From contig NZ_JAATOM010000004.1 in NCBI RefSeq assembly GCF_019207085.1, positions 248,001 through 312,000 on the forward strand: a stretch of DNA of 64,000 nucleotides, given 5' to 3'. The notes beneath the pieces were generated by a model, which saw only the letters and a list, made by a program, of their open reading frames with translations, ran no database searches and was not told the origin of the DNA. The stretch is from Variovorax sp. dw_308. Lineage in GTDB: Bacteria > Pseudomonadota > Gammaproteobacteria > Burkholderiales > Burkholderiaceae_C. This document shows, piece by piece, positions 1-64,000 of this stretch. Every line of letters starts with the position of its first letter. Position 1 is the first letter of the stretch. The translations under genes and the position numbers were made by a program.

Positions 1-2
1 TG

Positions 3-179
3 ATCCTCATCAGCCACAACATGCCGCACGTCTTCGAGATTGCCGACCGCATCCACATCGCCCGACTGGGCAAGCGGGCCTGCATCGTCAACCCGAAGAA
101 CATCAGCATGAGCGACACGGTCGCGGTGATGACCGGCGCCATGCGCGCCGAGGACCTGCCGCAGCAGGCGCTGGCCTGA
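3..179 (+). CDS. Sugar ABC transporter ATP-binding protein, C-terminal 58 residues (5' end outside window)
   Basis: The reading frame is open from the window edge to TGA at 177-179. Its first visible residues, ILISHNMPHVFEIADRIHIA, match the H-loop region of carbohydrate ABC ATPases (His after the Walker B strand, then the 'ADR' segment). The tail SDTVAVMTGAM is typical of the ribose/fructose-type (FrcA/RbsA single-domain) ATPases. The next gene encodes an RbsD/FucU sugar mutarotase 25 bases downstream, so this is the end of a monosaccharide import operon. Walker A, Walker B and the signature motif lie upstream of the window, so the substrate cannot be told from this fragment. Confidence 0.85.
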   Translation: MLISHNMPHVFEIADRIHIARLGKRACIVNPKNISMSDTVAVMTGAMRAEDLPQQALA

Positions 180-204
180 ACCGGGCGCGCAGTCGAAGCG
201 AACC

Positions 205-660
205 ATGCTCAAGAACATCGACCCGTTGCTCGCACCTGAACTGCTGAAGGTGCTGTGCGAGATGGGCCACGGTGACGAGATCGTTGTGGCAGACGCCAAC
301 TTCACCGCGCATTCCCTGGGCCGCGGCAAGCCGGTCATCCGGCTGCCTGGCGTGGGGATGCGCGAGGCCTGCGCGGCAGTGCTGTCGGTGCTGCCGCTCG
401 ACGCTGCCGTGGCGCAGCCGGTGACGTTCATGCAGGTGGGCGATACGCCGCAAGGCTATCGCTCCGCCCTGCAGCGCGACGTGATCGGCCAGATGTGCGC
501 GCGTGGCGATGCGCAGGAGTCGCAGTGCGAGGCGGTGGAGCGCTTCGCGTTCTACGAGCGTGTCGAGCGCGCATTTGCCATCGTGCAAACTGGCGAGATG
601 CAAGCGTTTTCGAATTTCGTTTTCAAGAAGGGCGTCATTGCGCATGCCCTCGTGTCATGA
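205..660 (+). CDS. RbsD/FucU family sugar mutarotase (L-fucose mutarotase-like)
   Basis: The 151-residue protein has the full length of the FucU/RbsD family, which interconverts anomers of fucose or ribose so that the imported sugar matches the next enzyme. The family motif lies near the N-terminus as MGHGDEIVVADANF, with His22 and Asp30 at the usual active-site positions. The end KKGVIAHALVS is also typical. It sits between a sugar ABC ATPase and a ROK regulator, and its stop codon overlaps the start of the regulator (ATGA at 657-660), so the three are co-transcribed. The real sugar is unknown; fucose or another 6-deoxy or pentose sugar is likeliest. Confidence 0.85.
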   Translation: MLKNIDPLLAPELLKVLCEMGHGDEIVVADANFTAHSLGRGKPVIRLPGVGMREACAAVLSVLPLDAAVAQPVTFMQVGDTPQGYRSALQRDVIGQMCARGDAQESQCEAVERFAFYERVERAFAIVQTGEMQAFSNFVFKKGVIAHALVS

Positions 661-1874
661 CCACCCTGGAGGCATCACCGCGATTGCGCCCGCGCGGTTC
701 CAACCAGGTCGGCATGCGCCAGTTCAACGAGCGCGTGGTGCTGCAGGCGATCCGCCTGCACGGCGCGCTGCCCAAGGCCGAGATCGCGCGGGTCACGCAC
801 CTTACTGCGCAGACCGTGCAGATCATCATCGCGCGCCTCGAAGCCGATGGCCTGGTGCTCAAGCATGCACCGGTGCGCGGCAAGATCGGCCAGCCCTCCA
901 TCCCGATGGCGCTGAACCCCGACGGCGCTTACTCCATCGGCATCAAGATCGGCCGGCGCAGCCTGGACGTGCTGCTGGTCGACTTCAACGCGCAGGTGCG
1001 AGAACGCCTCACGCTCGACTACGAGTTCCCCGACCCCGATACGCTGTTCGACGAGATACGCAGCCGCCTCGCCGCGCTGCGCAAGTCGCTCGGCCCCAAG
1101 CGCGCGCAGCTGCTGCACGGCATCGGCATCGCGGCGCCGCTGTCGCTCGGCGGCTGGCAATCCTTGCTCGGCGTCGCGCCCGAGCGGGCCGGCAAGTGGA
1201 GCCGCATCGACATCCGGGCCAAGGTCGCGGCCATGACCTCGCTGCCGGTGGAAGTCGTCAAGGACACCTCTGCCGCTTGCGTGGCAGAACTGGTGGCCGG
1301 GCGCGGGCGCAGCATCCGCAGCTTTCTCTACATCTACATCGACACCTTCATCGGCGGCGGGCTGGTCATCGACAGCCACCTGCGCCACGGCGTCACCGGC
1401 AATGCCGGCGCGGTGGGCTCGATGCCGCTGGGCCTCGGCGGCGCCAACGGTGCGCCGCCGCGCCAGTTGCTGAGCGTGGCCTCGCTGTTCACGCTGGAGG
1501 CGATGTACGCGAAGGAGGGGCTCGATGCCAGCGCCTTTGCCGACGAGCGTGCGCTGCAGGCGCCCTGGCTGCAGGTCACGCAGGCATGGATGCGCGAGTC
1601 CGCCCTGGCCATCGCGCTGGCCATCGACAGCGCGGCCGCGCTGCTCGATCTCGACGGCGTGATCATCGACGGGTCCTTCAGCCGCGAGATGCTGGCCGCG
1701 TTGATGGCGCAGGTCGCGGAGGCCTTCGACCACTACAGCTGGGAAGGCGTGACGCGGCCGCAGATCCTGGCCGGCGCGATCGGCGCCGATGCGCGGGCCA
1801 TCGGCGGGGCGCTGCTGCCGCTGTATGGCAACTTCGCACCTGATCGCGACCTGTTCCTGAAGGTGGAGCGGTAG
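657..1874 (+). CDS. ROK family transcriptional regulator
   Basis: A 405-residue protein started at ATG 657, which overlaps the stop of the mutarotase gene by four bases. The frame is open further upstream, but that part lies inside the mutarotase gene. Residues about 20-75 form a winged helix-turn-helix (AEIARVTHLTAQTVQIIIAR). The rest is a ROK (repressor, ORF, kinase) fold. The phosphate-binding DxGxT motif is replaced by GIKIGRRSLD, and the usual CxCGxxGC zinc motif is not seen, so it should be a sugar-sensing regulator without kinase activity. It most likely controls the upstream sugar transport operon in response to the imported sugar. Confidence 0.85.
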   Translation: MTTLEASPRLRPRGSNQVGMRQFNERVVLQAIRLHGALPKAEIARVTHLTAQTVQIIIARLEADGLVLKHAPVRGKIGQPSIPMALNPDGAYSIGIKIGRRSLDVLLVDFNAQVRERLTLDYEFPDPDTLFDEIRSRLAALRKSLGPKRAQLLHGIGIAAPLSLGGWQSLLGVAPERAGKWSRIDIRAKVAAMTSLPVEVVKDTSAACVAELVAGRGRSIRSFLYIYIDTFIGGGLVIDSHLRHGVTGNAGAVGSMPLGLGGANGAPPRQLLSVASLFTLEAMYAKEGLDASAFADERALQAPWLQVTQAWMRESALAIALAIDSAAALLDLDGVIIDGSFSREMLAALMAQVAEAFDHYSWEGVTRPQILAGAIGADARAIGGALLPLYGNFAPDRDLFLKVER

Positions 1875-1895
1875 CGTTCTCCAGCCCGGCCCGCC

Positions 1896-2699
1896 TCAGC
1901 GTGCCTGGGCGCGGGTCAGCAGGTACTCCTCGTGAACGAGGTTGTCGCGGAAGCAGGGCGTGATCAGCGAGTCGAACTCGGCGCGCAGGCTCGCGAGCTT
2001 TGCCGGATCGGCGGCGAGGCCGTCCATGAGCTTCTGCACCGGCCCGACCCCGCGCTCCATGCTCACGCGGTAGTGCTGGGGACTGAGCGCTGGAAACACC
2101 TTGGTGCCGCGCTCGAATGTGGCCTCACCAAAGTGTGCACCCAGCCGCTCCGCGACGATGGCCGGGTTGCCCCACTGGGGCGGTGGTGACGCCCCGGCCG
2201 GCAGCGGCGGCGAATGGCGGCCGATCAGGATGAACATCTGGCCAACGAGGTGTTCCGGCGGCCAGGTCGCGAAGGCCACCCGGCCGCCCGGCTTCAGCAC
2301 GCGCCGCATCTCCGCGACGGTGACGCCAGGGCGCGGCGCGAACATGTGGCCGAACTGGCTGAGCACGACGTCGAAGGACGCGTCAGGGTAGGGCAGTTGC
2401 TCGGCATCGCCCTCGGTCCAGCCGATCTCCTCAAGGCCGGCGATGGCGGCGTTGTCGCGCGCGACGTCGAGCAGCTCGGGTGTGAGGTCGAGTGCGCAGA
2501 CCTTGGCGCCAGCGCGCGCGGCGGTGATGGCGACGACGCCCGTGCCTGTTGCCACGTCGAGCACCGTTTCACCTGGCTGGATCCGTGCGAACCTGACGAG
2601 GTGCGCAGCGGTGGGCGTGGTGAAGGTGGCTGTGGGGGCGAACGATGCCCACATCTCGCGCTGGCGCTGCTTCAGGTCGGTGAAGGGGTCCTGGGTCAT
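1896..2699 (-). CDS. Class I SAM-dependent methyltransferase
   Basis: The 267-residue protein has the Rossmann methyltransferase core. Motif I is VLDVATGTG at residues 46-54, an acidic residue ends strand 2 (CALDLTPELLDVA), and a post-motif region reads DAEQLPYPDASFDVVLSQFG, followed by MRRVLKPGGRVAFATW. This is the UbiE/COQ5-like Methyltransf_11 pattern. The substrate cannot be deduced. It converges on the ROK gene with 21 bases between them and is not obviously linked to a pathway here. Confidence 0.85.
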   Translation of the reverse strand: MTQDPFTDLKQRQREMWASFAPTATFTTPTAAHLVRFARIQPGETVLDVATGTGVVAITAARAGAKVCALDLTPELLDVARDNAAIAGLEEIGWTEGDAEQLPYPDASFDVVLSQFGHMFAPRPGVTVAEMRRVLKPGGRVAFATWPPEHLVGQMFILIGRHSPPLPAGASPPPQWGNPAIVAERLGAHFGEATFERGTKVFPALSPQHYRVSMERGVGPVQKLMDGLAADPAKLASLRAEFDSLITPCFRDNLVHEEYLLTRAQAR

Positions 2700-2897
2700 C
2701 GGGCCTCCGGCGCGATCGCGGGATGCGGGCGCGTCGGGACTTTACGCGGGGGCGGGGAAATGGCAAGGCCAGTTGGCGATTTGCATCAGTATCAATCGTT
2801 GCGCCTCGCGAGAGCGCGATGCCCGGGCGCAGGCCCGCGCTGGGATCAAGCAGCGAGGCAGCACGGGCTAAACCAACGCCGCCGCCATCCGTTCATT

Positions 2898-4547
2898 TCA
2901 ATCCGCGCCCGGCCGCCAAACCTGCACCAGCGCCTTCATCTTCCCGCGGAAAGTCAGCCGGTCATTCGACAGCGCATCGATGAAGTCCGACAGCCGCTGC
3001 GACTTCACCATCGTATACACCGTCAGCCAGGTCGTGAAGCCGAACACCACGAAGAACCAGATCAGCTTGGTCATCAGCGGCGAGTCCGCCTCGGCCAGCA
3101 GGTTCATGCCGAGGAACCCGGTGGTGATGGTGCCGATCAGGCCGAACAGCGTGACCACGGTCAGCCGCACCACGGTATTGGCCTGGCGTCGCAGGCTGTC
3201 GGCGTCGAGGTAGGTGTTCATCTCGGCGATGCGCTCCCTGACCTCCTCGTAGAGCGGGTCGAGCCCGAGGTGCGTGTGGCACATGTGCGAGAGCGCGCGC
3301 ACCTGCGCCTGCTCGGAAATCTCGTGGAACCAGTAGCGGTGCGTGAAGCGCAGGAAGCGCTCGAAGTTGTGGCGGATGGCGCGCTTGAACTTCTTCACGC
3401 TCGACGCATGGTGCACGTCGAGCTTGCTCAATGCCTCCACCAGCTGGTCGGAGAAAAGCAGCAACGACGCCTTCTGGAAATGCGAGATCAGGAACACCAG
3501 GAAGTGCTGGTGCCTGAACTGCGCCAGCACGCCGCGGTCGCGGCAGCAGAAGAACTCGGAGCGCGCATCGCCGACCACCACCAGCGAATAGCCGCTGCAC
3601 ATGTAGCGCGTGTTGGGTGCACTCCCCGCATCGACCCAGAAGCGGTCGTAGCAGTACTTCCGCTCGAAGTCCTCGAGGTGCGCCTCGGCGTAGGGCAGGG
3701 TGGCTTCGCTCTCGCCAACGCCGGTGACCAAGCCGAGCCGCACGTAGTCGCTGCGCGTGAGCCGGGTCGGATCGTCGAGCGAGACGTACGCCATCGTCGG
3801 CATGCGGTAGTACTCGATCTGGCGGTAGCGCAACGCGCCGGGCTCGGTGGAATGGTCGCTGACCAGCGGTTGCATCACGAAGGCCCAGTGCGCCGAGAAG
3901 CGCGGCGCACGGTGCTCGGCCACGTGCTGCAGGAAGGCCTCTCGGTTCTGCGCGTCGGAGCGCGACAACACTGTTCCGTCGGGCGCCAGCCATTCGACGC
4001 TGTGCAGACAATGCGAAGGCGAGCCGTCGGCGTCCCAGCCGGCCGGGTAGGCGCGGCCGAAGCGATACAGCACCTCCTGCGCCTGCGCCAGGCTGAGGTT
4101 GTCCGCGCCCACCTCGATGTTGAGCATCACCACGTCGACGTCGAAGAAGAAGTACAGGTCCGCGTGGATCACCTGCAACGTGATCGGCGCCTCGCCGGGT
4201 CGGGTGACAAGGCGCACGGCTGCGATGTCGTGGCGGCGGAACACGCGCATCGGCGAGTCGCCATCCTTGCCGCCGCCTTCGCGCGCCCGGCCCTCGCCGT
4301 AGAGGAAGCGCTGCACATACGGCAGGAAGCTCACGAACTCGTTGTAGTGGCGTTCGTGGAAGCGGCTGCTGTCGCCGGTGTACTCGTCCACCTCTTCCCT
4401 CCAGGGCGAATCGGCGCCGAGCTGGCGCAGCACTTGCCAGGGGCTGGGGTGTCCGCCGGGCGTGTCAGGGGTGGGCATGAGGCGCAGTGGCCAGAGCAGG
4501 ATCTGGCGGAACTGCTGCACGTGGGGCGGCGAGGTGATGTGTGACAT
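2898..4547 (-). CDS. Large CorA-like inner-membrane protein (putative Mg2+/divalent cation channel)
   Basis: The 549-residue protein has two C-terminal membrane segments at about residues 457-480 and 493-512, joined by a short loop. The first ends with LGMNLL, the GMN signature that marks CorA-family magnesium channels. The long N-terminal part is soluble and rich in aromatic and charged residues, as in the CorA cytoplasmic funnel. At 549 residues it is much longer than CorA (about 320), so it belongs to an extended, poorly studied branch. The ion it carries is not known. The start is the ATG at 4547, with no longer alternative of note. Confidence 0.75.
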   Translation of the reverse strand: MSHITSPPHVQQFRQILLWPLRLMPTPDTPGGHPSPWQVLRQLGADSPWREEVDEYTGDSSRFHERHYNEFVSFLPYVQRFLYGEGRAREGGGKDGDSPMRVFRRHDIAAVRLVTRPGEAPITLQVIHADLYFFFDVDVVMLNIEVGADNLSLAQAQEVLYRFGRAYPAGWDADGSPSHCLHSVEWLAPDGTVLSRSDAQNREAFLQHVAEHRAPRFSAHWAFVMQPLVSDHSTEPGALRYRQIEYYRMPTMAYVSLDDPTRLTRSDYVRLGLVTGVGESEATLPYAEAHLEDFERKYCYDRFWVDAGSAPNTRYMCSGYSLVVVGDARSEFFCCRDRGVLAQFRHQHFLVFLISHFQKASLLLFSDQLVEALSKLDVHHASSVKKFKRAIRHNFERFLRFTHRYWFHEISEQAQVRALSHMCHTHLGLDPLYEEVRERIAEMNTYLDADSLRRQANTVVRLTVVTLFGLIGTITTGFLGMNLLAEADSPLMTKLIWFFVVFGFTTWLTVYTMVKSQRLSDFIDALSNDRLTFRGKMKALVQVWRPGAD

Positions 4548-4629
4548 GGCCTCAGTTTATGAAGGGTGGTTGTGTCAAGGGTATTCCCTTGGCCAACTGT
4601 GAAACCGACTTCATGAAATCAAGCCCCCT

Positions 4630-4786
4630 CTCATTGCCACGGGCCGTCAGCGCGAGGCCATCGATGCGCTGGCTGGCTACGAGGTGAACGGCTTCATCCT
4701 CAGCACGCAGGGCCCCGGTGGCGCCCGATGCGTCCGCGTTGCGCGGCACGCCCGCGGTGCTCGTCGACCGCTGGCACGCCAGCATG
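4630..4786 (+). pseudogene. Decayed fragment of a LacI-family regulator (frameshifted remnant)
   Basis: In a 329-base gap without a gene, the plus strand reads in one frame (from 4630) LIATGRQREAIDALAGYEVN then GFILSTQG. After a +1 shift near 4717-4721 it reads APDASALRGTPAVLVDRWHA. Together these resemble the effector-domain core of LacI-type repressors (a segment of the form 'x6 EAIxxLxxxxVDGLIL...' followed by 'VPVVLVDR'). No start, helix-turn-helix or C-terminal half is present, and stops interrupt both frames. It is best read as the wreck of a deleted regulator gene. The call rests on pattern recognition only. Confidence 0.5.
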
Positions 4787-4876
4787 GCTTCGACGAGACC
4801 GACCGGGCGCCCTTGATCGGCCCTGCCTGACCACGCCCGCGCAGCCGACCGATGCGATCGGCCGCGCCGCGCCTTC

Positions 4877-5335
4877 TCAACCGACCTCTGCAATCATCTC
4901 GATTTCCACGCAGGCGCCCATCGGCACCTGCGCCACGCCGAACGCGCTGCGCGCATGCGCGCCTTTCTCGCTGCCGAAGACTTCCGCGATCAACTCGCTG
5001 GCACCGTTGGTCACCAGGTGCTGTTCGGTGAAGCTGCCGGTCGAATTGACGAGGCTCATGAGCTTGACGATTCGCGTGACCTTGTTCAGGTCGCCCACTG
5101 CCGCATGCAGCGTGCCGAGCAGGTCGATGGCGACGGCGCGGGCGGCCTGCTTGCCTTCGGCCGTCTCGATGTTCACGCCGAGTTGGCCGACCCAGACCTT
5201 GCCGTCCTTCTTGGCCAGGTGCCCGGAAAGGAACACCAGGTTGCCGGTGCGAACAAAGGGCACATAGGCCGCGGCCGGCACCGAGACCGGGGGCAGGGTG
5301 ATGCCGAGTTGGGACAGCTTGTCGTAAACGCTCAT
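4877..5335 (-). CDS. RidA/YjgF family protein
   Basis: The 152-residue protein belongs to the RidA (YjgF/YER057c/UK114) family, which hydrolyses reactive enamine/imine intermediates released by PLP enzymes. It has the longer form of the family (VRTGNLVFLSGHLAKKDGK, then GDLNKVTRIVKL). The end HARSAFGVAQVPMGACVEIE keeps the arginine that binds the substrate carboxylate in RidA. It is monocistronic. A decayed regulator fragment lies downstream and a transglutaminase gene lies upstream on the same strand. Confidence 0.88.
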   Translation of the reverse strand: MSVYDKLSQLGITLPPVSVPAAAYVPFVRTGNLVFLSGHLAKKDGKVWVGQLGVNIETAEGKQAARAVAIDLLGTLHAAVGDLNKVTRIVKLMSLVNSTGSFTEQHLVTNGASELIAEVFGSEKGAHARSAFGVAQVPMGACVEIEMIAEVG

Positions 5336-5412
5336 GAGGTCATCTCCGGAAGATCGATGATTGAAAAAGAGTACGGGCCGCCGCGCACTTCGACGCAGAG
5401 GCGGCCCCGGCT

Positions 5413-5472
5413 TCAGGACTGCGATTGTGATTGCGACTGCGATCGTGACTGTGACTGCGACTGCGACTGAGA
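5413..5472. repeat. Hexanucleotide repeat encoding a Ser-Gln tail
   Basis: About nine imperfect copies of a six-base unit (variants of GACTGC / GATTGC on the plus strand) run through the 3' end of the transglutaminase gene and give an alternating Ser-Gln tail interrupted by one Arg. Copy number is likely to vary between strains through replication slippage. Because it sits at the very end of the gene, gain or loss of units would change only the tail. Confidence 0.8.
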
Positions 5473-6417
5473 CAGTCCCGCATTGCGCACCGCTTCCTCC
5501 GCCAGCATGCGTGCTTCGTCGCCGAGTTCGTCGATCGGCATCACCGTCACGCCCACCTTGAGCGTGTGGCGCGAGCCGCCATGCAGCACGCCGCGCATCG
5601 GCGACACGTCGGAATAGTCACGGCCGATGGCCAGCGTCACGTAGTCCTCGCCCGGCTGCCGGCCATTGGTCGGATCGAAGTCGGCCCAGTCGCCGGCCCC
5701 GTCGATGCCCGGCAGGTAGACGGACACCCATGCATGCGAGGCATCGGCGCCCACCAGGCGGGGCTTGCCGGGCGGCGGTTGGGTCAGCAGGTAGCCGCTG
5801 ACATAGCGCGCGGGCAGTCCCATGGTGCGGAAGCATCCGATCATGATGTGGGCGAAGTCCTGGCAGACGCCGCCCCGCTGGGCCAGCGCCTCGACCGCGG
5901 GCGTGTTGACTTCGGTGCTTTCGGGGTCGTAGTCGAACTCGCTGTAGATGCGCAGGCACAGGTCCATCGCGACATCGAAGGTCGCCCGGCCCGGAGCGAA
6001 ACTGGGCCGCGCGTAGGACGCGAAGTCATCGTGGCGCGGCACGTAGGGCGAGGGATAGGCGAAGTCCGAGGCCGCGTCGTAGGGCGCGCCCTTGCGGTAT
6101 TGAAAACGCTCGCGCACCTGCTCCCAGGGCAGTGTGCGCGCTGCGGCGGGACCGAGCACCGGGTTCGAGGTTTCCACCACGCTTTCGGCCGTGACCACCA
6201 GCTTCTGATGCGTCGTGTCCAGCGCGAAGAACGCGCGAGCGTTGCCGTAGATGTCGGGCGACGCGCTGCGCTGGGCGGGCTCCGGCGTGATCGTCAATTG
6301 GTGGCTCACCAGGCGTTGCGATGCGGTGACAAGCGGCTTCAGGTGCGCCAGGTGCTGCGCGGTTTCCACCGGGGGCGTGTAGTCGTAGCGGGTTTCGTGG
6401 GTGACGTGGAGCAGCAT
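5413..6417 (-). CDS. Transglutaminase-like cysteine peptidase with N-terminal bacterial transglutaminase domain
   Basis: The 334-residue protein starts with the bacterial transglutaminase N-terminal domain (LLHVTHETRYDYTPPV) followed by a papain-like transglutaminase core. The catalytic triad is visible as Cys185 (GGVCQDFAH), His228 (DASHAW) and Asp248 (DFDPTNG). No signal peptide is seen, so it should act in the cytoplasm. These proteins accompany circularly permuted ATP-grasp and alpha-E proteins, which are encoded at 6898-9588 on the same strand. The last 19 or so residues are a Ser-Gln repeat encoded by a six-base tandem repeat, unlike the rest of the protein and probably a slippage product. 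Confidence 0.87.
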   Translation of the reverse strand: MLLHVTHETRYDYTPPVETAQHLAHLKPLVTASQRLVSHQLTITPEPAQRSASPDIYGNARAFFALDTTHQKLVVTAESVVETSNPVLGPAAARTLPWEQVRERFQYRKGAPYDAASDFAYPSPYVPRHDDFASYARPSFAPGRATFDVAMDLCLRIYSEFDYDPESTEVNTPAVEALAQRGGVCQDFAHIMIGCFRTMGLPARYVSGYLLTQPPPGKPRLVGADASHAWVSVYLPGIDGAGDWADFDPTNGRQPGEDYVTLAIGRDYSDVSPMRGVLHGGSRHTLKVGVTVMPIDELGDEARMLAEEAVRNAGLSQSQSQSQSRSQSQSQSQS

Positions 6418-6604
6418 GGCCGGATTTTGCGCTCATGACGGGCGAAGTTGCCGGTTGGATGAGGACCGCCTGAAAGCTGGACTTCGCACGCATCAAATTG
6501 CCCGAGTCGCTCGCCGGAGGCCGAGACAGCCTGAGACAATCGCCCGGGCAATGGAACCGGGCAAGCGTCACGCCCAAGACATAAGGACAGGGAGAGAACA
6601 ACAT

Positions 6605-6763
6605 ATGAATCAACCGAGGCTGCCGGGCGGGATCGACCGGGCTGCGATCGCAAGGATCGTCGCAATCGATCATCCCCACCTGCTCGACGATGAGCTGGCG
6701 GGCTGGCTCAAGGGCAGAGCGACGGGGGAAGAACCATGCCGAAAAGCAAGTTGTTCCTCCTGA
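6605..6763 (+). CDS. Small hypothetical protein, 52 aa
   Basis: A short frame begins at ATG 6605 behind a good Shine-Dalgarno run (AGGGAGAG at about 6588-6595). The product begins MNQPRLPGGIDRAAIARIVA and contains an acidic amphipathic stretch (DHPHLLDDELAGWLKG). It overlaps the next small frame by 28 bases. No family is recognised. The rest of this gap has no other plus-strand candidate. Support is the ribosome site, the codon bias and the paired arrangement, so the call is tentative. Confidence 0.4.
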   Translation: MNQPRLPGGIDRAAIARIVAIDHPHLLDDELAGWLKGRATGEEPCRKASCSS

Positions 6764-6897
6764 TCGCCGCCGGGATGAGCGCACCCGCGTGGTTCGTCGA
6801 TGTCAGCGCCTTGCCGTTCACGGCGCAGTTCATCTGGTTTGGCGGCGTCATCCTCTGCGCACTGTTCGGCCTCGCCTTCCGGGCGAGCGGGAAGTAA
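6736..6897 (+). CDS. Small membrane protein, 53 aa
   Basis: The frame from ATG 6736 to TAA 6897 has GC-rich third positions like its neighbours and a purine-rich ribosome site (GGGGGAAGAA) just upstream. The product starts MPKSKLFLLIAAGMSAPAWF. It has two hydrophobic stretches, about residues 5-20 and 28-48, so it is probably a small membrane protein with two helices. It ends one base before the convergent stop of the ATP-grasp/alpha-E gene. Function unknown. Confidence 0.5.
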   Translation: MPKSKLFLLIAAGMSAPAWFVDVSALPFTAQFIWFGGVILCALFGLAFRASGK

Positions 6898-9588
6898 TCA
6901 GGCCCCCACGGAGCGCAACGATTCCGAAGTCAGCGTGAAGTAGCGCGTGCCGATCGCGTCGGACACGTGGTAGGCGGCTGATTCGCAGCTTTCGAAGAGG
7001 TGCACCAGCGCCGGGTATTGCGTGTCGGGGCCTGGCTCGCAGAGCTTTTCGAGCGTCCACGTGGACGGGTCGGGCAGCTCGTAGGAGAGGGCGGTCAGCT
7101 TGCCTGGCGCGCTGCCCGCGAGCCGTGCGATGCGCCCGCGCAGCGTCTGCGTCACCCAGGCGAGCGAGCGTGGGTTGTCCCCGTCGAGCACCAGCAGGTC
7201 CACCATGGTCGCGACATCGCGGCGTTGCTGGTAGCGCGCGTGGAAGGTGATCGTGCTGTCGAACAGCGCAACCATCGCTTCGAATCCCGCGACCTCATGC
7301 ACCGCGCCGTTCTGGAAGCCGGCGGCCAGCGCGCTTGAAAGGAAGGCCAGCCGTTCGATGTGCCGCCCGATCGACAGCAGCCGCCATGCATCGTCGCGCG
7401 TCATGCGGTCGGTCTGCGCGCCGGTCATCGCGGCCAGCGCGGCGCTGGCGCCTTCGAGCGAACGCAGCGCGGCGCCGATCGCATAGCTGCTTTCGCCCGC
7501 TTCGCCGGCCTGCTCGGCGGTGCGGCGCAGGAACTCCGCTTCGGCCCGCACGATCTGGGTCCAATGGTCCTGCGACAGGCGCTCGCGCACGGCTGCCGCC
7601 GCCTCGCGCACGCAGCGCAGGCTGAAGCCGACGCTACCGCCGCGTTCAACGTCGCCCAGTTCGGCAATCAACACGCGCTCGAACACGCGCCGTGATTTCG
7701 TCCCGCCGGGCACTTCGCGCGGCACCAGGGCATTGCGCAAGGCGAGGCGATGCAGCCAGCCGAGCAACTGGCGCGAAGACTGGTCTTCGCCACCGAGCAA
7801 GTCGAGCGTGAGCCGCGCCAGGCGCACGGCGTTTTCGGCGCGCTCGGTGTAGCGGCCGAGCCAGAACATGTTCTCCGCGGCACGGCTGGTCACCGGCGCG
7901 CGATGGCGGGCCAGGGAGGCGGGCGTGGACTGCGGATGCAGCAGCGAGGTGCGGTCGACGTGGCCGTTGGTCTGCACCCAGACGTCGGCGCTGCTGCCGC
8001 CGCGCTGCATCGACGCGATCTGCGCGTCCGCGCCGGCCAGCCGCGCCAGCCCGCCCGGCAGCACGCGCCAGGACTGCGCGCCATCGCTCACCGCGAACAC
8101 GCGCAGCAGGACCGCGCGCGGTGCGATGTGGCCGGGACCGAAGTCCTGCGCCCAGGTGGGCATCTGCGACAGCGGCAGGTAGCTTTGCACGGTGTGCGCA
8201 TCGCCGCCGCGCACGATCCGGCCCGCCCATTCGTCGAGTTCGCGACGGCTCAAGCGGCTGCCGAGCACCGGCTCGAAGGTGTCGTGCGAAGCCGAGCCGG
8301 TGTAGGTCGGCTTGATGGCGCAGTCGCCGAGCTGCGGCAGCACTGCTTCCAGGGCGGCACGCTCGCCGCACCACCAGGTCGGCAACGCAGGCAACTGCAG
8401 CCGTTCGCCGATCAGGTGGCGCGCCAGCGCGGGGAGAAAGCCGAGCAACGCGGGCGATTCGAGGAAGGCGGAGCCCGGCATGTTGGCCACCAGCACGTTG
8501 CCGGCGCGAATGGCCTGCAGCAGGCCGGGTACGCCGAGCGTGGAATCGGGCTTGAGTTCGAGCGGATCGAGGTACTGGTCGTCCAGCCGTTTGATCAGGC
8601 CGTGCACCGGGCGCAGGCCCTGCAAGGTCTTGAGGTAGAGGCGCTGGTCGCGCACGGTGAGGTCATTGCCCTCGACCAGCGTGATGCCGAGGTAGCGCGC
8701 CAGGTAGGCATGCTCGAAATAGGTTTCGTTGTAGGGGCCGGGCGTCAGCAGCGCGATGTGGGGCGGGGCGCCGGCCGGGCAGATCTTCTGCAGGCCTTCC
8801 ATCAGTGCGCTGTAGGTGGCGGCCAGGCGCTGCACGTGGAGCGCCTCGAAGGCCTGCGGGAACTGGCGCGAGATGGCCAGGCGGTTCTCCAGCAGGTAGC
8901 CGAGGCCCGAAGGCGCCTGCGTGCGTTGCGAGACGACCCACCAGTTGCCGTCCGGGCCGCGCGCCAGGTCGAAGCCGGCGATGTGCAGCCAGGTGTCGCC
9001 CGGCGGCTTGACGCCGTGCATCGCCCGCAGGTAGCCGGGATGGCCACGCACCAGCGCGGCCGGCAGCAGGCCCTCGGCCAGCAGCTGCTGCGGGCCATAG
9101 ACATCGGCCAGCACGCGGTCGAGCACCCGCACGCGCTGCTGCACGCCGGCCTCTATCTGGGCCCAGCTCTCGGGCGAGATGATCAAGGGGAACAGGTCCA
9201 GCGACCACGGGCGTTGCGGGCCGTCGCCGTCGGCATAGACGTTGTAGGTGACGCCGTTGTCGCGGATCTGGCGCGCCAGGCTGACGGCGCGGCGCGGCAG
9301 GTCGCCGAAGCCGCCCGAGCCGAGCTCGTCGAAGAACTGCGACCAGCCGGACGTCAACGGTGGGCGCGTCGGCGAGGGCGACGCTTCGGGCTGCGGCACG
9401 GGCGGCGCCTGCGCGGCGTCGTGCAAGGGTGCGACCGGTTGCGAAGGCAGGCTGTTGCGCGGTGCGTTCAGCGGCGTTGCCGCACCCCTCAGTTCGTCGA
9501 AATGGCCGGCGTGCGCGGGCGGTGCGAGCGCCGAGGCCAAGGCGGCGGGCGCCTCCAGCGAGGCGTTGCCGAAGAGGGAGTCGTTCAT
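6898..9588 (-). CDS. Fusion of a circularly permuted ATP-grasp domain with an alpha-E domain
   Basis: The 896-residue protein has a Pro/Ala-rich N-terminus (1-80), a circularly permuted type-2 ATP-grasp region (about 80-560) and an alpha-E domain (about 570-896, starting AAENMFWLGRYTERAENA). The ATG at 9588 is preferred over the GTG at 9597. ATP-grasp proteins of this kind are predicted to make amide/peptide bonds, and alpha-E domains are all-helical partners of unknown role. Compared with the stand-alone copy at 15897-17399, key residues are changed: the metal/ATP-binding Glu-Asp-Asn is Ser-Gln-Arg (220-222), the Lys-Glu-x-x-Gly-x-Gly-Gly loop is lost, and the Asp of HIDLRPF is Leu. The ATP-grasp half may therefore be inactive. 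Confidence 0.85.
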   Translation of the reverse strand: MNDSLFGNASLEAPAALASALAPPAHAGHFDELRGAATPLNAPRNSLPSQPVAPLHDAAQAPPVPQPEASPSPTRPPLTSGWSQFFDELGSGGFGDLPRRAVSLARQIRDNGVTYNVYADGDGPQRPWSLDLFPLIISPESWAQIEAGVQQRVRVLDRVLADVYGPQQLLAEGLLPAALVRGHPGYLRAMHGVKPPGDTWLHIAGFDLARGPDGNWWVVSQRTQAPSGLGYLLENRLAISRQFPQAFEALHVQRLAATYSALMEGLQKICPAGAPPHIALLTPGPYNETYFEHAYLARYLGITLVEGNDLTVRDQRLYLKTLQGLRPVHGLIKRLDDQYLDPLELKPDSTLGVPGLLQAIRAGNVLVANMPGSAFLESPALLGFLPALARHLIGERLQLPALPTWWCGERAALEAVLPQLGDCAIKPTYTGSASHDTFEPVLGSRLSRRELDEWAGRIVRGGDAHTVQSYLPLSQMPTWAQDFGPGHIAPRAVLLRVFAVSDGAQSWRVLPGGLARLAGADAQIASMQRGGSSADVWVQTNGHVDRTSLLHPQSTPASLARHRAPVTSRAAENMFWLGRYTERAENAVRLARLTLDLLGGEDQSSRQLLGWLHRLALRNALVPREVPGGTKSRRVFERVLIAELGDVERGGSVGFSLRCVREAAAAVRERLSQDHWTQIVRAEAEFLRRTAEQAGEAGESSYAIGAALRSLEGASAALAAMTGAQTDRMTRDDAWRLLSIGRHIERLAFLSSALAAGFQNGAVHEVAGFEAMVALFDSTITFHARYQQRRDVATMVDLLVLDGDNPRSLAWVTQTLRGRIARLAGSAPGKLTALSYELPDPSTWTLEKLCEPGPDTQYPALVHLFESCESAAYHVSDAIGTRYFTLTSESLRSVGA

Positions 9589-9660
9589 GGGTTCCACAGT
9601 GGGCCGATTGTCACATTGCCGTCATGGGCATTGGGCAGCGGCCCCGGTGGAAACATGTGC

Positions 9661-12600
9661 CTAACGTCGCAGGTCGAGCGTGAACGGGAACTCGCGGCTG
9701 CCCGCCAGCTCGATGGTCGCCGGCGGCGTGCTCAGCAGGCCGGGCGTGTGGCCCATACGTGCAAAGCGCGAATGACGGCGGCTCTCGGCTTCGTAGGCGT
9801 TGACCGGGAAGGTATCGTAGTTGCGGCCACCCGGGTGCGCGACGAAATACTGGCAACCGCCCAGCGAACGCTTCATCCAGGTATCGACGATGTCGAAGGT
9901 CAGCGGCGCGTGCGCGGGGATGCTCGGGTGCAGCGCAGACGGCGGGTTCCAGGCCTTGTAGCGCACGCCGGCCACGAACTCGCCCACGGTGCCGGTCGGC
10001 TGCAGCGGCAGCACCTTGCCATTGACGGTGATCACGTGTCGGCTTTCGTTGAGACCGGTGACGCGCACCTCGATGCGCTCCAGCGACGAGTCGACGTAGC
10101 GCACGGTGCCGCCGGCCGAGCCTTCCTCGCCCATCACATGCCATGGTTCCAGCGCGTTGCGCAGCGAAAGCTCCACACCCATCGCCTGCACCTGGCCCAC
10201 GAGCGGGAAGCGGAACTCGAAGTGCGGCGCGAACCAGTCGACATCGAAGGCGAAGCCGGCCTGCTTCATCTCGGCGATGACATCGTCGAAGTCCATCTTG
10301 ACGAAGGTCGGCAGCAGGAAGCGGTCATGCAGCTCGGTGCCCCAGCGCGTCATCGGCGCCTTGCAGGGCGCGTCCCAGAAGCGGGCTACCAGCGCGCGGA
10401 TCAGCAACTGCTGCGCGATGCTCATGCGCGCGTGGGGTGGCATTTCGAAGGCACGCAGCTCCAGCAGTCCGAGGCGGCCGGTACTCGAATCCGGCGAGTA
10501 GAGCTTGTCGATGCAGAACTCGCTGCGGTGCGTGTTGCCCGACACGTCGATCAGGATGTTGCGCAGTGTGCGGTCGACCAGCCAGGCCGGCATGTTCTGT
10601 CCGTAGATCTCGCGGTTCTTCGCGATTTCCTTGAGCGCGATCTCCAGTTCGTAGACCTGGTCGTTGCGGGCCTCGTCCACGCGCGGCGCCTGGCTCGTCG
10701 GGCCGATGAACATGCCCGAGAACAGGTACGACAGCGACGGATGGTTGTGCCAGTACAGCAGCAGGCTGGCGAGCAGTTCGGGCCGGCGCAGGAAGGGGCT
10801 GTCCGCCGGCGTGGCGCCGCCCATCACGAAGTGGTTGCCGCCGCCGGTGCCGGTGTGGCGCCCGTCGGTCATGAACTTCTCGGCCGAAAGGCGCGTCTCG
10901 AAGGCCGCGTTGTAGAGGAACTCGGTGTGGTCGACCAGTTCCTTCCAGTTGTTGGCCGGGTGGATGTTGACCTCGATCACGCCGGGGTCGGGCGTGACGG
11001 CCAGCACCTTCAGGCGTGGATCGCGCGGCGGCGGATAGCCCTCCATGACGATCTTCACGCCAAGCTGCGTGGCCGTGGCCTCGACGGCCGCGACCAGGTC
11101 GAGGTAGTCCTCCAGGCGGGCCAGCGGCGGCATGAAGATGTAGAGCACGCCGGAGGCAGCGCCGACCTTTTCCGCAGCCGGGCCGTTGGCGCGGCGCGGG
11201 TCGCGAACTTCCACGCACAGTGCGGTGCGCGTGACCCAGTGGGCCGACTCGCCTCGACGTGGCTGGCGGGTTCCGTCCGCGATGCTGGCATCGAAGGGCG
11301 AGGGCTTGCCGGAGCCCTGCATCTTCAGTGCCGTGCCCGCTGCGGGCGGCGTGCCGAAGGCATAAGGAACGGACGCCAGGTCGCCGGTTCCACTGCCGGG
11401 CGTGGTGGCCGGTGCATAGGCCGTGCCGCGGCCTGCCCCATTGGCGGATGCGTATGCCGTGCCGAGGCCTGCGCCGCTCGCGGGTGCGGTCGCGGTGGCG
11501 GCATAGCGTGCCTGGTACTGGGCCGCCGTCGGCAATGCGGCGCGGGGTGCGGTCGGGTCGCGGTCGACCAGGTAGGGGTAGTCGCCCTTGCTCGCCCACG
11601 GTTGCGAATCGAGCGGCAGGCGGTAGCCCATCGGCGAGTCGCCCGGAATGAGGAACAGGCGGTCGTCGCGCAGGAACCAGGGGCCGGTCTTCCAGCCGGG
11701 GCCTTCGAGCGGCGGTGCATCGCTTTCCGCGCTGGCTGGTTCGATCGGCAGCATGTAGCCGATGACCGCGTCGAGCTTCTGCGTGAACACGCGGCGCAGG
11801 CGCACGCGTTCCATCTCGTCTTCGAGCTTGGACTCGAACACGTCGACGTTGACCGGCAGGCGACGTTCGCGCCAGAGGTAGTAGTAGACGTCTTCGTAGC
11901 CGGGCTGGATGAAGCGCTCGGTCAGGCCCAGCTTGTGGGCCAGCACGGTGGTGAAGCGGCGTGCGTCTTCGCTGGTGTAGTGCGTGGGCACGCGCTCGTC
12001 GGCGAACAGTTCGGGGTCGTGCCACAGGCGCTGGCCGTCGGTGCGCCAGAAGATCGACAGGGCCCAGCGCGGCAATTGCTCGCCCGGGTACCACTTGCCC
12101 TGGCCGAAGTGCAGGAAGCCGCCGTCGCCGTATTCGGCGCGCAGCTTGTGCACGAGTTCGGTGGCATAGCCGCGCTTCGTGGGGCCGAGCGCGTCGGTGT
12201 TCCACTCGGGCGCGTCGCGGTCGCTGGTGGCCACGTAGGTGGGCTCGCCGCCCATGGTCAGGCGCACGTCGCCGTCGACCAGGCGCTTGTCGACCGCCTC
12301 GCCGAGCTTGAGCACATCGGCCCATTGCTCGTCGGTGTAGGGCAGGGTGACGCGCGGCGATTCGTAGATGCGCGTGACCTTCATCTCGTGGCCGAAGTCG
12401 ACCTCGGCATCGTCGACCACGCCTTCGATGGGCGCGGCGCTCGATGGTGTGGGCGTGCAGGCGAGAGGGATGTGGCCTTCGCCGGCCAGCAGGCCGGAGG
12501 TGGCGTCGAGGCCGATCCAGCCGGCGCCCGGCAGGAATACTTCGCACCAGGCGTGCAGATCGGTGAAGTCGACGGTGGTGCCGCTGGGGCCGTCGAGCGC

Positions 12601-13239
12601 CTTCACGTCCGGCGTGAGCTGGATCAGGTAGCCGGAGACGAAGCGCGCGGCCAGGCCGCAATGGCGCAACAGTTGCACCAGCAGCCAGCCGGAGTCGCGG
12701 CAGGAGCCGCTGGCATTGGTCAGCGTTTCTTCCGGCGTCTGCACGCCGGGCTCCATGCGGATCAGGTAGTTGATGTCCTTCTGGACCTGCTGGTTGATGC
12801 CGACCAGGAAGTCGATGGTGCGCTGTTCCTTGCGGTCGACCTTGGCGAGGTAGGCCTTGAACAGCGGCGTGGGTTCGTCCTTGACGAGGTAAGGCGCGAG
12901 CTCTTCTGCCTGCGATTCCGTGTACTTGAACGGGAAGTTTTCCGCTTGCGGCTCCAGAAAGAAGTCGAACGGGTTGTAGACCGCCATCTCGACGACGAGG
13001 TCGACGGTAACCTTGAACTCGCGCGTCTTTTCCGGGAAGACCAGCCGTGCCTGGTAGTTGGCGAACGGGTCCTGCATCCAGTTGACGAAATGATCGGCTG
13101 GCTCGACTTGCAGCGAATACGAGATGACGTTGCTGCGGCAATGCGGCGCGGGCCGCAGTCGCACAACCTGCGGCCCCAATTGCACGGGGCGGTCGTATTT
13201 GTAGTGGGTGACGTGGTGGAGCGCGGCGTGAATGGACAT
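9661..13239 (-). CDS. DUF2126 protein with N-terminal transglutaminase domain
   Basis: The 1192-residue protein begins MSIHAALHHVTHYKYDRPVQ (start at 13239; the frame is open a little further up, but this ATG fits the family). It opens with a bacterial transglutaminase N-terminal domain and a transglutaminase core with Cys180 (SGSCRDSGW), His229 (DLHAWCEV) and Asp245 (GLDATSG). Residues from about 300 on form the DUF2126 region, which shows glutamine-synthetase/amidoligase-like features in predicted families. A low-complexity Ala/Gly/Thr linker lies near residue 600. It is the first gene of a minus-strand run with the ATP-grasp/alpha-E fusion and the small transglutaminase, which suggests one pathway. 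Substrate unknown. Confidence 0.87.
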   Translation of the reverse strand: MSIHAALHHVTHYKYDRPVQLGPQVVRLRPAPHCRSNVISYSLQVEPADHFVNWMQDPFANYQARLVFPEKTREFKVTVDLVVEMAVYNPFDFFLEPQAENFPFKYTESQAEELAPYLVKDEPTPLFKAYLAKVDRKEQRTIDFLVGINQQVQKDINYLIRMEPGVQTPEETLTNASGSCRDSGWLLVQLLRHCGLAARFVSGYLIQLTPDVKALDGPSGTTVDFTDLHAWCEVFLPGAGWIGLDATSGLLAGEGHIPLACTPTPSSAAPIEGVVDDAEVDFGHEMKVTRIYESPRVTLPYTDEQWADVLKLGEAVDKRLVDGDVRLTMGGEPTYVATSDRDAPEWNTDALGPTKRGYATELVHKLRAEYGDGGFLHFGQGKWYPGEQLPRWALSIFWRTDGQRLWHDPELFADERVPTHYTSEDARRFTTVLAHKLGLTERFIQPGYEDVYYYLWRERRLPVNVDVFESKLEDEMERVRLRRVFTQKLDAVIGYMLPIEPASAESDAPPLEGPGWKTGPWFLRDDRLFLIPGDSPMGYRLPLDSQPWASKGDYPYLVDRDPTAPRAALPTAAQYQARYAATATAPASGAGLGTAYASANGAGRGTAYAPATTPGSGTGDLASVPYAFGTPPAAGTALKMQGSGKPSPFDASIADGTRQPRRGESAHWVTRTALCVEVRDPRRANGPAAEKVGAASGVLYIFMPPLARLEDYLDLVAAVEATATQLGVKIVMEGYPPPRDPRLKVLAVTPDPGVIEVNIHPANNWKELVDHTEFLYNAAFETRLSAEKFMTDGRHTGTGGGNHFVMGGATPADSPFLRRPELLASLLLYWHNHPSLSYLFSGMFIGPTSQAPRVDEARNDQVYELEIALKEIAKNREIYGQNMPAWLVDRTLRNILIDVSGNTHRSEFCIDKLYSPDSSTGRLGLLELRAFEMPPHARMSIAQQLLIRALVARFWDAPCKAPMTRWGTELHDRFLLPTFVKMDFDDVIAEMKQAGFAFDVDWFAPHFEFRFPLVGQVQAMGVELSLRNALEPWHVMGEEGSAGGTVRYVDSSLERIEVRVTGLNESRHVITVNGKVLPLQPTGTVGEFVAGVRYKAWNPPSALHPSIPAHAPLTFDIVDTWMKRSLGGCQYFVAHPGGRNYDTFPVNAYEAESRRHSRFARMGHTPGLLSTPPATIELAGSREFPFTLDLRR

Positions 13240-13356
13240 GTTTTGAAGTGTCGTGAAGGGGCGCCAGTGGCGCACGCATACTAGCCCACAAGCAAGCAAT
13301 TAACGCGCCAAAGCGCGAAGGGACGGAGTGGGAAACGTGGGGCGGAAGAGACGTTG

Positions 13357-15819
13357 ATGGAGGCCGTCGGGGAGGAACAAGACACCGGCCAGCGCCGCCC
13401 GTGGGCCTTTGCCGCGATGGCCGGGTCGGTGCTGGGCGCCGCGCTGCAACTGCAGCAGCGGGAACTGTGGGCGCTCGCGGTTTATGCGGCGATGGCATTG
13501 GCAGCGTTGTTTGCCTTGTGGGTCTTGCAACGCCTGCGCCATCGGGGTGGCCGTGCGACCGGGCTGCTCGCGCTGCTCTTGGGGGCCGCCCTGGCCTTTG
13601 GCCTGGCCGGCACGCGAGCCGTGCTGTATGCCGATGGGGCGCTGGATCCGGACATCGAGGGGCGCGACGTGGAAGTGGTCGGGGTCGTCGCGCAGATGCC
13701 GCAGCGGGGCGAGGGCGCCTTGCGTTTTCGGCTCGATGTCGAATCGGCACGCTGGGTGGGCAGGGAGGCGCCTCCGACCGGGCCTGCTGGATGGCCCACG
13801 AAACTTGCGCTCGGCTGGTACGCCGAGAACACGGGCCTGTGGGGCCGGCCCGTGCGAGACGAGAACCAGGCCCCGGCGCCCTCGATGCCGGCTGAACTGC
13901 ACGCGGGCGAACGCTGGCGCATGACGGTTCGACTGCGTGCACCGCACGGCAACCTCAACCCGCACGGCTTCGACTACGAGTTGCTGATGTGGGAGCAGGG
14001 CGTTCGCGCCGCCGGCTATGTGCGTGCCGGCAGCAACGACGCGCCGCCCATGCGCCTGGGCATGACGTGGCAACACCCGGTAGAACGCGCCCGCGAGTGG
14101 GTGCGCGACGCGGTCTTCGAGCGGGTGGCCGACAAGCGATCGGCCGGCGTCATCGCCGCGCTCATCACCGGAGACCAGAGCGCGATCGATCGCGCCGACT
14201 GGGACATCTTCCGCGCGACGGGCGTGGCGCACTTGATGAGCATCTCGGGACTCCACATCACCATGTTCGCCTGGCTGGCCGCGGCGCTGGTGGGAGCGCT
14301 GTGGCGGCGCAGCACGCGCTGCATGCTGCTATGGCCCGCGCCGCAGGTTGCGCTGGTCGGCGGCGTGCTGCTGGCCGCGCTGTATGCGCTGTTCAGCGGC
14401 TGGGGCGTGCCGTCGCAACGCACGGTGAGCATGCTGGCGACGCTGGCGCTGCTGCGCCTCACCGGCCGGCGGTGGCCGGCGCCGAACCTGTGGCTCTGCA
14501 CCTGCGCGGTGGTGGTCGCGCTCGACCCCTGGGCCTTGACGCAGGCCGGCTTCTGGCTCAGCTTCGTCGCGGTGGGGGTGCTGTTCGCGACCGATGCGGG
14601 TGAGTCGCCGGCCGGCAGGACGAGCTTCGTGGCGCGCCTGCTGCGCATGCTGCGCGAGCAATGGGTGGTCACGCTCGCGCTGGCGCCGCTGACCTTGCTG
14701 CTGTTCCAGCAAGTCTCGCTGGTCGGGCTGCTGGCCAACACCCTCGCGATCCCATGGGTGACGCTGGTGGTGACGCCGCTGGCGATGCTGGGCGTGGCCA
14801 TCCCGCATTTGTGGGATGTCGCCGCCTGGACCGTGCAGGGCCTGGGCGACTTCCTGCAATGGCTGGCAGCTTGGCCGCTGGCCACCGTTTCCACCGGGGC
14901 GCCGCCGGCATGGCTGGCGCTCTGCGGGGTTGCGGGCGGGGTGCTGTTGGCCATGCAGCTGCCGCTGGCGATGCGTGCGCTCGGACTGCCGCTGCTGTTG
15001 TCGGCCTTGCTCTGGCAGCCGGGACGTCCCGGGCTTGGCGAGTTCGACCTGTTGGCGGCGGACATCGGCCAGGGCAACGCCGTGCTGGTGCGCACCGCGC
15101 ACCATGCCCTGCTGTACGACACCGGCCCCCGCTACAGCCTGGAGAGCGACGCCGGCCAGCGGGTGCTGGTGCCCTTGCTGCGGGCCCTGGACGTGCGCCT
15201 CGACACGGTGGTGCTGAGCCATCGCGATGCCGATCACACAGGCGGTGCACCGGCCGTGCTGGCCACGCAGCCGCAGGCGGCGCTGCGCAGTTCGATCGAG
15301 GAAATGCACCCCCTGCAGGAATTGCGTCGTTCGGACAAGTGCGTGGCAGGCCAGCATTGGGAATGGGACGGCGTCCGCTTCGAGTTCCTGCATCCGGTGG
15401 CTGCCGACTATGAAAGCGCCACCAAGCCGAACGCGATCTCGTGCGTGCTGCGCATCGACAACGGGCGCGCCAGCGCGCTGCTGGCCGGCGACATCGAGCG
15501 CGACCAGGAAAGCGCCCTGGTGAAGCGCGATCCCGGCTTGCGTGCCGACGTGCTGCTGGCGCCGCACCACGGCAGCAAGACCTCGTCGAGCGCGTTGCTG
15601 CTCGATACGCTGAAACCGCGCATCGCACTCGTGCAGGCCGGCTACCGCAACCGCTTCGGCCATCCCGCCGACGAGGTGACGAAGCGCTACGAGGCGCGCG
15701 GCATCGCGGTGGTCGATTCGCCACATTGCGGCGCGATCGCCTGGCAAAGCACGTCGCCCGCGGCCTGGGAGTGCGAGCGCGCGGTCGCCCGGCGCTATTG
15801 GCGGCACGTGCCGCGGTGA
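13357..15819 (+). CDS. comEC: ComEC/Rec2-type DNA internalisation protein
   Basis: The 820-residue protein has an N-terminal soluble domain, a ComEC/Rec2 membrane channel domain (signature GVAHLMSISGLHITMFAWLA around residue 290, and many hydrophobic segments) and a C-terminal metallo-beta-lactamase domain. The latter reads LLAADIGQGNAVLV, SHRDADHTGG and LLAPHHGSKTSS, so the zinc-binding HxDxDH motif is present. ComEC forms the inner-membrane channel for single-stranded DNA during natural transformation. The ATG at 13357 is used; the TTG just before it is in frame. It diverges from the DUF2126 gene. No other competence gene is nearby. Confidence 0.9.
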   Translation: MEAVGEEQDTGQRRPWAFAAMAGSVLGAALQLQQRELWALAVYAAMALAALFALWVLQRLRHRGGRATGLLALLLGAALAFGLAGTRAVLYADGALDPDIEGRDVEVVGVVAQMPQRGEGALRFRLDVESARWVGREAPPTGPAGWPTKLALGWYAENTGLWGRPVRDENQAPAPSMPAELHAGERWRMTVRLRAPHGNLNPHGFDYELLMWEQGVRAAGYVRAGSNDAPPMRLGMTWQHPVERAREWVRDAVFERVADKRSAGVIAALITGDQSAIDRADWDIFRATGVAHLMSISGLHITMFAWLAAALVGALWRRSTRCMLLWPAPQVALVGGVLLAALYALFSGWGVPSQRTVSMLATLALLRLTGRRWPAPNLWLCTCAVVVALDPWALTQAGFWLSFVAVGVLFATDAGESPAGRTSFVARLLRMLREQWVVTLALAPLTLLLFQQVSLVGLLANTLAIPWVTLVVTPLAMLGVAIPHLWDVAAWTVQGLGDFLQWLAAWPLATVSTGAPPAWLALCGVAGGVLLAMQLPLAMRALGLPLLLSALLWQPGRPGLGEFDLLAADIGQGNAVLVRTAHHALLYDTGPRYSLESDAGQRVLVPLLRALDVRLDTVVLSHRDADHTGGAPAVLATQPQAALRSSIEEMHPLQELRRSDKCVAGQHWEWDGVRFEFLHPVAADYESATKPNAISCVLRIDNGRASALLAGDIERDQESALVKRDPGLRADVLLAPHHGSKTSSSALLLDTLKPRIALVQAGYRNRFGHPADEVTKRYEARGIAVVDSPHCGAIAWQSTSPAAWECERAVARRYWRHVPR

Positions 15820-15849
15820 TCGCGCAATCGGGTTGACAAAGGCAGGCAA

Positions 15850-15866
15850 TTGGCCTCGAACTTGCT
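15850..15866 (+). promoter_or_regulatory. Candidate sigma-54 promoter for the ATP-grasp/alpha-E pair
   Basis: The sequence TTGGCCTCGAACTTGCT has the GG (15852-15853), ten-base spacing and GC (15864-15865) that define -24/-12 sites, and matches the consensus TGGCAC-N5-TTGCW except at the two bases after TGGC. It lies 31 bases before the ATG at 15897. If real, transcription would need an enhancer-binding protein and may respond to nitrogen status. A TTGACA at 15833 has no fitting -10 box. Confidence 0.5.
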
Positions 15867-15896
15867 AAGCTATGTGCGAAGGAGATTGGTCGCTCT

Positions 15897-17399
15897 ATGC
15901 ACAAATTTGACGAGATGTACGAGTCGCAGCCTTACGCAGGCGCTGCGATCCGAAGCCACTACCAGCGCTACGACCAATGGCTGGCGAAGCAACCGGGCGA
16001 GGTGATGCGCTCGCGGCGCGAAGAGGCGGAGATGATTTTTCGCCGGGTCGGCATCACCTTCGCGGTGTATGGCGCCAAGGACGAGGATGGCGCCGGCACC
16101 GAGCGGCTGATCCCGTTCGACCTGCTGCCGCGCATCATCCCGGCCGACGAATGGGCCGAGATGGAAAAGGGGCTGGTGCAGCGCGTCAATGCGCTCAACC
16201 GCTTCATCCACGACGTCTACCACGACCAGGAAATCATCAAGGCCGGCATCATCCCGGCCGAGCAGATCAAGGACAACGCGCAATTCCGCCCCGAGATGAT
16301 GGGCGTGCATGTGCCGCACGACGTCTACTCGAGCATCGCCGGTATCGACATCGTGCGGGCCCCGGACGCCAACGGCAGCGGCGAGTACTACGTGCTCGAA
16401 GACAACCTGCGCGTACCCAGCGGCGTGAGCTACATGCTCGAGAACCGCAAGATGATGATGCGGCTCTTCCCCGAGCTGTTCAACCAGAACCGCGTCGCGC
16501 CTGTCGCGCACTACCCCGACCTGCTGCTGGAAACCCTGCGCGCCATCGCCCCGCCGGCCACGCCCGAGCCCACGGTGGTGGTGCTCACGCCCGGCATGTA
16601 CAACAGCGCCTACTTCGAGCATGCCTTCCTGGCCCAGCAGATGGGCGTGGAACTGGTCGAGGGACAGGACCTGTTCGTCAAGGACGACTTCGTCTACATG
16701 CGGACCACGCGGGGGCCGAGGCGGGTCGACGTGATCTACCGCCGCGTCGACGACGACTTCCTCGACCCCGAGGTGTTCCGCCCCACGTCCACGCTCGGTT
16801 GCGCCGGCCTGATGCGCGCCTACCGCGCCGGCAACGTCGCCATCTCCAATGCCGTGGGCACCGGCGTGGCCGACGACAAGTCGATCTATCCCTACGTGCC
16901 GAAGATGATCGAGTTCTACCTGAACGAAAAGCCGATCCTCAAGAACGTGCCCACCTACATGTGCCGCAACAAGGACGAACTGGAGTACGTCATCTCGAAC
17001 ATGAAGGACCTGGTCGTGAAGGAAGTGCACGGCGCTGGCGGTTACGGCATGCTGATCGGCCCGGCCGCGACGCAGGCCGAGATAGAGGACTTCAAGAAGG
17101 CCGTGCTGGCCAAGCCCGACGGCTACATCGCGCAGCCCACGCTGAGCCTGTCGAGTTCGCCCACTTTCGTGGACGCCGGCATCGCGCCGCGCCACATCGA
17201 CCTGCGGCCCTTCGTGCTGTCGGGCAAGGAAGTGCAGATGGTGCCGGGCGGCCTCACCCGGGTGGCGCTGAAGGAAGGCTCGCTGGTGGTCAACTCCTCG
17301 CAGGGCGGCGGCACCAAGGACACCTGGGTGCTCGAAGCGGACCGGCGCCCGGCCGCAGCGCCCGCGGCGCCTTCGCAATCGCAAAAGCAATCGGCATAA
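15897..17399 (+). CDS. Circularly permuted type-2 ATP-grasp protein (stand-alone, catalytically intact)
   Basis: The 500-residue protein begins MHKFDEMYESQPYAGAAIRS, behind GAAGGAGA. The predicted catalytic residues are kept: Glu168-Asp169-Asn170 in LEDNLRVPSG, a Gly-rich lysine loop at 375-383 (KEVHGAGGY), Asp435-Arg437 in HIDLRPF, and QGGGTKDTWVL at about 469-479. The family is predicted to form amide bonds (peptide tagging or small peptides), but no substrate is established. The alpha-E gene follows after 21 bases, so the two form an operon. The last residues (SQSQKQSA) recall the Ser-Gln tail of the transglutaminase at 5413. No signal peptide. Confidence 0.9.
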   Translation: MHKFDEMYESQPYAGAAIRSHYQRYDQWLAKQPGEVMRSRREEAEMIFRRVGITFAVYGAKDEDGAGTERLIPFDLLPRIIPADEWAEMEKGLVQRVNALNRFIHDVYHDQEIIKAGIIPAEQIKDNAQFRPEMMGVHVPHDVYSSIAGIDIVRAPDANGSGEYYVLEDNLRVPSGVSYMLENRKMMMRLFPELFNQNRVAPVAHYPDLLLETLRAIAPPATPEPTVVVLTPGMYNSAYFEHAFLAQQMGVELVEGQDLFVKDDFVYMRTTRGPRRVDVIYRRVDDDFLDPEVFRPTSTLGCAGLMRAYRAGNVAISNAVGTGVADDKSIYPYVPKMIEFYLNEKPILKNVPTYMCRNKDELEYVISNMKDLVVKEVHGAGGYGMLIGPAATQAEIEDFKKAVLAKPDGYIAQPTLSLSSSPTFVDAGIAPRHIDLRPFVLSGKEVQMVPGGLTRVALKEGSLVVNSSQGGGTKDTWVLEADRRPAAAPAAPSQSQKQSA

Positions 17400-17420
17400 C
17401 GACAAACGGAAAGCTCACAG

Positions 17421-18374
17421 ATGCTGTCTCGCACCGCCGATCACCTCTACTGGATGTCGCGCTACACCGAGCGCGCGGAGAACACCGCGCGCATGCTCGA
17501 TGTCAACTACCAGACCTCGCTGCTGCCGCAGTCGGCCGAAGTCGCGCAGCACGGTTGGCAAGGCCTGCTCTCCATCAGCGAACTGCTGCCTTCGTATCGC
17601 AAGACGCACGAGCAGATCGTTCCGCAACAGGTCATGGAGTTCATGGTCAAGGACGAGGACAACCCGTCGTCGATCCTGTCCTGCCTGCGCGCCGCCCGCG
17701 AGAACGCGCGCGCCGTGCGCGGTGCGCTGACCACCGAAGCCTGGGAAACGCAGAACACGACCTGGCTGGAAGTGAACCGCATGCTGCGCGCGGGCGATTT
17801 CGAACGCGACCCGGGCCAGTTCTTCGAATGGGTGAAGTTCCGCTCGCACTTGTCGCGCGGCGTCACGCTCGGCACGATGCTGCAGGACGAGGCCTTCTAC
17901 TTCTCGCGTCTGGGCACCTTCCTGGAGCGGGCCGACAACACGGCGCGCCTGGTCGACGTGAAGTTCCATGCAATGAACAGCGAGTTCTTCGGCCAGGGCG
18001 CCAGCGACCAGGAGTACGACTTCTATCACTGGAGCGCGATCCTGCGCAGCGTCTCGGCCTTCGAGGTGTACCGCAAGGTGTACCGTGACGTGATCAAGCC
18101 GGAGCGCGTGGCCGAGTTGCTGATCCTGCGCGCCGACATGCCCCGTTCATTGCATGCGAGCCTGGCGGAGGTGGTGGCCAACTTGGCGAAGGTGGCGAAC
18201 GACCAGAGTGCGGAGACGCAGCGGCGTGCGGGCAAGCTGCTGGCCGATTTGCAGTACGCGCGGGTGGACGAGATCCTGGCGACGGGGTTGCATGCGTACC
18301 TGACGCAGTTCCTGGATCGGGTAAATGAGCTGGGGTGGCGGATCAGCCAGGATTTCCTGGTGCCGACGCACTGA
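17421..18374 (+). CDS. Alpha-E domain-containing protein
   Basis: The 317-residue all-helical protein starts MLSRTADHLYWMSRYTERAE, the hallmark of the alpha-E (DUF403) family. That family is always found next to, or fused with, circularly permuted ATP-grasp proteins and transglutaminases. It follows the ATP-grasp gene after 21 bases and is closed by a strong terminator. Its biochemical role is unknown. A paralogue forms the C-terminal third of the 6898-9588 fusion (FWLGRYTERAENA). No membrane segment or signal peptide is seen. Confidence 0.9.
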   Translation: MLSRTADHLYWMSRYTERAENTARMLDVNYQTSLLPQSAEVAQHGWQGLLSISELLPSYRKTHEQIVPQQVMEFMVKDEDNPSSILSCLRAARENARAVRGALTTEAWETQNTTWLEVNRMLRAGDFERDPGQFFEWVKFRSHLSRGVTLGTMLQDEAFYFSRLGTFLERADNTARLVDVKFHAMNSEFFGQGASDQEYDFYHWSAILRSVSAFEVYRKVYRDVIKPERVAELLILRADMPRSLHASLAEVVANLAKVANDQSAETQRRAGKLLADLQYARVDEILATGLHAYLTQFLDRVNELGWRISQDFLVPTH

Positions 18375-18410
18375 GGGCCGACCGGCCGGGTCTTGCAAGC
18401 CGGTTGCCGC

Positions 18411-18445
18411 AAAGCGCCACTGATATGAATCAGTGGCGCTTTTTA
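18411..18445 (+). terminator. Rho-independent terminator of the ATP-grasp/alpha-E operon
   Basis: A perfect 14-base stem (18411-18424 AAAGCGCCACTGAT, 18429-18442 its reverse complement) encloses the loop ATGA and ends in a T run (18440-18444). It lies 37 bases after the alpha-E stop. Because the stem also begins with three A residues, it could work weakly on the other strand for transcripts from glpK. Confidence 0.9.
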
Positions 18446-18695
18446 CTTTGTGCCTTGGCTCGCTGCCGCGCGAAGGAGGTTCAAGCCTCGATGCGGCGAC
18501 AAGAACTTGACGTCACGCGTCATCGTCCGCGGCTTCCAGGAGTGCCTTGTCGTCCAATCCTTTCACGCCCAATGCCAGCCCGCCACGTCCGTGGAAAACT
18601 GGCAACCGGGGCGCCCTTGCGTGGTTTTCATGCTTCGAGTTCCGGAGTCGATGTCGTACAGAATTCTGTCTTCGATGAGAGCCGGTCAATGCGGT
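18446..18695. other. Intergenic stretch between the terminator and glpK
   Basis: Apart from the possible antitoxin remnant at 18513-18611, I see no gene, hairpin or promoter that can be defended. The base composition is slightly less GC-rich than the flanking genes. It forms the 3' side of glpK. Confidence 0.5.
18513..18611 (-). pseudogene. Possible C-terminal remnant of a VapB-type antitoxin gene
   Basis: On the minus strand the frame ending at TGA 18513-18515 reads RLPVFHGRGGLALGVKGLDD and then KALLEAADDDA. This resembles the toxin-binding tail of VapB antitoxins, which typically carry a 'GxGGLxPGVDLxxNAALxxxMD' segment. Upstream the frame shows no ribbon-helix-helix domain and no plausible start, and there is no PIN-domain toxin downstream. 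If real, it is a scar of a lost toxin-antitoxin module. The identification rests on a 31-residue pattern and is tentative. Confidence 0.3.
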
Positions 18696-20192
18696 TCACT
18701 GCAACACAGTCTGCCGCACGGCATGCTCCCACCGCGCCATCGCCGCATCAGCTTGCGCGCGGCTCCAGGTCGGCAGGAAGCGCCGCTCCACCTTCCACAG
18801 GTTCGAGAGCTGCGACACGTCGCTGTAGATGCCGGTCGACAAGCCGGCAAGGTACGCGGCACCCAGGGCCGTCGTCTCGGTCATCTCCGGCCGCACGACC
18901 GGAATCCCCAGCAGGTCCGCCTGGAACTGCATCAGCAGATCGTTGACGCTGGCCCCGCCGTCCACGCGCAGTTCGGCCACCGGCATGCCGCCGGCCGCGA
19001 CCGCATCGCGGCTCATGGCCTGGAGCAGCGCGGCGCTCTGGTAGGCGATGCTTTCCAGCGCGGCGCGCGCGACATGGCCGAGCGTCGTGCCGCGCGTGAG
19101 GCCTGTAATCGTGCCGCGCGCATCCGCATTCCAGTAGGGCGCGCCAAGGCCGGTGAAGGCCGGCACCATCATCACGCCGCCCGCATCGGGCACGCTTTCG
19201 GCCAGGGCTTGCACCTGTGCGCTGCCTTCGATCGCCTTAAGGCCGTCGCGCAGCCACTGCACGACGGCGCCGCCCACGAACACGCTGCCCTCCATCGCGT
19301 ACTGCGGTGTCGTGCCGGTCTGCGCGGCGCTGGTCACGAGCAGGCCGTTGTGCGAAGGCTGGAACTCCCCGCCGGTGTGCATCAGCATGAAGCAGCCAGT
19401 GCCATAGGTGTTCTTGGCCATGCCGGCCTCGAAGCAGGCTTGGCCGAAGAGTGCGCTCTGCTGGTCGCCGGCGACGCCTCCGATCGGGATGGGGCGGCCC
19501 AGCGACGCGACCTCCACATCGGCGAAATGGGCGCTTGAGGGCTTCACCTCGGGCATCAGCGATTCGGGGATGTCGAGCGCCTTGAGCAGTTCGGCGTCCC
19601 AGGTGTTGGTGTGCACGTTGAAGAGCATCGTGCGCGAGGCGTTGCTCACGTCGGTGACATGCACCTTGCCGCCGGTGAGCTGCCAGATGAGCCAGCTGTC
19701 GACGGTGCCGAAAGCCAGTTCGCCGCGATCGGCCGCCGCGCGCGCATCCGGAACGTTGTCCAGCAGCCAGCGCAACTTCGTGCCGGAGAAGTAGGCGTCG
19801 ATGACGAGGCCGGTCTTGTCGCGGATGGTCTCCGTCAGGCCTTCCTCGCGCAGGCGCGCGCACATGGGCTCGGCGCGGCGGTCCTGCCAGACGATGGCGT
19901 TGTGCACCGGCTCGCCGGTCTTGCGGTTCCACAGCAGAGTGGTTTCGCGCTGGTTGGTGATGCCGGCGGCATGGATGTCCCTCGCCGTCAAGCCGCCCTT
20001 GAGCAGTGCCTCGCGCGCGGTGGCGACCTGGCTTTCCCAGATTTCCTTGGGGTCGTGCTCCACCCAGCCGGGCTGGGGGTAGATCTGCGTCAGTTCGCGC
20101 TGGGCCATCGAGACGATGCGGCCGATGCGGTCGAACACGATGCTGCGTGAGCTGGAGGTGCCCTGGTCAAGGGCCAACAAGTAGGCGGTCAT
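18696..20192 (-). CDS. glpK: Glycerol kinase
   Basis: The 498-residue protein has the length and motifs of GlpK of the FGGY carbohydrate kinase family: [19 protein letters not shown] at the N-terminus (phosphate binding), [20 protein letters not shown], and the FGGY C-terminal signature region around [13 protein letters not shown] and [17 protein letters not shown]. It phosphorylates glycerol to sn-glycerol-3-phosphate. The start ATG at 20192 overlaps the stop of glpR (20189) by four bases, so the two are translationally coupled. The frame is open further upstream, inside glpR, but that is not used. Confidence 0.97.
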
Positions 20193-20956
20193 GCGATTTC
20201 CAGGCGGACTTGCGCGCGCGCCAGCAGGTCGGGGTAGGGCGTTGGCGGTGGCGCGTCGGTGAACAGGCGGTCGATCTGCGAGAGGTGCCCCAGCTGGATC
20301 ATCGCCGGTCGGTTGAACTTGCTGACATCGGTGGCAAGCCAGACCTCGCGCGCCTGCGCAATGATGGTCTGCGCGACCTTCACCTCGCGCAGGTCGAAGT
20401 CGCGCAGCGACCCGTCGGACTCGATGCTCGACACGCCGATCAGCGCGATGTCGACCTTGAACTGGCGAATGAAATCGACCGTGGCTTCGCCCACGATGGC
20501 GCGGTCGCGCGGCCGTACCGAGCCGCCGGCCACGATCACCTCGCACTGCGGGTTGTCGCTGAGGATGGCCGCCACGTTGAGGTTGTTGGTGATCACGCGC
20601 AGGCCGCTGTGGCGCAGCAGCGCCTTGGCGATGGCCTCGGTCGTGGTGCCGATGTTGAGGATCAGCGAGCAGTTGTTCGGCACCTGGCCGGCGACGGCGC
20701 GGGCGATGCGTGCCTTGCCCTCAGCGTGCAGCGTCTCGCGCTGCTGGTAGCCGATGTTCTCGGTGGTCGAACTCGGGACGCGCACGCCGCCGTGGAAGCG
20801 CGTCAGCAGGCCGTCGTCGGCCAGTCGCTGCACGTCGCGGCGCACCGTCTGCAGCGTGACGTCGAGCATCTCCGCCAACTCGTCGACCGTGACCGAACCG
20901 CGCTCGCGCACCGTGTCGAGGAGGTGGATTTGCCGGGGGTTGGTGTTGGACGACAT
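20189..20956 (-). CDS. glpR: DeoR-family regulator of glycerol metabolism
   Basis: The 255-residue protein has an N-terminal DeoR helix-turn-helix ([20 protein letters not shown]) and the DeoRC sensor domain, with the phosphosugar-binding [14 protein letters not shown] and [12 protein letters not shown] motifs. It lies first on the minus strand, overlapping glpK, and is divergent from glpD and the transporter operon. By family knowledge GlpR is released from DNA by glycerol-3-phosphate (or glycerol). It most likely represses both directions from the 109-base intergenic region, where CGAAA direct repeats are seen. Confidence 0.92.
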
Positions 20957-20980
20957 GTGGCTGGCGTGGGGTGAAAACTT

Positions 20981-21030
20981 TATAAAACGAAAAGAAACGA
21001 ATGCCTCTAAGGGAAAACTCCCACGAAAAG
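20981..21030. promoter_or_regulatory. Candidate GlpR operator region (CGAAA direct repeats)
   Basis: Between glpR and glpD the AT-rich stretch TATAAAACGAAAAGAAACGA at 20981-21000 carries two CGAAA/ACGAA units. A second ACGAAAAG occurs at 21023-21030, 36 bases after the first (20987-20994). DeoR-type GlpR proteins bind repeats with a TTCG/CGAA core, so these are reasonable operators for both divergent transcripts. Exact promoter boxes cannot be fixed. Confidence 0.45.
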
Positions 21031-21065
21031 CGAGCATTAAGGAATAAGAATGAACAAATTCGCAA

Positions 21066-22667
21066 ATGCAATGCACCCCAGCCGTGAGCGTCAATCCTTC
21101 ATCCGAGCCGGGTCGCGACATCGATTGCGACGTGCTGATCGTGGGCGGAGGCATCAACGGTTGCGGCATTGCGCGGGATCTGGCGGGGCGGGGCTGGCGC
21201 GTGGTCCTTTGCGAGAAAGACGACCTGGCCTCGCACACATCATCGTCCTCCACCAAGCTGATCCATGGCGGCCTGCGATATCTCGAGTACTACGAGTTTT
21301 CTCTTGTGCGCAAGGCATTGCAAGAGCGCGAGGTGCTGCTCAAGAGCGCGCCGCACATCATGTGGCCGCTGCGCTTCGTCATGCCGCATGACCCGTCGAT
21401 GCGGCCGGCCTGGATGATCCGGATCGGGCTGTTCATGTACGACCACCTTGCCAGACGTGAAGTGCTGCCGGGCTCGCGCACGGTCAAGCTGCGCCAGCAC
21501 GCGGCCGGTGCGCCGTTGAAGAAGAGCTACAAGCGCGGCTTCGTCTACTCCGATGGCTGGGTGGACGACGCGCGCCTGGTGGTGCTCAACGCGCTCGATG
21601 CGCGGGAGCGCGGCGCGCAGGTGTTCACGCGAACGCGTTGCGTGGCGGCGCAGCGCGGCAGCGACGGCTGGGTCGCGACGCTCGAAGGCGCCGATGGCTC
21701 GCGTACCGTGCGGGCGAGGGCCGTGGTCAACGCGGCCGGCCCGTGGGCCGAATCGTTCTTGCGCAGCGTGGCCCATTCGGCGCGCGGCGAAACGCTGGCC
21801 ACCAAGAGCCTGCGCCTGGTGAAGGGCAGCCACATCGTGGTGCCGCGCGTGTTCACGCATGACCATGCCTACATCTTCCAGAACCCCGACAAGCGGATCA
21901 TCTTCGCGATTCCCTACGAGCGCGACTTCACGCTGATCGGCACCACCGACATCGAGATCGAAGGCGACGATCCCGCCGGCGCGCACATCACCGAGGACGA
22001 GATCGCCTACCTGTGCACGCAGGCCAGCCGCTATTTCGAGAAGCCGATCGAGCCAGCCGATGTGGCATGGAGCTACTCCGGCGTGCGCCCGCTGCTCGAC
22101 GACGACTCCGGCGACCCGTCAGCCGTGACGCGCGACTACCTGCTGGAACCCAACAGCGAAGCGGCGCCGCTGATGTCGGTATGGGGCGGCAAGATCACGA
22201 CCTTCCGCAAGCTGGCCGAAGACGCTGCCGACGAGGTCAGCCGCATGCTGGGCGATGCGCGCCCGGCGTGGACCGACGGCGCATTCCTCGCGGGTGGCGA
22301 TCTCTCGTCATGGATCGGCAAAGCCGAGAAGCCAGATACGGATTTCGAGCGATTCGTGGCGGCGGTGCAGCAGAAGCGTGCATGGCTGCCGGCAGCGCTT
22401 GCCCGGCGGCTCGCCCGCGCTTATGGTGCACGCCTCGCTCTCGTGCTGGGCGATGCGATGTCGATGTCCGACATGGGCGCCGAAGTGGCGCCGGGGCTTC
22501 ATGAGCGCGAGCTGCGGTACCTGCAATCCAGCGAATGGGCGACAACTGCCCAGGACGTGCTGTGGCGCCGGTCCAAGCTGGGCCTGCATTACAGCCCCGC
22601 GGAGCGCGCCGCGGTCGAGGCCTGGTTCGACAGAATAAAAACCGAGGGGATCAACGCATGCAACTGA
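21066..22667 (+). CDS. glpD: FAD-dependent glycerol-3-phosphate dehydrogenase
   Basis: The 533-residue protein carries the FAD dinucleotide fold VLIVGGGINGCG at 23-34, followed by FSLVRKALQER, the WGGKITTFRKLAEDAADEV segment and the GlpD C-terminal domain. It oxidises glycerol-3-phosphate to dihydroxyacetone phosphate at the inner membrane and passes electrons to quinone. The only good Shine-Dalgarno (AAGGA, 21039-21043) stands before an out-of-frame ATG at 21050, so the true start may be the ATG at 21066 or the GTG at 21084. It is the first gene of the glycerol uptake operon and overlaps the next gene by ten bases. Confidence 0.95.
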   Translation: MQCTPAVSVNPSSEPGRDIDCDVLIVGGGINGCGIARDLAGRGWRVVLCEKDDLASHTSSSSTKLIHGGLRYLEYYEFSLVRKALQEREVLLKSAPHIMWPLRFVMPHDPSMRPAWMIRIGLFMYDHLARREVLPGSRTVKLRQHAAGAPLKKSYKRGFVYSDGWVDDARLVVLNALDARERGAQVFTRTRCVAAQRGSDGWVATLEGADGSRTVRARAVVNAAGPWAESFLRSVAHSARGETLATKSLRLVKGSHIVVPRVFTHDHAYIFQNPDKRIIFAIPYERDFTLIGTTDIEIEGDDPAGAHITEDEIAYLCTQASRYFEKPIEPADVAWSYSGVRPLLDDDSGDPSAVTRDYLLEPNSEAAPLMSVWGGKITTFRKLAEDAADEVSRMLGDARPAWTDGAFLAGGDLSSWIGKAEKPDTDFERFVAAVQQKRAWLPAALARRLARAYGARLALVLGDAMSMSDMGAEVAPGLHERELRYLQSSEWATTAQDVLWRRSKLGLHYSPAERAAVEAWFDRIKTEGINACN

Positions 22668-23731
22668 AGCTGGAGCGTGTCACCAAGAAGGTCGGCGCAC
22701 AGACATGGCTCTATGAGCAGAGCATTGCGCCGACCACGGGCGCCGTCACGGTCCTGTTGGGCGCCACGCAATCGGGCAAGACCAGCCTGATGCGCCTGAT
22801 GGCGGGCCTCGACGCGCCGACCCAAGGCAAGGTGACTGTCAACGGCGCGGACGTGACCGGCATGCCGGTGCGCCAGCGCAACGTGGCCATGGTCTACCAG
22901 CAGTTCATCAACTATCCGTCGCTCACGGTGGCCGACAACATCGCGTCGCCGTTGAGGCTGCGCGGCGAGAAAGACATCCTCACGCGCGTGAAGGCTCTGG
23001 CCGACAAGCTGCACATCGGCATGTTCCTCGACCGCTACCCGCAGGAGCTGTCGGGCGGGCAGCAGCAGCGCGTGGCGCTGGCCCGCGCGCTCGCCAAGAA
23101 CGCGCCCCTGATGCTGCTCGACGAACCGCTGGTCAACCTCGACTACAAACTGCGCGAGGGGCTGCGAGAAGAACTCGCCCAGCTTTTCGCGAGCGGCGAC
23201 TCGACCGTGATCTATGCCACCACCGAACCCGGCGAGGCACTGCTGCTGGGCGGCTACACCGCGGTCCTCGATGCCGGCGAACTGCTCCAGTACGGACCGA
23301 CCGCTGAAGTCTTCCATGCGCCTCAGTCCTTGCGCGTGGCGCGTGCCTTCAGCGACCCGCCGATGAATCTGCTCGCAGGGCGCGTCGTCGCCGGCGGCGT
23401 GCAACTCGAAGGCGGGCCGTTGCTGCCATTGACGCTGCCCGCCGGCACAGAGGGAACCGTCGTTGTGGGCTTGCGCGCCAGCGCATTGAACGTGAACGCG
23501 GGCGAGGGCGACATCTCGCTGTCGGGCAAGGTGGAGCTGGCGGAGATCTCGGGCTCGGACACCTTCGTCCACGTGCATACCGTGGTCGGCGAGCTTGTCG
23601 CGCAACTCACCGGCGTGCACAAGCTCGACCTCAACGAAGCGATCACGCTCTATTTCACGGCGAACCAGGCCTACGTGTTCGACGGGTCCGGCAAGCTGTC
23701 CGTGGCGCCTGCATGGCGCAGGGCGCAGTGA
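22658..23731 (+). CDS. glpS: Glycerol ABC transporter ATP-binding protein GlpS
   Basis: The 357-residue ABC ATPase has Walker A GATQSGKT (35-42), the signature LSGGQQQRVALARALA, Walker B LMLLDEPLVNLDY and a C-terminal TOBE-like domain. By order and type it matches glpS of the glycerol transporter described in Rhizobium leguminosarum (glpSTPQUV). It overlaps the end of glpD by ten bases and is followed by a second ATPase, so the transporter should have two different nucleotide-binding subunits. Confidence 0.9.
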   Translation: MQLKLERVTKKVGAQTWLYEQSIAPTTGAVTVLLGATQSGKTSLMRLMAGLDAPTQGKVTVNGADVTGMPVRQRNVAMVYQQFINYPSLTVADNIASPLRLRGEKDILTRVKALADKLHIGMFLDRYPQELSGGQQQRVALARALAKNAPLMLLDEPLVNLDYKLREGLREELAQLFASGDSTVIYATTEPGEALLLGGYTAVLDAGELLQYGPTAEVFHAPQSLRVARAFSDPPMNLLAGRVVAGGVQLEGGPLLPLTLPAGTEGTVVVGLRASALNVNAGEGDISLSGKVELAEISGSDTFVHVHTVVGELVAQLTGVHKLDLNEAITLYFTANQAYVFDGSGKLSVAPAWRRAQ

Positions 23732-23744
23732 GGTAGACGCAGCC

Positions 23745-24815
23745 ATGTCCCGCATCGACCTAGACCTCGCCCACGCCTACCGGCCCAACCCCCGGCAAGA
23801 GAGTGACTACGCGCTGCTGCCGCTGAAGATGAGCTTCCGCGACGGCGGCGCCTATGCGCTGCTCGGCCCCTCCGGCTGCGGCAAGACCACGATGCTCAAC
23901 ATCATCTCGGGCCTGCTCAAGCCCTCGCAGGGCACGGTGACATTCGATGGCCGCGACGTCACCAACGCCACGCCGCAAGACCGCAACATCGCGCAGGTGT
24001 TCCAGTTTCCGGTGATCTACGACACGATGACCGTGGCGCAGAACCTGGCCTTTCCGCTGCGCAACCGCAAGGTGCCGGAAGACCAGATCAAAAAGCGCGT
24101 CGGCGAGATCGCGGAGATGCTGGAGATGAGCGGGCAGCTGAACCAACGCGCGGCAGGGCTCGCGGCGGATGCCAAGCAAAAGATCTCCCTGGGGCGCGGC
24201 CTGGTGCGCAGCGATGTCTCGGCCGTGCTGTTCGACGAGCCGCTCACCGTGATCGATCCGCACCTCAAGTGGCAGCTGCGGCGCAAGCTCAAGCAGATCC
24301 ACCGCGAGTTGAAACTCACGCTCATCTACGTCACGCACGACCAGGTGGAGGCGCTGACCTTCGCCGAAGAAGTGGTGGTGATGACGCGCGGCAAGGCGGT
24401 GCAGGTCGGCAGCGCCGAGGCCTTGTTCGAACGGCCGGCGCATACCTTCGTCGGCCATTTCATCGGCTCGCCGGGCATGAACTTCCTGGCGGCGCACAGC
24501 GCGGCCGGCCTGCTCGAAGTCGCGGGCACGCGCTTGCGCGCGCCACGCCAGCTGCCGGACGGTCCGCTCAAGGTCGGCATCCGGCCGGAGTACGTCAAGC
24601 TCGCGGCGCCTCAAGCGCCCGGCGCCGTGCCGGCCAGGGTGACGCTGGTGCAGGACGTCGGCACGCACCTGATGCTGACCGCCGAGGCAGGCGGGGTGCT
24701 GCTCAAGGTGCGCCTGCATTCCGATGCGCCGGCCCCGGCCGTGGGCGAGACCACGTGGCTGCAAGTCGTCGACGACCATACCTGCTACTACCAGAACGAA
24801 GAACTGGTCGCATAA
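23745..24815 (+). CDS. glpT: Glycerol ABC transporter ATP-binding protein GlpT
   Basis: The 356-residue ABC ATPase has Walker A GPSGCGKT (41-48), Walker B SAVLFDEPLTVIDPH and the switch His in YVTHDQVEALTFAEE. The usual LSGGQ signature is replaced by LAADAKQKISLGRG, so one of the two composite ATP sites is expected to be non-canonical when it pairs with GlpS, whose signature is intact. It should not be confused with the unrelated E. coli GlpT antiporter. It starts 14 bases after glpS. Confidence 0.9.
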   Translation: MSRIDLDLAHAYRPNPRQESDYALLPLKMSFRDGGAYALLGPSGCGKTTMLNIISGLLKPSQGTVTFDGRDVTNATPQDRNIAQVFQFPVIYDTMTVAQNLAFPLRNRKVPEDQIKKRVGEIAEMLEMSGQLNQRAAGLAADAKQKISLGRGLVRSDVSAVLFDEPLTVIDPHLKWQLRRKLKQIHRELKLTLIYVTHDQVEALTFAEEVVVMTRGKAVQVGSAEALFERPAHTFVGHFIGSPGMNFLAAHSAAGLLEVAGTRLRAPRQLPDGPLKVGIRPEYVKLAAPQAPGAVPARVTLVQDVGTHLMLTAEAGGVLLKVRLHSDAPAPAVGETTWLQVVDDHTCYYQNEELVA

Positions 24816-24825
24816 GGGGAAGCAC

Positions 24826-25716
<891 letters not shown>

Positions 25717-25748
25717 CTTGCTACCTTTGTGGGGGTGATCACGCCGAC

Positions 25749-25818
25749 GGCGTACTCCACTCCGCGAATGTCCCCCGGCCTGCGGCCTCCTCCTTTATTT
25801 CGCTGCGTGGAGCACACC
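25749..25818 (+). repeat. REP-like unit 1 (70 bases) with imperfect terminal inverted repeats
   Basis: The unit is bounded by GGCGTACTCCAC (25749-25760) and GTGGAGCACACC (25807-25818), which pair at ten of twelve positions. Its core (25761-25807) contains the GGCCTGCGGCC motif and a TTTATTTCGC end. The same 47-base core occurs in reverse complement, without mismatch, in unit 2. Confidence 0.85.
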
Positions 25819-25891
25819 ATCGACGTGATCCAGATGCGCAGTGGTCGCTCGACCGGTGCCAACGCGGACCGTTCCACGTGTCGGGGACATC

Positions 25892-25959
25892 GGGTGTCTC
25901 CCGCAGCGAAATAAAGGAGGAGGCCGCAGGCCGGGGGACATTCGCGGAGGGAGATACCC
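25892..25959 (-). repeat. REP-like unit 2 (68 bases), inverted copy
   Basis: The unit is bounded by GGGTGTCTCCC (25892-25902) and GGGAGATACCC (25949-25959), which pair at ten of eleven positions. The 47-base core (25902-25948) is the exact reverse complement of that in unit 1. The pair can fold into a very stable cruciform or RNA hairpin with a 94-base loop. It is followed by a short stem GGAGATAC / GTGTCTCC (25950-25968). Confidence 0.85.
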
Positions 25960-26098
25960 GGTGTCTCCGGCACGCACCCCGGATCCCTGCAGCCCGGATA
26001 CCCGCACCGTCGATACACGCCCTGAGACGACGCGCATCCCGGTCTCACTTGCGCCTCAACGCAGCACCAGCGTCACAGCACACGAAGGAGCAAGCGAC

Positions 26099-26911
26099 AT
26101 GACCGAAAAGACGTCCTGGAAGCGCAGCATCTTCCTGCTGCTCTACGTCGCCTTCGCGCTGTTGCCCATCTACTGGATGATCAACATGAGCTTCAAGACG
26201 AACGAGGAGATCCTGTCGAACTTCTCGTTCTTCCCGCAGCACTTCACCTGGGCCAACTACGTTCGCATCTTCACTGAAGAATCGTGGTACTCCGGCTACA
26301 TCAACAGCCTGATCTACGTGGGCATCAACACGGTGATCTCGCTGACCGTGGCGCTGCCGGCGGCCTATGCGTTCTCGCGCTATTCGTTCCTCGGCGACAA
26401 GCATGTGTTCTTCTGGCTGCTGACCAACCGCATGACGCCGCCGGCCGTGTTCCTGCTGCCGTTCTTCCAGCTCTACAGCACCGTCGGCCTGATGGACACG
26501 CACATCGGCGTCGCGCTCGCACACCTGCTGTTCAACGTGCCGCTCGCTGTGTGGATCCTGGAGGGCTTCATGAGCGGCATCCCGCGTGAAATCGACGAGA
26601 CAGCCTACATCGACGGCTATTCGTTCCCGCGCTTCTTCATCACGATCTTCCTGCCGCTGATCAAGGCCGGCGTCGGCGTGGCGGCGTTCTTCTGCTTCAT
26701 GTTCAGCTGGGTCGAGTTGCTGCTGGCGCGCACGCTCACCAGCGTGAACGCCAAGCCCATCGTGGCCACCATGACCCGTACCGTGAGCGCCGCCGGCATG
26801 GATTGGGCAACGCTGGCCGCGGCCGGCGTGCTGACCATCGTGCCTGGGGCAATCGTGATCTGGTTCGTGCGGCACTACATCGCAAAAGGCTTTGCGATGG
26901 GCCGCGTCTAG
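26099..26911 (+). CDS. glpQ: Glycerol ABC transporter permease GlpQ
   Basis: The 270-residue MalG/UgpE-type permease has six membrane segments and the EAA loop EIDETAYIDGYSFPRFFITI. It starts at ATG 26099 behind GAAGGAG. It pairs with GlpP to form the membrane channel of the glycerol importer. Translation coupling with glpP is not possible across the 382-base gap, so its level may be set by readthrough of the REP-like structure upstream. Confidence 0.9.
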   Translation: MTEKTSWKRSIFLLLYVAFALLPIYWMINMSFKTNEEILSNFSFFPQHFTWANYVRIFTEESWYSGYINSLIYVGINTVISLTVALPAAYAFSRYSFLGDKHVFFWLLTNRMTPPAVFLLPFFQLYSTVGLMDTHIGVALAHLLFNVPLAVWILEGFMSGIPREIDETAYIDGYSFPRFFITIFLPLIKAGVGVAAFFCFMFSWVELLLARTLTSVNAKPIVATMTRTVSAAGMDWATLAAAGVLTIVPGAIVIWFVRHYIAKGFAMGRV

Positions 26912-26922
26912 GAGGCTGGCAA

Positions 26923-27231
26923 ATGTTCGACTGGATGGTCTGGACCACCCCCGTGGCCGTTTTCTTCAGCTGCATCGCGCTGATGCTGGTCGGCATGACC
27001 GTGTGGGAACTCAAGTCGCCCACCGTCATGCGCAAGGGCTGGCTGCCGATGGAAACCACGCGCGGCGACAGGCTCTTCATGGGCCTCCTCATCGCCGCCT
27101 ACATCAACCTCGCATTCATCGGCCTGGCCGGCAAGTTCCAGGAGTGGATGCAGCTCGAGGCAGAGCCATCGATCTGGATCAGCTTCGTGCTGTCGATGCT
27201 CGTGCTCGCATTGGTCATGCGAAAGGGCTGA
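26923..27231 (+). CDS. DUF2160 small membrane protein of the glycerol transporter operon
   Basis: The 102-residue protein has three hydrophobic stretches (about 8-26, 52-68 and 82-98) and belongs to the DUF2160 family. It starts 11 bases after glpQ behind AGGAGG. In the rhizobial glycerol operon a small protein in the same place (between the permeases and the binding protein, glpU) is the likely counterpart. Its role in transport, perhaps assembly or stability, is not known. Confidence 0.85.
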   Translation: MFDWMVWTTPVAVFFSCIALMLVGMTVWELKSPTVMRKGWLPMETTRGDRLFMGLLIAAYINLAFIGLAGKFQEWMQLEAEPSIWISFVLSMLVLALVMRKG

Positions 27232-27319
27232 CCGCAGTTTGTGTTCGATAACGGCTGGCTCTTCTCTTCCCGGAGCCGGCATCTGCACACACCAGGGAAG
27301 TTCCATCGAGGAGACAACC

Positions 27320-29050
<1,731 letters not shown>

Positions 29051-29128
29051 CAGGTTGAAACCCTGCGCCCTGGAACGAGGCGCCGTGGCAGACTCCGCGA
29101 GGACCTGCCCCGGCGCTTCGTCATTTGC

Positions 29129-29833
29129 ATGAACATCATCTTTCGTTGCGACCCTTCGCTCTTCGACCTGCTGCCGCGGCCCGTGCCTGCCCGGGCCATG
29201 CTCCCGGACTGGTTGCGCGCAATGGCGCCGCGCGTGCCTTCGACCGTGCACCAGCGCAACATCCGCACGGTCAAGCAATGTCCGCCCTTTGTCGACGCGA
29301 TGACGCACGGCTTCATGGTGCTCCTGCCCTGCGACGTGACGGTCAAGGCGGGCCAGTTCAGCTGGGATTGGCCGCTGCCCGCCCTGGCGATGCCGGGGCA
29401 TCCTCGTGCGCCGCTGAGCTTTCATGTGCCGGAGCAGATCGCGGGCTCGCCGCTGGCGCATGGCCGCCAGTCGGCCATCAAGTTCAACAGCTTCTGGACG
29501 ATCGAACTGGAGGCCGGCTGGTCGCTGATGGCGGTGCACCCGGTCCATCGCGACGACCTGCCGTTCAGGCTCGTGACCGGCCTCGTCGATGCGGATCGCT
29601 TCCATGACGTCGGCATCAACTTCCCGGCGGTCTGGGTCGATCCGTCGTTTGAAGGCATCCTGCCGCGCGGCACGCCGGTGGCGCAGTGCTATCCGGTCGT
29701 GCGCGAGCCGCTGTCGTTGACCTGCGCGCCGATGTCGCCTGCCGAGGTGAAGGATTACGAAGCGGTCGCCACGAAGATCATGGCGGGGCCGGGTGTCTAT
29801 CGCAAGGGCTACCGCAGGCGCGGCATCGGTTGA
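29129..29833 (+). CDS. Conserved hypothetical protein (DUF6065-like)
   Basis: The 234-residue soluble protein has recognisable conserved-looking segments (TVKQCPPFVDAMTHGFMVLL, NSFWTIELEAGWSLMAVHPV, FPAVWVDPSFEGILPRGTPV) that resemble the DUF6065 family as I know it. No catalytic motif, signal peptide or membrane helix is seen. It converges with the HD/TPR gene with one base between their stops. It may be transcribed with the glycerol operon, but nothing ties it to glycerol. Function unknown. Confidence 0.7.
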   Translation: MNIIFRCDPSLFDLLPRPVPARAMLPDWLRAMAPRVPSTVHQRNIRTVKQCPPFVDAMTHGFMVLLPCDVTVKAGQFSWDWPLPALAMPGHPRAPLSFHVPEQIAGSPLAHGRQSAIKFNSFWTIELEAGWSLMAVHPVHRDDLPFRLVTGLVDADRFHDVGINFPAVWVDPSFEGILPRGTPVAQCYPVVREPLSLTCAPMSPAEVKDYEAVATKIMAGPGVYRKGYRRRGIG

Positions 29834-29834
29834 T

Positions 29835-31112
29835 TCAGCGTGGGGTTGCGCCCAGGGTGGCGCGCAGCTCGTCCAGGTTCAGCCACAGGCGACCGCTGCG
29901 CGGCGTCGACAGCGCGTGCGCGATGCGGCCGAAGGTGTCGTCGCGCAGTCGATAGGCCCGGCCGTAGGCTTGCAAGGCGCCGTCCATGTCGCCGGTTTCC
30001 TGCAGCACGATGCCCAGGTTCACCTCTGCCTCGACATAGCGCGGCATCAGTCGCAAGGCCTCGCGCAATGCCCTGGCCGCGCCTTGAAGGTCGCCGGCGT
30101 CGTGGTGCTGGAGCGCGAGTTCGAACCACACCGTGGCGACGAGTTGCCGACGCTCCGGGCGCTCGGGCTGCAGTCCGTGCGCGCGCTCGAAGTAGCGCAA
30201 GGCCACTGCCGGCTGCGCGGACGCACGTGCAATCTCGCCGGCAAGCACCAGCGTTTGCTCGTGCTGTGGCCGCAGTGCGAGGCTGTGTTCGATCTGATCC
30301 CTTGCTGCCACCGCATCGCCCTGTTGCAAGAGCAGCCAGGCCGACAGTTGGTGGGCAGCGGGATGCGGTGGATGCGCTGCCAGCGCGATCTCGCAGAGGG
30401 CTTTGGCCTGTGCCCGCTCGCCGGCATTGACCTGCTGGATGGCAAGCGCGAGCAATTCCTCGACGGATGGCACGGTGGTCCTTGCCGTCGCGTCGATGGC
30501 GGCTTGAAGGTTGATGCGTGCCTGTGCCTCGCGTTCGGCCCGGATCGCTTGCGTCAGATACAGCGGCTCGCGCGCAAGGAAACCCGAAAGAATGGCATGC
30601 CGGCGCGGCTCGAATAGCACCGGCGGGACGTGCGCATATTCGACGCGGATCTGGCGTTCGTATTCGGCGAAACGAGCCGCCGGCGCGCCGAGGATGGCCA
30701 GGTCGATGTCCACCAGCAGGCGGGCGTCCTTGCCCTCGGGCACGGCGCTGTGGCGCGTTGCCATGACCAGCGCATGCACCCGTAGGGCCGCGTCTTGCGA
30801 CAAGCCTGCCGAGGCCAGCGCGTCGCGTGCCCAGTGGGCGCTCTTCTGCTCGTTGTCATGGCTGCGCACGTCGTAGATCGCGTCATGGAACCACAGCGCG
30901 AGCGCCACCTCGCCGGAGCGTTCGGCTTCGGCCTGGTGAAGGCCAAGCAGCGACAGGCATTCGGCAAGGTGCTGCAGCGTGTGATACCCGCGATGCGCCT
31001 CGCGATAGCGTGCGACCAGCGCGGAAAACAGCTCGTCGGTGTGCGGCGTGGCAGGGACGCCGACCTCGGCCAGCGCATCGATCCACAGTCCGTGCAAGGT
31101 GCCTTCATCCAT
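29835..31112 (-). CDS. HD-superfamily phosphohydrolase fused to TPR repeats
   Basis: Residues about 1-205 match the COG4339 type of predicted metal-dependent phosphohydrolase: His44 and His48 in GYHTLQHL, His76-Asp77 in LWFHDAIYD and the following DNEQKSA. Residues about 215-425 are tetratricopeptide repeats (AAHPPHPAAHQLSAWLLLQQ; ALRLMPRYVEAEVNLGIVLQ). COG4339 proteins are usually about 200 residues without TPRs, so the fusion is uncommon. The start ATG at 31112 overlaps the end of the LysR gene by eight bases, so it is co-transcribed with the regulator. The substrate is unknown. Confidence 0.8.
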   Translation of the reverse strand: MDEGTLHGLWIDALAEVGVPATPHTDELFSALVARYREAHRGYHTLQHLAECLSLLGLHQAEAERSGEVALALWFHDAIYDVRSHDNEQKSAHWARDALASAGLSQDAALRVHALVMATRHSAVPEGKDARLLVDIDLAILGAPAARFAEYERQIRVEYAHVPPVLFEPRRHAILSGFLAREPLYLTQAIRAEREAQARINLQAAIDATARTTVPSVEELLALAIQQVNAGERAQAKALCEIALAAHPPHPAAHQLSAWLLLQQGDAVAARDQIEHSLALRPQHEQTLVLAGEIARASAQPAVALRYFERAHGLQPERPERRQLVATVWFELALQHHDAGDLQGAARALREALRLMPRYVEAEVNLGIVLQETGDMDGALQAYGRAYRLRDDTFGRIAHALSTPRSGRLWLNLDELRATLGATPR

Positions 31113-32052
31113 GGCCTGGTCTCCTTCCGTCGGCAAGGTGCGGCGCGGCAAGCGCCTCCGCCAGGTGATCGATCAGGACCCGGCACTTCGGCACCATGAA
31201 GCGATTCGGCGGATAGAGCACGCAGGCCCGTCCCTGGTAGGTCGACTGGAAGGCCCACTCGGGCAGCACGCGCACGACAGTACCTTCGTCCAGCGCCTGC
31301 CGCGCCATGAAGTCCGGCAGGCAGCCGATGCCCAGGCCCGCCAGCACGCCTTCGAGGCGAATCTCGCTGTGGTTGGCGACGTAGCGCCCGTGGACGACGA
31401 CCTCCGCGTCTTCGTCGCCCCTGCGGAAGCGCCAATGGTTGTCGCGCTCGTGTTCGCCGAGCGACAGGCAGCTGTGCGAGACCAGGTCGTGCGGATGCCC
31501 GATCGCCTCGCCGCGCGCGAGGTAGGCGGGCGTGGCGCAGAGGAGGGTCTGCACATCCATCAACGGCCGGGCGGCCAGGCCTTGCGGCGGATCCTGCGTC
31601 AGCCGCACCACCAGGTCCACGCCTTCGCGGACCGGATCGACATCGCGGTCGGAGACGATGAGCTGCACGTCCACATCGGGATGGCGATGGAGAAAGCTCA
31701 GCAGGTGCGGGTGCAGCACATGCCGGGCAAAGGCCTTGGGCGCGCTGATGCGCACCAGGCCGCGCGGCGCACTGGCGTACTGCTGCGCCATGGCCATCGT
31801 GTCCTGCGCCGCCTTGACCAGCTCGCTGCAGCGTACGAAGGCTTCGATGCCCGGTTCGGTGAGACGCAGCTGGCGCGTCGTGCGCACGATCAACTGCACC
31901 TGCAGCACCTTCTCCAGTCGCGCGACCTGGCGGCTCACGGCGGACGGCGTCAGTCCCAGCATGCCGGCCGCCGCGGAAAAGCTCCCCACTTCGGCCACCC
32001 GCACGAAGGTCACCATCTCCGGCAGCACTTTCAAGAAGTCATTCGTTCCCAT
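31105..32052 (-). CDS. LysR-family transcriptional regulator
   Basis: The 315-residue protein has an N-terminal winged helix (VGSFSAAAGMLGLTPSAVSR) and the LysR substrate-binding domain. It is divergent from the DMT exporter gene, with 85 bases between starts. It probably controls that gene, as is common for LysR/exporter pairs, and also autoregulates the HD/TPR gene that overlaps its 3' end. An upstream in-frame ATG at 32061 would add three residues. The inducer is unknown. Confidence 0.87.
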   Translation of the reverse strand: MGTNDFLKVLPEMVTFVRVAEVGSFSAAAGMLGLTPSAVSRQVARLEKVLQVQLIVRTTRQLRLTEPGIEAFVRCSELVKAAQDTMAMAQQYASAPRGLVRISAPKAFARHVLHPHLLSFLHRHPDVDVQLIVSDRDVDPVREGVDLVVRLTQDPPQGLAARPLMDVQTLLCATPAYLARGEAIGHPHDLVSHSCLSLGEHERDNHWRFRRGDEDAEVVVHGRYVANHSEIRLEGVLAGLGIGCLPDFMARQALDEGTVVRVLPEWAFQSTYQGRACVLYPPNRFMVPKCRVLIDHLAEALAAPHLADGRRPGHG

Positions 32053-32137
32053 GGCGCACAAGTCTTGTTCGGACGCACAGTCTATTCAGCGGATGACCTG
32101 CCCGGAAGAATCGATCTCCAATTCTGAAAGGCATCGA

Positions 32138-33067
32138 ATGGGTTTCGCGAAGTCGCCGTGGCGCGGCATCGGCAGCGGGGAGCTCATGCTCCTGATGGTC
32201 GCCGCAGTGTGGGGGAGCAGCTATGCGGTGGCCAAGCAGGCCACGCAACAGTTGCCGGTGCTGGAGTTTCTCGCGTTGCGGTTCGGCCTGACCTTCATCG
32301 TGTTGCTGCCCGCATTGAAGACTTTGTTCACTGCCCAGGGGCGCAGCGGCCTGGCCGTCGGCGGGATGCTCGGCGCGAACCTCCTGGCCGTCTTCCTGTG
32401 CGAGACCTTCGGCGTGTCGCTGACCACGGCAAGCAACGCGACTTTCCTCATCAGCCTTTGCGTGGCCCTCACGCCGCTGGTCGAATGGTGGCTGCTGGGC
32501 GAGCGACCGCAACAGCGGGTGTTCGGCGCGGCCGCGATGTCCGCGGCCGGCGCCGCAATGTTGTCGTTGACGTCGCCCGCCGACCTGTCTCTCGGCTGGG
32601 GCGACGGGCTCATGCTGCTCGCCGCGTTCCTGCGCGCCGTGATGGTCTGCCTCACGAGGCGGCTGGCCGGCCGGCATGCCGTGCCCGCGCTCACGTTGAC
32701 GGCCGTGCAATCTGGAGTGATCGCCATCGGCGCATTCGTGCTTGCGCTCGCGCGGTCGAAGGGCGCGCTGGCCCCGTTGCCGAGCGGCGCCAGCTTTTGG
32801 TGGGCGATGGCGTACCTCGTCATGTTCTGCACCGTCTTCGCCTTCTTCGCGCAGAACCATGCGGCCGCCCGGACCAGCCCGAGCCGCGTTGCCCTGCTCA
32901 TGGGCAGCGAGCCCGTCTTCGGCGCGCTGGTGGCTGTCCATTGGCTCGGGGAAGACATCCGGCCGCTGGGCTGGGTCGGCGGCTTGCTGATCGTGGTCGC
33001 GGCCTGGTGGGTTACGCTGCCGCAGCGCGGGCCGATGCAGGCCGCTACTGTTCCATCGCCGCCTTGA
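32138..33067 (+). CDS. EamA/DMT-family exporter
   Basis: The 309-residue protein has ten hydrophobic segments arranged as two EamA repeats (GELMLLMVAAVWGSSYAVAK at the start; LMGSEPVFGALVAVHWLGE in the second half), typical of drug/metabolite exporters. It is divergent from a LysR regulator that likely controls it. Its 3' end overlaps the convergent lytic transglycosylase gene by 23 bases. The exported compound cannot be deduced. Confidence 0.87.
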   Translation: MGFAKSPWRGIGSGELMLLMVAAVWGSSYAVAKQATQQLPVLEFLALRFGLTFIVLLPALKTLFTAQGRSGLAVGGMLGANLLAVFLCETFGVSLTTASNATFLISLCVALTPLVEWWLLGERPQQRVFGAAAMSAAGAAMLSLTSPADLSLGWGDGLMLLAAFLRAVMVCLTRRLAGRHAVPALTLTAVQSGVIAIGAFVLALARSKGALAPLPSGASFWWAMAYLVMFCTVFAFFAQNHAAARTSPSRVALLMGSEPVFGALVAVHWLGEDIRPLGWVGGLLIVVAAWWVTLPQRGPMQAATVPSPP

Positions 33068-34154
33068 CCTCGCGGCCGAGGTCGAGCACCGACATCGCGT
33101 AGTAGCTGCTCCAGTTGTAGCGCGTGATCACGTAGAAGTTCTGCGTCCCGGCCACATAGCTCGGCGCATCGGCGCCGTTCTGCAATTCGATCAGCGCGAG
33201 CAGGCCCTTGTAGCTGGCGGCGTCCCCGTCGAGCACCGCGCCCGCCGCGACAAAGCTGTCCGCGCCGAAGGTCGGCACGATGTCCGGTGCGAGCAGGGTC
33301 GCCTTCTGCAGCCGTGCCTCATCGAAGCGCACCGGGAAGGTCGACGGCATGCCGCGTTTCCAGCCGAAGGCCTTGAAGTAGTTGGCCACCGAGCCGATCA
33401 CGTCGACCGTGTTGTTGACCAGGTCGATCCTGCCGTCGCCGTCGTAGTCCACCGCGTATTTGGCAAGACTGCTCGGCATGAACTGCGGCATGCCCATGGC
33501 GCCTGCGTAGCTGCCGAGCGGGCGCATCGGGTCTTCGTGGGTGCGGCTCTCCGTGCTCAGGAAGCTTTCGAGTTCATCGCGAAAGAAGGCCTGGCGCTCG
33601 GTGGCGCGCGGATGGGCCTGCGGGAAGTCGAAGGCCAGCGTCGACAGCGCATCGATCACGCGGAAGCTGCCCATGTTGCGGCCGTAGATCGTTTCCACGC
33701 CGATGATGCCGACGACGATCTCGGCCGGCACGCCGAAGTCCGCCTCGGCGCGCGCCAGCGTGTCGGCGTTGTTGCGCCAGAAGCGCACGCCCGCTGCGAT
33801 CCGCACAGGGTCGATGAAGCGCGCGCGGTACGCGGCCCAGTTCTTCGGCGAGCCCTTGGGCGCCGGCAGCATCAGGCGCGGCACGTTCGTCAGCATGCGT
33901 GCGCCGCCGATGGTGGTGCGCACCCAGTCGGGGTCGAGCTTGCGGCGTGCGGCCACTTCGTCGGCGAACTGCATCGCGTCGTCGCGTGTTGCGTAGGTCG
34001 GGCCACCGCGCGCGGCGGTCGACTGCTTTTCAGCGACGGCGGTCTTGGCGTTGGCCCTGGCTTTGGCTTTGGGAGAGGCGACCGCGGGGAGGGCGGCACA
34101 GGCCACGGTCAGGCAGACAGCGGTCGGCAGGGCAAGGGAGATCAGTCGTCGCAT
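33045..34154 (-). CDS. mltB: Lytic murein transglycosylase B
   Basis: The 369-residue protein has an N-terminal signal sequence (about 1-27) and an MltB-type lytic transglycosylase domain. The catalytic Glu154 lies in VGIIGVETIYGRNMG, and the GAMGMPQFMPSSLAKYAVDY segment marks the substrate groove. It cleaves peptidoglycan glycan strands with 1,6-anhydro product formation. The start at 34154 fits the signal peptide better than the frame opening 36 bases upstream. Whether it is lipid-modified is unclear, as the cysteine motif is not a good lipobox. Confidence 0.9.
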   Translation of the reverse strand: MRRLISLALPTAVCLTVACAALPAVASPKAKARANAKTAVAEKQSTAARGGPTYATRDDAMQFADEVAARRKLDPDWVRTTIGGARMLTNVPRLMLPAPKGSPKNWAAYRARFIDPVRIAAGVRFWRNNADTLARAEADFGVPAEIVVGIIGVETIYGRNMGSFRVIDALSTLAFDFPQAHPRATERQAFFRDELESFLSTESRTHEDPMRPLGSYAGAMGMPQFMPSSLAKYAVDYDGDGRIDLVNNTVDVIGSVANYFKAFGWKRGMPSTFPVRFDEARLQKATLLAPDIVPTFGADSFVAAGAVLDGDAASYKGLLALIELQNGADAPSYVAGTQNFYVITRYNWSSYYAMSVLDLGREVKAAMEQ

Positions 34155-34211
34155 GAGGCAGGATTGTGAGGGCGCGGCGGCCCTCCTCAACGACCGCCGC
34201 CGTTAGTTTCG

Positions 34212-36200
34212 TCACGGCCATGCCAACTGGCGGAACTCGGCGCGCAGTCGCGACAACTCGGTGACGGGCGTCTTGGCGTAGCGCTGTGCTTCGAGTCGCA
34301 GCAACCAGTCGCGCACCGCCTGTCCGGCCGGTCCAAAACGCTCGCTCACGCGTGCGGCCATCTGGCGCGGCGGCGTGGCGTCGGGCAGGTCGAGTCCGGC
34401 TTTCCTCAAGCGCGCGCGGGCCTTGCCGAGCAGGCGCAACCACGGGTCGTGCTGGCTGCGTTCCCAAAGGGTCCATCCGGCGCCGGCGATGCTCACGATG
34501 ACAAGCAGCCAGATCAGCACGGTGGCCAGGTCCTGCAGGCTGGGCGCGTCGAAGCCGATGTTCTTCAGCAATGCGAGTTGTCGGCTCTGGGTGTAGTTGA
34601 GCACCCACTGGTTCCAGCCGTTGTTCACGGCTTCCCATGCGGCGCGGATGTTCTGCACCAGCGTCGGGCTCATCGTGCCGATAGCACCCGCGAAGAACCC
34701 CGGCTGCTGCACCAGCCGGTTGAGCGAACCGATGCGGCCCGGCGACACCGCCCCCGTGGGGTCGACGCGCACCCAGCCCGTGCCTTCCTGCCAGACCTCG
34801 GCCCAGGCATGGGCGTCGCTCTGGCGAATCACCCAGTAGTTGTCGACCTGGTTGGCTTCGCCGCCCTGGTAGCCGGTGACGATGCGCGCGGGAACGCCCA
34901 GCGCCCGCATCAGCACCACGAACGACGACGCGATGTGTTCGCAGAAGCCTTCCTTGCGGTCGAACCAGAATTCGTCGGCCGTGTTGTCCCCGAAGATGCC
35001 GGGGTCCAGGGTGTAGGTGTAGCCGCCGGTGCGCAGGCGCTGCAGCGCGGCCTCGACGAAGGCGCGCGTGTCGGCGCCGGGTATCTCGCTGCGCATCGTT
35101 GCGGCCAGCGCAACGGTGCGCGGATTGGAGCCGGGCGGCAGGCCGAGGTAGGTCTGCAAGCCAGACGATCGCCGCAGCGGCCCGCTCCGGTACTGCGTAT
35201 AGCTCTCGGCGCGATAGCGCAACAGGTCGTTGACCGGCCTGTTCAGCAACCATTGCAGGTCCGGCATGCTGAAGGCCTCGTAGCCGGGCACATCCGGCTT
35301 GGCTTGCACGGCATCGAGCGTCAGCAGCCAAGGCTTGTTGCTGACTTCCAGCGTCACCTCGTAGCGCACAGGCGTGCCTTCCACGCGCAGGTTGGCAGGC
35401 ACCGAGCCTCGTGCCCAGGGTTCCAGCACGCTCCACTCGCGGCCGTCGAAGCGGCCGAGCACCGGCCCACGGAAATACATGTCCCGCTGCGCCGGTGGCG
35501 GGCCTTCGAACCGGATCCGCGCCGCGATGGAATCATCGAGCGCCAGCTGCGCGATGGTGCCCACGCGCATCGAAGCCGAGAGCCCGCTGCGTCCCGCCAT
35601 CGCATCGCCCGGCGTGCCCCACAGCGGTGCAAATCGGGGGAACAACATGAAAAGCGCGAGCATGATTGGTGCACCGAGCAGCGCCATCCAACCTGCGGTG
35701 CGGGCTGCCTGGAGCAGCGGCGGCCGACCGACCGGCATGTGGGCATTGACCAGCGCGGTCAGCAGGCCGAGCAAGGCGAGCAGCATCGCGAGCGCCGTCA
35801 GCAATGATTGCGAATAGAAAAAGTTGGTGAGCATCGCGAAGAAGCCCAGGAAGAAGACGACGAAGGCATCGCGTCTCGCGCGCAGTTCCAGGGTCTTGAG
35901 GGCCAGCAGGATCACCACCATCGTCACACCGGCGTCGCGCCCCAAAAGCGTGCGGTGCGTCGCGAAGGTCGCCGCCAGCGTCACGGCCAGCAGCGTGCCG
36001 ATCCACCAACGATTGGGCAACGGCGTGGCCTGCACGGCAAGGCTTGCACGCCAGACCAGCACCACGGCCGTCAGCCCGCTGCACCAGAGCGGCAGGTTGC
36101 CGACTTGCGGCAGCACGATCAGCGCGATCACCGCCAGCAGGAACAGCGTGTCGCGTGCATCGCGGGGCAGGGCCCGCAGTTGTTGGAGTGGCTTCAGCAT
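34212..36200 (-). CDS. TgpA-type membrane transglutaminase (DUF3488/transglutaminase)
   Basis: The 662-residue protein has an N-terminal bundle of about six membrane segments (DUF3488), a periplasmic transglutaminase core with Cys in EGFCEHIASSFVVLMRALGV, His in SDAHAWAEVW and Asp in VRVDPTGAVSP, then a further membrane segment near residue 560 and a cytoplasmic tail (DUF4129-like). TgpA of Pseudomonas is a homologue with a role in viability. It starts at ATG 36200, overlapping the DUF58 gene by seven bases. Confidence 0.9.
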   Translation of the reverse strand: MLKPLQQLRALPRDARDTLFLLAVIALIVLPQVGNLPLWCSGLTAVVLVWRASLAVQATPLPNRWWIGTLLAVTLAATFATHRTLLGRDAGVTMVVILLALKTLELRARRDAFVVFFLGFFAMLTNFFYSQSLLTALAMLLALLGLLTALVNAHMPVGRPPLLQAARTAGWMALLGAPIMLALFMLFPRFAPLWGTPGDAMAGRSGLSASMRVGTIAQLALDDSIAARIRFEGPPPAQRDMYFRGPVLGRFDGREWSVLEPWARGSVPANLRVEGTPVRYEVTLEVSNKPWLLTLDAVQAKPDVPGYEAFSMPDLQWLLNRPVNDLLRYRAESYTQYRSGPLRRSSGLQTYLGLPPGSNPRTVALAATMRSEIPGADTRAFVEAALQRLRTGGYTYTLDPGIFGDNTADEFWFDRKEGFCEHIASSFVVLMRALGVPARIVTGYQGGEANQVDNYWVIRQSDAHAWAEVWQEGTGWVRVDPTGAVSPGRIGSLNRLVQQPGFFAGAIGTMSPTLVQNIRAAWEAVNNGWNQWVLNYTQSRQLALLKNIGFDAPSLQDLATVLIWLLVIVSIAGAGWTLWERSQHDPWLRLLGKARARLRKAGLDLPDATPPRQMAARVSERFGPAGQAVRDWLLRLEAQRYAKTPVTELSRLRAEFRQLAWP

Positions 36201-37168
36201 GTGGCCAGCACCTCCAGGCAACGCCGTCGATGCGCCTCGCCCTGCGCGGGCTTCACGCTGAGCGAACCGACACGCAGGCCGTAGTCGAGGCCGAGCCGGT
36301 CCGCCATCAGCACCCAGGCGCACAGCCGCGACATGCGCGCCTCGGTGTCCGGCAGCGCGGCGGCTTGCACGTCGAGCCACAGTTCCTGCCGCTGCGCCTG
36401 CTGCGTGTCGCGGCTCACCAGTTCGTTGGAGCCTGCGGCCTGTGCGCGCGCAGCCTTCTTCCAGACCACCAGCTTCAACGGATCGCCGCGCCTGTAGGCT
36501 CGCACCCCGTCGTATTCGCCGGCCAACTGCGCCACCACGACGGCCGACGCCGCCTGGCCCGCAATCGGCTCGCCCGGCGGCAGCGGTGGCGGATGCAACT
36601 CTGGCGCCGGGTACACCAGCACCTTCGCGGCGGGACGCCAGACGGTCCACACGCGAAAGGTGCCGAGCGGAAAGCGCGTCTCCGCAGTGAGCGGCGGTAC
36701 CGCGTGCAGTCCCCGCGTCGTCGGCTTGAAAGCCACTTCGACCGTCTCGCTGCCTTGCGACGGTACATCGGCCCAGGCCCATTGCCCGCTGCCGCGAACG
36801 CTGAGCCCGATGCCGTAGCGCACGCCGCGCCGCGCGTTGTGCAGCACCACGCGAAACACCGCCGCAGCGCCCGCGTACTGGGGATCCGGCGCGATCAGGT
36901 GCATCGCCAGGCCGCGCAGGGTGGCATGGCAGACATGCATGCCCACAGCCACGCTGCCGGCCAGCAAGAAGGTCAGCAGGTAGCCCAGGTTGAGCTGGTA
37001 GTTGATTGAGCCGATCAGCAGCACCAGCAAGGTGGCGGCCAGCATCCAGCCCGCGCGCGACGGCACGATGTAGACGTTGCGCTGCGTGAGTTCGACCGTG
37101 TCCGACGGCGGCCGGCGCGAGAGGAACCAGCCGTCGATGCGACGTCGCAGGGCCGCTGCGGGATTCAT
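36194..37168 (-). CDS. DUF58 domain protein
   Basis: The 324-residue protein has two N-terminal membrane segments (about 40-80) and a DUF58 domain with the signature YDGVRAYRRGDPLKLVVWKK. It is the middle gene of the MoxR-DUF58-TgpA triad, overlapping tgpA by seven bases and starting ten bases after the MoxR stop. By family knowledge DUF58 proteins are von Willebrand-like partners of MoxR ATPases in folding or activating secreted or membrane enzymes. Confidence 0.88.
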   Translation of the reverse strand: MNPAAALRRRIDGWFLSRRPPSDTVELTQRNVYIVPSRAGWMLAATLLVLLIGSINYQLNLGYLLTFLLAGSVAVGMHVCHATLRGLAMHLIAPDPQYAGAAAVFRVVLHNARRGVRYGIGLSVRGSGQWAWADVPSQGSETVEVAFKPTTRGLHAVPPLTAETRFPLGTFRVWTVWRPAAKVLVYPAPELHPPPLPPGEPIAGQAASAVVVAQLAGEYDGVRAYRRGDPLKLVVWKKAARAQAAGSNELVSRDTQQAQRQELWLDVQAAALPDTEARMSRLCAWVLMADRLGLDYGLRVGSLSVKPAQGEAHRRRCLEVLATC

Positions 37169-37178
37169 CGTCGCCCGA

Positions 37179-38111
37179 TCAGGGAATCGGCACAGCCGCG
37201 ATCATCGCGCGCACCTGCTCGACCGCGCCTCGGCCCGCATCGCCCACCGGTGTCATGCGGTGCGCCACGGTCTGCGGCAGCACGGCCTGCACGTCATCGG
37301 GCGCCACATAGTCGCGGTTGGCCAGCAGCGCCTGCGCCTTCGCGGCGCGCAACACGGCAATGCCGGCGCGCGGCGAAAGCCCCTGCAGGAACCAGCGCCC
37401 ATTGCGCGTGGCGGCGACCAGGTCCTGCACGTAGTTGAGCAGCGGATCGGCCGCATGCACCTGCTGCACGCGCTGTTGCAGCGCGGTCAGTTCCTCGGCG
37501 CTCAACAGGGCGGGCAGCGTGGCCAGCAATTCGCGCCGGTCGGCACCGGCCAGCAGTTCGCGTTCGGCCGCGCGATCGGGATAGCCAAGCGAGATGCGCA
37601 TCAGGAAGCGGTCGAGTTGCGACTCGGGCAACGCGAAGGTGCCCAGCTGGTCGTGCGGGTTCTGCGTGGCGATCACGAAGAAGGGCGTGGGCAACGGGCG
37701 CGTCTCGCCTTCGATGGTCACCTGCTTTTCTTCCATGGCCTCCAGCAGCGCGCTCTGGGTCTTGGGGCTGGCCCGGTTGATTTCATCGGCCAGCAGCACC
37801 TGCGCGAAGATCGGGCCGGGGTGGAACACGAAAGCCTGTTGACCGCGGTCGTAGATGGCCACGCCGGAGAGATCGCCGGGCATCAGGTCGGCGGTGAATT
37901 GCACCCGCGAAAACTGCAGCCCGAAAGTGTGCGAGAGCGCATGCGCCAGCGTGGTCTTGCCGACCCCGGGCACGTCCTCGATCAGCAGGTGTCCGCCGGC
38001 CAGAAGACAGGCCACGCAATCGCGTACCTGCGCCTCTTTGCCAACGATCACCGTGTTAAGCTGCCCGAGCAAACTGGCGAGCTTCGCTGCGACGTCCATT
38101 TTTGTATCCAT
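37179..38111 (-). CDS. MoxR-family AAA+ ATPase
   Basis: The 310-residue AAA+ ATPase has Walker A in LIEDVPGVGKTTLAHALS, Walker B in VLLADEINRASPKTQSALLE and sensor regions (FFVIATQNPHDQLGTFALPE). It starts the minus-strand operon with the DUF58 and TgpA genes. Three in-frame ATGs lie within 18 bases (38117, 38111, 38099), and the true start is uncertain. MoxR proteins act as chaperone-like ATPases for the partner membrane enzymes. Confidence 0.9.
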   Translation of the reverse strand: MDTKMDVAAKLASLLGQLNTVIVGKEAQVRDCVACLLAGGHLLIEDVPGVGKTTLAHALSHTFGLQFSRVQFTADLMPGDLSGVAIYDRGQQAFVFHPGPIFAQVLLADEINRASPKTQSALLEAMEEKQVTIEGETRPLPTPFFVIATQNPHDQLGTFALPESQLDRFLMRISLGYPDRAAERELLAGADRRELLATLPALLSAEELTALQQRVQQVHAADPLLNYVQDLVAATRNGRWFLQGLSPRAGIAVLRAAKAQALLANRDYVAPDDVQAVLPQTVAHRMTPVGDAGRGAVEQVRAMIAAVPIP

Positions 38112-38167
38112 ATGCAAACCATACCGTAAGGCTGGCAGCCCCAGGCTGCATAAGGTCGACGAGAGAC

Positions 38168-39121
38168 ATGGCCAAGACCGGTTACCTGATACATCGCGAT
38201 TTCTGGAAGCACGAAATGGGCGCGGGTCACCCGGAATGCCCAGCGCGCCTCGATGCCATAGAGGACCGCCTGTTGTCCTCCGGCGTCGGCGACGCGCTCC
38301 AGCGCATCGATGTTCCCATTGCCACGCTGCAGCAGATCACGCTGGCGCACAGTGTCGAGCATCTTGAACACCTCGAGGAACTGAGCCAGCGGCTCGTGGC
38401 CGACGCACCGGCCGCCGGGCCCGACCATGCGCAGATCGATCCCGACACCTCGCTCATGAAGTTCACCTTGCTTGCCGCGCGCCGGGCAGCGGGTGCGGCC
38501 GTTGCTGCGGTCGATGCGGTGATGCGCGGCGAGGTCGAGAACGCCTTCTGCGCGGTGCGCCCTCCCGGCCATCACGCCTGTCGCGACCAGGCCATGGGCT
38601 TCTGTTTCTTCAACAATGTTGCCATCGCGGCCCGCCATGCGCTGGAGGCATACGGCCTGGAGCGCGTGGCCATCGTCGATTTCGATGTGCACCACGGCAA
38701 CGGCACCGAAGACATCCTCTCCAACGACCCGCGCGTGTTGATGGTGAGCTTCTTCCAGCACCCGTTCTACCCGTTCAGCGGCGCCGACCATCCGGCGTCG
38801 AACATGCTGAACATCCCGGTGCCGGCCTACACCAAGGGCATGGACATTCGAGAAGTGGTCGAGATGCTGTGGATACCGCGCCTGGAGTCGTTCAGGCCGC
38901 AGATGATCTTCTTCAGCGCGGGCTTCGACGCGCACTACGAGGACGACCTTGGCCAGTTGCGCCTTAACGAGAACGACTACGCCTGGATCACCAGCCGCGT
39001 GCGCGCCGTGGCGCGCCAGCATGCAGACGGCCGCATCGTTTCCCTGCTGGAGGGCGGCTACAACCTCGATGCACTGGCGCGCAGCGTGGAAGCGCATGTG
39101 CGGACGCTCGCTGATCTCTAG
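38168..39121 (+). CDS. Histone deacetylase-like amidohydrolase (class II type)
   Basis: The 317-residue zinc amidohydrolase of the HdaH/AcuC family has the His pair His135-His136 (RPPGHHA), zinc ligands Asp173, His175 and Asp254 (DFDVHHGNGT, SAGFDAH) and the catalytic Tyr298 (LEGGYNL), so it should be active. Bacterial members deacetylate acetylpolyamines or other acetyl-lysine or acyl-amide substrates; the real one is unknown. It is divergent from the MoxR operon and 27 bases ahead of an MscS-type gene. Confidence 0.9.
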   Translation: MAKTGYLIHRDFWKHEMGAGHPECPARLDAIEDRLLSSGVGDALQRIDVPIATLQQITLAHSVEHLEHLEELSQRLVADAPAAGPDHAQIDPDTSLMKFTLLAARRAAGAAVAAVDAVMRGEVENAFCAVRPPGHHACRDQAMGFCFFNNVAIAARHALEAYGLERVAIVDFDVHHGNGTEDILSNDPRVLMVSFFQHPFYPFSGADHPASNMLNIPVPAYTKGMDIREVVEMLWIPRLESFRPQMIFFSAGFDAHYEDDLGQLRLNENDYAWITSRVRAVARQHADGRIVSLLEGGYNLDALARSVEAHVRTLADL

Positions 39122-39148
39122 CCTGTGAACAGGCCTGGTTTCCAGTAG

Positions 39149-40423
39149 ATGTCCGGCGACCTCAGTCAGTTGCTGAGCGAAGTCCACCTTCGCACGGTCT
39201 CGGTAGAACTCGCGGCCTTGGCCGCTTGCCTGGCGCTGGCCTGGGCCATTTGCCGCTGGTTTGGTCGCGACCAGCCCAAGAATTCGATCTGGTTTGGCCG
39301 TCACACCGTCGACGGCCTGATGTTCCCGCTGCTCGCGCTGCTGTTCTCCGACCTGGCACGTCGCGCCGCGATCGGCTTTCAGCCTGTGCTGCTGCGAATT
39401 GCCGTGCCGGTGCTGCTGTCGCTGGTAGCCATCCGCCTGTTTGCGCGCGTGCTCAAGACGGTGTTTCCGCAGTCCACGCTGGTCAGCCTGATCGAGCGCA
39501 CCATCTCCTGGCTTGCCTGGGTCGGGGCGGCGCTGTGGATCGTCGGGCTGTTGCCGCCGGTGCTGGCTGAACTCGACCAGATCACCTTGTCCTTCGGCAA
39601 GTCTCACGTGAGCGTGCGAACCATCTTCGAGGGCGTCTTGTCTGCATCCGTGGTGCTCGTCATCTCGTTGTGGATCGCGGCCACCATCGAGAAGCGGATC
39701 CTGCAGGAAGCCGTCACCGACCTGTCGATGCGCAAGGTCGCCTCGAACGCGATTCGCGCGTTCCTGCTGCTGATCGGCCTGCTGATTGCGCTGTCGGCCG
39801 TGGGCGTGGACTTGACGGCGCTGTCGGTGCTGGGAGGCGCGTTGGGCGTGGGTCTCGGCCTCGGACTGCAGAAGCTGGCCGCCAACTATGTGAGCGGATT
39901 CGTGATCCTGCTGGAGCGCTCGATCCGTATCGGCGACAACGTCAAGGTCGACAACTTCGAAGGCCGCATCACCGACATCAAGACCCGCTATACGCTGGTG
40001 CGCGCGGGCAATGGCCGCGAAGCGATCGTGCCGAACGAAACGCTCATTACCAGCCGCGTCGAGAACCTCTCGCAGGCGGATCGCCGCTTCAATCTCACGA
40101 CCACCGTCGTCGTGGGTCATGCGAGCGATGTGTCGCAGGTGCAGGCGATCATGACGGGTGCTGCCGCGGCGCAGGCGCGCGTGCTCGGCGACCCGGCGCC
40201 CGTGGCCTTCCTCATGAACTTCACGCCGGACGGACTGGAGTTCACGCTGAACTTCTGGATCGCCGATCCGGACAAGGGCAAGGACAACCTGCGCTCGGCG
40301 ATCAACATCGCGATCCTCGATGGCCTGCGCAATGCAGGCATCGAGATCGCGCAACGGCAGCGTGTACTGCGCGTCGAGAACTTGCCAAATAACGCTTCCC
40401 CAACGGGAGACACTCGCCTATAA
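39149..40423 (+). CDS. MscS-family mechanosensitive channel
   Basis: The 424-residue protein has four or five membrane segments and the MscS core [20 protein letters not shown] followed by the beta domain ([20 protein letters not shown], a characteristic MscS signature). The pore-lining helix is glycine/alanine-rich as expected. Length is in the mid-range (YbdG/YnaI-like). It is probably an osmotic-shock release channel. It lies 27 bases after the deacetylase gene, but a functional link is not evident. Confidence 0.88.
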
Positions 40424-40428
40424 TCACT

Positions 40429-40451
40429 AAAAAGCACGATCGTTCTTTTTT
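40429..40451. promoter_or_regulatory. Near-palindrome upstream of etfBA, possible TetR-type operator or terminator
   Basis: The sequence reads AAAAAGCACGATCGTTCTTTT with further T residues. The centre ACGATCGT is a perfect palindrome and the flanks pair except for one C/T mismatch. It lies 5 bases after the MscS stop and 85 bases before etfB. The AT-rich arms suit a terminator of the MscS gene, but the tight palindrome without a loop suits a TetR-type operator, such as those that control fatty-acid oxidation genes. Confidence 0.4.
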
Positions 40452-40536
40452 CAAGATTGTTGAGGGCCAGCCGCCTAGAATGCGCGGTTGCTCCGTAAAT
40501 CCCCGGTTTCGCAAAATCCCCCTGGAGGTCAGTCCA

Positions 40537-41286
40537 ATGAAGGTTCTCGTAGCGGTCAAGCGGGTCGTTGACTACAACGTCAAGGTCCGCGTCAAGTCCG
40601 ATGGTTCCGGCGTCGATATCGCCAACGTCAAGATGAGCATGAACCCCTTCGACGAAATCGCCGTCGAAGAGGCTGTGCGCTTGAAGGAAAAGGGCGTCGT
40701 GACCGAAGTCATCGCCGTCTCCTGCGGCGACGCCAAGTGCCAGGAAACCCTGCGCACCGCCATGGCCATCGGTGCCGATCGCGGCATCCTCGTTGAAACC
40801 ACTGAAGAACTGCAGCCCCTCGCCGTGGCCAAGCTGCTGAAGGCGCTGGTCGACAAGGAACAACCTTCGATGGTCATCCTCGGCAAGCAAGCCATCGACG
40901 ACGATGCCAACCAGACCGGCCAGATGCTGGCCGCACTGGCAGACCTGCCGCAAGCCACCTTCGCATCGAAGGTCGAACTGGCCGGCGACAAGCTCAACGT
41001 GACGCGTGAAGTCGACGGCGGTCTCGAAACCATTTCGGTAAGCCTGCCTGCAGTCATCACGACCGACCTGCGCCTGAACGAGCCGCGTTACGTGACGCTG
41101 CCCAACATCATGAAGGCTAAGAAGAAGCAGCTCGACACCTTCAAGCCCGAGGACCTCGGCGTCGATGTCAAGCCGCGCCTGAAGACGCTCAAGGTCAGCG
41201 AGCCGCCCAAGCGCGGTGCCGGCATCAAGGTGCCCGATGTCGCCACGCTGGTAGACAAGCTCAAGAACGAAGCCAAAGTCATCTGA
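40537..41286 (+). CDS. etfB: Electron transfer flavoprotein beta subunit
   Basis: The 249-residue protein starts [20 protein letters not shown], and has the ETF-beta signature region [18 protein letters not shown] and [20 protein letters not shown]. With EtfA it forms the FAD/AMP heterodimer that carries electrons from acyl-CoA dehydrogenases to ETF-quinone oxidoreductase. It is behind a good ribosome site (CTGGAGGT) and 16 bases ahead of etfA. Confidence 0.95.
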
Positions 41287-41302
41287 AGAGAGACATAAGA
41301 AC

Positions 41303-42235
41303 ATGACCGCACTCGTCATTGCCGAACACGACCACGCCACCGTCAAGCCGGCGACCCTCAACACCGTGACCGCCGCGCTTGCATGCGGTGGCGACGTCCA
41401 CGTGCTGGTGGCTGGCGCCAATGCCGCCGAAGCCGGGGCAGCCGCCGCGGAGATCGCAGGCGTGGCCAAGGTCATCGTGGCCGACAGCCCGTCGCTCGCA
41501 GAAAACCTCGCAGAGAACGTCGCTGCGCAAGTGCTGGCGATTGCCGGCAACTACAGTCACATCCTGTTCCCCTCGACCGCCAACGGCAAGAACGTCGCCC
41601 CGCGCGTGGCCGCCAAGCTCGACGTGGCGCAGATCAGCGACATCACCAAGGTCGTGAGCGCCGACACCTTCGAGCGCCCGATCTACGCGGGCAACGCGAT
41701 CGCCACCGTGCAGAGCAGCGATGCGACCAAGGTCATCACCGTGCGCACCACGGGCTTTGATGCCGCGGCCGCCACCGGTGGCAGCGCCACGGTCGAGAAC
41801 GCCGAAGGCGTGGCTGACAGCGGCAAGTCGAGCTTCGTCGGCCGTGAAGTCACGAAGAGCGAACGCCCCGAGCTGACCGCCGCCAAGATCATCGTCTCCG
41901 GTGGCCGTGCGCTGGGCAGCGCCGAGAAGTTCCAGGAAGTCATGGCGCCGCTGGCCGACAAGCTCAACGCCGGCCTGGGCGCCAGCCGCGCTGCCGTCGA
42001 CGCGGGCTACGCCCCGAACGACTGGCAAGTGGGCCAGACCGGCAAGATCGTCGCGCCGCAGTTGTACATCGCCGCCGGCATCTCGGGCGCGATCCAGCAT
42101 CTGGCCGGCATGAAGGATTCCAAGGTGATCGTCGCGATCAACAAGGATGAAGAGGCACCGATCTTCTCGGTGGCCGACTACGGCCTGGTGGCCGACCTGT
42201 TCACGGCCGTGCCGGAACTGGTGAAGGCGCTCTGA
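41303..42235 (+). CDS. etfA: Electron transfer flavoprotein alpha subunit
   Basis: The 310-residue protein has the FAD-binding C-terminal domain with [17 protein letters not shown] and the signature [20 protein letters not shown] followed by [10 protein letters not shown]. It pairs with EtfB. The operon is closed by a terminator-like hairpin 24 bases after the stop. The next gene, an acyl-CoA dehydrogenase, is the likely electron donor. Confidence 0.96.
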
Positions 42236-42259
42236 GCCGCCACCGCTGAATGACCGCCC

Positions 42260-42284
42260 AGGGCATCGTTCGCGATGCCCTTTT
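42260..42284 (+). terminator. Rho-independent terminator after etfA
   Basis: The stem AGGGCATCG (42260-42268) and its complement (42273-42281) enclose the tetraloop TTCG and are followed by TTTT (42281-42284). It ends the etfBA transcript before the acyl-CoA dehydrogenase gene, which starts 27 bases further on. Some readthrough is likely. Confidence 0.8.
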
Positions 42285-42310
42285 CACATCTTTCGCATGG
42301 AGACAAGAAC

Positions 42311-44101
42311 ATGAGCTACATCGCACCCCTCAAGGACATGCTGTTCGACATCGAGCACCTGGCCGATATCGCCGAGGTCGCCAAGCTACCGGGCTTTGAA
42401 GACGCAGGCCTCGAAACCGCGCAAGCCGTGCTCGAAGAGTGCGCGCGCTTCAACCAGGACGTGATCGCGCCATTGAACGTCGAGGGCGACCGCGCCCCGT
42501 CGACGTTCAAGGATGGCAAGGTCACGACCACTGCCGGCTTCAAGGAGGCCTACGCGCAATACGCCGCGGGCGGTTGGCAAGGCATCCAGCACCCCACCGA
42601 CTTCGGCGGCCAGGGCCTGCCCAAGACCATCGGCGCGGCCTGCACCGAGATGATCAATTCGGCCAACATCAGCTTTGCGCTGTGCCCGCTGCTGAGTGAT
42701 GGCGCCACGGAAGCGCTGCTGATGGCCGGCTCCGACGAACTCAAGGCCACCTACCTCGAAAAACTCATCGCAGGCGAATGGACCGGCACGATGAACCTGA
42801 CCGAACCGCAGGCCGGCAGCGATCTCGCGCTGGTGCGCAGCCGCGCCGAGCCCCAGCCCGACGGCACCTACAAGGTCTTCGGCACGAAGATCTTCATCAC
42901 CTACGGCGAGCACGACATGGCCGAGAACATCGTCCACCTGGTGCTGGCGCGCGTGACCGGGGCGCCCGAAGGCGTCAAGGGCATCAGCCTGTTCATCGTG
43001 CCCAAGTTCATGGTGAACAAGGACGGCTCGCTGGGCGATCGCAACGACGTGCACTGCGTGAGCATCGAGCACAAGCTGGGCATCAAGGCGTCGCCGACGG
43101 CGGTGCTGCAGTACGGTGACAACGGCGGCGCTGTGGGCTACCTCGTCGGCGAGGAAAACCGCGGCCTCGAGTACATGTTCATCATGATGAACGTGGCGCG
43201 CTATGGCGTCGGCGTCCAGGGCATCGCGGTGGCGGAGATGGCCTATCAGGCTGCAGTGGCCTATGCGAAGGAACGCGTGCAGAGCCGTCCGGTCGATGGT
43301 TCGATCAAGGCCAGCGCGGCGATCATCCATCACCCGGACGTCAAGCGCATGCTGATGACGATGCGTGCCTACGTCGAAGGCTGCCGCGCAATGGCCAGCG
43401 TCGCAGCGGCCGCCTACGATGCCGCGCACAAGCATCCGGACGCCGATGCACGCAAGCAGAACGAGGCGGTCTATGACTTCCTCGTGCCGCTGGTCAAGGG
43501 CTACAGCACCGAGATGAGCCTCGAAGTGGCTTCGCTGGGCGTTCAGGTGCACGGCGGCATGGGCTTCATCGAGGAAACCGGCGTGGCGCAATACATGCGC
43601 GATGCCAAGATCCTGACGATCTACGAAGGCACGACGGCGATCCAGGCCAACGACCTGGTGGGTCGCAAGACCATGCGCGACGGTGGCGCAACCGCGAAGG
43701 CGATGGCTGCGCAGATCGAGAAGACCGAGGCCGAACTGGCCAAGCGCAGCAGCGCCGCTTCGGCATCGATGCTGAAGCGCCTCAAGGCCGGCCGCGAGGC
43801 CTTGCTCGACGTGGTCGATTTCGTCGTGAGCCAGGCCAAGGGCTCGCCTAATGCCGTGTTCGCCGGCAGCGTGCCGTACCTGATGCTCGCCGGCAATGTG
43901 GTCGCCGGCTGGCAACTCGCGCGCTCGTTGATCATCGCGGAAGACCTCGCCTCGCAGAACAACGACGTCGCCTTCATGACGGCCAAGGTCGCGACCGCGC
44001 GCTTCTACGCGGAGCACATCCTCAACAAGGCGCCCGGCATCCGCGACAGCATCGTCGAGGGCGCAGAGAGCGTCACGGCGATGGCGCTCGAAGCCTACTG
44101 A
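42311..44101 (+). CDS. Acyl-CoA dehydrogenase (DmdC/AcdB-like, 596 aa)
   Basis: The 596-residue protein is of the long acyl-CoA dehydrogenase type (N-terminal AidB-like extension SYIAPLKDMLFDIEHLADIA, and a C-terminal DUF-type helical domain). FAD-binding motifs MNLTEPQAGSDLALV and KIFITYGEHDM are present, as is the catalytic base Glu in ILTIYEGTTAIQ. The long type includes 3-methylmercaptopropionyl-CoA and phenylacyl-CoA dehydrogenases; the true substrate is unknown. It lies directly after etfBA, its likely electron acceptor. A hairpin repeat follows the stop. Confidence 0.88.
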   Translation: MSYIAPLKDMLFDIEHLADIAEVAKLPGFEDAGLETAQAVLEECARFNQDVIAPLNVEGDRAPSTFKDGKVTTTAGFKEAYAQYAAGGWQGIQHPTDFGGQGLPKTIGAACTEMINSANISFALCPLLSDGATEALLMAGSDELKATYLEKLIAGEWTGTMNLTEPQAGSDLALVRSRAEPQPDGTYKVFGTKIFITYGEHDMAENIVHLVLARVTGAPEGVKGISLFIVPKFMVNKDGSLGDRNDVHCVSIEHKLGIKASPTAVLQYGDNGGAVGYLVGEENRGLEYMFIMMNVARYGVGVQGIAVAEMAYQAAVAYAKERVQSRPVDGSIKASAAIIHHPDVKRMLMTMRAYVEGCRAMASVAAAAYDAAHKHPDADARKQNEAVYDFLVPLVKGYSTEMSLEVASLGVQVHGGMGFIEETGVAQYMRDAKILTIYEGTTAIQANDLVGRKTMRDGGATAKAMAAQIEKTEAELAKRSSAASASMLKRLKAGREALLDVVDFVVSQAKGSPNAVFAGSVPYLMLAGNVVAGWQLARSLIIAEDLASQNNDVAFMTAKVATARFYAEHILNKAPGIRDSIVEGAESVTAMALEAY

Positions 44102-44114
44102 GGCAGTCCGAAAG

Positions 44115-44238
44115 CGGGCAGCCGAACGCAGAGGTCGCAAAGATTGCGCAGAAGTCGCAGAAGGAAATTCCAGATGAGTTCCTTTGCGACCTCTGCGTAG
44201 TTTTTGTATTTCTTCTGCGTTCGGCTGTCCGATCCCGC
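44115..44238. repeat. Intergenic hairpin repeat with two nested inverted repeats
   Basis: The outer arms CAGCCGAACGCAGA (44119-44132) and TCTGCGTTCGGCTG (44214-44227) are exact complements over 14 bases. The inner arms GCAGAGGTCGCAAAG (44128-44142) and CTTTGCGACCTCTGC (44182-44196) pair over 15. The two share bases, so alternative folds compete. It resembles a dispersed intergenic element. It could also act as a terminator or processing signal between the acyl-CoA dehydrogenase and nitronate monooxygenase genes. Confidence 0.8.
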
Positions 44239-44268
44239 ATTCAACCCGCATCAAGAGACACCCTGACC

Positions 44269-45231
44269 ATGTCGAAGCTCCCCGCCGTCCTCGCCAAGCT
44301 GCCGCTGCCGATCATCGGCTCGCCGCTGTTCATCATCAGCAATCCGAAATTGGTGATTGCCCAATGCAAGGCCGGGGTCGTCGGTTCGATGCCCGCGCTC
44401 AACGCACGCCCCGCAGCGCAACTCGAGGACTGGCTGGCCGAGATCACCGAGGAACTGGCCGCCTACAACAAGGCCAATCCCGACAAGCCCGCCGCGCCGT
44501 TTGCCATCAACCAGATCGTGCACAAGAGCAATGACCGGCTCGACCACGACATGGAGATGGTCGTGAAGTACAAGGTGCCGATCGTCATCACTTCGCTCGG
44601 TGCACGCGTCGATGTGAACGAGGCCGTGCACAGCTATGGCGGCGTGACGCTGCATGACGTGATCGACAACAAGTTCGCGCGCAAGGCCATCGAGAAGGGC
44701 GCCGACGGCATCATCGCCGTGGCGGCCGGTGCCGGCGGCCATGCGGGCGTGAAGAGCCCCTTCGCGCTGGTCCAGGAGATCCGCCAGTGGTTCGACGGCC
44801 CGATCGCGCTGTCGGGCTCCATCGCCACCGGGGACGCGGTGCTGGCCGCGCAAGCGATGGGCGCCGACTTCGCCTACATCGGGACTGCCTTCATCGCCAC
44901 CGAGGAAGCGCGCGCCAGCGAAGAGTACAAGCAGGCCGTGGTGGCGGGCAGCTCGGACGACATCGTCTATTCGAACCTGTTCACCGGCGTGCACGGCAAC
45001 TACCTGGCGCCATCGATCATCGCGGCCGGCATGGATCCGGCCAACCTGCCGGAGGGCGACCTGAAGACCATGAACTTCGGCGGTGGCGATGGCGCCAAGA
45101 CCAAGGCCTGGAAGGACATCTGGGGCTCGGGCCAGGGCATCGGCGCCGTGACCGAAGTGTCGAGCGCCGCGTCCTTCATCGAGAAACTCAAGGCGGAATA
45201 CTTCGCCGCCCGCAAGCGCCTCGCGCTCTGA
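44269..45231 (+). CDS. Nitronate monooxygenase (NPD family)
   Basis: The 320-residue flavoprotein belongs to the 2-nitropropane dioxygenase/nitronate monooxygenase family, with a TIM-barrel FMN-binding fold (PLPIIGSPLFIISNPKLVIA; the AVAAGAGGHAG phosphate site; ALSGSIATGDAVLAAQAMGA). It oxidises alkyl nitronates or related toxic nitro compounds. Some family members are instead enoyl reductases linked to fatty-acid pathways, which would fit the acyl-CoA dehydrogenase upstream. The acyltransferase gene begins 15 bases later. Confidence 0.85.
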   Translation: MSKLPAVLAKLPLPIIGSPLFIISNPKLVIAQCKAGVVGSMPALNARPAAQLEDWLAEITEELAAYNKANPDKPAAPFAINQIVHKSNDRLDHDMEMVVKYKVPIVITSLGARVDVNEAVHSYGGVTLHDVIDNKFARKAIEKGADGIIAVAAGAGGHAGVKSPFALVQEIRQWFDGPIALSGSIATGDAVLAAQAMGADFAYIGTAFIATEEARASEEYKQAVVAGSSDDIVYSNLFTGVHGNYLAPSIIAAGMDPANLPEGDLKTMNFGGGDGAKTKAWKDIWGSGQGIGAVTEVSSAASFIEKLKAEYFAARKRLAL

Positions 45232-45245
45232 CGGAAAAGCGCGCA

Positions 45246-46391
45246 GTGGCCGCCTTGCCGCAGCAGTCCGCGGCCGGGCGGATGCCACTTCTGGATGCCA
45301 CCAAGGGGGTGGCCTGCCTGCTGATCGTCGGGCACCACCTGGTTCGCTATGGGCCGCTGGCCGACGGTGCGGCGCCACTCGCGCCGTGGCTGTTCGAATG
45401 GCTCTCGGAGGATGGCCGGCTGGCGGTGCAGGTCTTCCTGGTGATCGCCGGCTTCCTGGCGGCGGCAAGCCTTGCGCCCGCGGGCCTGCTGCGAAGCGAC
45501 CGGCCTGCCATGCGCGCCCTCTACCAGCGCTACGGGCGCCTGGTCATGCCTTATCTGGCGGCGCTCACATGCACGGTGCTGGTGGCGGCGGCGGTCAGGC
45601 CCTGGCTCCACGACGAAGCCGTACCGGGTGCACCGAGCCTGCCGCAACTGATCGCGCATGGGTTGCTGCTGCAGGACCTGCTGGGCTACGACGCCCTGTC
45701 GGCAGGCGTCTGGTATGTGGCCATCGACTTCCAGCTGTTCGCACTGGCCATCGTGGTGGTCGGGCTCGCAGGGCCGATGCAGCGGCATGGGCGCCTGTCG
45801 CCCGCCACTGCGCGGTGGGTGGGCGCGGTACTTGTCGGGGGCCTGGTCGTCGGCTCGCTGCTGGTGTTCAACCGACAAGCCTCGCTGGACATCACGGCCA
45901 TCTATTTCTTCGGCGCCTACGGGCTGGGGATGCTCGGCTTCTGGCTCGGCCGGGCGACGCGCGGTATCGCCTGGAGCAGCGCGGTGGCCTTGCTGGGCAC
46001 GGTGGGCCTGGTGGCCCTGGCCGTCGAATGGCGCAGCCGCATCGTGGTGGCCCTGGTGACGGCGCTCGCCATCGTGCTGGCGGACCGCCGTGGCTGGCTG
46101 GCTCCGAAACACTGGCCCACGATGGCGATGCCGCTCCTGCGATTGGGGCGGATCTCCTACTCGCTGTTCCTGATTCACTTTTCGGTGATCCTCGCGGTCA
46201 ATGCGCTGGTCAGCCAGTGGGCGCCGCGCACGCCTTGGGGCGACGCGCTCGGACTGGCCGGGGCGGTGCTGTTGTCGCTGGGGGCCGCGACGGTGCTTCA
46301 CGCCCAGGTCGAGCTGCGTCCGACGACGTGGCGCGCGCTGTTGTTCCTGTTCGGCGCCCTGGTGGTGTGCGGGATGCTCACAGCGCCGTGA
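45246..46391 (+). CDS. Acyltransferase family 3 membrane protein
   Basis: The 381-residue protein has about ten membrane segments and the acyltransferase_3 N-terminal pattern (LLDATKGVACLLIVGHHLVR with the conserved His pair, then GRLAVQVFLVIAGFLAAASL). The GTG at 45246 is used; the ATG at 45282 is an alternative that would remove 12 residues. Such proteins acetylate or succinylate exported polysaccharides or lipids. No glycan genes are nearby, so the target is unknown. Confidence 0.8.
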   Translation: MAALPQQSAAGRMPLLDATKGVACLLIVGHHLVRYGPLADGAAPLAPWLFEWLSEDGRLAVQVFLVIAGFLAAASLAPAGLLRSDRPAMRALYQRYGRLVMPYLAALTCTVLVAAAVRPWLHDEAVPGAPSLPQLIAHGLLLQDLLGYDALSAGVWYVAIDFQLFALAIVVVGLAGPMQRHGRLSPATARWVGAVLVGGLVVGSLLVFNRQASLDITAIYFFGAYGLGMLGFWLGRATRGIAWSSAVALLGTVGLVALAVEWRSRIVVALVTALAIVLADRRGWLAPKHWPTMAMPLLRLGRISYSLFLIHFSVILAVNALVSQWAPRTPWGDALGLAGAVLLSLGAATVLHAQVELRPTTWRALLFLFGALVVCGMLTAP

Positions 46392-46418
46392 GGTTTCCGT
46401 GAGATCTCCGTGAGGTCG
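46386..46418 (+). repeat. Three tandem 11-base repeats (CCGTGAG + 4) ahead of cydD
   Basis: CCGTGAGGTTT, CCGTGAGATCT and CCGTGAGGTCG follow one another from 46386, one helical turn apart. They begin in the last codon and stop of the acyltransferase gene and run about 100 bases upstream of cydD. Phased repeats like this can bind a regulator cooperatively. Confidence 0.6.
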
Positions 46419-46439
46419 CGCCCTGGGGCATCCAGGGCG
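46419..46439 (+). other. Perfect 8-base hairpin in the cydD leader
   Basis: CGCCCTGG (46419-46426) and CCAGGGCG (46432-46439) pair exactly around a five-base loop. No T run follows, so it is not a standard terminator. It sits directly after the three tandem 11-base repeats and about 84 bases before the cydD start, and may be a leader structure or a weak terminator for the acyltransferase gene. Confidence 0.5.
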
Positions 46440-46522
46440 ATTCGCGCAACCGGGCGAACGGCCTGTTGCGCCCGCCGTCCGGAGGGCGCACGCTGCGGAG
46501 GTGTGAACAAACCCACAGACGG

Positions 46523-48277
46523 ATGACACCGCCTCCATCGCAGCGTCCACACTTGCAATCGCTCCCGGCGCAAGGCCTAGGCAGCGTGGTGCAGGGCGTC
46601 GCGGCCTTGCTGTGGCTGCCGCAGGCCGCGCTGCTGGCCTGGGCGGTGGACGGCCTCGCGTCGGGCCGCGGCTTGGCGGCCGTGGGATGGCCGGCCGGGG
46701 GGATCCTGCTGCTGGGCCTGCTGCGCAGTGCTTGCGAAGCCTGGGGCGCGCGCCGTGTCTTCCTGCAGGCCCGCGCCCACCTGACGGCCTTGCGGGCGCA
46801 TGCGGTGGCGGCACTGGCGGCGGGCTCGCCGTCGGATCGCACGCGGGTGCCTTCGGGCCTGGCGGCCAGTGTGCTGGCCGAGCAGGCCGAAGCGGTGGTG
46901 CCCTACCTGGTGCGGTATCAGCCGGCGCGTTGGCGCGTGATGGTGGTTCCGCTCGCCATCGCGGCCGTGGTGGCTTGCCTTTCATGGATCGCGGCGCTGG
47001 TGCTGCTGGTCGCGGCGCCGCTGATTCCGGTGTTCATGGTCATCGTCGGCATGCGGGCGCAGGCCGCGAGCAAGGCGCAGATGCTGGAGATGGGCAGCAT
47101 GAATGCCTTCCTGCTGGACCGTCTGCGCGGCCTCGCCACCTTGCGTGCGCTGGACGCGGTGGACGCGACTGCGCGGCGCCTGGGGGATTCCGCGCAGTCC
47201 TTGCGACGGCGCACGATGGCCGTGTTGCGCATCGCGTTCCTGTCGTCCGCGGTGCTGGAACTGTTCTCCGCGCTCGGCGTTGCGATGGTGGCGGCGTATG
47301 TGGGATTCCATCTGCTTGGGACGCTGGCATTCGGCGCCTGGGGCAATCGCCTGAGCCTCGGCGAGGGCCTGTTCATCCTGCTGCTGGCGCCCGCGTTTTT
47401 CGAGCCATTGCGGGACATGGCCGCGGTCTGGCATGACCGTGCTGCCGGGGAGGCGGCCCTGAATGCGCTTGGGCAGATGGAGCGCCATGGGGTTGCGTTG
47501 CCGGGCGGGCGCCCCGCCAGCGTCGGCGCCGTGGCCGCGCAGCCGAACCCGCACCCGCACCCGCACACCGCCCCGTCTGTGATCGTGCGCGAGCTGCGCT
47601 TCGCGCACCCCGGGGAGTCGCCGCTTTTCGACGGCTTCGAGCTTCGTATCGCAGCTGGCGAGCATGTCGCGCTGCTGGGCGCGAGCGGGTCGGGCAAGAC
47701 CGCGCTGTTGTCGCTGTTGGCGGGCTTGCTGCCAGCCGCGAGCGGCCACATAGAGATCGGCGGCGTGCCGATGTCCGATCGCAACGCCACGGCACTGCGT
47801 GAGCGCATGGGCTGGATGGGGCAGAAGCCGCATGTGTTCGCCGGCTCGGTGGCGGCCAACGTCGCCTTGGGCCGGGCCGGCATCGGCGCGCCAGAGGTGG
47901 CATCGGCAATGCGCCTGGCCCGGCTGGAGGCGGTCGCGCAGGCGCATCCGGGTGTGGCATTGGGCGAAGGTGGTGTGGGGCTTTCAGGTGGCGAGGCGGC
48001 AAGGCTCGCGCTGGCGCGCATGGCCGCCCACGCGGGCGCCGACCTCTTGCTGGCCGACGAACCCACTGCGCACCTCGACACCGAAACCGCCGCGCACGTG
48101 GCCGACGCGCTGTTGGCGCTGGCCCGCGGCAAGACCTTGATCGTTGCCACGCACGACCCGGTGCTGGCTGCGCGCATCGGTCGCGTGGTCGATCTGGATG
48201 CCGAGCCGATGGAGCATGCTGCCCGTCCGCCCGAAGGCGCTCGCAACCCTGCGCGCAGCGCCGAGGTTCTCCAATGA
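46523..48277 (+). CDS. cydD: Thiol reductant ABC exporter subunit CydD
   Basis: The 584-residue half-transporter has six membrane helices (about 30-310) and a nucleotide-binding domain with Walker A LLGASGSGKTALL, the signature LSGGEAARLALARM and Walker B DLLLADEPTAHLDTETAAHV. With CydC it exports glutathione and cysteine to the periplasm, which is needed to assemble the haem groups of cytochrome bd. The linker contains a His-Pro-rich stretch. Its stop overlaps the start of cydC by four bases. Confidence 0.93.
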   Translation: MTPPPSQRPHLQSLPAQGLGSVVQGVAALLWLPQAALLAWAVDGLASGRGLAAVGWPAGGILLLGLLRSACEAWGARRVFLQARAHLTALRAHAVAALAAGSPSDRTRVPSGLAASVLAEQAEAVVPYLVRYQPARWRVMVVPLAIAAVVACLSWIAALVLLVAAPLIPVFMVIVGMRAQAASKAQMLEMGSMNAFLLDRLRGLATLRALDAVDATARRLGDSAQSLRRRTMAVLRIAFLSSAVLELFSALGVAMVAAYVGFHLLGTLAFGAWGNRLSLGEGLFILLLAPAFFEPLRDMAAVWHDRAAGEAALNALGQMERHGVALPGGRPASVGAVAAQPNPHPHPHTAPSVIVRELRFAHPGESPLFDGFELRIAAGEHVALLGASGSGKTALLSLLAGLLPAASGHIEIGGVPMSDRNATALRERMGWMGQKPHVFAGSVAANVALGRAGIGAPEVASAMRLARLEAVAQAHPGVALGEGGVGLSGGEAARLALARMAAHAGADLLLADEPTAHLDTETAAHVADALLALARGKTLIVATHDPVLAARIGRVVDLDAEPMEHAARPPEGARNPARSAEVLQ

Positions 48278-49971
48278 CCCGCGCCTGGCGCGATCTCCGC
48301 CTCGTGCTGCGGCCCTTTCTCGCCGCGCAGCCACGGGCCCTGCTGTGGGGAGCGGTGATGGCCGTGCTCACGGTGTGGATGGGCATGGCCTTGCTGGGCT
48401 TCTCGGGCTGGTTCATCACCGCGGCTTCGCTGGCGGGTTTGAGCGCCGCCACGGCGTCGGTGTTCGACGTGTTCACGCCATCCGCCGGCATCCGCTTGCT
48501 GGCGCTGGGGCGCACGGCCTCGCGCTATGCAGAGCGGCTGGTCACGCACGATGCGACCTTCGGCGTGCTGGCCACGCTGCGTGTGCAGCTGTTCCGTGGC
48601 TGGGCGCGGGCCGGGGCCGCGCGGGCGCTGTTGGTGCAACCGTCACGACTGCTGTTTCGCCTCACTTCCGACATCGACGCACTGGAGTCGCTCTACCTGC
48701 GCCTGCTGGTGCCGGCGGCTGCGGCATGCGGTGCGGCGATGCTGGCAGGCGTCGCGGTCGGCTTCATGCACGTGGGCGTGGGCCTTGCGCTTGGACTTTG
48801 GCTCGTGGTGTGCGGGTGTGGCATGGCACTGGCCATCGCGAGTCGTGCGCGTCGTCCCGCGGTGCTGCGTGGACACGCGATCGAGGCCTTGCGTGCGCGT
48901 GCGGTGGATCTCGTGGCGGGCCAGACGGATCTCGTGATGTCAGGTCGCCTCGACGCCCAACGCCATGCGCTCGCCGCTGCGGATGCGCGCCTTGCCAAGG
49001 CCGACCTCGCGCTGAACCGGCTCGAGACCGCTGCCGCTTTCGGCCATGGCGCGGCCGGCACATTGAGCCTGGTCGGAACGCTGTTGGCGGTGGGCTGGCT
49101 GGTGGGCGAGGGCGCCATTGGCGCGCCTGCAGCGGCGCTGGCATTGCTCATCGCGATGACGGCGATCGAACCCTTTGCCGCATTGCGGCGCGGCGCGCTC
49201 GATGCCGGGCGCACCTGGCTTGCGGTGAAGCGCCTGGGCCCGCGGATGGCCGTCGCCGACGAGGAGGCGCCCGCGCCATCGATCGAATTTGCAAGCTCGC
49301 TTGCCTTGCGGCTTGACGATGTGTCCGCACGCTATGCCGACGGGCAGGATCAGGTGCTCGCCCACTTGTCCCTCGCCATCGCCGCAGGCGAACGCGTGGC
49401 GCTGGTCGGCCCCAGCGGTGCAGGCAAGTCGACGGTGCTGGCGCTCGCCACGGGCGAGATGACGGCTTTCTCCGGCACGGTCGCACGGCAACCTGCGTGT
49501 CTGCTGACCCAGCGCACCGAACTGTTCCACGACAGCCTGCGCGACAACCTGCGGCTGGCAGACCCTTGCGCCGGCGATGCGCAGCTGTGGTCCGCGCTCG
49601 ATGCGGCGGGTCTCGGTGACGAGGCAAGGGCCCTGTCCGCGGGGCTCGATACCACATTGGGCGAGGGTGGTCTAGGCCTGTCTGGCGGGCAGTCCAGACG
49701 ACTTGCGCTCGCGCGGCTCTTCTTGCGTAATACGCCCCTGTGGGTTCTCGATGAACCCAGCGAGGCGCTGGACACTGCGACTGCACGCGACGTGTTGAAC
49801 AGGTTGTCCGGCCATGTCGCAGGCAAGAGCCTGTTGATCGCCACCCATCTGCGTCGAGAGGCAGAGCTGGCGGATCGGCTGGTCTGCCTGAGGGAGGGTT
49901 GCGTCGTTGCCGACCTGATGCGCGGCACGGACGCCTTTGACGCCGCGCTTCACGCGTTGCGCCCCGACTGA
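48274..49971 (+). CDS. cydC: Thiol reductant ABC exporter subunit CydC
   Basis: The 565-residue partner of CydD has six membrane helices and Walker A LVGPSGAGKSTVL, the signature LSGGQSRRLALARL and Walker B PLWVLDEPSEALDTATARDV. It overlaps cydD by four bases and precedes cydA by 39 bases. Placing cydDC directly before cydABX means thiol export and oxidase synthesis are made together. Confidence 0.93.
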   Translation: MTRAWRDLRLVLRPFLAAQPRALLWGAVMAVLTVWMGMALLGFSGWFITAASLAGLSAATASVFDVFTPSAGIRLLALGRTASRYAERLVTHDATFGVLATLRVQLFRGWARAGAARALLVQPSRLLFRLTSDIDALESLYLRLLVPAAAACGAAMLAGVAVGFMHVGVGLALGLWLVVCGCGMALAIASRARRPAVLRGHAIEALRARAVDLVAGQTDLVMSGRLDAQRHALAAADARLAKADLALNRLETAAAFGHGAAGTLSLVGTLLAVGWLVGEGAIGAPAAALALLIAMTAIEPFAALRRGALDAGRTWLAVKRLGPRMAVADEEAPAPSIEFASSLALRLDDVSARYADGQDQVLAHLSLAIAAGERVALVGPSGAGKSTVLALATGEMTAFSGTVARQPACLLTQRTELFHDSLRDNLRLADPCAGDAQLWSALDAAGLGDEARALSAGLDTTLGEGGLGLSGGQSRRLALARLFLRNTPLWVLDEPSEALDTATARDVLNRLSGHVAGKSLLIATHLRREAELADRLVCLREGCVVADLMRGTDAFDAALHALRPD

Positions 49972-50010
49972 TCGACGAATGGCAAACAACAAGTCAACGA
50001 GGAGCGTCCC

Positions 50011-51612
50011 ATGGACATGGACATCGTCGCACTCTCGCGATTGCAGTTCGGCGCCACGGCGCTCTATCACTTCCTGTTCGTGCCGCTGACCATCGGCCTG
50101 TCGATCCTGCTGGCCATCATGGAGACGGTCTACGTCATGACGGGCCGCGTGATCTGGCGCGACATCACCAAGTTCTGGGGCACGCTGTTCGGCATCAACT
50201 TCGCGATGGGCGTGGCCACGGGCGTGGTGATGGAGTTCCAGTTCGGCATGAACTGGAGCTACTACAGCCACTATGTCGGCGACATCTTCGGCGCGCCGCT
50301 GGCCATCGAAGGCTTGATGGCCTTCTTCCTGGAAGCGACCTTCGTCGGGCTCTTCTTCTTCGGTTGGGACAAGCTGTCGAAGGTCGGCCACCTGGTCACG
50401 ACCTGGGCGGTGGCCATGGGCACCAACCTGTCGGCGTTGTGGATCCTGATTGCCAACGGCTGGATGCAGAACCCGGTCGGCGCGGTGTTCAACCCCAAGA
50501 CCATGCGCATGGAGGTCAGCGACTTCTACGAGATCCTGACCAACACCGTGGCGCAGGCCAAGTTCGTGCACACGGTGTCGGCGGGCTATGCCTGCGCGTC
50601 GATCTTCGTGCTGGGCGTGTCGGCTTGGTACCTGCTGCGCAACCGGCACGTCGAGATTGCCAGGCGTTCGATGACGGTGGCCGCGTCCTTCGGCCTCGCG
50701 GCCTCGCTGTCTGTCGTGCTGCTGGGCGACGAGAGCGGCTACCAGTCGAGCGAGCACCAGAAGATGAAGCTCGCGGCCATCGAGGCGATGTGGACGACCG
50801 TGCCTGCGCCGGCGCATTTCACCGCCTTCGGCTTCCCCGACCAGGAGGCCCGCGAAACGCACTATGCGGTGCACATTCCGGCGGTGATGGGCCTGATCGG
50901 CACGCGCTCGCTCACGACCGTGATTCCTGGCATCGACGAACTGGTGAAGCGGGCCGAGGTGCGCATCACGGCGGGCCTCAAGGCCTACGAGGCGCTGCAG
51001 CAGATCCGCGACGCCGGCAGCACGACGGCGGTGACACAGGGCGTGCGCGACGCATTCGAATTCAACGGGCCGGACATGGGCTACGCGCTGCTGCTCAAGC
51101 GCTACGTCGACGACCCGCGCCAGGCCACGCCCGAGCAGATCCGCCAGGCAGCCTGGGACACCGTGCCGCAGGTCGCGCCGCTGTTCTGGACCTTCCGCGT
51201 GATGGTCGGGATCGGCATGTTCCTGATCCTGCTGACGGCGACCTTCTTCGTGCTGTCGGCGCGCCGGCGGCTGGACCGGCACGCATGGCTGCTCAAGGTG
51301 GCGCTGTGGTCGATCCCGCTGCCCTGGATTGCCGCCGAGGCGGGCTGGATGGTGGCCGAGTTCGGGCGGCAGCCGTGGATCATCGAAGGCGTGTTGCCGA
51401 CGGCCCTGGCGGTATCGAACCTCGGGGCCGTGACGCTGCTCATCACGCTGCTGGGCTTCGTCGCGATCTACACCGTGCTGCTGGTCATCGAGTTGAAGCT
51501 GATGTTCAAGGCGATCCGCAAGGGGCCGCTCGACGAGCATCCGCCGTTGGCGGGGGATGTGATGCGCGGCTTCGGCCGCAACCCGTCCAGGCCTTTCGCC
51601 GCAGGGAGCTGA
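50011..51612 (+). CDS. cydA: Cytochrome bd ubiquinol oxidase subunit I
   Basis: The 533-residue protein is of the long Q-loop type (close to E. coli CydA, 522 residues). His20 in RLQFGATALYHFLF is the haem b595 ligand. The conserved carboxylates lie in MEFQFGMNWSYYSHYVGDIF and FFLEATFVGLF. It starts with MDMDIVALSR behind AGGAG. It oxidises quinol and reduces O2 at low oxygen without pumping protons. Confidence 0.97.
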   Translation: MDMDIVALSRLQFGATALYHFLFVPLTIGLSILLAIMETVYVMTGRVIWRDITKFWGTLFGINFAMGVATGVVMEFQFGMNWSYYSHYVGDIFGAPLAIEGLMAFFLEATFVGLFFFGWDKLSKVGHLVTTWAVAMGTNLSALWILIANGWMQNPVGAVFNPKTMRMEVSDFYEILTNTVAQAKFVHTVSAGYACASIFVLGVSAWYLLRNRHVEIARRSMTVAASFGLAASLSVVLLGDESGYQSSEHQKMKLAAIEAMWTTVPAPAHFTAFGFPDQEARETHYAVHIPAVMGLIGTRSLTTVIPGIDELVKRAEVRITAGLKAYEALQQIRDAGSTTAVTQGVRDAFEFNGPDMGYALLLKRYVDDPRQATPEQIRQAAWDTVPQVAPLFWTFRVMVGIGMFLILLTATFFVLSARRRLDRHAWLLKVALWSIPLPWIAAEAGWMVAEFGRQPWIIEGVLPTALAVSNLGAVTLLITLLGFVAIYTVLLVIELKLMFKAIRKGPLDEHPPLAGDVMRGFGRNPSRPFAAGS

Positions 51613-51615
51613 ATC

Positions 51616-52770
51616 ATGATCCTTCACGAACTCCTGGCCTACGACACGCTGCGCATGATCTGGTGGTTGCTGCTGGGCATCCTGCTGGTCGGCTTCGCGG
51701 TGACGGACGGCTTCGACCTGGGCACGGGCATCCTGTTGCCCTTCGCCGGGCGCGACGACATCGAGCGCCGCGTGATCATCAACAGCGTGGGGCCGGTGTG
51801 GGAAGGCAACCAGGTGTGGCTGGTGCTGGGCGGCGGCGCCATCTTCGCGGCCTGGCCACAGCTCTACGCGGTGTCGTTCTCGGGCTTCTACCTGGCGATG
51901 TTCGTGATCCTCACGGCGCTGATCCTGCGGCCGGTGGCCTTCAAGTTCCGCAGCAAGCGCGACGACCCCGCATGGCGCACGCGCTGGGACTGGGTGCTTT
52001 TCTATTGCGGGCTGGTGCCTTCGCTGATCTTCGGCGTCGCCATCGGCAATGTGCTGCAGGGCGTGCCGTTCCGGTTCACGGCCGACATGCACATCCTCTA
52101 CGAAGGCACGTTCTTCGCGTTGCTCAATCCGTTCGCCTTGCTGTGCGGCCTGGTGTCGGTCGCGATGCTGGCCATGCATGCCGCCGGCTGGATCGTGTTC
52201 AAGACCGATGGCGCGGTGGCCGAGCGCGCACGTTCGCTGGGCATGCTGGCCGCGCTGCTCACGGTGGCGCTGTATGCGCTGGCCGGCGTGCTGCTGCTGA
52301 CGGTGATGACCGGCTATCGCGTCACCAGCGCCGTCGACATGCTCGGGCCGTCGAACCCGATGCTCAAGACGGCGCAGGTGCAGGCCGGCGCCTGGTTCGC
52401 GAACTATGCGGCCCACCCCTGGGCGCTGGTCGCGCCGGTGCTCGGTTTCGTGGGGGCCATCGGCTCGCTGCTCGCGTTGATGGCGCGGCGCGGCGGGCTG
52501 GCGCTGCTGTGCTCGGGGCTCGGCATCGCGGGCATCATCCTCAGCGTGGGCGCGTCGATGTTTCCGTTCATCCTGCCGTCGAGCCTGGAGCCGCGCGCCA
52601 GCCTGATGGTGTTCGACGCCTCATCGAGCCACTTGACGCTGTTCATCATGCTGGTGGCCACCTGCATCTTCCTGCCGATCATCCTGGCCTACACGAGCTG
52701 GGTCTATCACGTGCTGTGGGGCAAGGTGGACGAGGATGCGATCCGCGAAGAGCGCGGTCATGCCTACTGA
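51616..52770 (+). CDS. cydB: Cytochrome bd ubiquinol oxidase subunit II
   Basis: The 384-residue membrane protein starts MILHELLAYDTLRMIWWLLL and has the CydB signature FAVTDGFDLGTGILLPF with SVGPVWEGNQVWLVLGGGAI, eight or nine helices and the VTSAVDMLGPSNPM loop. It begins four bases after cydA. It is required with CydA and CydX for the haem-containing oxidase core. Confidence 0.97.
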   Translation: MILHELLAYDTLRMIWWLLLGILLVGFAVTDGFDLGTGILLPFAGRDDIERRVIINSVGPVWEGNQVWLVLGGGAIFAAWPQLYAVSFSGFYLAMFVILTALILRPVAFKFRSKRDDPAWRTRWDWVLFYCGLVPSLIFGVAIGNVLQGVPFRFTADMHILYEGTFFALLNPFALLCGLVSVAMLAMHAAGWIVFKTDGAVAERARSLGMLAALLTVALYALAGVLLLTVMTGYRVTSAVDMLGPSNPMLKTAQVQAGAWFANYAAHPWALVAPVLGFVGAIGSLLALMARRGGLALLCSGLGIAGIILSVGASMFPFILPSSLEPRASLMVFDASSSHLTLFIMLVATCIFLPIILAYTSWVYHVLWGKVDEDAIREERGHAY

Positions 52771-52788
52771 ACCCTGAAAGGACGATTG

Positions 52789-52935
52789 ATGTGGTACTTC
52801 TCGTGGATGCTCGGGCTGCCGCTGGCGGCGGCCTTCGCGGTGCTCAATGCCATGTGGTACGAGCTGATGGACGACGAGGCGATTCGCAAGGCGACGCTGG
52901 AGCCGGAAGGGCCGCAAGGGCAGGAGCGGCTGTAG
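52789..52935 (+). CDS. cydX: Cytochrome bd small subunit CydX
   Basis: The 48-residue frame from ATG 52789 reads MWYFSWMLGLPLAAAFAVLN at the start and AMWYELMDDEAIRKA after the helix. This matches CydX (E. coli CydX begins MWYFAWILG and has one membrane helix). It starts 18 bases after the cydB stop behind GAAAGGACG. CydX stabilises the haem sites of the oxidase. Because of its length it is easily missed by automatic gene callers. Confidence 0.93.
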   Translation: MWYFSWMLGLPLAAAFAVLNAMWYELMDDEAIRKATLEPEGPQGQERL

Positions 52936-52985
52936 ACGATTGCATGTAGTGAGCTGAGCGCAACGGCAGCAATCGACGCGGCCGT

Positions 52986-54011
52986 TCAGTGGCGGAAATT
53001 GGCGTCGAGAAAGTCGATCAGGTCGAGCGTGACGTTGGCCTTCTGGGTGACGTTGGTGTAGATCGAGGCGCCGGGCTTGATGCAGCTCTTTCGCATCTCG
53101 GGGAACAGCGCGGCCGGGTCGGTTTCGGCAAAGGTCTTGCCGTCATAGTTGAAGCGACCGTCGGGTTCCACCACCACGTTGCAGTTGGCCAGGCTTTCGA
53201 TGGTCGGGTTGCGGTACATGACGCGGTCTTTCGGGTCGCCGTCGAATGCCGTGGTTGCACCGGAGTAGACCTTGACCAGGCTGCTGCCACCTGCCGCCGT
53301 GTATTCGCTCCCGAGCGTTTCGCAGGGCTTGACGCCTGTCACGTCGTCCTTGTCACCGATCGCGATGAACACCTGGGCGCTTGGCTTGGGCTGCCGCGGG
53401 TGGAGAAAGCATGTGGCCCCGACGGCCATCACGAGTGCAAAGCGGTCGGCTTTTTCCGAAGGCAGGAATGTTCGGTCGGCGGCGAGCAAGGCCACGGTTC
53501 CACCGCGTCCGGATCCCATGAGCGCCATCCGGTCGGCGGGGTAGCCAAGGGAGACAAGGTAGCGCTTGGCAGCAAAGGCGTCGCGCATCTGTTCGTAGAG
53601 GCTGATGGCGGTGTTGTCGTTTGAAGTGGACTTCACGCTCCGTGCGCCGTAGGTGTCGATCACCAGGACCGTATAGCCGGCGGAACTGATGGACCGGGCG
53701 TAGTGGCCCTCGCGCACGTCGCTCCAGCCGTCCGCGGCATTGACGATGACCACGGCCGCCTTGGCTTCGCCAGGCGGCTTGAATACCACGGCCTTGATCT
53801 CCAGTTCCTGCCCGCCCGCGCGCGGGGACTTGAAGCTGACCAGGGTGCCGCCTTGTGGCTGCGCATAGGGCATCGGAAGTTGCATCCACGCGCGCGAGGG
53901 TCTACCCGGCGGAGTCGCCATCGGCTCTTGTTGCGCGCAGGCCGCGACGCAGAAGAGCGCCGCAATGGCCAGCGCTGCCGCATGGCGAAGTGTCGAACGG
54001 AGCCGAGTCAT
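52986..54011 (-). CDS. Alpha/beta-hydrolase-like lipoprotein (dienelactone-hydrolase type) with Gly at the nucleophile position
   Basis: The 341-residue protein has a lipoprotein signal (lipobox VAAC, Cys25) and an alpha/beta-hydrolase fold (AVVIVNAADGWSDVREGHYA; DTYGARSVKSTSNDN). The nucleophile elbow reads MGSGRGG (165-171). By alignment with the GxCxGG of dienelactone hydrolases, the nucleophile position is Gly168, not Cys or Ser. Asp in GDKDDVTGVKPCETL may be the acid. Serine 167 could act in a shifted elbow, but the enzyme may also be inactive. It starts with ATG overlapping the cyclase stop by four bases. Confidence 0.75.
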   Translation of the reverse strand: MTRLRSTLRHAAALAIAALFCVAACAQQEPMATPPGRPSRAWMQLPMPYAQPQGGTLVSFKSPRAGGQELEIKAVVFKPPGEAKAAVVIVNAADGWSDVREGHYARSISSAGYTVLVIDTYGARSVKSTSNDNTAISLYEQMRDAFAAKRYLVSLGYPADRMALMGSGRGGTVALLAADRTFLPSEKADRFALVMAVGATCFLHPRQPKPSAQVFIAIGDKDDVTGVKPCETLGSEYTAAGGSSLVKVYSGATTAFDGDPKDRVMYRNPTIESLANCNVVVEPDGRFNYDGKTFAETDPAALFPEMRKSCIKPGASIYTNVTQKANVTLDLIDFLDANFRH

Positions 54012-55918
54012 TTGCTGCCCTCCGGGAGTCCTGCCATTCGAAGTCCCTCGACCAGCCGCGCGCGTTGCGCGAGAAAGCCGGGGTCCGTCGACGGGTAGGT
54101 GAGAACCACGTAAGCGATGTTGCTCAGTGGCTGCAACTGGCGGTGCCTTGACATGTTGGCTGCGGCCGATGCCTTGCGCCCATGCAAGGCATCGATCGCC
54201 GCGAGCATGAGATAGGGTCGGCCGTTGTTGGGGAACTCGGCCGCCCAGTTGCGCAGGATCTCGTAGGCTTCGTCGTCATGCTGCTGTGCGAAGGCTGCGT
54301 CGGCCCGGCACTGGATGAGCCATTGCTTCGCCCGCGTCTGGTAGGCCTGGAGGCTGGACGCCCTGGCCATGTGTTCCTGCGCTTCGGCGAAGCGGCCTTG
54401 CCGCACCAGCGCGATGGCCATGCGCAGGTGGGCACCCGGGTCGTCGGGGCTGACCTCGAAGCTGCGTTGCCAGATCCAGAACGCCTCGTCGGGGCGCTGC
54501 CGCAGAGACAGCATCTCGGCCCACGCCGACAGGTTCTGGGAGTTGGCCGGACCGAGGTCCAGTGCCCGCTTGAGTACCTTTTCGGTGATATCGAGTTCGT
54601 CGCGCGGGGACTTGCTGAAGAAGTTATAGAAGCCCACGAGGTGCGTCACGCCAAGGCCGATCCAGGCGTCGACGGAGTTCGGGTCGACCCGCGCGGCGAA
54701 CTCGAAGCGCTCGCGCGCGCGTTCCAGGTCCTCGGCGGTGTTGCCGCGGTCGAGGTCGTGCCAGGCCAGCACGATGGCATCGACGGGATCCTTCTCATGG
54801 CCGGGCAGCCTGGCCCGCACGCCTTCGATCTCGTAGTAGCGCGCCGTCAGCGCGTTGGCGACGTCCCGCCCATAGGGGGAACGCACGGCTTCTTCATCGC
54901 TCTTGAACTCGGCTTCGTACAGGCGGTAGACGGCGCCAGTGGCGATTTCGGTCAGGTTGGCAGCCACCCGAACGGTGCTGCCATCGCGCACGACACGGCC
55001 GCCCAGCACGAACCGCACCGACTGCTCCCGGCCGATGCGCTCGAATTCCGGCGCAGCGGGATCCTGCTGCAGGGTGGCGCCGCGTTCGATGACCCGCACG
55101 CCCGCGCGCTCCAGTTGAGCGCCGATGGCGTCCGCCATGTCGTCAGCCAGCGTGGAGCCGGCAGTCTTGCCGCGCCGGTCGTTGAAGGCCAGCACGGCGA
55201 GCGCGCGCCGGTTGATGACCTCTTCGTCGATGTTCATCGGCGGAATGGCATGCCGCTGCCATTGCCACGTTGCAGTGGCGCCACCGATGGCGCAGGCCAC
55301 CACGATGCCGGTGACGATCCAGCGCCAGTGGCGTCGTGGAGCGCGCGGACGCGGCGAGGCCAGCGCTGCGGGTGCGCTGGACGCTGGCGCGGTGGCATGC
55401 ACCAGTCGAAATGCACCTACGGGCTTGGTGATGTTCTTCACCTGCTGCAGGCCGATATCCTCGAAGTTGGCGCGCGTCTGGTCGGACGAGAGTTCCTCGA
55501 CAGCGTGCGACACGACCAGCCCGCCCGGTTCTGCCAGCGCCTGCAGGCGCGACGCGATGTTGACGCCATCCCCGTAGACCGTGCCGTCGGGCTTCTCGAT
55601 CACGTCGCCGACGTGGATGCCGATGCGGAACTGCAACTGGAGTTGTGCAGGCGGGCTGCTCGATCGGGAAGCGAGTTCATCCTGGACTGCGACGGCAGCG
55701 CGGACTGCGCCCACCGCCGTGTCGAACACGGCCAGCACCGAATCGCCGGAGGTGTCCACGACGCGCCCGCCCATCAGCGCGACATGCGTGCGAAAGACCT
55801 GGCGGGCCTCGTCCAATGCGGTCAGCGTGCCCATCGCGTCGAGTGCCATCGACCGCGAATAGCCGGCCGCATCCGCGGCCAGGATGGCCAACAGTCGATG
55901 TCGGATGTCGGTCTGCAT
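54008..55918 (-). CDS. Class III nucleotidyl cyclase domain, TM segment and TPR-like C-terminal region
   Basis: The 636-residue protein has an N-terminal class III adenylate/guanylate cyclase domain (about 1-175) with metal ligands Asp16 (AADAAGYSRSM) and Asp59 (DTSGDSVLAVF), and YGDGVNIASRLQALAEPGG. The position that usually holds the adenine-specifying Lys (VKTxGD) is Asp55, as in a widespread branch of TPR-bearing cyclases. A membrane segment lies at about 195-215, then a TolB-like domain and tetratricopeptide repeats to the end. It overlaps the lipoprotein hydrolase by four bases and may sense the envelope. Confidence 0.82.
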   Translation of the reverse strand: MQTDIRHRLLAILAADAAGYSRSMALDAMGTLTALDEARQVFRTHVALMGGRVVDTSGDSVLAVFDTAVGAVRAAVAVQDELASRSSSPPAQLQLQFRIGIHVGDVIEKPDGTVYGDGVNIASRLQALAEPGGLVVSHAVEELSSDQTRANFEDIGLQQVKNITKPVGAFRLVHATAPASSAPAALASPRPRAPRRHWRWIVTGIVVACAIGGATATWQWQRHAIPPMNIDEEVINRRALAVLAFNDRRGKTAGSTLADDMADAIGAQLERAGVRVIERGATLQQDPAAPEFERIGREQSVRFVLGGRVVRDGSTVRVAANLTEIATGAVYRLYEAEFKSDEEAVRSPYGRDVANALTARYYEIEGVRARLPGHEKDPVDAIVLAWHDLDRGNTAEDLERARERFEFAARVDPNSVDAWIGLGVTHLVGFYNFFSKSPRDELDITEKVLKRALDLGPANSQNLSAWAEMLSLRQRPDEAFWIWQRSFEVSPDDPGAHLRMAIALVRQGRFAEAQEHMARASSLQAYQTRAKQWLIQCRADAAFAQQHDDEAYEILRNWAAEFPNNGRPYLMLAAIDALHGRKASAAANMSRHRQLQPLSNIAYVVLTYPSTDPGFLAQRARLVEGLRMAGLPEGSK

Positions 55919-56293
55919 GTCTGATCGCGGGCGGGCAAACTCCAGGGACTAGCGACGGCCATTGTCAACCGATGGACCGGAATTTGTGGCCTTTTCCTCC
56001 CCAGAACGTGGGAGGAAACCTGAAATCTGCGAGCGGATATGCGCGCCTCCCTCTTGGCCGCAAAACGCCGTCGAGGGATGGATTCCGCGAGAGGGTTTCA
56101 ATGTGGCAACAGAACGTCCGGACAGCAGGCGACTTGGCGCGAAATCTTTTGCCCTGACGCGGCGCGTCTGGTGCAATAGCGGCAACTCCCCAAGAGGAGG
56201 TTGACCCGAGGTCCGGGGGAGCGAAAGAAAAGAGGTGCGTCACGCTGAGCCCCTTGCGCCGGAGCGCTGTGTTTGACCATGGAGGAGATTGCG
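55919..56293. other. 375-base intergenic region between the cyclase and porin genes
   Basis: Divergent promoter region for the cyclase operon (minus) and the porin (plus). It contains GGGAGGAAACC and CCTCCC runs that may pair, but no hairpin with a T run and no promoter boxes that I can defend. The porin ribosome site GGAGGAG is at 56281-56287. Open frames here are unconvincing. Confidence 0.5.
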
Positions 56294-57568
56294 ATGAAAA
56301 AATCCCTGGTGTCCCTGGCCGCCCTGGCTGCTGCCGGAGTCGCTTCGGCTCAGTCGTCCCTGACCATGTTCGGTGTGGTCGACACGGCCGTCACCTACAT
56401 CCAGACGACGAGTTCGTTCGTTGGCATTCCCGGTACGCCCGGTCTCAACTTCGTTGGCGCGCCCGACCAGCATCAGAGCCAGTGGTCCATGACCAGCAGC
56501 GGCTACAACGCGAGCCGCCTCGGGTTCCGTGGGACGGAAGACCTCGGAGGTGGCGTCGCCATAGGCTTCTGGCTCGAAGCCGGCATGACAAATGACGATG
56601 GCGCTATCGGGCTTGCAGCCTTCAATCGTCGTTCGACCGTGAGCTTGTTGAGCAGCAGCTTCGGAGAGATCCGCCTCGGCCGCGACTACGTGCCCACGTT
56701 CTGGAACGACGATGTGTTCAGTCCGTTCAGCACCACTGGCGTTGGCGCCAGTCAGGTCTACGTGATGAACAACGGTCCCCGCACCGTCTCTTTCGGTGGC
56801 TTGAACCGCGGCCTGTTCGGCAACCCCAACGCCACTCGTGCGTCGAACAGCATCGGCTACTTCCTGCCGCCGGACCTCGGCGGTTTCTACGGCCAGGCGA
56901 TGTACGCGTTCAACGAGGCCGTCAAGTACGACCCCGGCAACACGACCCCTGCGGCGGCCAACACCCAACGCGCTGGCCGCTACGTCGGCGGCCGCTTCGG
57001 CTATGGCTACGGCCCGCTGGACGTGGCAGCCTCTTATGGCGAAAGCGTCACTGGCGACAACTACAACCAGGGCCTCACCACCAATGTAGTGACCACCAAC
57101 CTCGGCGCTTCATGGGACTTCGGCGTCGTCAAGCTCTTCGGTGAGATTTCTCGCACCCAGAACAAGAACGAGTACGTGTTCCCGCCGCCCGTCGGAACGG
57201 GCGACTACAAGGGCGACGGCTACCTGCTCGGCGCAACCATGCCGGTCGGCGTTGGCCTTATCCGCGTGGCCTACTCGCACGTCAAGCTGAACTTCACGTC
57301 GCCGCCGACGGGTACCACTGCGATCCTGGCCGCGACTGGTTCGGACCCAGCGGCTGGCAAGTTCGCGATCGGCTATGTGCACAACCTGTCGCTGCGCACG
57401 GCACTCTACGTGACGGGTGCCTATGTCAAGGAAAAGAACGGTGCTGCGTTCATCATTCCCGTCGGCAACTCTTTTCCTCTCTTCACCAACAACTACTTCA
57501 CCACGGGTTCCGGGTACAAGGCCGATCACGTGATGGGCTACGACTTCGGTATCCGCCACGCCTTCTGA
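56294..57568 (+). CDS. Gram-negative outer-membrane porin (Burkholderiales type)
   Basis: The 424-residue protein has a signal peptide (MKKSLVSLAALAAAGVASAQ) and then SSLTMFGVVDTAVTY, the porin_4 start. It has the typical RLGFRGTEDLGGGVAIGFWL segment, a long L3-type region and the terminal strand YDFGIRHAF ending in Phe, needed for BAM-dependent insertion. It forms a trimeric general or anion porin. The ATG at 56294 is chosen behind GGAGGAG; an upstream in-frame ATG would add seven residues and spoil the signal peptide. Confidence 0.95.
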   Translation: MKKSLVSLAALAAAGVASAQSSLTMFGVVDTAVTYIQTTSSFVGIPGTPGLNFVGAPDQHQSQWSMTSSGYNASRLGFRGTEDLGGGVAIGFWLEAGMTNDDGAIGLAAFNRRSTVSLLSSSFGEIRLGRDYVPTFWNDDVFSPFSTTGVGASQVYVMNNGPRTVSFGGLNRGLFGNPNATRASNSIGYFLPPDLGGFYGQAMYAFNEAVKYDPGNTTPAAANTQRAGRYVGGRFGYGYGPLDVAASYGESVTGDNYNQGLTTNVVTTNLGASWDFGVVKLFGEISRTQNKNEYVFPPPVGTGDYKGDGYLLGATMPVGVGLIRVAYSHVKLNFTSPPTGTTAILAATGSDPAAGKFAIGYVHNLSLRTALYVTGAYVKEKNGAAFIIPVGNSFPLFTNNYFTTGSGYKADHVMGYDFGIRHAF

Positions 57569-57574
57569 ACCTGC

Positions 57575-57590
57575 GCGGGCCAACGCCCGC
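57575..57590. terminator. Short GC hairpin between the convergent porin and M50 genes
   Basis: GCGGGC (57575-57580) pairs with GCCCGC (57585-57590) around a CAAC loop, 7 bases after the porin stop. There is no T run, so it may be a weak or Rho-assisted terminator. Confidence 0.35.
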
Positions 57591-57658
57591 TGAAATTCGA
57601 GCTGTATCTCGATGCGGAAGCTCCGATCCATCAACGCTCAGGTGGACGGCGCATCAAC

Positions 57659-58375
57659 TCAATGGATGGCGCCCAGCATGTCGTGGGTGTCGTGCGCCAT
57701 GATGGCCAGAAAGGTCAGCAGGCCGAGGTAGTAGAGGCCGTAGGTCAGGCGGGTCTCGGTGCTGACGCCGTAGTACTGCTGGTTGGCCGGGTCTTTCGGG
57801 TCGTACTTCCAGGCCTTCATCACCTGCGGCGCGGCCATCACGGCGATCAGGATCAGCATCGGACTCGGACGCCAGAAGAACATCGCGACCAGTACCGGCA
57901 CGCCGACCAGCCACACGCGCGGCGTGAGCACCGCGGTGATGCGTCCGCCATCGAAGGGTGACAGGGGGATCAGGTTGAACAGGTTCAGGAAGAAGCCTGC
58001 ATAGGCGAGGGCGAGCAGCAACTGGCTGCCCGTCTCGCGCGCCGCGAAGTAGCAGCCCAGCGCGGCCAGGCTGCCGAGCAGCGGGCCGGCAAAGCCGACC
58101 CATGCCTCGGTCTCGACATCGTGCGGCTGGTCCTTCAACTCGATCCATGCGCCGACGAACGGAATGAAGGTCGGCGCACTCACCTCGAGCCCGCGCTGGC
58201 GCGCCGCGAGGTAGTGGCCCATCTCGTGCACGAAGATCAGGCCGACGAAGCCCGCCGCATAGCGCCAGCCGAACACGAAGGCATAGGCGATGACAGACAC
58301 CAGCATCGAGCCGCCGGTGAGCAGCACCTTGCCGAGCTTGCCGGCCGACAGCAGCAGGAACAGCAGCTTCAGCAC
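57659..58375 (-). CDS. Site-2-protease-like M50 metalloprotease
   Basis: The 238-residue membrane protein has the zinc motif HEMGH (His50-Glu51-His54) in a membrane helix and NLIPLSPFDGGR with Asp142 in a later helix, so all three ligands are present. It has about five membrane segments. The likely start is GTG at 58375, eight bases after the DUF2167 stop and behind GGAAGG. By family knowledge it cleaves within membrane helices; the substrate is unknown. The DUF2167 protein just upstream could be one. Confidence 0.85.
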   Translation of the reverse strand: MLKLLFLLLSAGKLGKVLLTGGSMLVSVIAYAFVFGWRYAAGFVGLIFVHEMGHYLAARQRGLEVSAPTFIPFVGAWIELKDQPHDVETEAWVGFAGPLLGSLAALGCYFAARETGSQLLLALAYAGFFLNLFNLIPLSPFDGGRITAVLTPRVWLVGVPVLVAMFFWRPSPMLILIAVMAAPQVMKAWKYDPKDPANQQYYGVSTETRLTYGLYYLGLLTFLAIMAHDTHDMLGAIH

Positions 58376-58382
58376 GACTGGC

Positions 58383-59297
58383 TCAGCCTTCCTTCTTCCG
58401 GAACATCTTGGTGAAGCCCCAGAGCGCGGCGCCGCCGGCCACGAAGATGACCTTGGCGAACTTGGCCGCGAAGGCCGCGAGCACCGCCAGCAAGCCGAGC
58501 TTCTTGGCCGCCGCGCCGGCGACCAGCGCGGCCAGGCCGTAGGCCGCGACCTTGTCGGTCGAGCTGTTGAAGTCGGCGTATTTCTTGCCGTCGTCGTATT
58601 GCAGCGCGCCCAGCAACTTGTTCGCCTCCGGCTTGTGCTTTTCGATGTCGCGCGCGTCGGTGACAAGGTTGAGGCTGATGTAGCCCTCGCGGCCCAGCGC
58701 ATAGGTGTTGTAGTTCACACCCTGGTCCTGCGTGCTGCCACCCTTGTCGCGGGTCAGGGCAGACCACACCAGGCGGTGCGTGCCTGCGTCATATCTCGGC
58801 TCCTGCGCCCAGCCGACGACTTCCATCGGCGTGATGCCGCGCTTCACGCGGTCCTCGTTGCTTGCCTCGGTGCCTTCCTTGAGGCTCTTGAGCAGGTCGG
58901 CCGCGTTCCATTCCTTCGCGTCATCGTCCTTGATGTAGCCCTCCTTGACGAAGCGGACGCTGGCGAACCATCCGCTCTGCTCGGCGGGAAACACCAAGCC
59001 CTGGAAGCTGTCGTCGACGCGGTTGCCCATGCTGCGCATCAACTGCGCAGCGGCCGGCACCGGCACCCACACATAGCCCGCAGGCAGCTGGAGGTGCGCC
59101 TGGTTGCTCACGCCGATGTTGGCCGGGCCCAGTTGCCTGGACGCTTTGGCGGCGGCATAGGCAGCCTCTTGTTCAGCCTCGGGGCTGGTGTTCGCGGCAG
59201 GGGCGGCGGCAGAGGCGGTGGCAGGGGTGGCGGCATAGGCGATGCCCGCGCAGGTCAAAAGAAAACCCGCGGCGAGGCGGGTCGGGTGCAGACGCAT
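58383..59297 (-). CDS. DUF2167 membrane-anchored periplasmic protein
   Basis: The 304-residue protein has a signal peptide (MRLHPTRLAAGFLLTCAGIA, about 1-22), a DUF2167 domain (AEQSGWFASVRFVKEGYIKD; GWAQEPRYDAGTHRLVWSAL; NTYALGREGYISLNLV) and a C-terminal helix (VIFVAGGAALWGF) ending in a basic tail. The body would lie in the periplasm. It forms an operon with the M50 protease eight bases later. Function unknown. Confidence 0.85.
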   Translation of the reverse strand: MRLHPTRLAAGFLLTCAGIAYAATPATASAAAPAANTSPEAEQEAAYAAAKASRQLGPANIGVSNQAHLQLPAGYVWVPVPAAAQLMRSMGNRVDDSFQGLVFPAEQSGWFASVRFVKEGYIKDDDAKEWNAADLLKSLKEGTEASNEDRVKRGITPMEVVGWAQEPRYDAGTHRLVWSALTRDKGGSTQDQGVNYNTYALGREGYISLNLVTDARDIEKHKPEANKLLGALQYDDGKKYADFNSSTDKVAAYGLAALVAGAAAKKLGLLAVLAAFAAKFAKVIFVAGGAALWGFTKMFRKKEG

Positions 59298-59434
59298 GAT
59301 GTTCCCTCGGAGTGCTCGGTTGTTGTGTCAGCCACCGAGTCTAGGGGCCTGCGCCGCGGCTGGATCAGCCTTGGGAATACGTTGTCATTAGATCGTGAAT
59401 TAAGACCGCGAAGTCCGTCACACAATGGTAGACA

Positions 59435-59451
59435 GCTATCAAACTGATAGC
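59435..59451. repeat. Short perfect hairpin (7-base arms), similar to dispersed Comamonadaceae motifs
   Basis: GCTATCA (59435-59441) and TGATAGC (59445-59451) enclose AAC. It is followed by AAAA on the plus strand. Palindromes of this kind are common between genes of Comamonadaceae as I recall. It lies in the 164-base gap between the cupin gene and DUF2167, both on the minus strand. Confidence 0.45.
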
Positions 59452-59461
59452 AAAATAAGCG

Positions 59462-59884
59462 TCACTTCCACGGCGTCGACGGTGGCACCGCGGCTGCAGG
59501 CTCGACGTCGATGCTCTTGAAATCCGCAGGCGAGACGATCTCCAGGTATTCCATGTCCGGCGAGTAGTCGAACAGGAAATGCCGGATGCCGGGACGCTGG
59601 TGCACCACGTCGCCCGCCTCGACCAGGGTTTCCTTGTCCTCGTACATGAAGCGCGCCCAGCCCTTGATCATGATGACGATCTGGAAGTCCGCCTCGTGTC
59701 GGTGCCAACCGGTGCCGCCTTCCGGTGGCATGTTGGCCTTCACCAGGTGCGCGATGACCTGGCCGTTGGTGGCCTCGGCCACGCCGAGGTCGCGGTACAG
59801 GAAGAAGTCGCGCAAGCCGCCGGAGACGAATTGCGTGTCACCGGGCTTGACGTGCGAGAACTTGGTGGCGGTTCGGTCCAGCAT
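59462..59884 (-). CDS. Cupin-domain protein
   Basis: The 140-residue protein is a single small beta-barrel cupin. The first cupin motif is GTGWHRHEADFQIVIMIKG, with metal-binding His pair and Glu, and the second is GDVVHQRPGIRHFLF. The start ATG at 59884 is behind AGGAG. It could be a small metal-binding enzyme or a sensor domain; the substrate is unknown. It lies upstream of DUF2167 on the same strand. Confidence 0.8.
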   Translation of the reverse strand: MLDRTATKFSHVKPGDTQFVSGGLRDFFLYRDLGVAEATNGQVIAHLVKANMPPEGGTGWHRHEADFQIVIMIKGWARFMYEDKETLVEAGDVVHQRPGIRHFLFDYSPDMEYLEIVSPADFKSIDVEPAAAVPPSTPWK

Positions 59885-59966
59885 GGGGCACTCCTCTGGG
59901 AGATGGTTGATGCTGCGCCGCAGCATGCAAAAACCATTCCCGAGAGGACGCCCGAATCGAGGGCGC

Positions 59967-60278
59967 CTATGCCTGGCCGACGATCGAAAGAGGGCGGGCC
60001 TGGCGCTCGCGCGCCATGACGAAGCGCTCGCGCAACTGTCGCGCCAGCGCGGGTGCATTGCGCTGCACCAATGCCACACCGTAGCTGCCCAGCGGCTGTC
60101 CTTCGAGGCTGATCTGCACACTGGAGAAGTAGTGGCCCAACGCATCGCAAGCATCCCAGAGGCATCGTTCGAGCGATTCGAGCGTGGTCTCGGTGTGCAG
60201 GAACGAATCGGCGCTGGCGCTCAGGCTGTACGCATAGACCTGGGGACGAATGCAGCGGATCTGGAGATGGGGTTGCAT
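59967..60278 (-). CDS. Hypothetical protein, 103 aa
   Basis: The frame from ATG 60278 to TGA encodes a soluble 103-residue protein with alternating hydrophobic beta-like stretches (QIRCIRPQVYAYSLSASADS) and a C-terminal basic helix (ARQLRERFVMARERQARPLS). No family is recognised. A hairpin structure (60281-60331) lies directly upstream of its start. Codon use is normal. The frame could be real, but evidence is limited to length, codon bias and the structured leader. Confidence 0.5.
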   Translation of the reverse strand: MQPHLQIRCIRPQVYAYSLSASADSFLHTETTLESLERCLWDACDALGHYFSSVQISLEGQPLGSYGVALVQRNAPALARQLRERFVMARERQARPLSIVGQA

Positions 60279-60280
60279 GA

Positions 60281-60331
60281 ATGAATACCTTCGAGGACGG
60301 TCGTCATTCGACCGATATCAAAGGTATTCAT
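60281..60331. promoter_or_regulatory. Nested hairpin in the leader of the 103-aa gene
   Basis: ATGAATACCTT (60281-60291) pairs exactly with AAGGTATTCAT (60321-60331), and inside it GGTCG pairs with CGACC. The whole structure ends three bases before the start codon of the minus-strand gene at 60278, so it would sit in the 5' leader and could control its translation or bind a protein. Confidence 0.6.
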
Positions 60332-60394
60332 GGGGTGAATTCGTGTCCATACGCCGTATGGCCACGCACCTAGATCAAGCGTACTGGCGCCGTT

Positions 60395-60589
60395 CTATGC
60401 GGGCAGCAGGGCCCACGGCGACTCGCGGAACGCGAGTTCGTGCTGCTTCATGGCCTGGGCCAGCCGCGCAACTTCCGCCGCTGCGCCGGGCATCCGGCGC
60501 GCCAGGGCGTCGATCTGCCTGGCATAGGCATCCGTCAATTCCTGCCATTGACTGAAGGCAATGCCCATGTCGCTGGTAGCGCTCATCAT
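60395..60589 (-). CDS. Small hypothetical helical protein, 64 aa
   Basis: The frame from ATG 60589 encodes a 64-residue, mostly helical protein (SQWQELTDAYARQIDALARR), with heptad-like spacing that suggests a coiled coil. No family is recognised. The start could also be the next codon ATG. It is 116 bases upstream of the 103-aa gene on the same strand and may be transcribed with it. Confidence 0.45.
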   Translation of the reverse strand: MMSATSDMGIAFSQWQELTDAYARQIDALARRMPGAAAEVARLAQAMKQHELAFRESPWALLPA

Positions 60590-60971
60590 TTCGTAGCAAT
60601 CCGTTTCCGCCTTCGCGGCGTTAGCTGGCCGTCCATTTGCTGGTTCTGTCAGCCTCAGAGCCTCCCTGCGATACCTACTTTAAACAACTGATCCGTACGT
60701 TTTGAGTCGCTCGAGCCGGGCAACTTCGCTTCGATTGCCGGGGGCCCCGGGTGCTTTGTCTCAACGTCCTATGGTGGGATCCGCCATCTTTCAATGCCTC
60801 GATCGGCCGATTCGCCTACATCGCCATTGCACTAAAAGTAGTACGCGATGTTACTCTTTGTTAACTATTTGGTTTGCAATTGTGTTGCGCGAAAGCTGCA
60901 TCGGCGACTGCTCGCGGTCCGCCGCGCGGTCGAAGGAGGGCGCAGGGCGTTTGTTGGGATAATCCCGCGCC
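60590..60971. other. 382-base region upstream of aroC
   Basis: No gene that can be supported. It includes an AT-richer patch at about 60836-60890 (TTACTCTTTGTTAACTATTT) that is the likeliest place for the aroC promoter, but -35 and -10 boxes are not clear. The first part probably holds the promoter of the small minus-strand genes. Confidence 0.5.
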
Positions 60972-62090
60972 ATGAGCGGCAACACCTTCGGCACCCTTTT
61001 CGCAGTCACCAATTTCGGTGAATCCCATGGCCCTGCGATCGGATGCGTCATCGATGGCTGCCCGCCCGGCATGTCGCTCAGCGAGGCCGACATCCAGGGC
61101 GACCTGGACCGCCGCCGCCCCGGCACCAGCCGCCATGTCACGCAGCGCAACGAGCCCGATGCGGTGCAGATCCTCTCCGGCGTCTACGAAGGCAAGACCA
61201 CCGGCACGCCGATCGCATTGCTGATCCAGAACACCGACCAGCGCAGCAAGGACTACGGCAACATCGCCCAGCAGTTCCGCCCTGGCCACGCCGACTTCAC
61301 CTACTGGAAGAAGTACGGCATCCGCGACCCGCGCGGTGGCGGGCGTTCGTCGGCACGGCTCACGGCGCCGATGGTCGCGGCCGGCGCAGTCGCCAAGAAA
61401 TGGCTGGCCGAGAAATACGGCACCGTGTTTCGCGGGTGCATGGCGCAGATCGGCGACATCGTGATCCCGTTCGAGAGCTGGGAGCACGTGCCCAACAACC
61501 CCTTCTTCGCGCCCGTCGCCGATGTGTCGCAGCTCGAGGCCTACATGGACGCGTTACGCAAGGCCGGGGACTCCTGCGGCGCCCGCATCCGCGTGACGGC
61601 GTCGAACGTGCCGGTGGGCCTGGGCGAGCCGCTGTTCGACAAGATGGATGCCGATATCGCCTACGCCATGATGGGCATCAACGCGGTGAAGGGCGTCGAG
61701 ATCGGTGCCGGATTCGCGAGCGTGACGCAGCGCGGCACCGTGCACGGCGACTCGATCACGCCGGAAGGCTTCGACAGCAACAACGCGGGCGGCACGCTCG
61801 GCGGCATCAGCACCGGGCAGGACCTGGAAGTGAGCATCGCCATCAAGCCGACCAGCTCGATCATCAGCCCGCGCAAGTCCATCGACGTCAACAACCAGCC
61901 GGTCGAAGTCATCACGAAGGGCCGGCACGACCCGTGCGTCGGAATTCGCGCGACGCCGATTGCCGAGGCCATGCTGGCGCTGGTCGTGATGGAGCATGCG
62001 CTGCGCAATCGCGCGCAGAACGGCGACGTGGGCGCGAGCGACAGGCCCGCGACCAGGGAAGCGACCGCGCCGCAATCCTCGCTCCTGTAG
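60972..62090 (+). CDS. aroC: Chorismate synthase
   Basis: The 372-residue protein begins [20 protein letters not shown] and has all three chorismate synthase signatures ([55 protein letters not shown]). It converts EPSP to chorismate with reduced FMN. It is 6 bases ahead of an MFS gene in the same direction. Confidence 0.98.
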
Positions 62091-62096
62091 GCGGCG

Positions 62097-63287
62097 GTGA
62101 CGGCGCCGGGCGGCGCGAGCCGCGGCCAGTTGCTGGCGTTCGCGGCCTTGTCGGCCAGCTATTTCGCGCACATCGGCTTCTTCAACCCCTATCTGCCGCT
62201 GTGGTTGAAAGACCAGGGCCTGCCGATCTTCACGATCAGCCTGCTGGCGGCGGTGCAGTCGTTCACACGGGTGTTCGCGCCGTATGCATGGGGCGCGCTG
62301 TCGGACCACACGGGTGAACGGGTGCGGCTGCTGCGCATCAGCGCGGCGATCGCGCTGGCGGTGTCCTTCGGGCTCTGGTTCCAGGGCGGTGCATGGTGGA
62401 TCGCGCTGGTGCTGTTGCTGCTGTTCACGCACACCAGTTCGATGATGGGGCTCACCGAGGCGGCGATGGCGCACCTGGTGGCCGGCGATTGGGGGCGCTA
62501 CGGGCGCATCCGCCTGTGGGGCTCGGCCGGATTCCTGGTGACGGTGTTCATCGCGGGCGAATGGTTCGAGCGCTTCGGCATGCGGCACTTTCCGGCATGG
62601 GCGGGGGTGACGCTGGCGCTGGTGCTGCTGTCGGCCTGGCGCCTGCCGGACATGCGCGAGCCGCCGGCCGCCTCGCACGAGGCGCGCCCGCCGATCGGGC
62701 AGGTGTTGCGGCAGCCGGCAGTGCGCTGGTTCCTGGCCTCGCTGTGCCTGCATGTCATGGCGCACTTCGGGGTCTATGGCTTCCTGTCGCTGTACCTGGA
62801 TTCGCTGGGCTACAGCAAGGCCATGATCGGGCTCTTGTGGGCCATGTCGGTGGTGGGGGAGATCGCATGGTTCTTCTGCCAGGGGCGGTTCATTTCGCGC
62901 ATGCCGATGGCGCGCTGGCTGGTGGTCTGCGGCTTCGTGGGCGCGCTGCGCATGGCCATTACCGGTGCGGGCGGCCAGTGGCTGTGGGCTATCGCGCTGG
63001 CGCAGGTCCTGCATGCGCTGAGCTTTGCGGCGCACCACACCAGTTGCATCGCGATGGTCACGCACTTTTTCCCTGGCCGGCTGCGCGGGCGGGGGCAGGC
63101 GCTGTTCACCGTGGTGGGTTACGGCATCGGTGGCGTGGCGGGGGTGCTGCTGGGAGGCGCGATCGCGAGCCGGTTCGGCTTTGACGCGATGTTCGGCGCC
63201 GCGACCTTGCTGTGCGTGCTGGCCACCGGCTGCGCCTGGCAATTGGAGCGCATCGAGCGTCGGTCGGCGAGCCCTGCGCTTGCCTGA
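62097..63287 (+). CDS. MFS transporter (3-phenylpropionate-transporter-like family)
   Basis: The 396-residue protein has about 12 membrane helices and the MFS_1-like/HcaT-type pattern (SASYFAHIGFFNPYLPLWLK at helix 1, GALSDHTGERVRLLR after helix 2, RLWGSAGFLVTV in helix 5). It starts at GTG 62097, six bases after aroC. Members may carry aromatic acids or nucleosides; the substrate is unknown. Placing it after aroC may be a matter of genome organisation only. Confidence 0.83.
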   Translation: MTAPGGASRGQLLAFAALSASYFAHIGFFNPYLPLWLKDQGLPIFTISLLAAVQSFTRVFAPYAWGALSDHTGERVRLLRISAAIALAVSFGLWFQGGAWWIALVLLLLFTHTSSMMGLTEAAMAHLVAGDWGRYGRIRLWGSAGFLVTVFIAGEWFERFGMRHFPAWAGVTLALVLLSAWRLPDMREPPAASHEARPPIGQVLRQPAVRWFLASLCLHVMAHFGVYGFLSLYLDSLGYSKAMIGLLWAMSVVGEIAWFFCQGRFISRMPMARWLVVCGFVGALRMAITGAGGQWLWAIALAQVLHALSFAAHHTSCIAMVTHFFPGRLRGRGQALFTVVGYGIGGVAGVLLGGAIASRFGFDAMFGAATLLCVLATGCAWQLERIERRSASPALA

Positions 63288-63363
63288 CCGGCGTCGGGCT
63301 GCATTCACCCCGCTCGTGCGCGCTGCGACGCAGTCCATGACAATGGGCCGCCCGCCCCAAACC

Positions 63364-64000
63364 ATGGAGTCCGCCGTGTCCCGGATCAGAACCCTCGCCA
63401 GTGCTGCATTGCTCTCCGTCGCGGCGCTGCTGTCGGCCTGTGCCACGGATGTCGCGACGAACGCGGCCGCGACGAGTGCTTCGGCGAATGCATCACCTGC
63501 GCTGGTCCTCTTCGCCTCCGACGAAGGCGTGGCGCGACTGGCCCGCTCGCGCGCCAAGGCGGATTTCGCGGCGCTCGCCAACCAGTTCGAAGCCCAGTAC
63601 AACAGCGCGTTCTGCGGGCCCACCTCGGCCGCGATCGTGCTCAACACGGTGAACGGCCGCGGCGCCGATGTGCCTCGGGACCACACCCGCCTGCGCAAGG
63701 ACGATGTGCAGTTCATGCCGCCCGGCGCCGATCCGATCGTGCCGCGCTTCACGCAGGATCTCGTGATCGACAAGGGCTCGAAGACGCGCGCGCAAGTGCT
63801 CGGCGAGCCCGTCACGGTGGGCGGCAAGGAGGTGCGCGATTTCGGCTACCAGCTGCGCCAGTTCGACGCGATGCTGCGCGGGAACGGCCTCGTCACCCGG
63901 GCCGTCGTCGTCGACGACTCGCTGCCAGAGCAGTCCATCCGCGCCGACATGGCCGGCAACCTCGCGCGCAGCGGCGACTATGTGATCGTGAACTACCGGC
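63364..64000 (+). CDS. Phytochelatin-synthase-like lipoprotein, 5' part (cut by window end)
   Basis: The frame from ATG 63364 runs to the window end (212 codons). The protein has a lipobox LSAC with Cys26 and a papain-like catalytic Cys84 in QYNSAFCGPTSAAIVLNTV, the phytochelatin synthase signature. The expected His and Asp lie further on, the His possibly outside the window. Bacterial members of this family usually cleave the glycine from glutathione instead of making phytochelatin chains. A lipid anchor would place it in the periplasm. Confidence 0.85.
   Translation, partial: MESAVSRIRTLASAALLSVAALLSACATDVATNAAATSASANASPALVLFASDEGVARLARSRAKADFAALANQFEAQYNSAFCGPTSAAIVLNTVNGRGADVPRDHTRLRKDDVQFMPPGADPIVPRFTQDLVIDKGSKTRAQVLGEPVTVGGKEVRDFGYQLRQFDAMLRGNGLVTRAVVVDDSLPEQSIRADMAGNLARSGDYVIVNYR

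Follow-up and report, generated by a model that had tools for sequence, protein, structure and literature searches.

The window analyzed here is a stretch of 64,000 nucleotides from Variovorax sp. dw_308 (contig NZ_JAATOM010000004.1, positions 248,001 to 312,000). It encodes two proteins with a circularly permuted (CP) ATP-grasp domain, the genes for which lie approximately 6.3 kb apart: P0001, in which this domain is fused to an Alpha-E domain, and the stand-alone protein P0002. An earlier, sequence-only reading placed the P0001 gene at 6898 to 9588, and translation of the minus strand over exactly this interval gives 896 residues. The features of the locus are:

5413–6417, minus strand: transglutaminase-like protein downstream of P0001 (Pfam)
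6898–9588, minus strand: P0001, fused putative pseudo-ATP-grasp/Alpha-E protein, 896 residues by translation
6937–7890, minus strand: Alpha-E domain of P0001, residues 567–884 (Pfam)
7969–9351, minus strand: circularly permuted ATP-grasp domain of P0001, approximately residues 80–540 (Pfam; the predicted fold matches 3n6x)
8095–8115, minus strand: P0001 A492–F498 (AVLLRVF); R496 is invariant; of HIDLRPF, both His and Asp are gone (alignment)
8266–8313, minus strand: P0001 residues 426–441, weakly conserved remnant of the glycine-rich loop (alignment, dN/dS, window conservation)
8365–8376, minus strand: P0001 W405-W406-C407-G408; W406 (176/177) and G408 (175/177) are specific to the fused family
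8896–8943, minus strand: P0001 residues 216–231 (WWVVSQRTQAPSGLGY), frozen former metal site (dN/dS and window conservation)
8923–8931, minus strand: P0001 S220-Q221-R222, where Glu-Asp-Asn would stand (alignment to P0002)
9661–13242, minus strand: P0003, transglutaminase core plus DUF2126 putative amidoligase, directly upstream of P0001 (Pfam)
15897–17399, plus strand: P0002, stand-alone CP ATP-grasp protein, Glu-Asp-Asn intact (Pfam, BLASTP)
16398–16406, plus strand: P0002 E168-D169-N170 (BLASTP alignment)
17019–17048, plus strand: P0002 K375–G384 (KEVHGAGGYG), glycine-rich loop (sequence)
17421–18374, plus strand: stand-alone Alpha-E protein (Pfam)

P0002 and the stand-alone Alpha-E protein are encoded on the strand opposite to P0001, past a comEC-type gene. 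The stretch given for P0003 starts one codon ahead of its ATG.

P0001 consists of an N-terminal linker, the CP ATP-grasp domain and the Alpha-E domain, in this order. It matches the Pfam models CP_ATPgrasp_2 (4.2e-142), CP_ATPgrasp_1 (3.5e-98) and Alpha-E (9e-58), and passes the curated cut-offs by a wide margin: 474 bits against 32 for PF14403, 329.1 against 23.1 for PF04174 and 196.7 against 20.8 for PF04168. No NCBIfam model matched any of the eight proteins scanned. Because the Pfam matches of P0001 are to CP ATP-grasp and Alpha-E only, with none from NCBIfam, the protein invites annotation as an enzyme. The genome contains two CP_ATPgrasp_2 matches, P0001 and P0002, and no third. Across the fused family both ER motifs of the Alpha-E domain are kept (E in 169/175 and R in 175/175 for the first, E in 169/175 and R in 173/175 for the second), and the remaining charged residues of the second are mostly lost.

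Aligned by BLASTP, P0001 and P0002 are 35% identical over 441 columns. The alignment pairs S220-Q221-R222 of P0001 with E168-D169-N170 of P0002, bearing out the replacement described in the sequence-only reading. It also pairs KPTYTGSASHD with the glycine-rich loop KEVHGAGGYG, and RAVLLRVF with RHIDLRPF. Both the Glu-x-Asn metal-site motif and the glycine-rich ATP loop of an active CP ATP-grasp ligase are absent from P0001. That reading was correct that the loop is gone, as GGYG has no counterpart, but its first lysine survives as Lys426; likewise, the change from HIDLRPF to AVLLRVF agrees with the alignment but spares the arginine, Arg496. Also kept is an outer acidic residue, D207, which corresponds to D151 in P0002.

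The ATP-grasp fold itself is kept in the predicted model of P0001 (pLDDT 83.5, pTM 0.64), which superimposes on 3n6x with a Z-score of 36.5 and an rmsd of 3.2 over 444 residues. The next matches are glutathione synthetases (Z about 22), YgiC/YjfC (about 21.7) and GspS (about 19). For P0002, AlphaFold gave a poor model (pLDDT 54.1, from 25 similar sequences), and 3n6x was used in its place. In the available text on yeast glutathione synthetase, Asp130, Glu146, Glu386 and Glu442 hold two Mg ions, directly or via water (PMC2845819). Sequence profile alignment to GspS and YgiC yielded no alignment, so we infer the equivalence of P0002 Glu168 with yeast Glu146, a known Mg ligand, from the order and spacing of Asp151 and Glu168. 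At this site P0001 keeps the outer Asp, carries Ser for Glu and Arg for Asn, and has lost the glycine-rich lid. As K426, R496, R516, D535 and D207 are mostly or fully kept in the fused family, P0001 may remain able to bind either nucleotide or acidic peptide.

Relatives were sampled from 61 close genomes (48 matched), 232 genomes of the class (74 matched) and 299 of the phylum Pseudomonadota (172 matched). The named loci are the best 80 of 592 relatives and consequently lean towards close relatives; the closest among these 80 are from Variovorax and other Comamonadaceae. Residues were counted in 176 fused-family domains, 110 of which remain below 80% identity, and in 121 full-length stand-alone domains, all from fetched loci. 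The window pair was left out, as were the window copies L001–L003, domains below 100 bits and six stand-alone fragments. A domain was classed as fused or stand-alone by the higher-scoring query, with no use of the residues themselves, so that the tree described below serves as a partly independent check.

Glu-Asp-Asn is complete, and the glycine-rich loop kept, in 121/121 stand-alone domains; none of the 176 fused-family domains has the complete triad. Position 170 (P0002 numbering) is Asn in 121/121 stand-alone and 0/176 fused domains; here the fused family has Arg (157), His (14), Ser (2) or, once each, Gln, Leu and Pro. Position 168 is Glu in every stand-alone domain versus 2/176 in the fused family, and these two proteins (loci L209 and L229) carry Arg or His in place of the Asn. 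The invariant Asp at position 169 is Gln in 109/176 and still Asp in 60/176. Arg at position 172 (121/121) has become Gln in 163/176. The question raised by the sequence-only reading, whether Ser-Gln-Arg is conserved throughout the fused family, has a divided answer: it is the version of the genus Variovorax and its near relatives, but other branches read ADR, SDR, GDR, ADH and so on, and D169 has therefore not been lost in every branch.

The remaining ATP-site residues fared differently. Glycine is found at the three glycine-loop positions in only 18, 25 and 12 of the 176 fused domains. The position of K426 is Lys in 126/176 and Arg in 19/176, whereas R496 is kept in 176/176, Arg516 in 170/176 and Asp535 in 175/176. 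The D207 position is Asp in 160/176 and Glu in 14/176, another point on which the sequence-only reading needs correction.

Other changes extend over the whole domain. Among 95 positions invariant in the stand-alone proteins, the fused family keeps 41 at 90% or more and has lost 27 (kept in 10% or less); the surroundings are less untouched than claimed. Losses were not significantly concentrated at catalytic positions (3 of 5 named beforehand versus 27/95 overall, p = 0.14); the remaining two of the five, G381 and G382, lie in a gapped, poorly alignable loop. The fused family has diverged broadly, beyond its catalytic positions. It also has residues of its own, conserved at 90% or more, among them Gln224, Gly230, Leu376, Glu377, Trp406 and Gly408. 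Where the old metal site was, it shows a conserved R-T-Q-A-P-S-G signature. Close to the lost ligands in sequence, the family has fixed no acidic residue of its own.

In a FastTree phylogeny built from 164 domains with less than 80% identity, of which 110 are fused, 53 stand-alone and one an independent fusion, a single split sets 110/110 non-redundant fused domains apart, with a support of 1.0 and a branch length of 0.90. The tree has no outgroup, and its midpoint root lands among long-branched fused proteins (4 versus 160 tips); because this root lies inside the fused set, the tree alone does not give the order in which the two forms arose. Loss of the triad, rather than its gain, is suggested by its likeness to the metal ligands of other ATP-grasp enzymes. 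At locus L049, a stand-alone-type domain with intact Glu-Asp-Asn is fused to Alpha-E (10696–13374), indicating that in one case fusion took place without loss. The adjoining gene (7318–9927) is a very divergent copy of the fused family.

We estimated selection as the median pairwise dN/dS among 30 fused genes of the genus. The P0001-type genes give 0.159 over the ATP-grasp domain, 0.199 over Alpha-E and 0.314 over the N-terminal linker. Residues 203–240, which contain the former metal site, stand at 0.029, and residues 424–445, the former glycine loop, at 0.493, both short segments with few codons. The stand-alone gene has 0.091 for the domain as a whole and 0.083 near its own metal site; the HIDLRPF stretch and the stand-alone glycine loop, below 20 codons, were given no value. 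Conservation ranked in sliding windows over the 110 non-redundant fused domains agrees with these estimates. Residues 216–231 are among the most conserved (36/416 windows equal or higher), residues 426–441 among the least (395/416, the lowest 5% or so), and residues 490–498 are average (189/418). In the stand-alone proteins, the regions matching all three are above the median. The old lid drifts and the old metal site is maintained in a new form, a pattern of replacement and not of decay. Catalytic residues are lost in orthologues of a gene under purifying selection, as looked for in a pseudoenzyme.

The genomic surroundings of the fused gene are recurrent. Of the 137 fused loci that extend far enough, 132 have a transglutaminase gene downstream in the same orientation. 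DUF2126 is encoded directly upstream in 102/129 loci; 9 others carry it at another place, and 18 lack it. By genome, DUF2126 occurs in 87 of the 98 that encode the fused protein and in 9 of the 201 that remain (Fisher p = 9e-52); this p-value is only indicative, since the genomes are related and the fused genomes, picked by eye among the matches listed, number at least 98. These 98 are G000 and 97 others, and divergent members may be missed. The partner proteins look catalytically complete: Cys185/His228/Asp248 are kept in at least 93% of 167 transglutaminases and Cys181/His230/Asp246 in at least 97% of 115 DUF2126 proteins, residues that we take to be the transglutaminase catalytic triad. DUF2126 was considered as an obligate substitute ligase. 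This proposal is weakened by the 11/98 fused genomes with no DUF2126 match, among them those of L239–L242, in which a transglutaminase adjoins and DUF2126 is absent; DUF2126 cannot always be the substitute. A relative of the active type is present in the same cell, another mark of a pseudoenzyme: a P0002-like protein is found at E ≤ 1e-148 in 97/97 other fused genomes (47/47 and 50/50), a count by sequence match, the triad itself having been read in the fetched loci (121/121 full-length). Two proteins of the window's own genome match the proteasome family; they are encoded beyond the window and are presumably HslV and the betaproteobacterial homologue BPH, not Anbu.

The central proposal of the sequence-only reading, loss of the catalytic residues, holds: the metal-binding and ATP-phosphate motifs are gone family-wide under purifying selection, next to an intact-type paralogue. 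Judged by sequence, the P0001 family is an old pseudo-ATP-grasp family, widespread in the Pseudomonadota sampled, and P0001 has presumably ceased to carry out canonical Mg-ATP-dependent ligation. We think it probable that P0001 is a pseudo-ATP-grasp, a non-ligase subunit serving its transglutaminase partners. In such a scheme, an ancestral gene pair of stand-alone ATP-grasp and Alpha-E would have been duplicated, and the two genes of one copy fused. The fused copy would then have had its inner metal ligands (Glu and Asn) replaced and its glycine-rich lid lost. By means of its rebuilt pocket and Alpha-E, P0001 would bind either the partner enzymes or a substrate, peptide or protein, and it would present this substrate to the neighboring enzymes of the transglutaminase fold and, in genomes that have it, to the putative amidoligase DUF2126. 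ATP-dependent chemistry would fall to the stand-alone enzyme, perhaps also to DUF2126.

A scaffold role, as originally proposed, is plausible for P0001; the conserved R-T-Q-A-P-S-G replacement is no less compatible with a pocket put to new use than with an inert scaffold. Tentatively, this very large family might use its new, strongly conserved Arg/Gln pocket and Trp-Trp-Cys-Gly motif for a different, possibly ATP-independent step, or to recognize acidic or phosphorylated peptides; it would be the core that selects substrates in a transglutaminase/amidoligase machine for protein modification. The pocket might also have been rebuilt for another reaction, in which Arg222 and Gln224 would have taken on new functions; such a reaction could use nucleotide without relying on the usual pair of metals, or could transfer acyl or peptidyl groups independently of ATP. 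The freezing of the former metal site speaks for such an enzyme, as do the conservation of the replacement Arg and Gln, the near invariance of the fused-specific W406, G408, G230 and E377, and the retention of R496, R516, D535 and D207. The former glycine-rich lid, however, is unconserved, no new acidic residue is fixed near the lost ligands in sequence, and we know of no active enzyme of the ATP-grasp fold without a glycine-rich loop; we consider a new catalytic activity unlikely.

P0001 might instead be a regulatory subunit: by binding to the stand-alone enzyme, or to the Alpha-E of that enzyme, it would adjust the enzyme's activity in a mixed live/dead complex. Speaking for such a complex are the proximity of the two genes in the window and the constant company of the stand-alone relative, whereas up to 74 of the 172 matched genomes of the phylum sample have no fused match among the matches listed. 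Several genomes, however, encode the fused and stand-alone proteins on different contigs or far apart, and the fused gene has its steadiest neighbor in the transglutaminase, which makes regulation of the paralogue distinctly improbable. The former glycine loop evolves fast, as does the N-terminal linker, which is what a decaying, functionless gene would show; the low dN/dS of both domains is not, nor are open frames that stay long throughout the phylum sample, a recurrent gene order and persistence through many speciations in the group. We give functional decay hardly any credence; selection and the distribution across the phylum sample rule out decay or sequencing error as the source of the changes.

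If the fused family is indeed dead as a ligase, models of a widespread and functionally obscure peptide-modification system must change: the ATP chemistry would have to be sought in the stand-alone enzyme and DUF2126, with the fused protein as a binding subunit. The live/dead pair within one genome makes this reading directly testable. The architecture and the system are already known from the Pfam families and Iyer et al. 2009 (Mol BioSyst), which is reportedly the main survey of both. The literature, as far as its accessible text goes, yielded no statement that the fused family lacks catalytic residues, and Iyer et al. 2009 may hold one.

Among known systems, the only PDB sequence match to P0001 (9.7e-80), and also its best fold match, is 3n6x, a CP ATP-grasp protein of Methylobacillus flagellatus; it has VLEDN and GGYG, whereas P0001 reads VVSQR and lacks the glycine loop. 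By structure comparison, the ATP-grasp arrangement of the P0001 model is shared with eukaryotic glutathione synthetases, YgiC/YjfC and E. coli GspS, and these are ligases. The Anbu-type operon pair of stand-alone CP ATP-grasp and Alpha-E proteins has the same two domain families and a transglutaminase-like partner, the Yersinia protein being compared by its description in the available part of the source (PMC6376114). The same text reports that the Anbu-operon ATP-grasp protein of Yersinia bercovieri releases phosphate from ATP, and that Anbu showed no specific interaction with other proteins of its operon (PMC6376114), a result that counts against partnerships of the kind proposed for P0001. 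The stand-alone pair differs from P0001 in that its genes are separate and its triad and glycine loop are kept; the fused family, in contrast, mostly occurs with DUF2126. A further parallel is TTLL12, a TTL-like protein described, in the portion of the paper available, as lacking critical residues, having ATP-grasp-like motifs and being proposed to have non-catalytic functions (PMC3520985). Like P0001 it is a diverged ligase, but it belongs to another family, is eukaryotic, carries a SET-like domain instead of Alpha-E and has no transglutaminase operon.

Glu168 (P0002 numbering), the first residue of the Glu-Asp-Asn triad in the stand-alone ATP-grasp protein, is retained in only two of the 176 fused-family domains compared, at L209:6435-8975 and L229:6393-8918, where the motif reads LEDR and LEDH. 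These two domains are possible intermediates. The fused family also has residues of its own within a Trp-Trp-Cys-Gly motif, listed here with the other features discussed below.

Window 8365-8376: Trp-Trp-Cys-Gly motif of the fused protein P0001
Window 5417-5473: 6/18-base tandem repeat coding for a Ser-Gln tail at the transglutaminase C-terminus
Window 13375-15819: comEC-type competence gene, with the fused cluster on one side and the stand-alone ATP-grasp/Alpha-E pair on the other
L237:8834-9613: proteasome-like protein, same genome, on a different contig from both ATP-grasp genes

W406 and G408 of this motif (P0001 numbering) are specific to the fused family and near-invariant there. In its Alpha-E domain (window 6937-7890 in P0001), the conserved residues past the second ER motif, Asp172, Arg176 and Asp179 (stand-alone numbering, from its ATG), are mostly lost too, indicating that both fused domains have diverged.

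At L049:10696-13374, Alpha-E is joined to a stand-alone-type ATP-grasp with Glu-Asp-Asn intact, a fusion independent of the fused family that provides a natural control, the two domains having joined while the triad was kept. A highly diverged fused-family copy adjoins it. The copies in metagenome records L130 and L090, titled Akkermansia and Bradyrhizobium, are Burkholderiales-like (53% and 63% to P0001); these contigs are possibly mis-binned.

In many relatives, the stop-to-stop frames of the fused gene and the downstream transglutaminase abut or overlap, unlike in the window, where about 480 bases (6418-6897) separate them. Alongside the Ser-Gln tail of the transglutaminase, P0002 also ends in SQSQKQSA.

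A whole-genome search found no proteasome-family matches beyond two proteins: the L237 protein, which we take to resemble BPH, and that of locus L238, presumably HslV.
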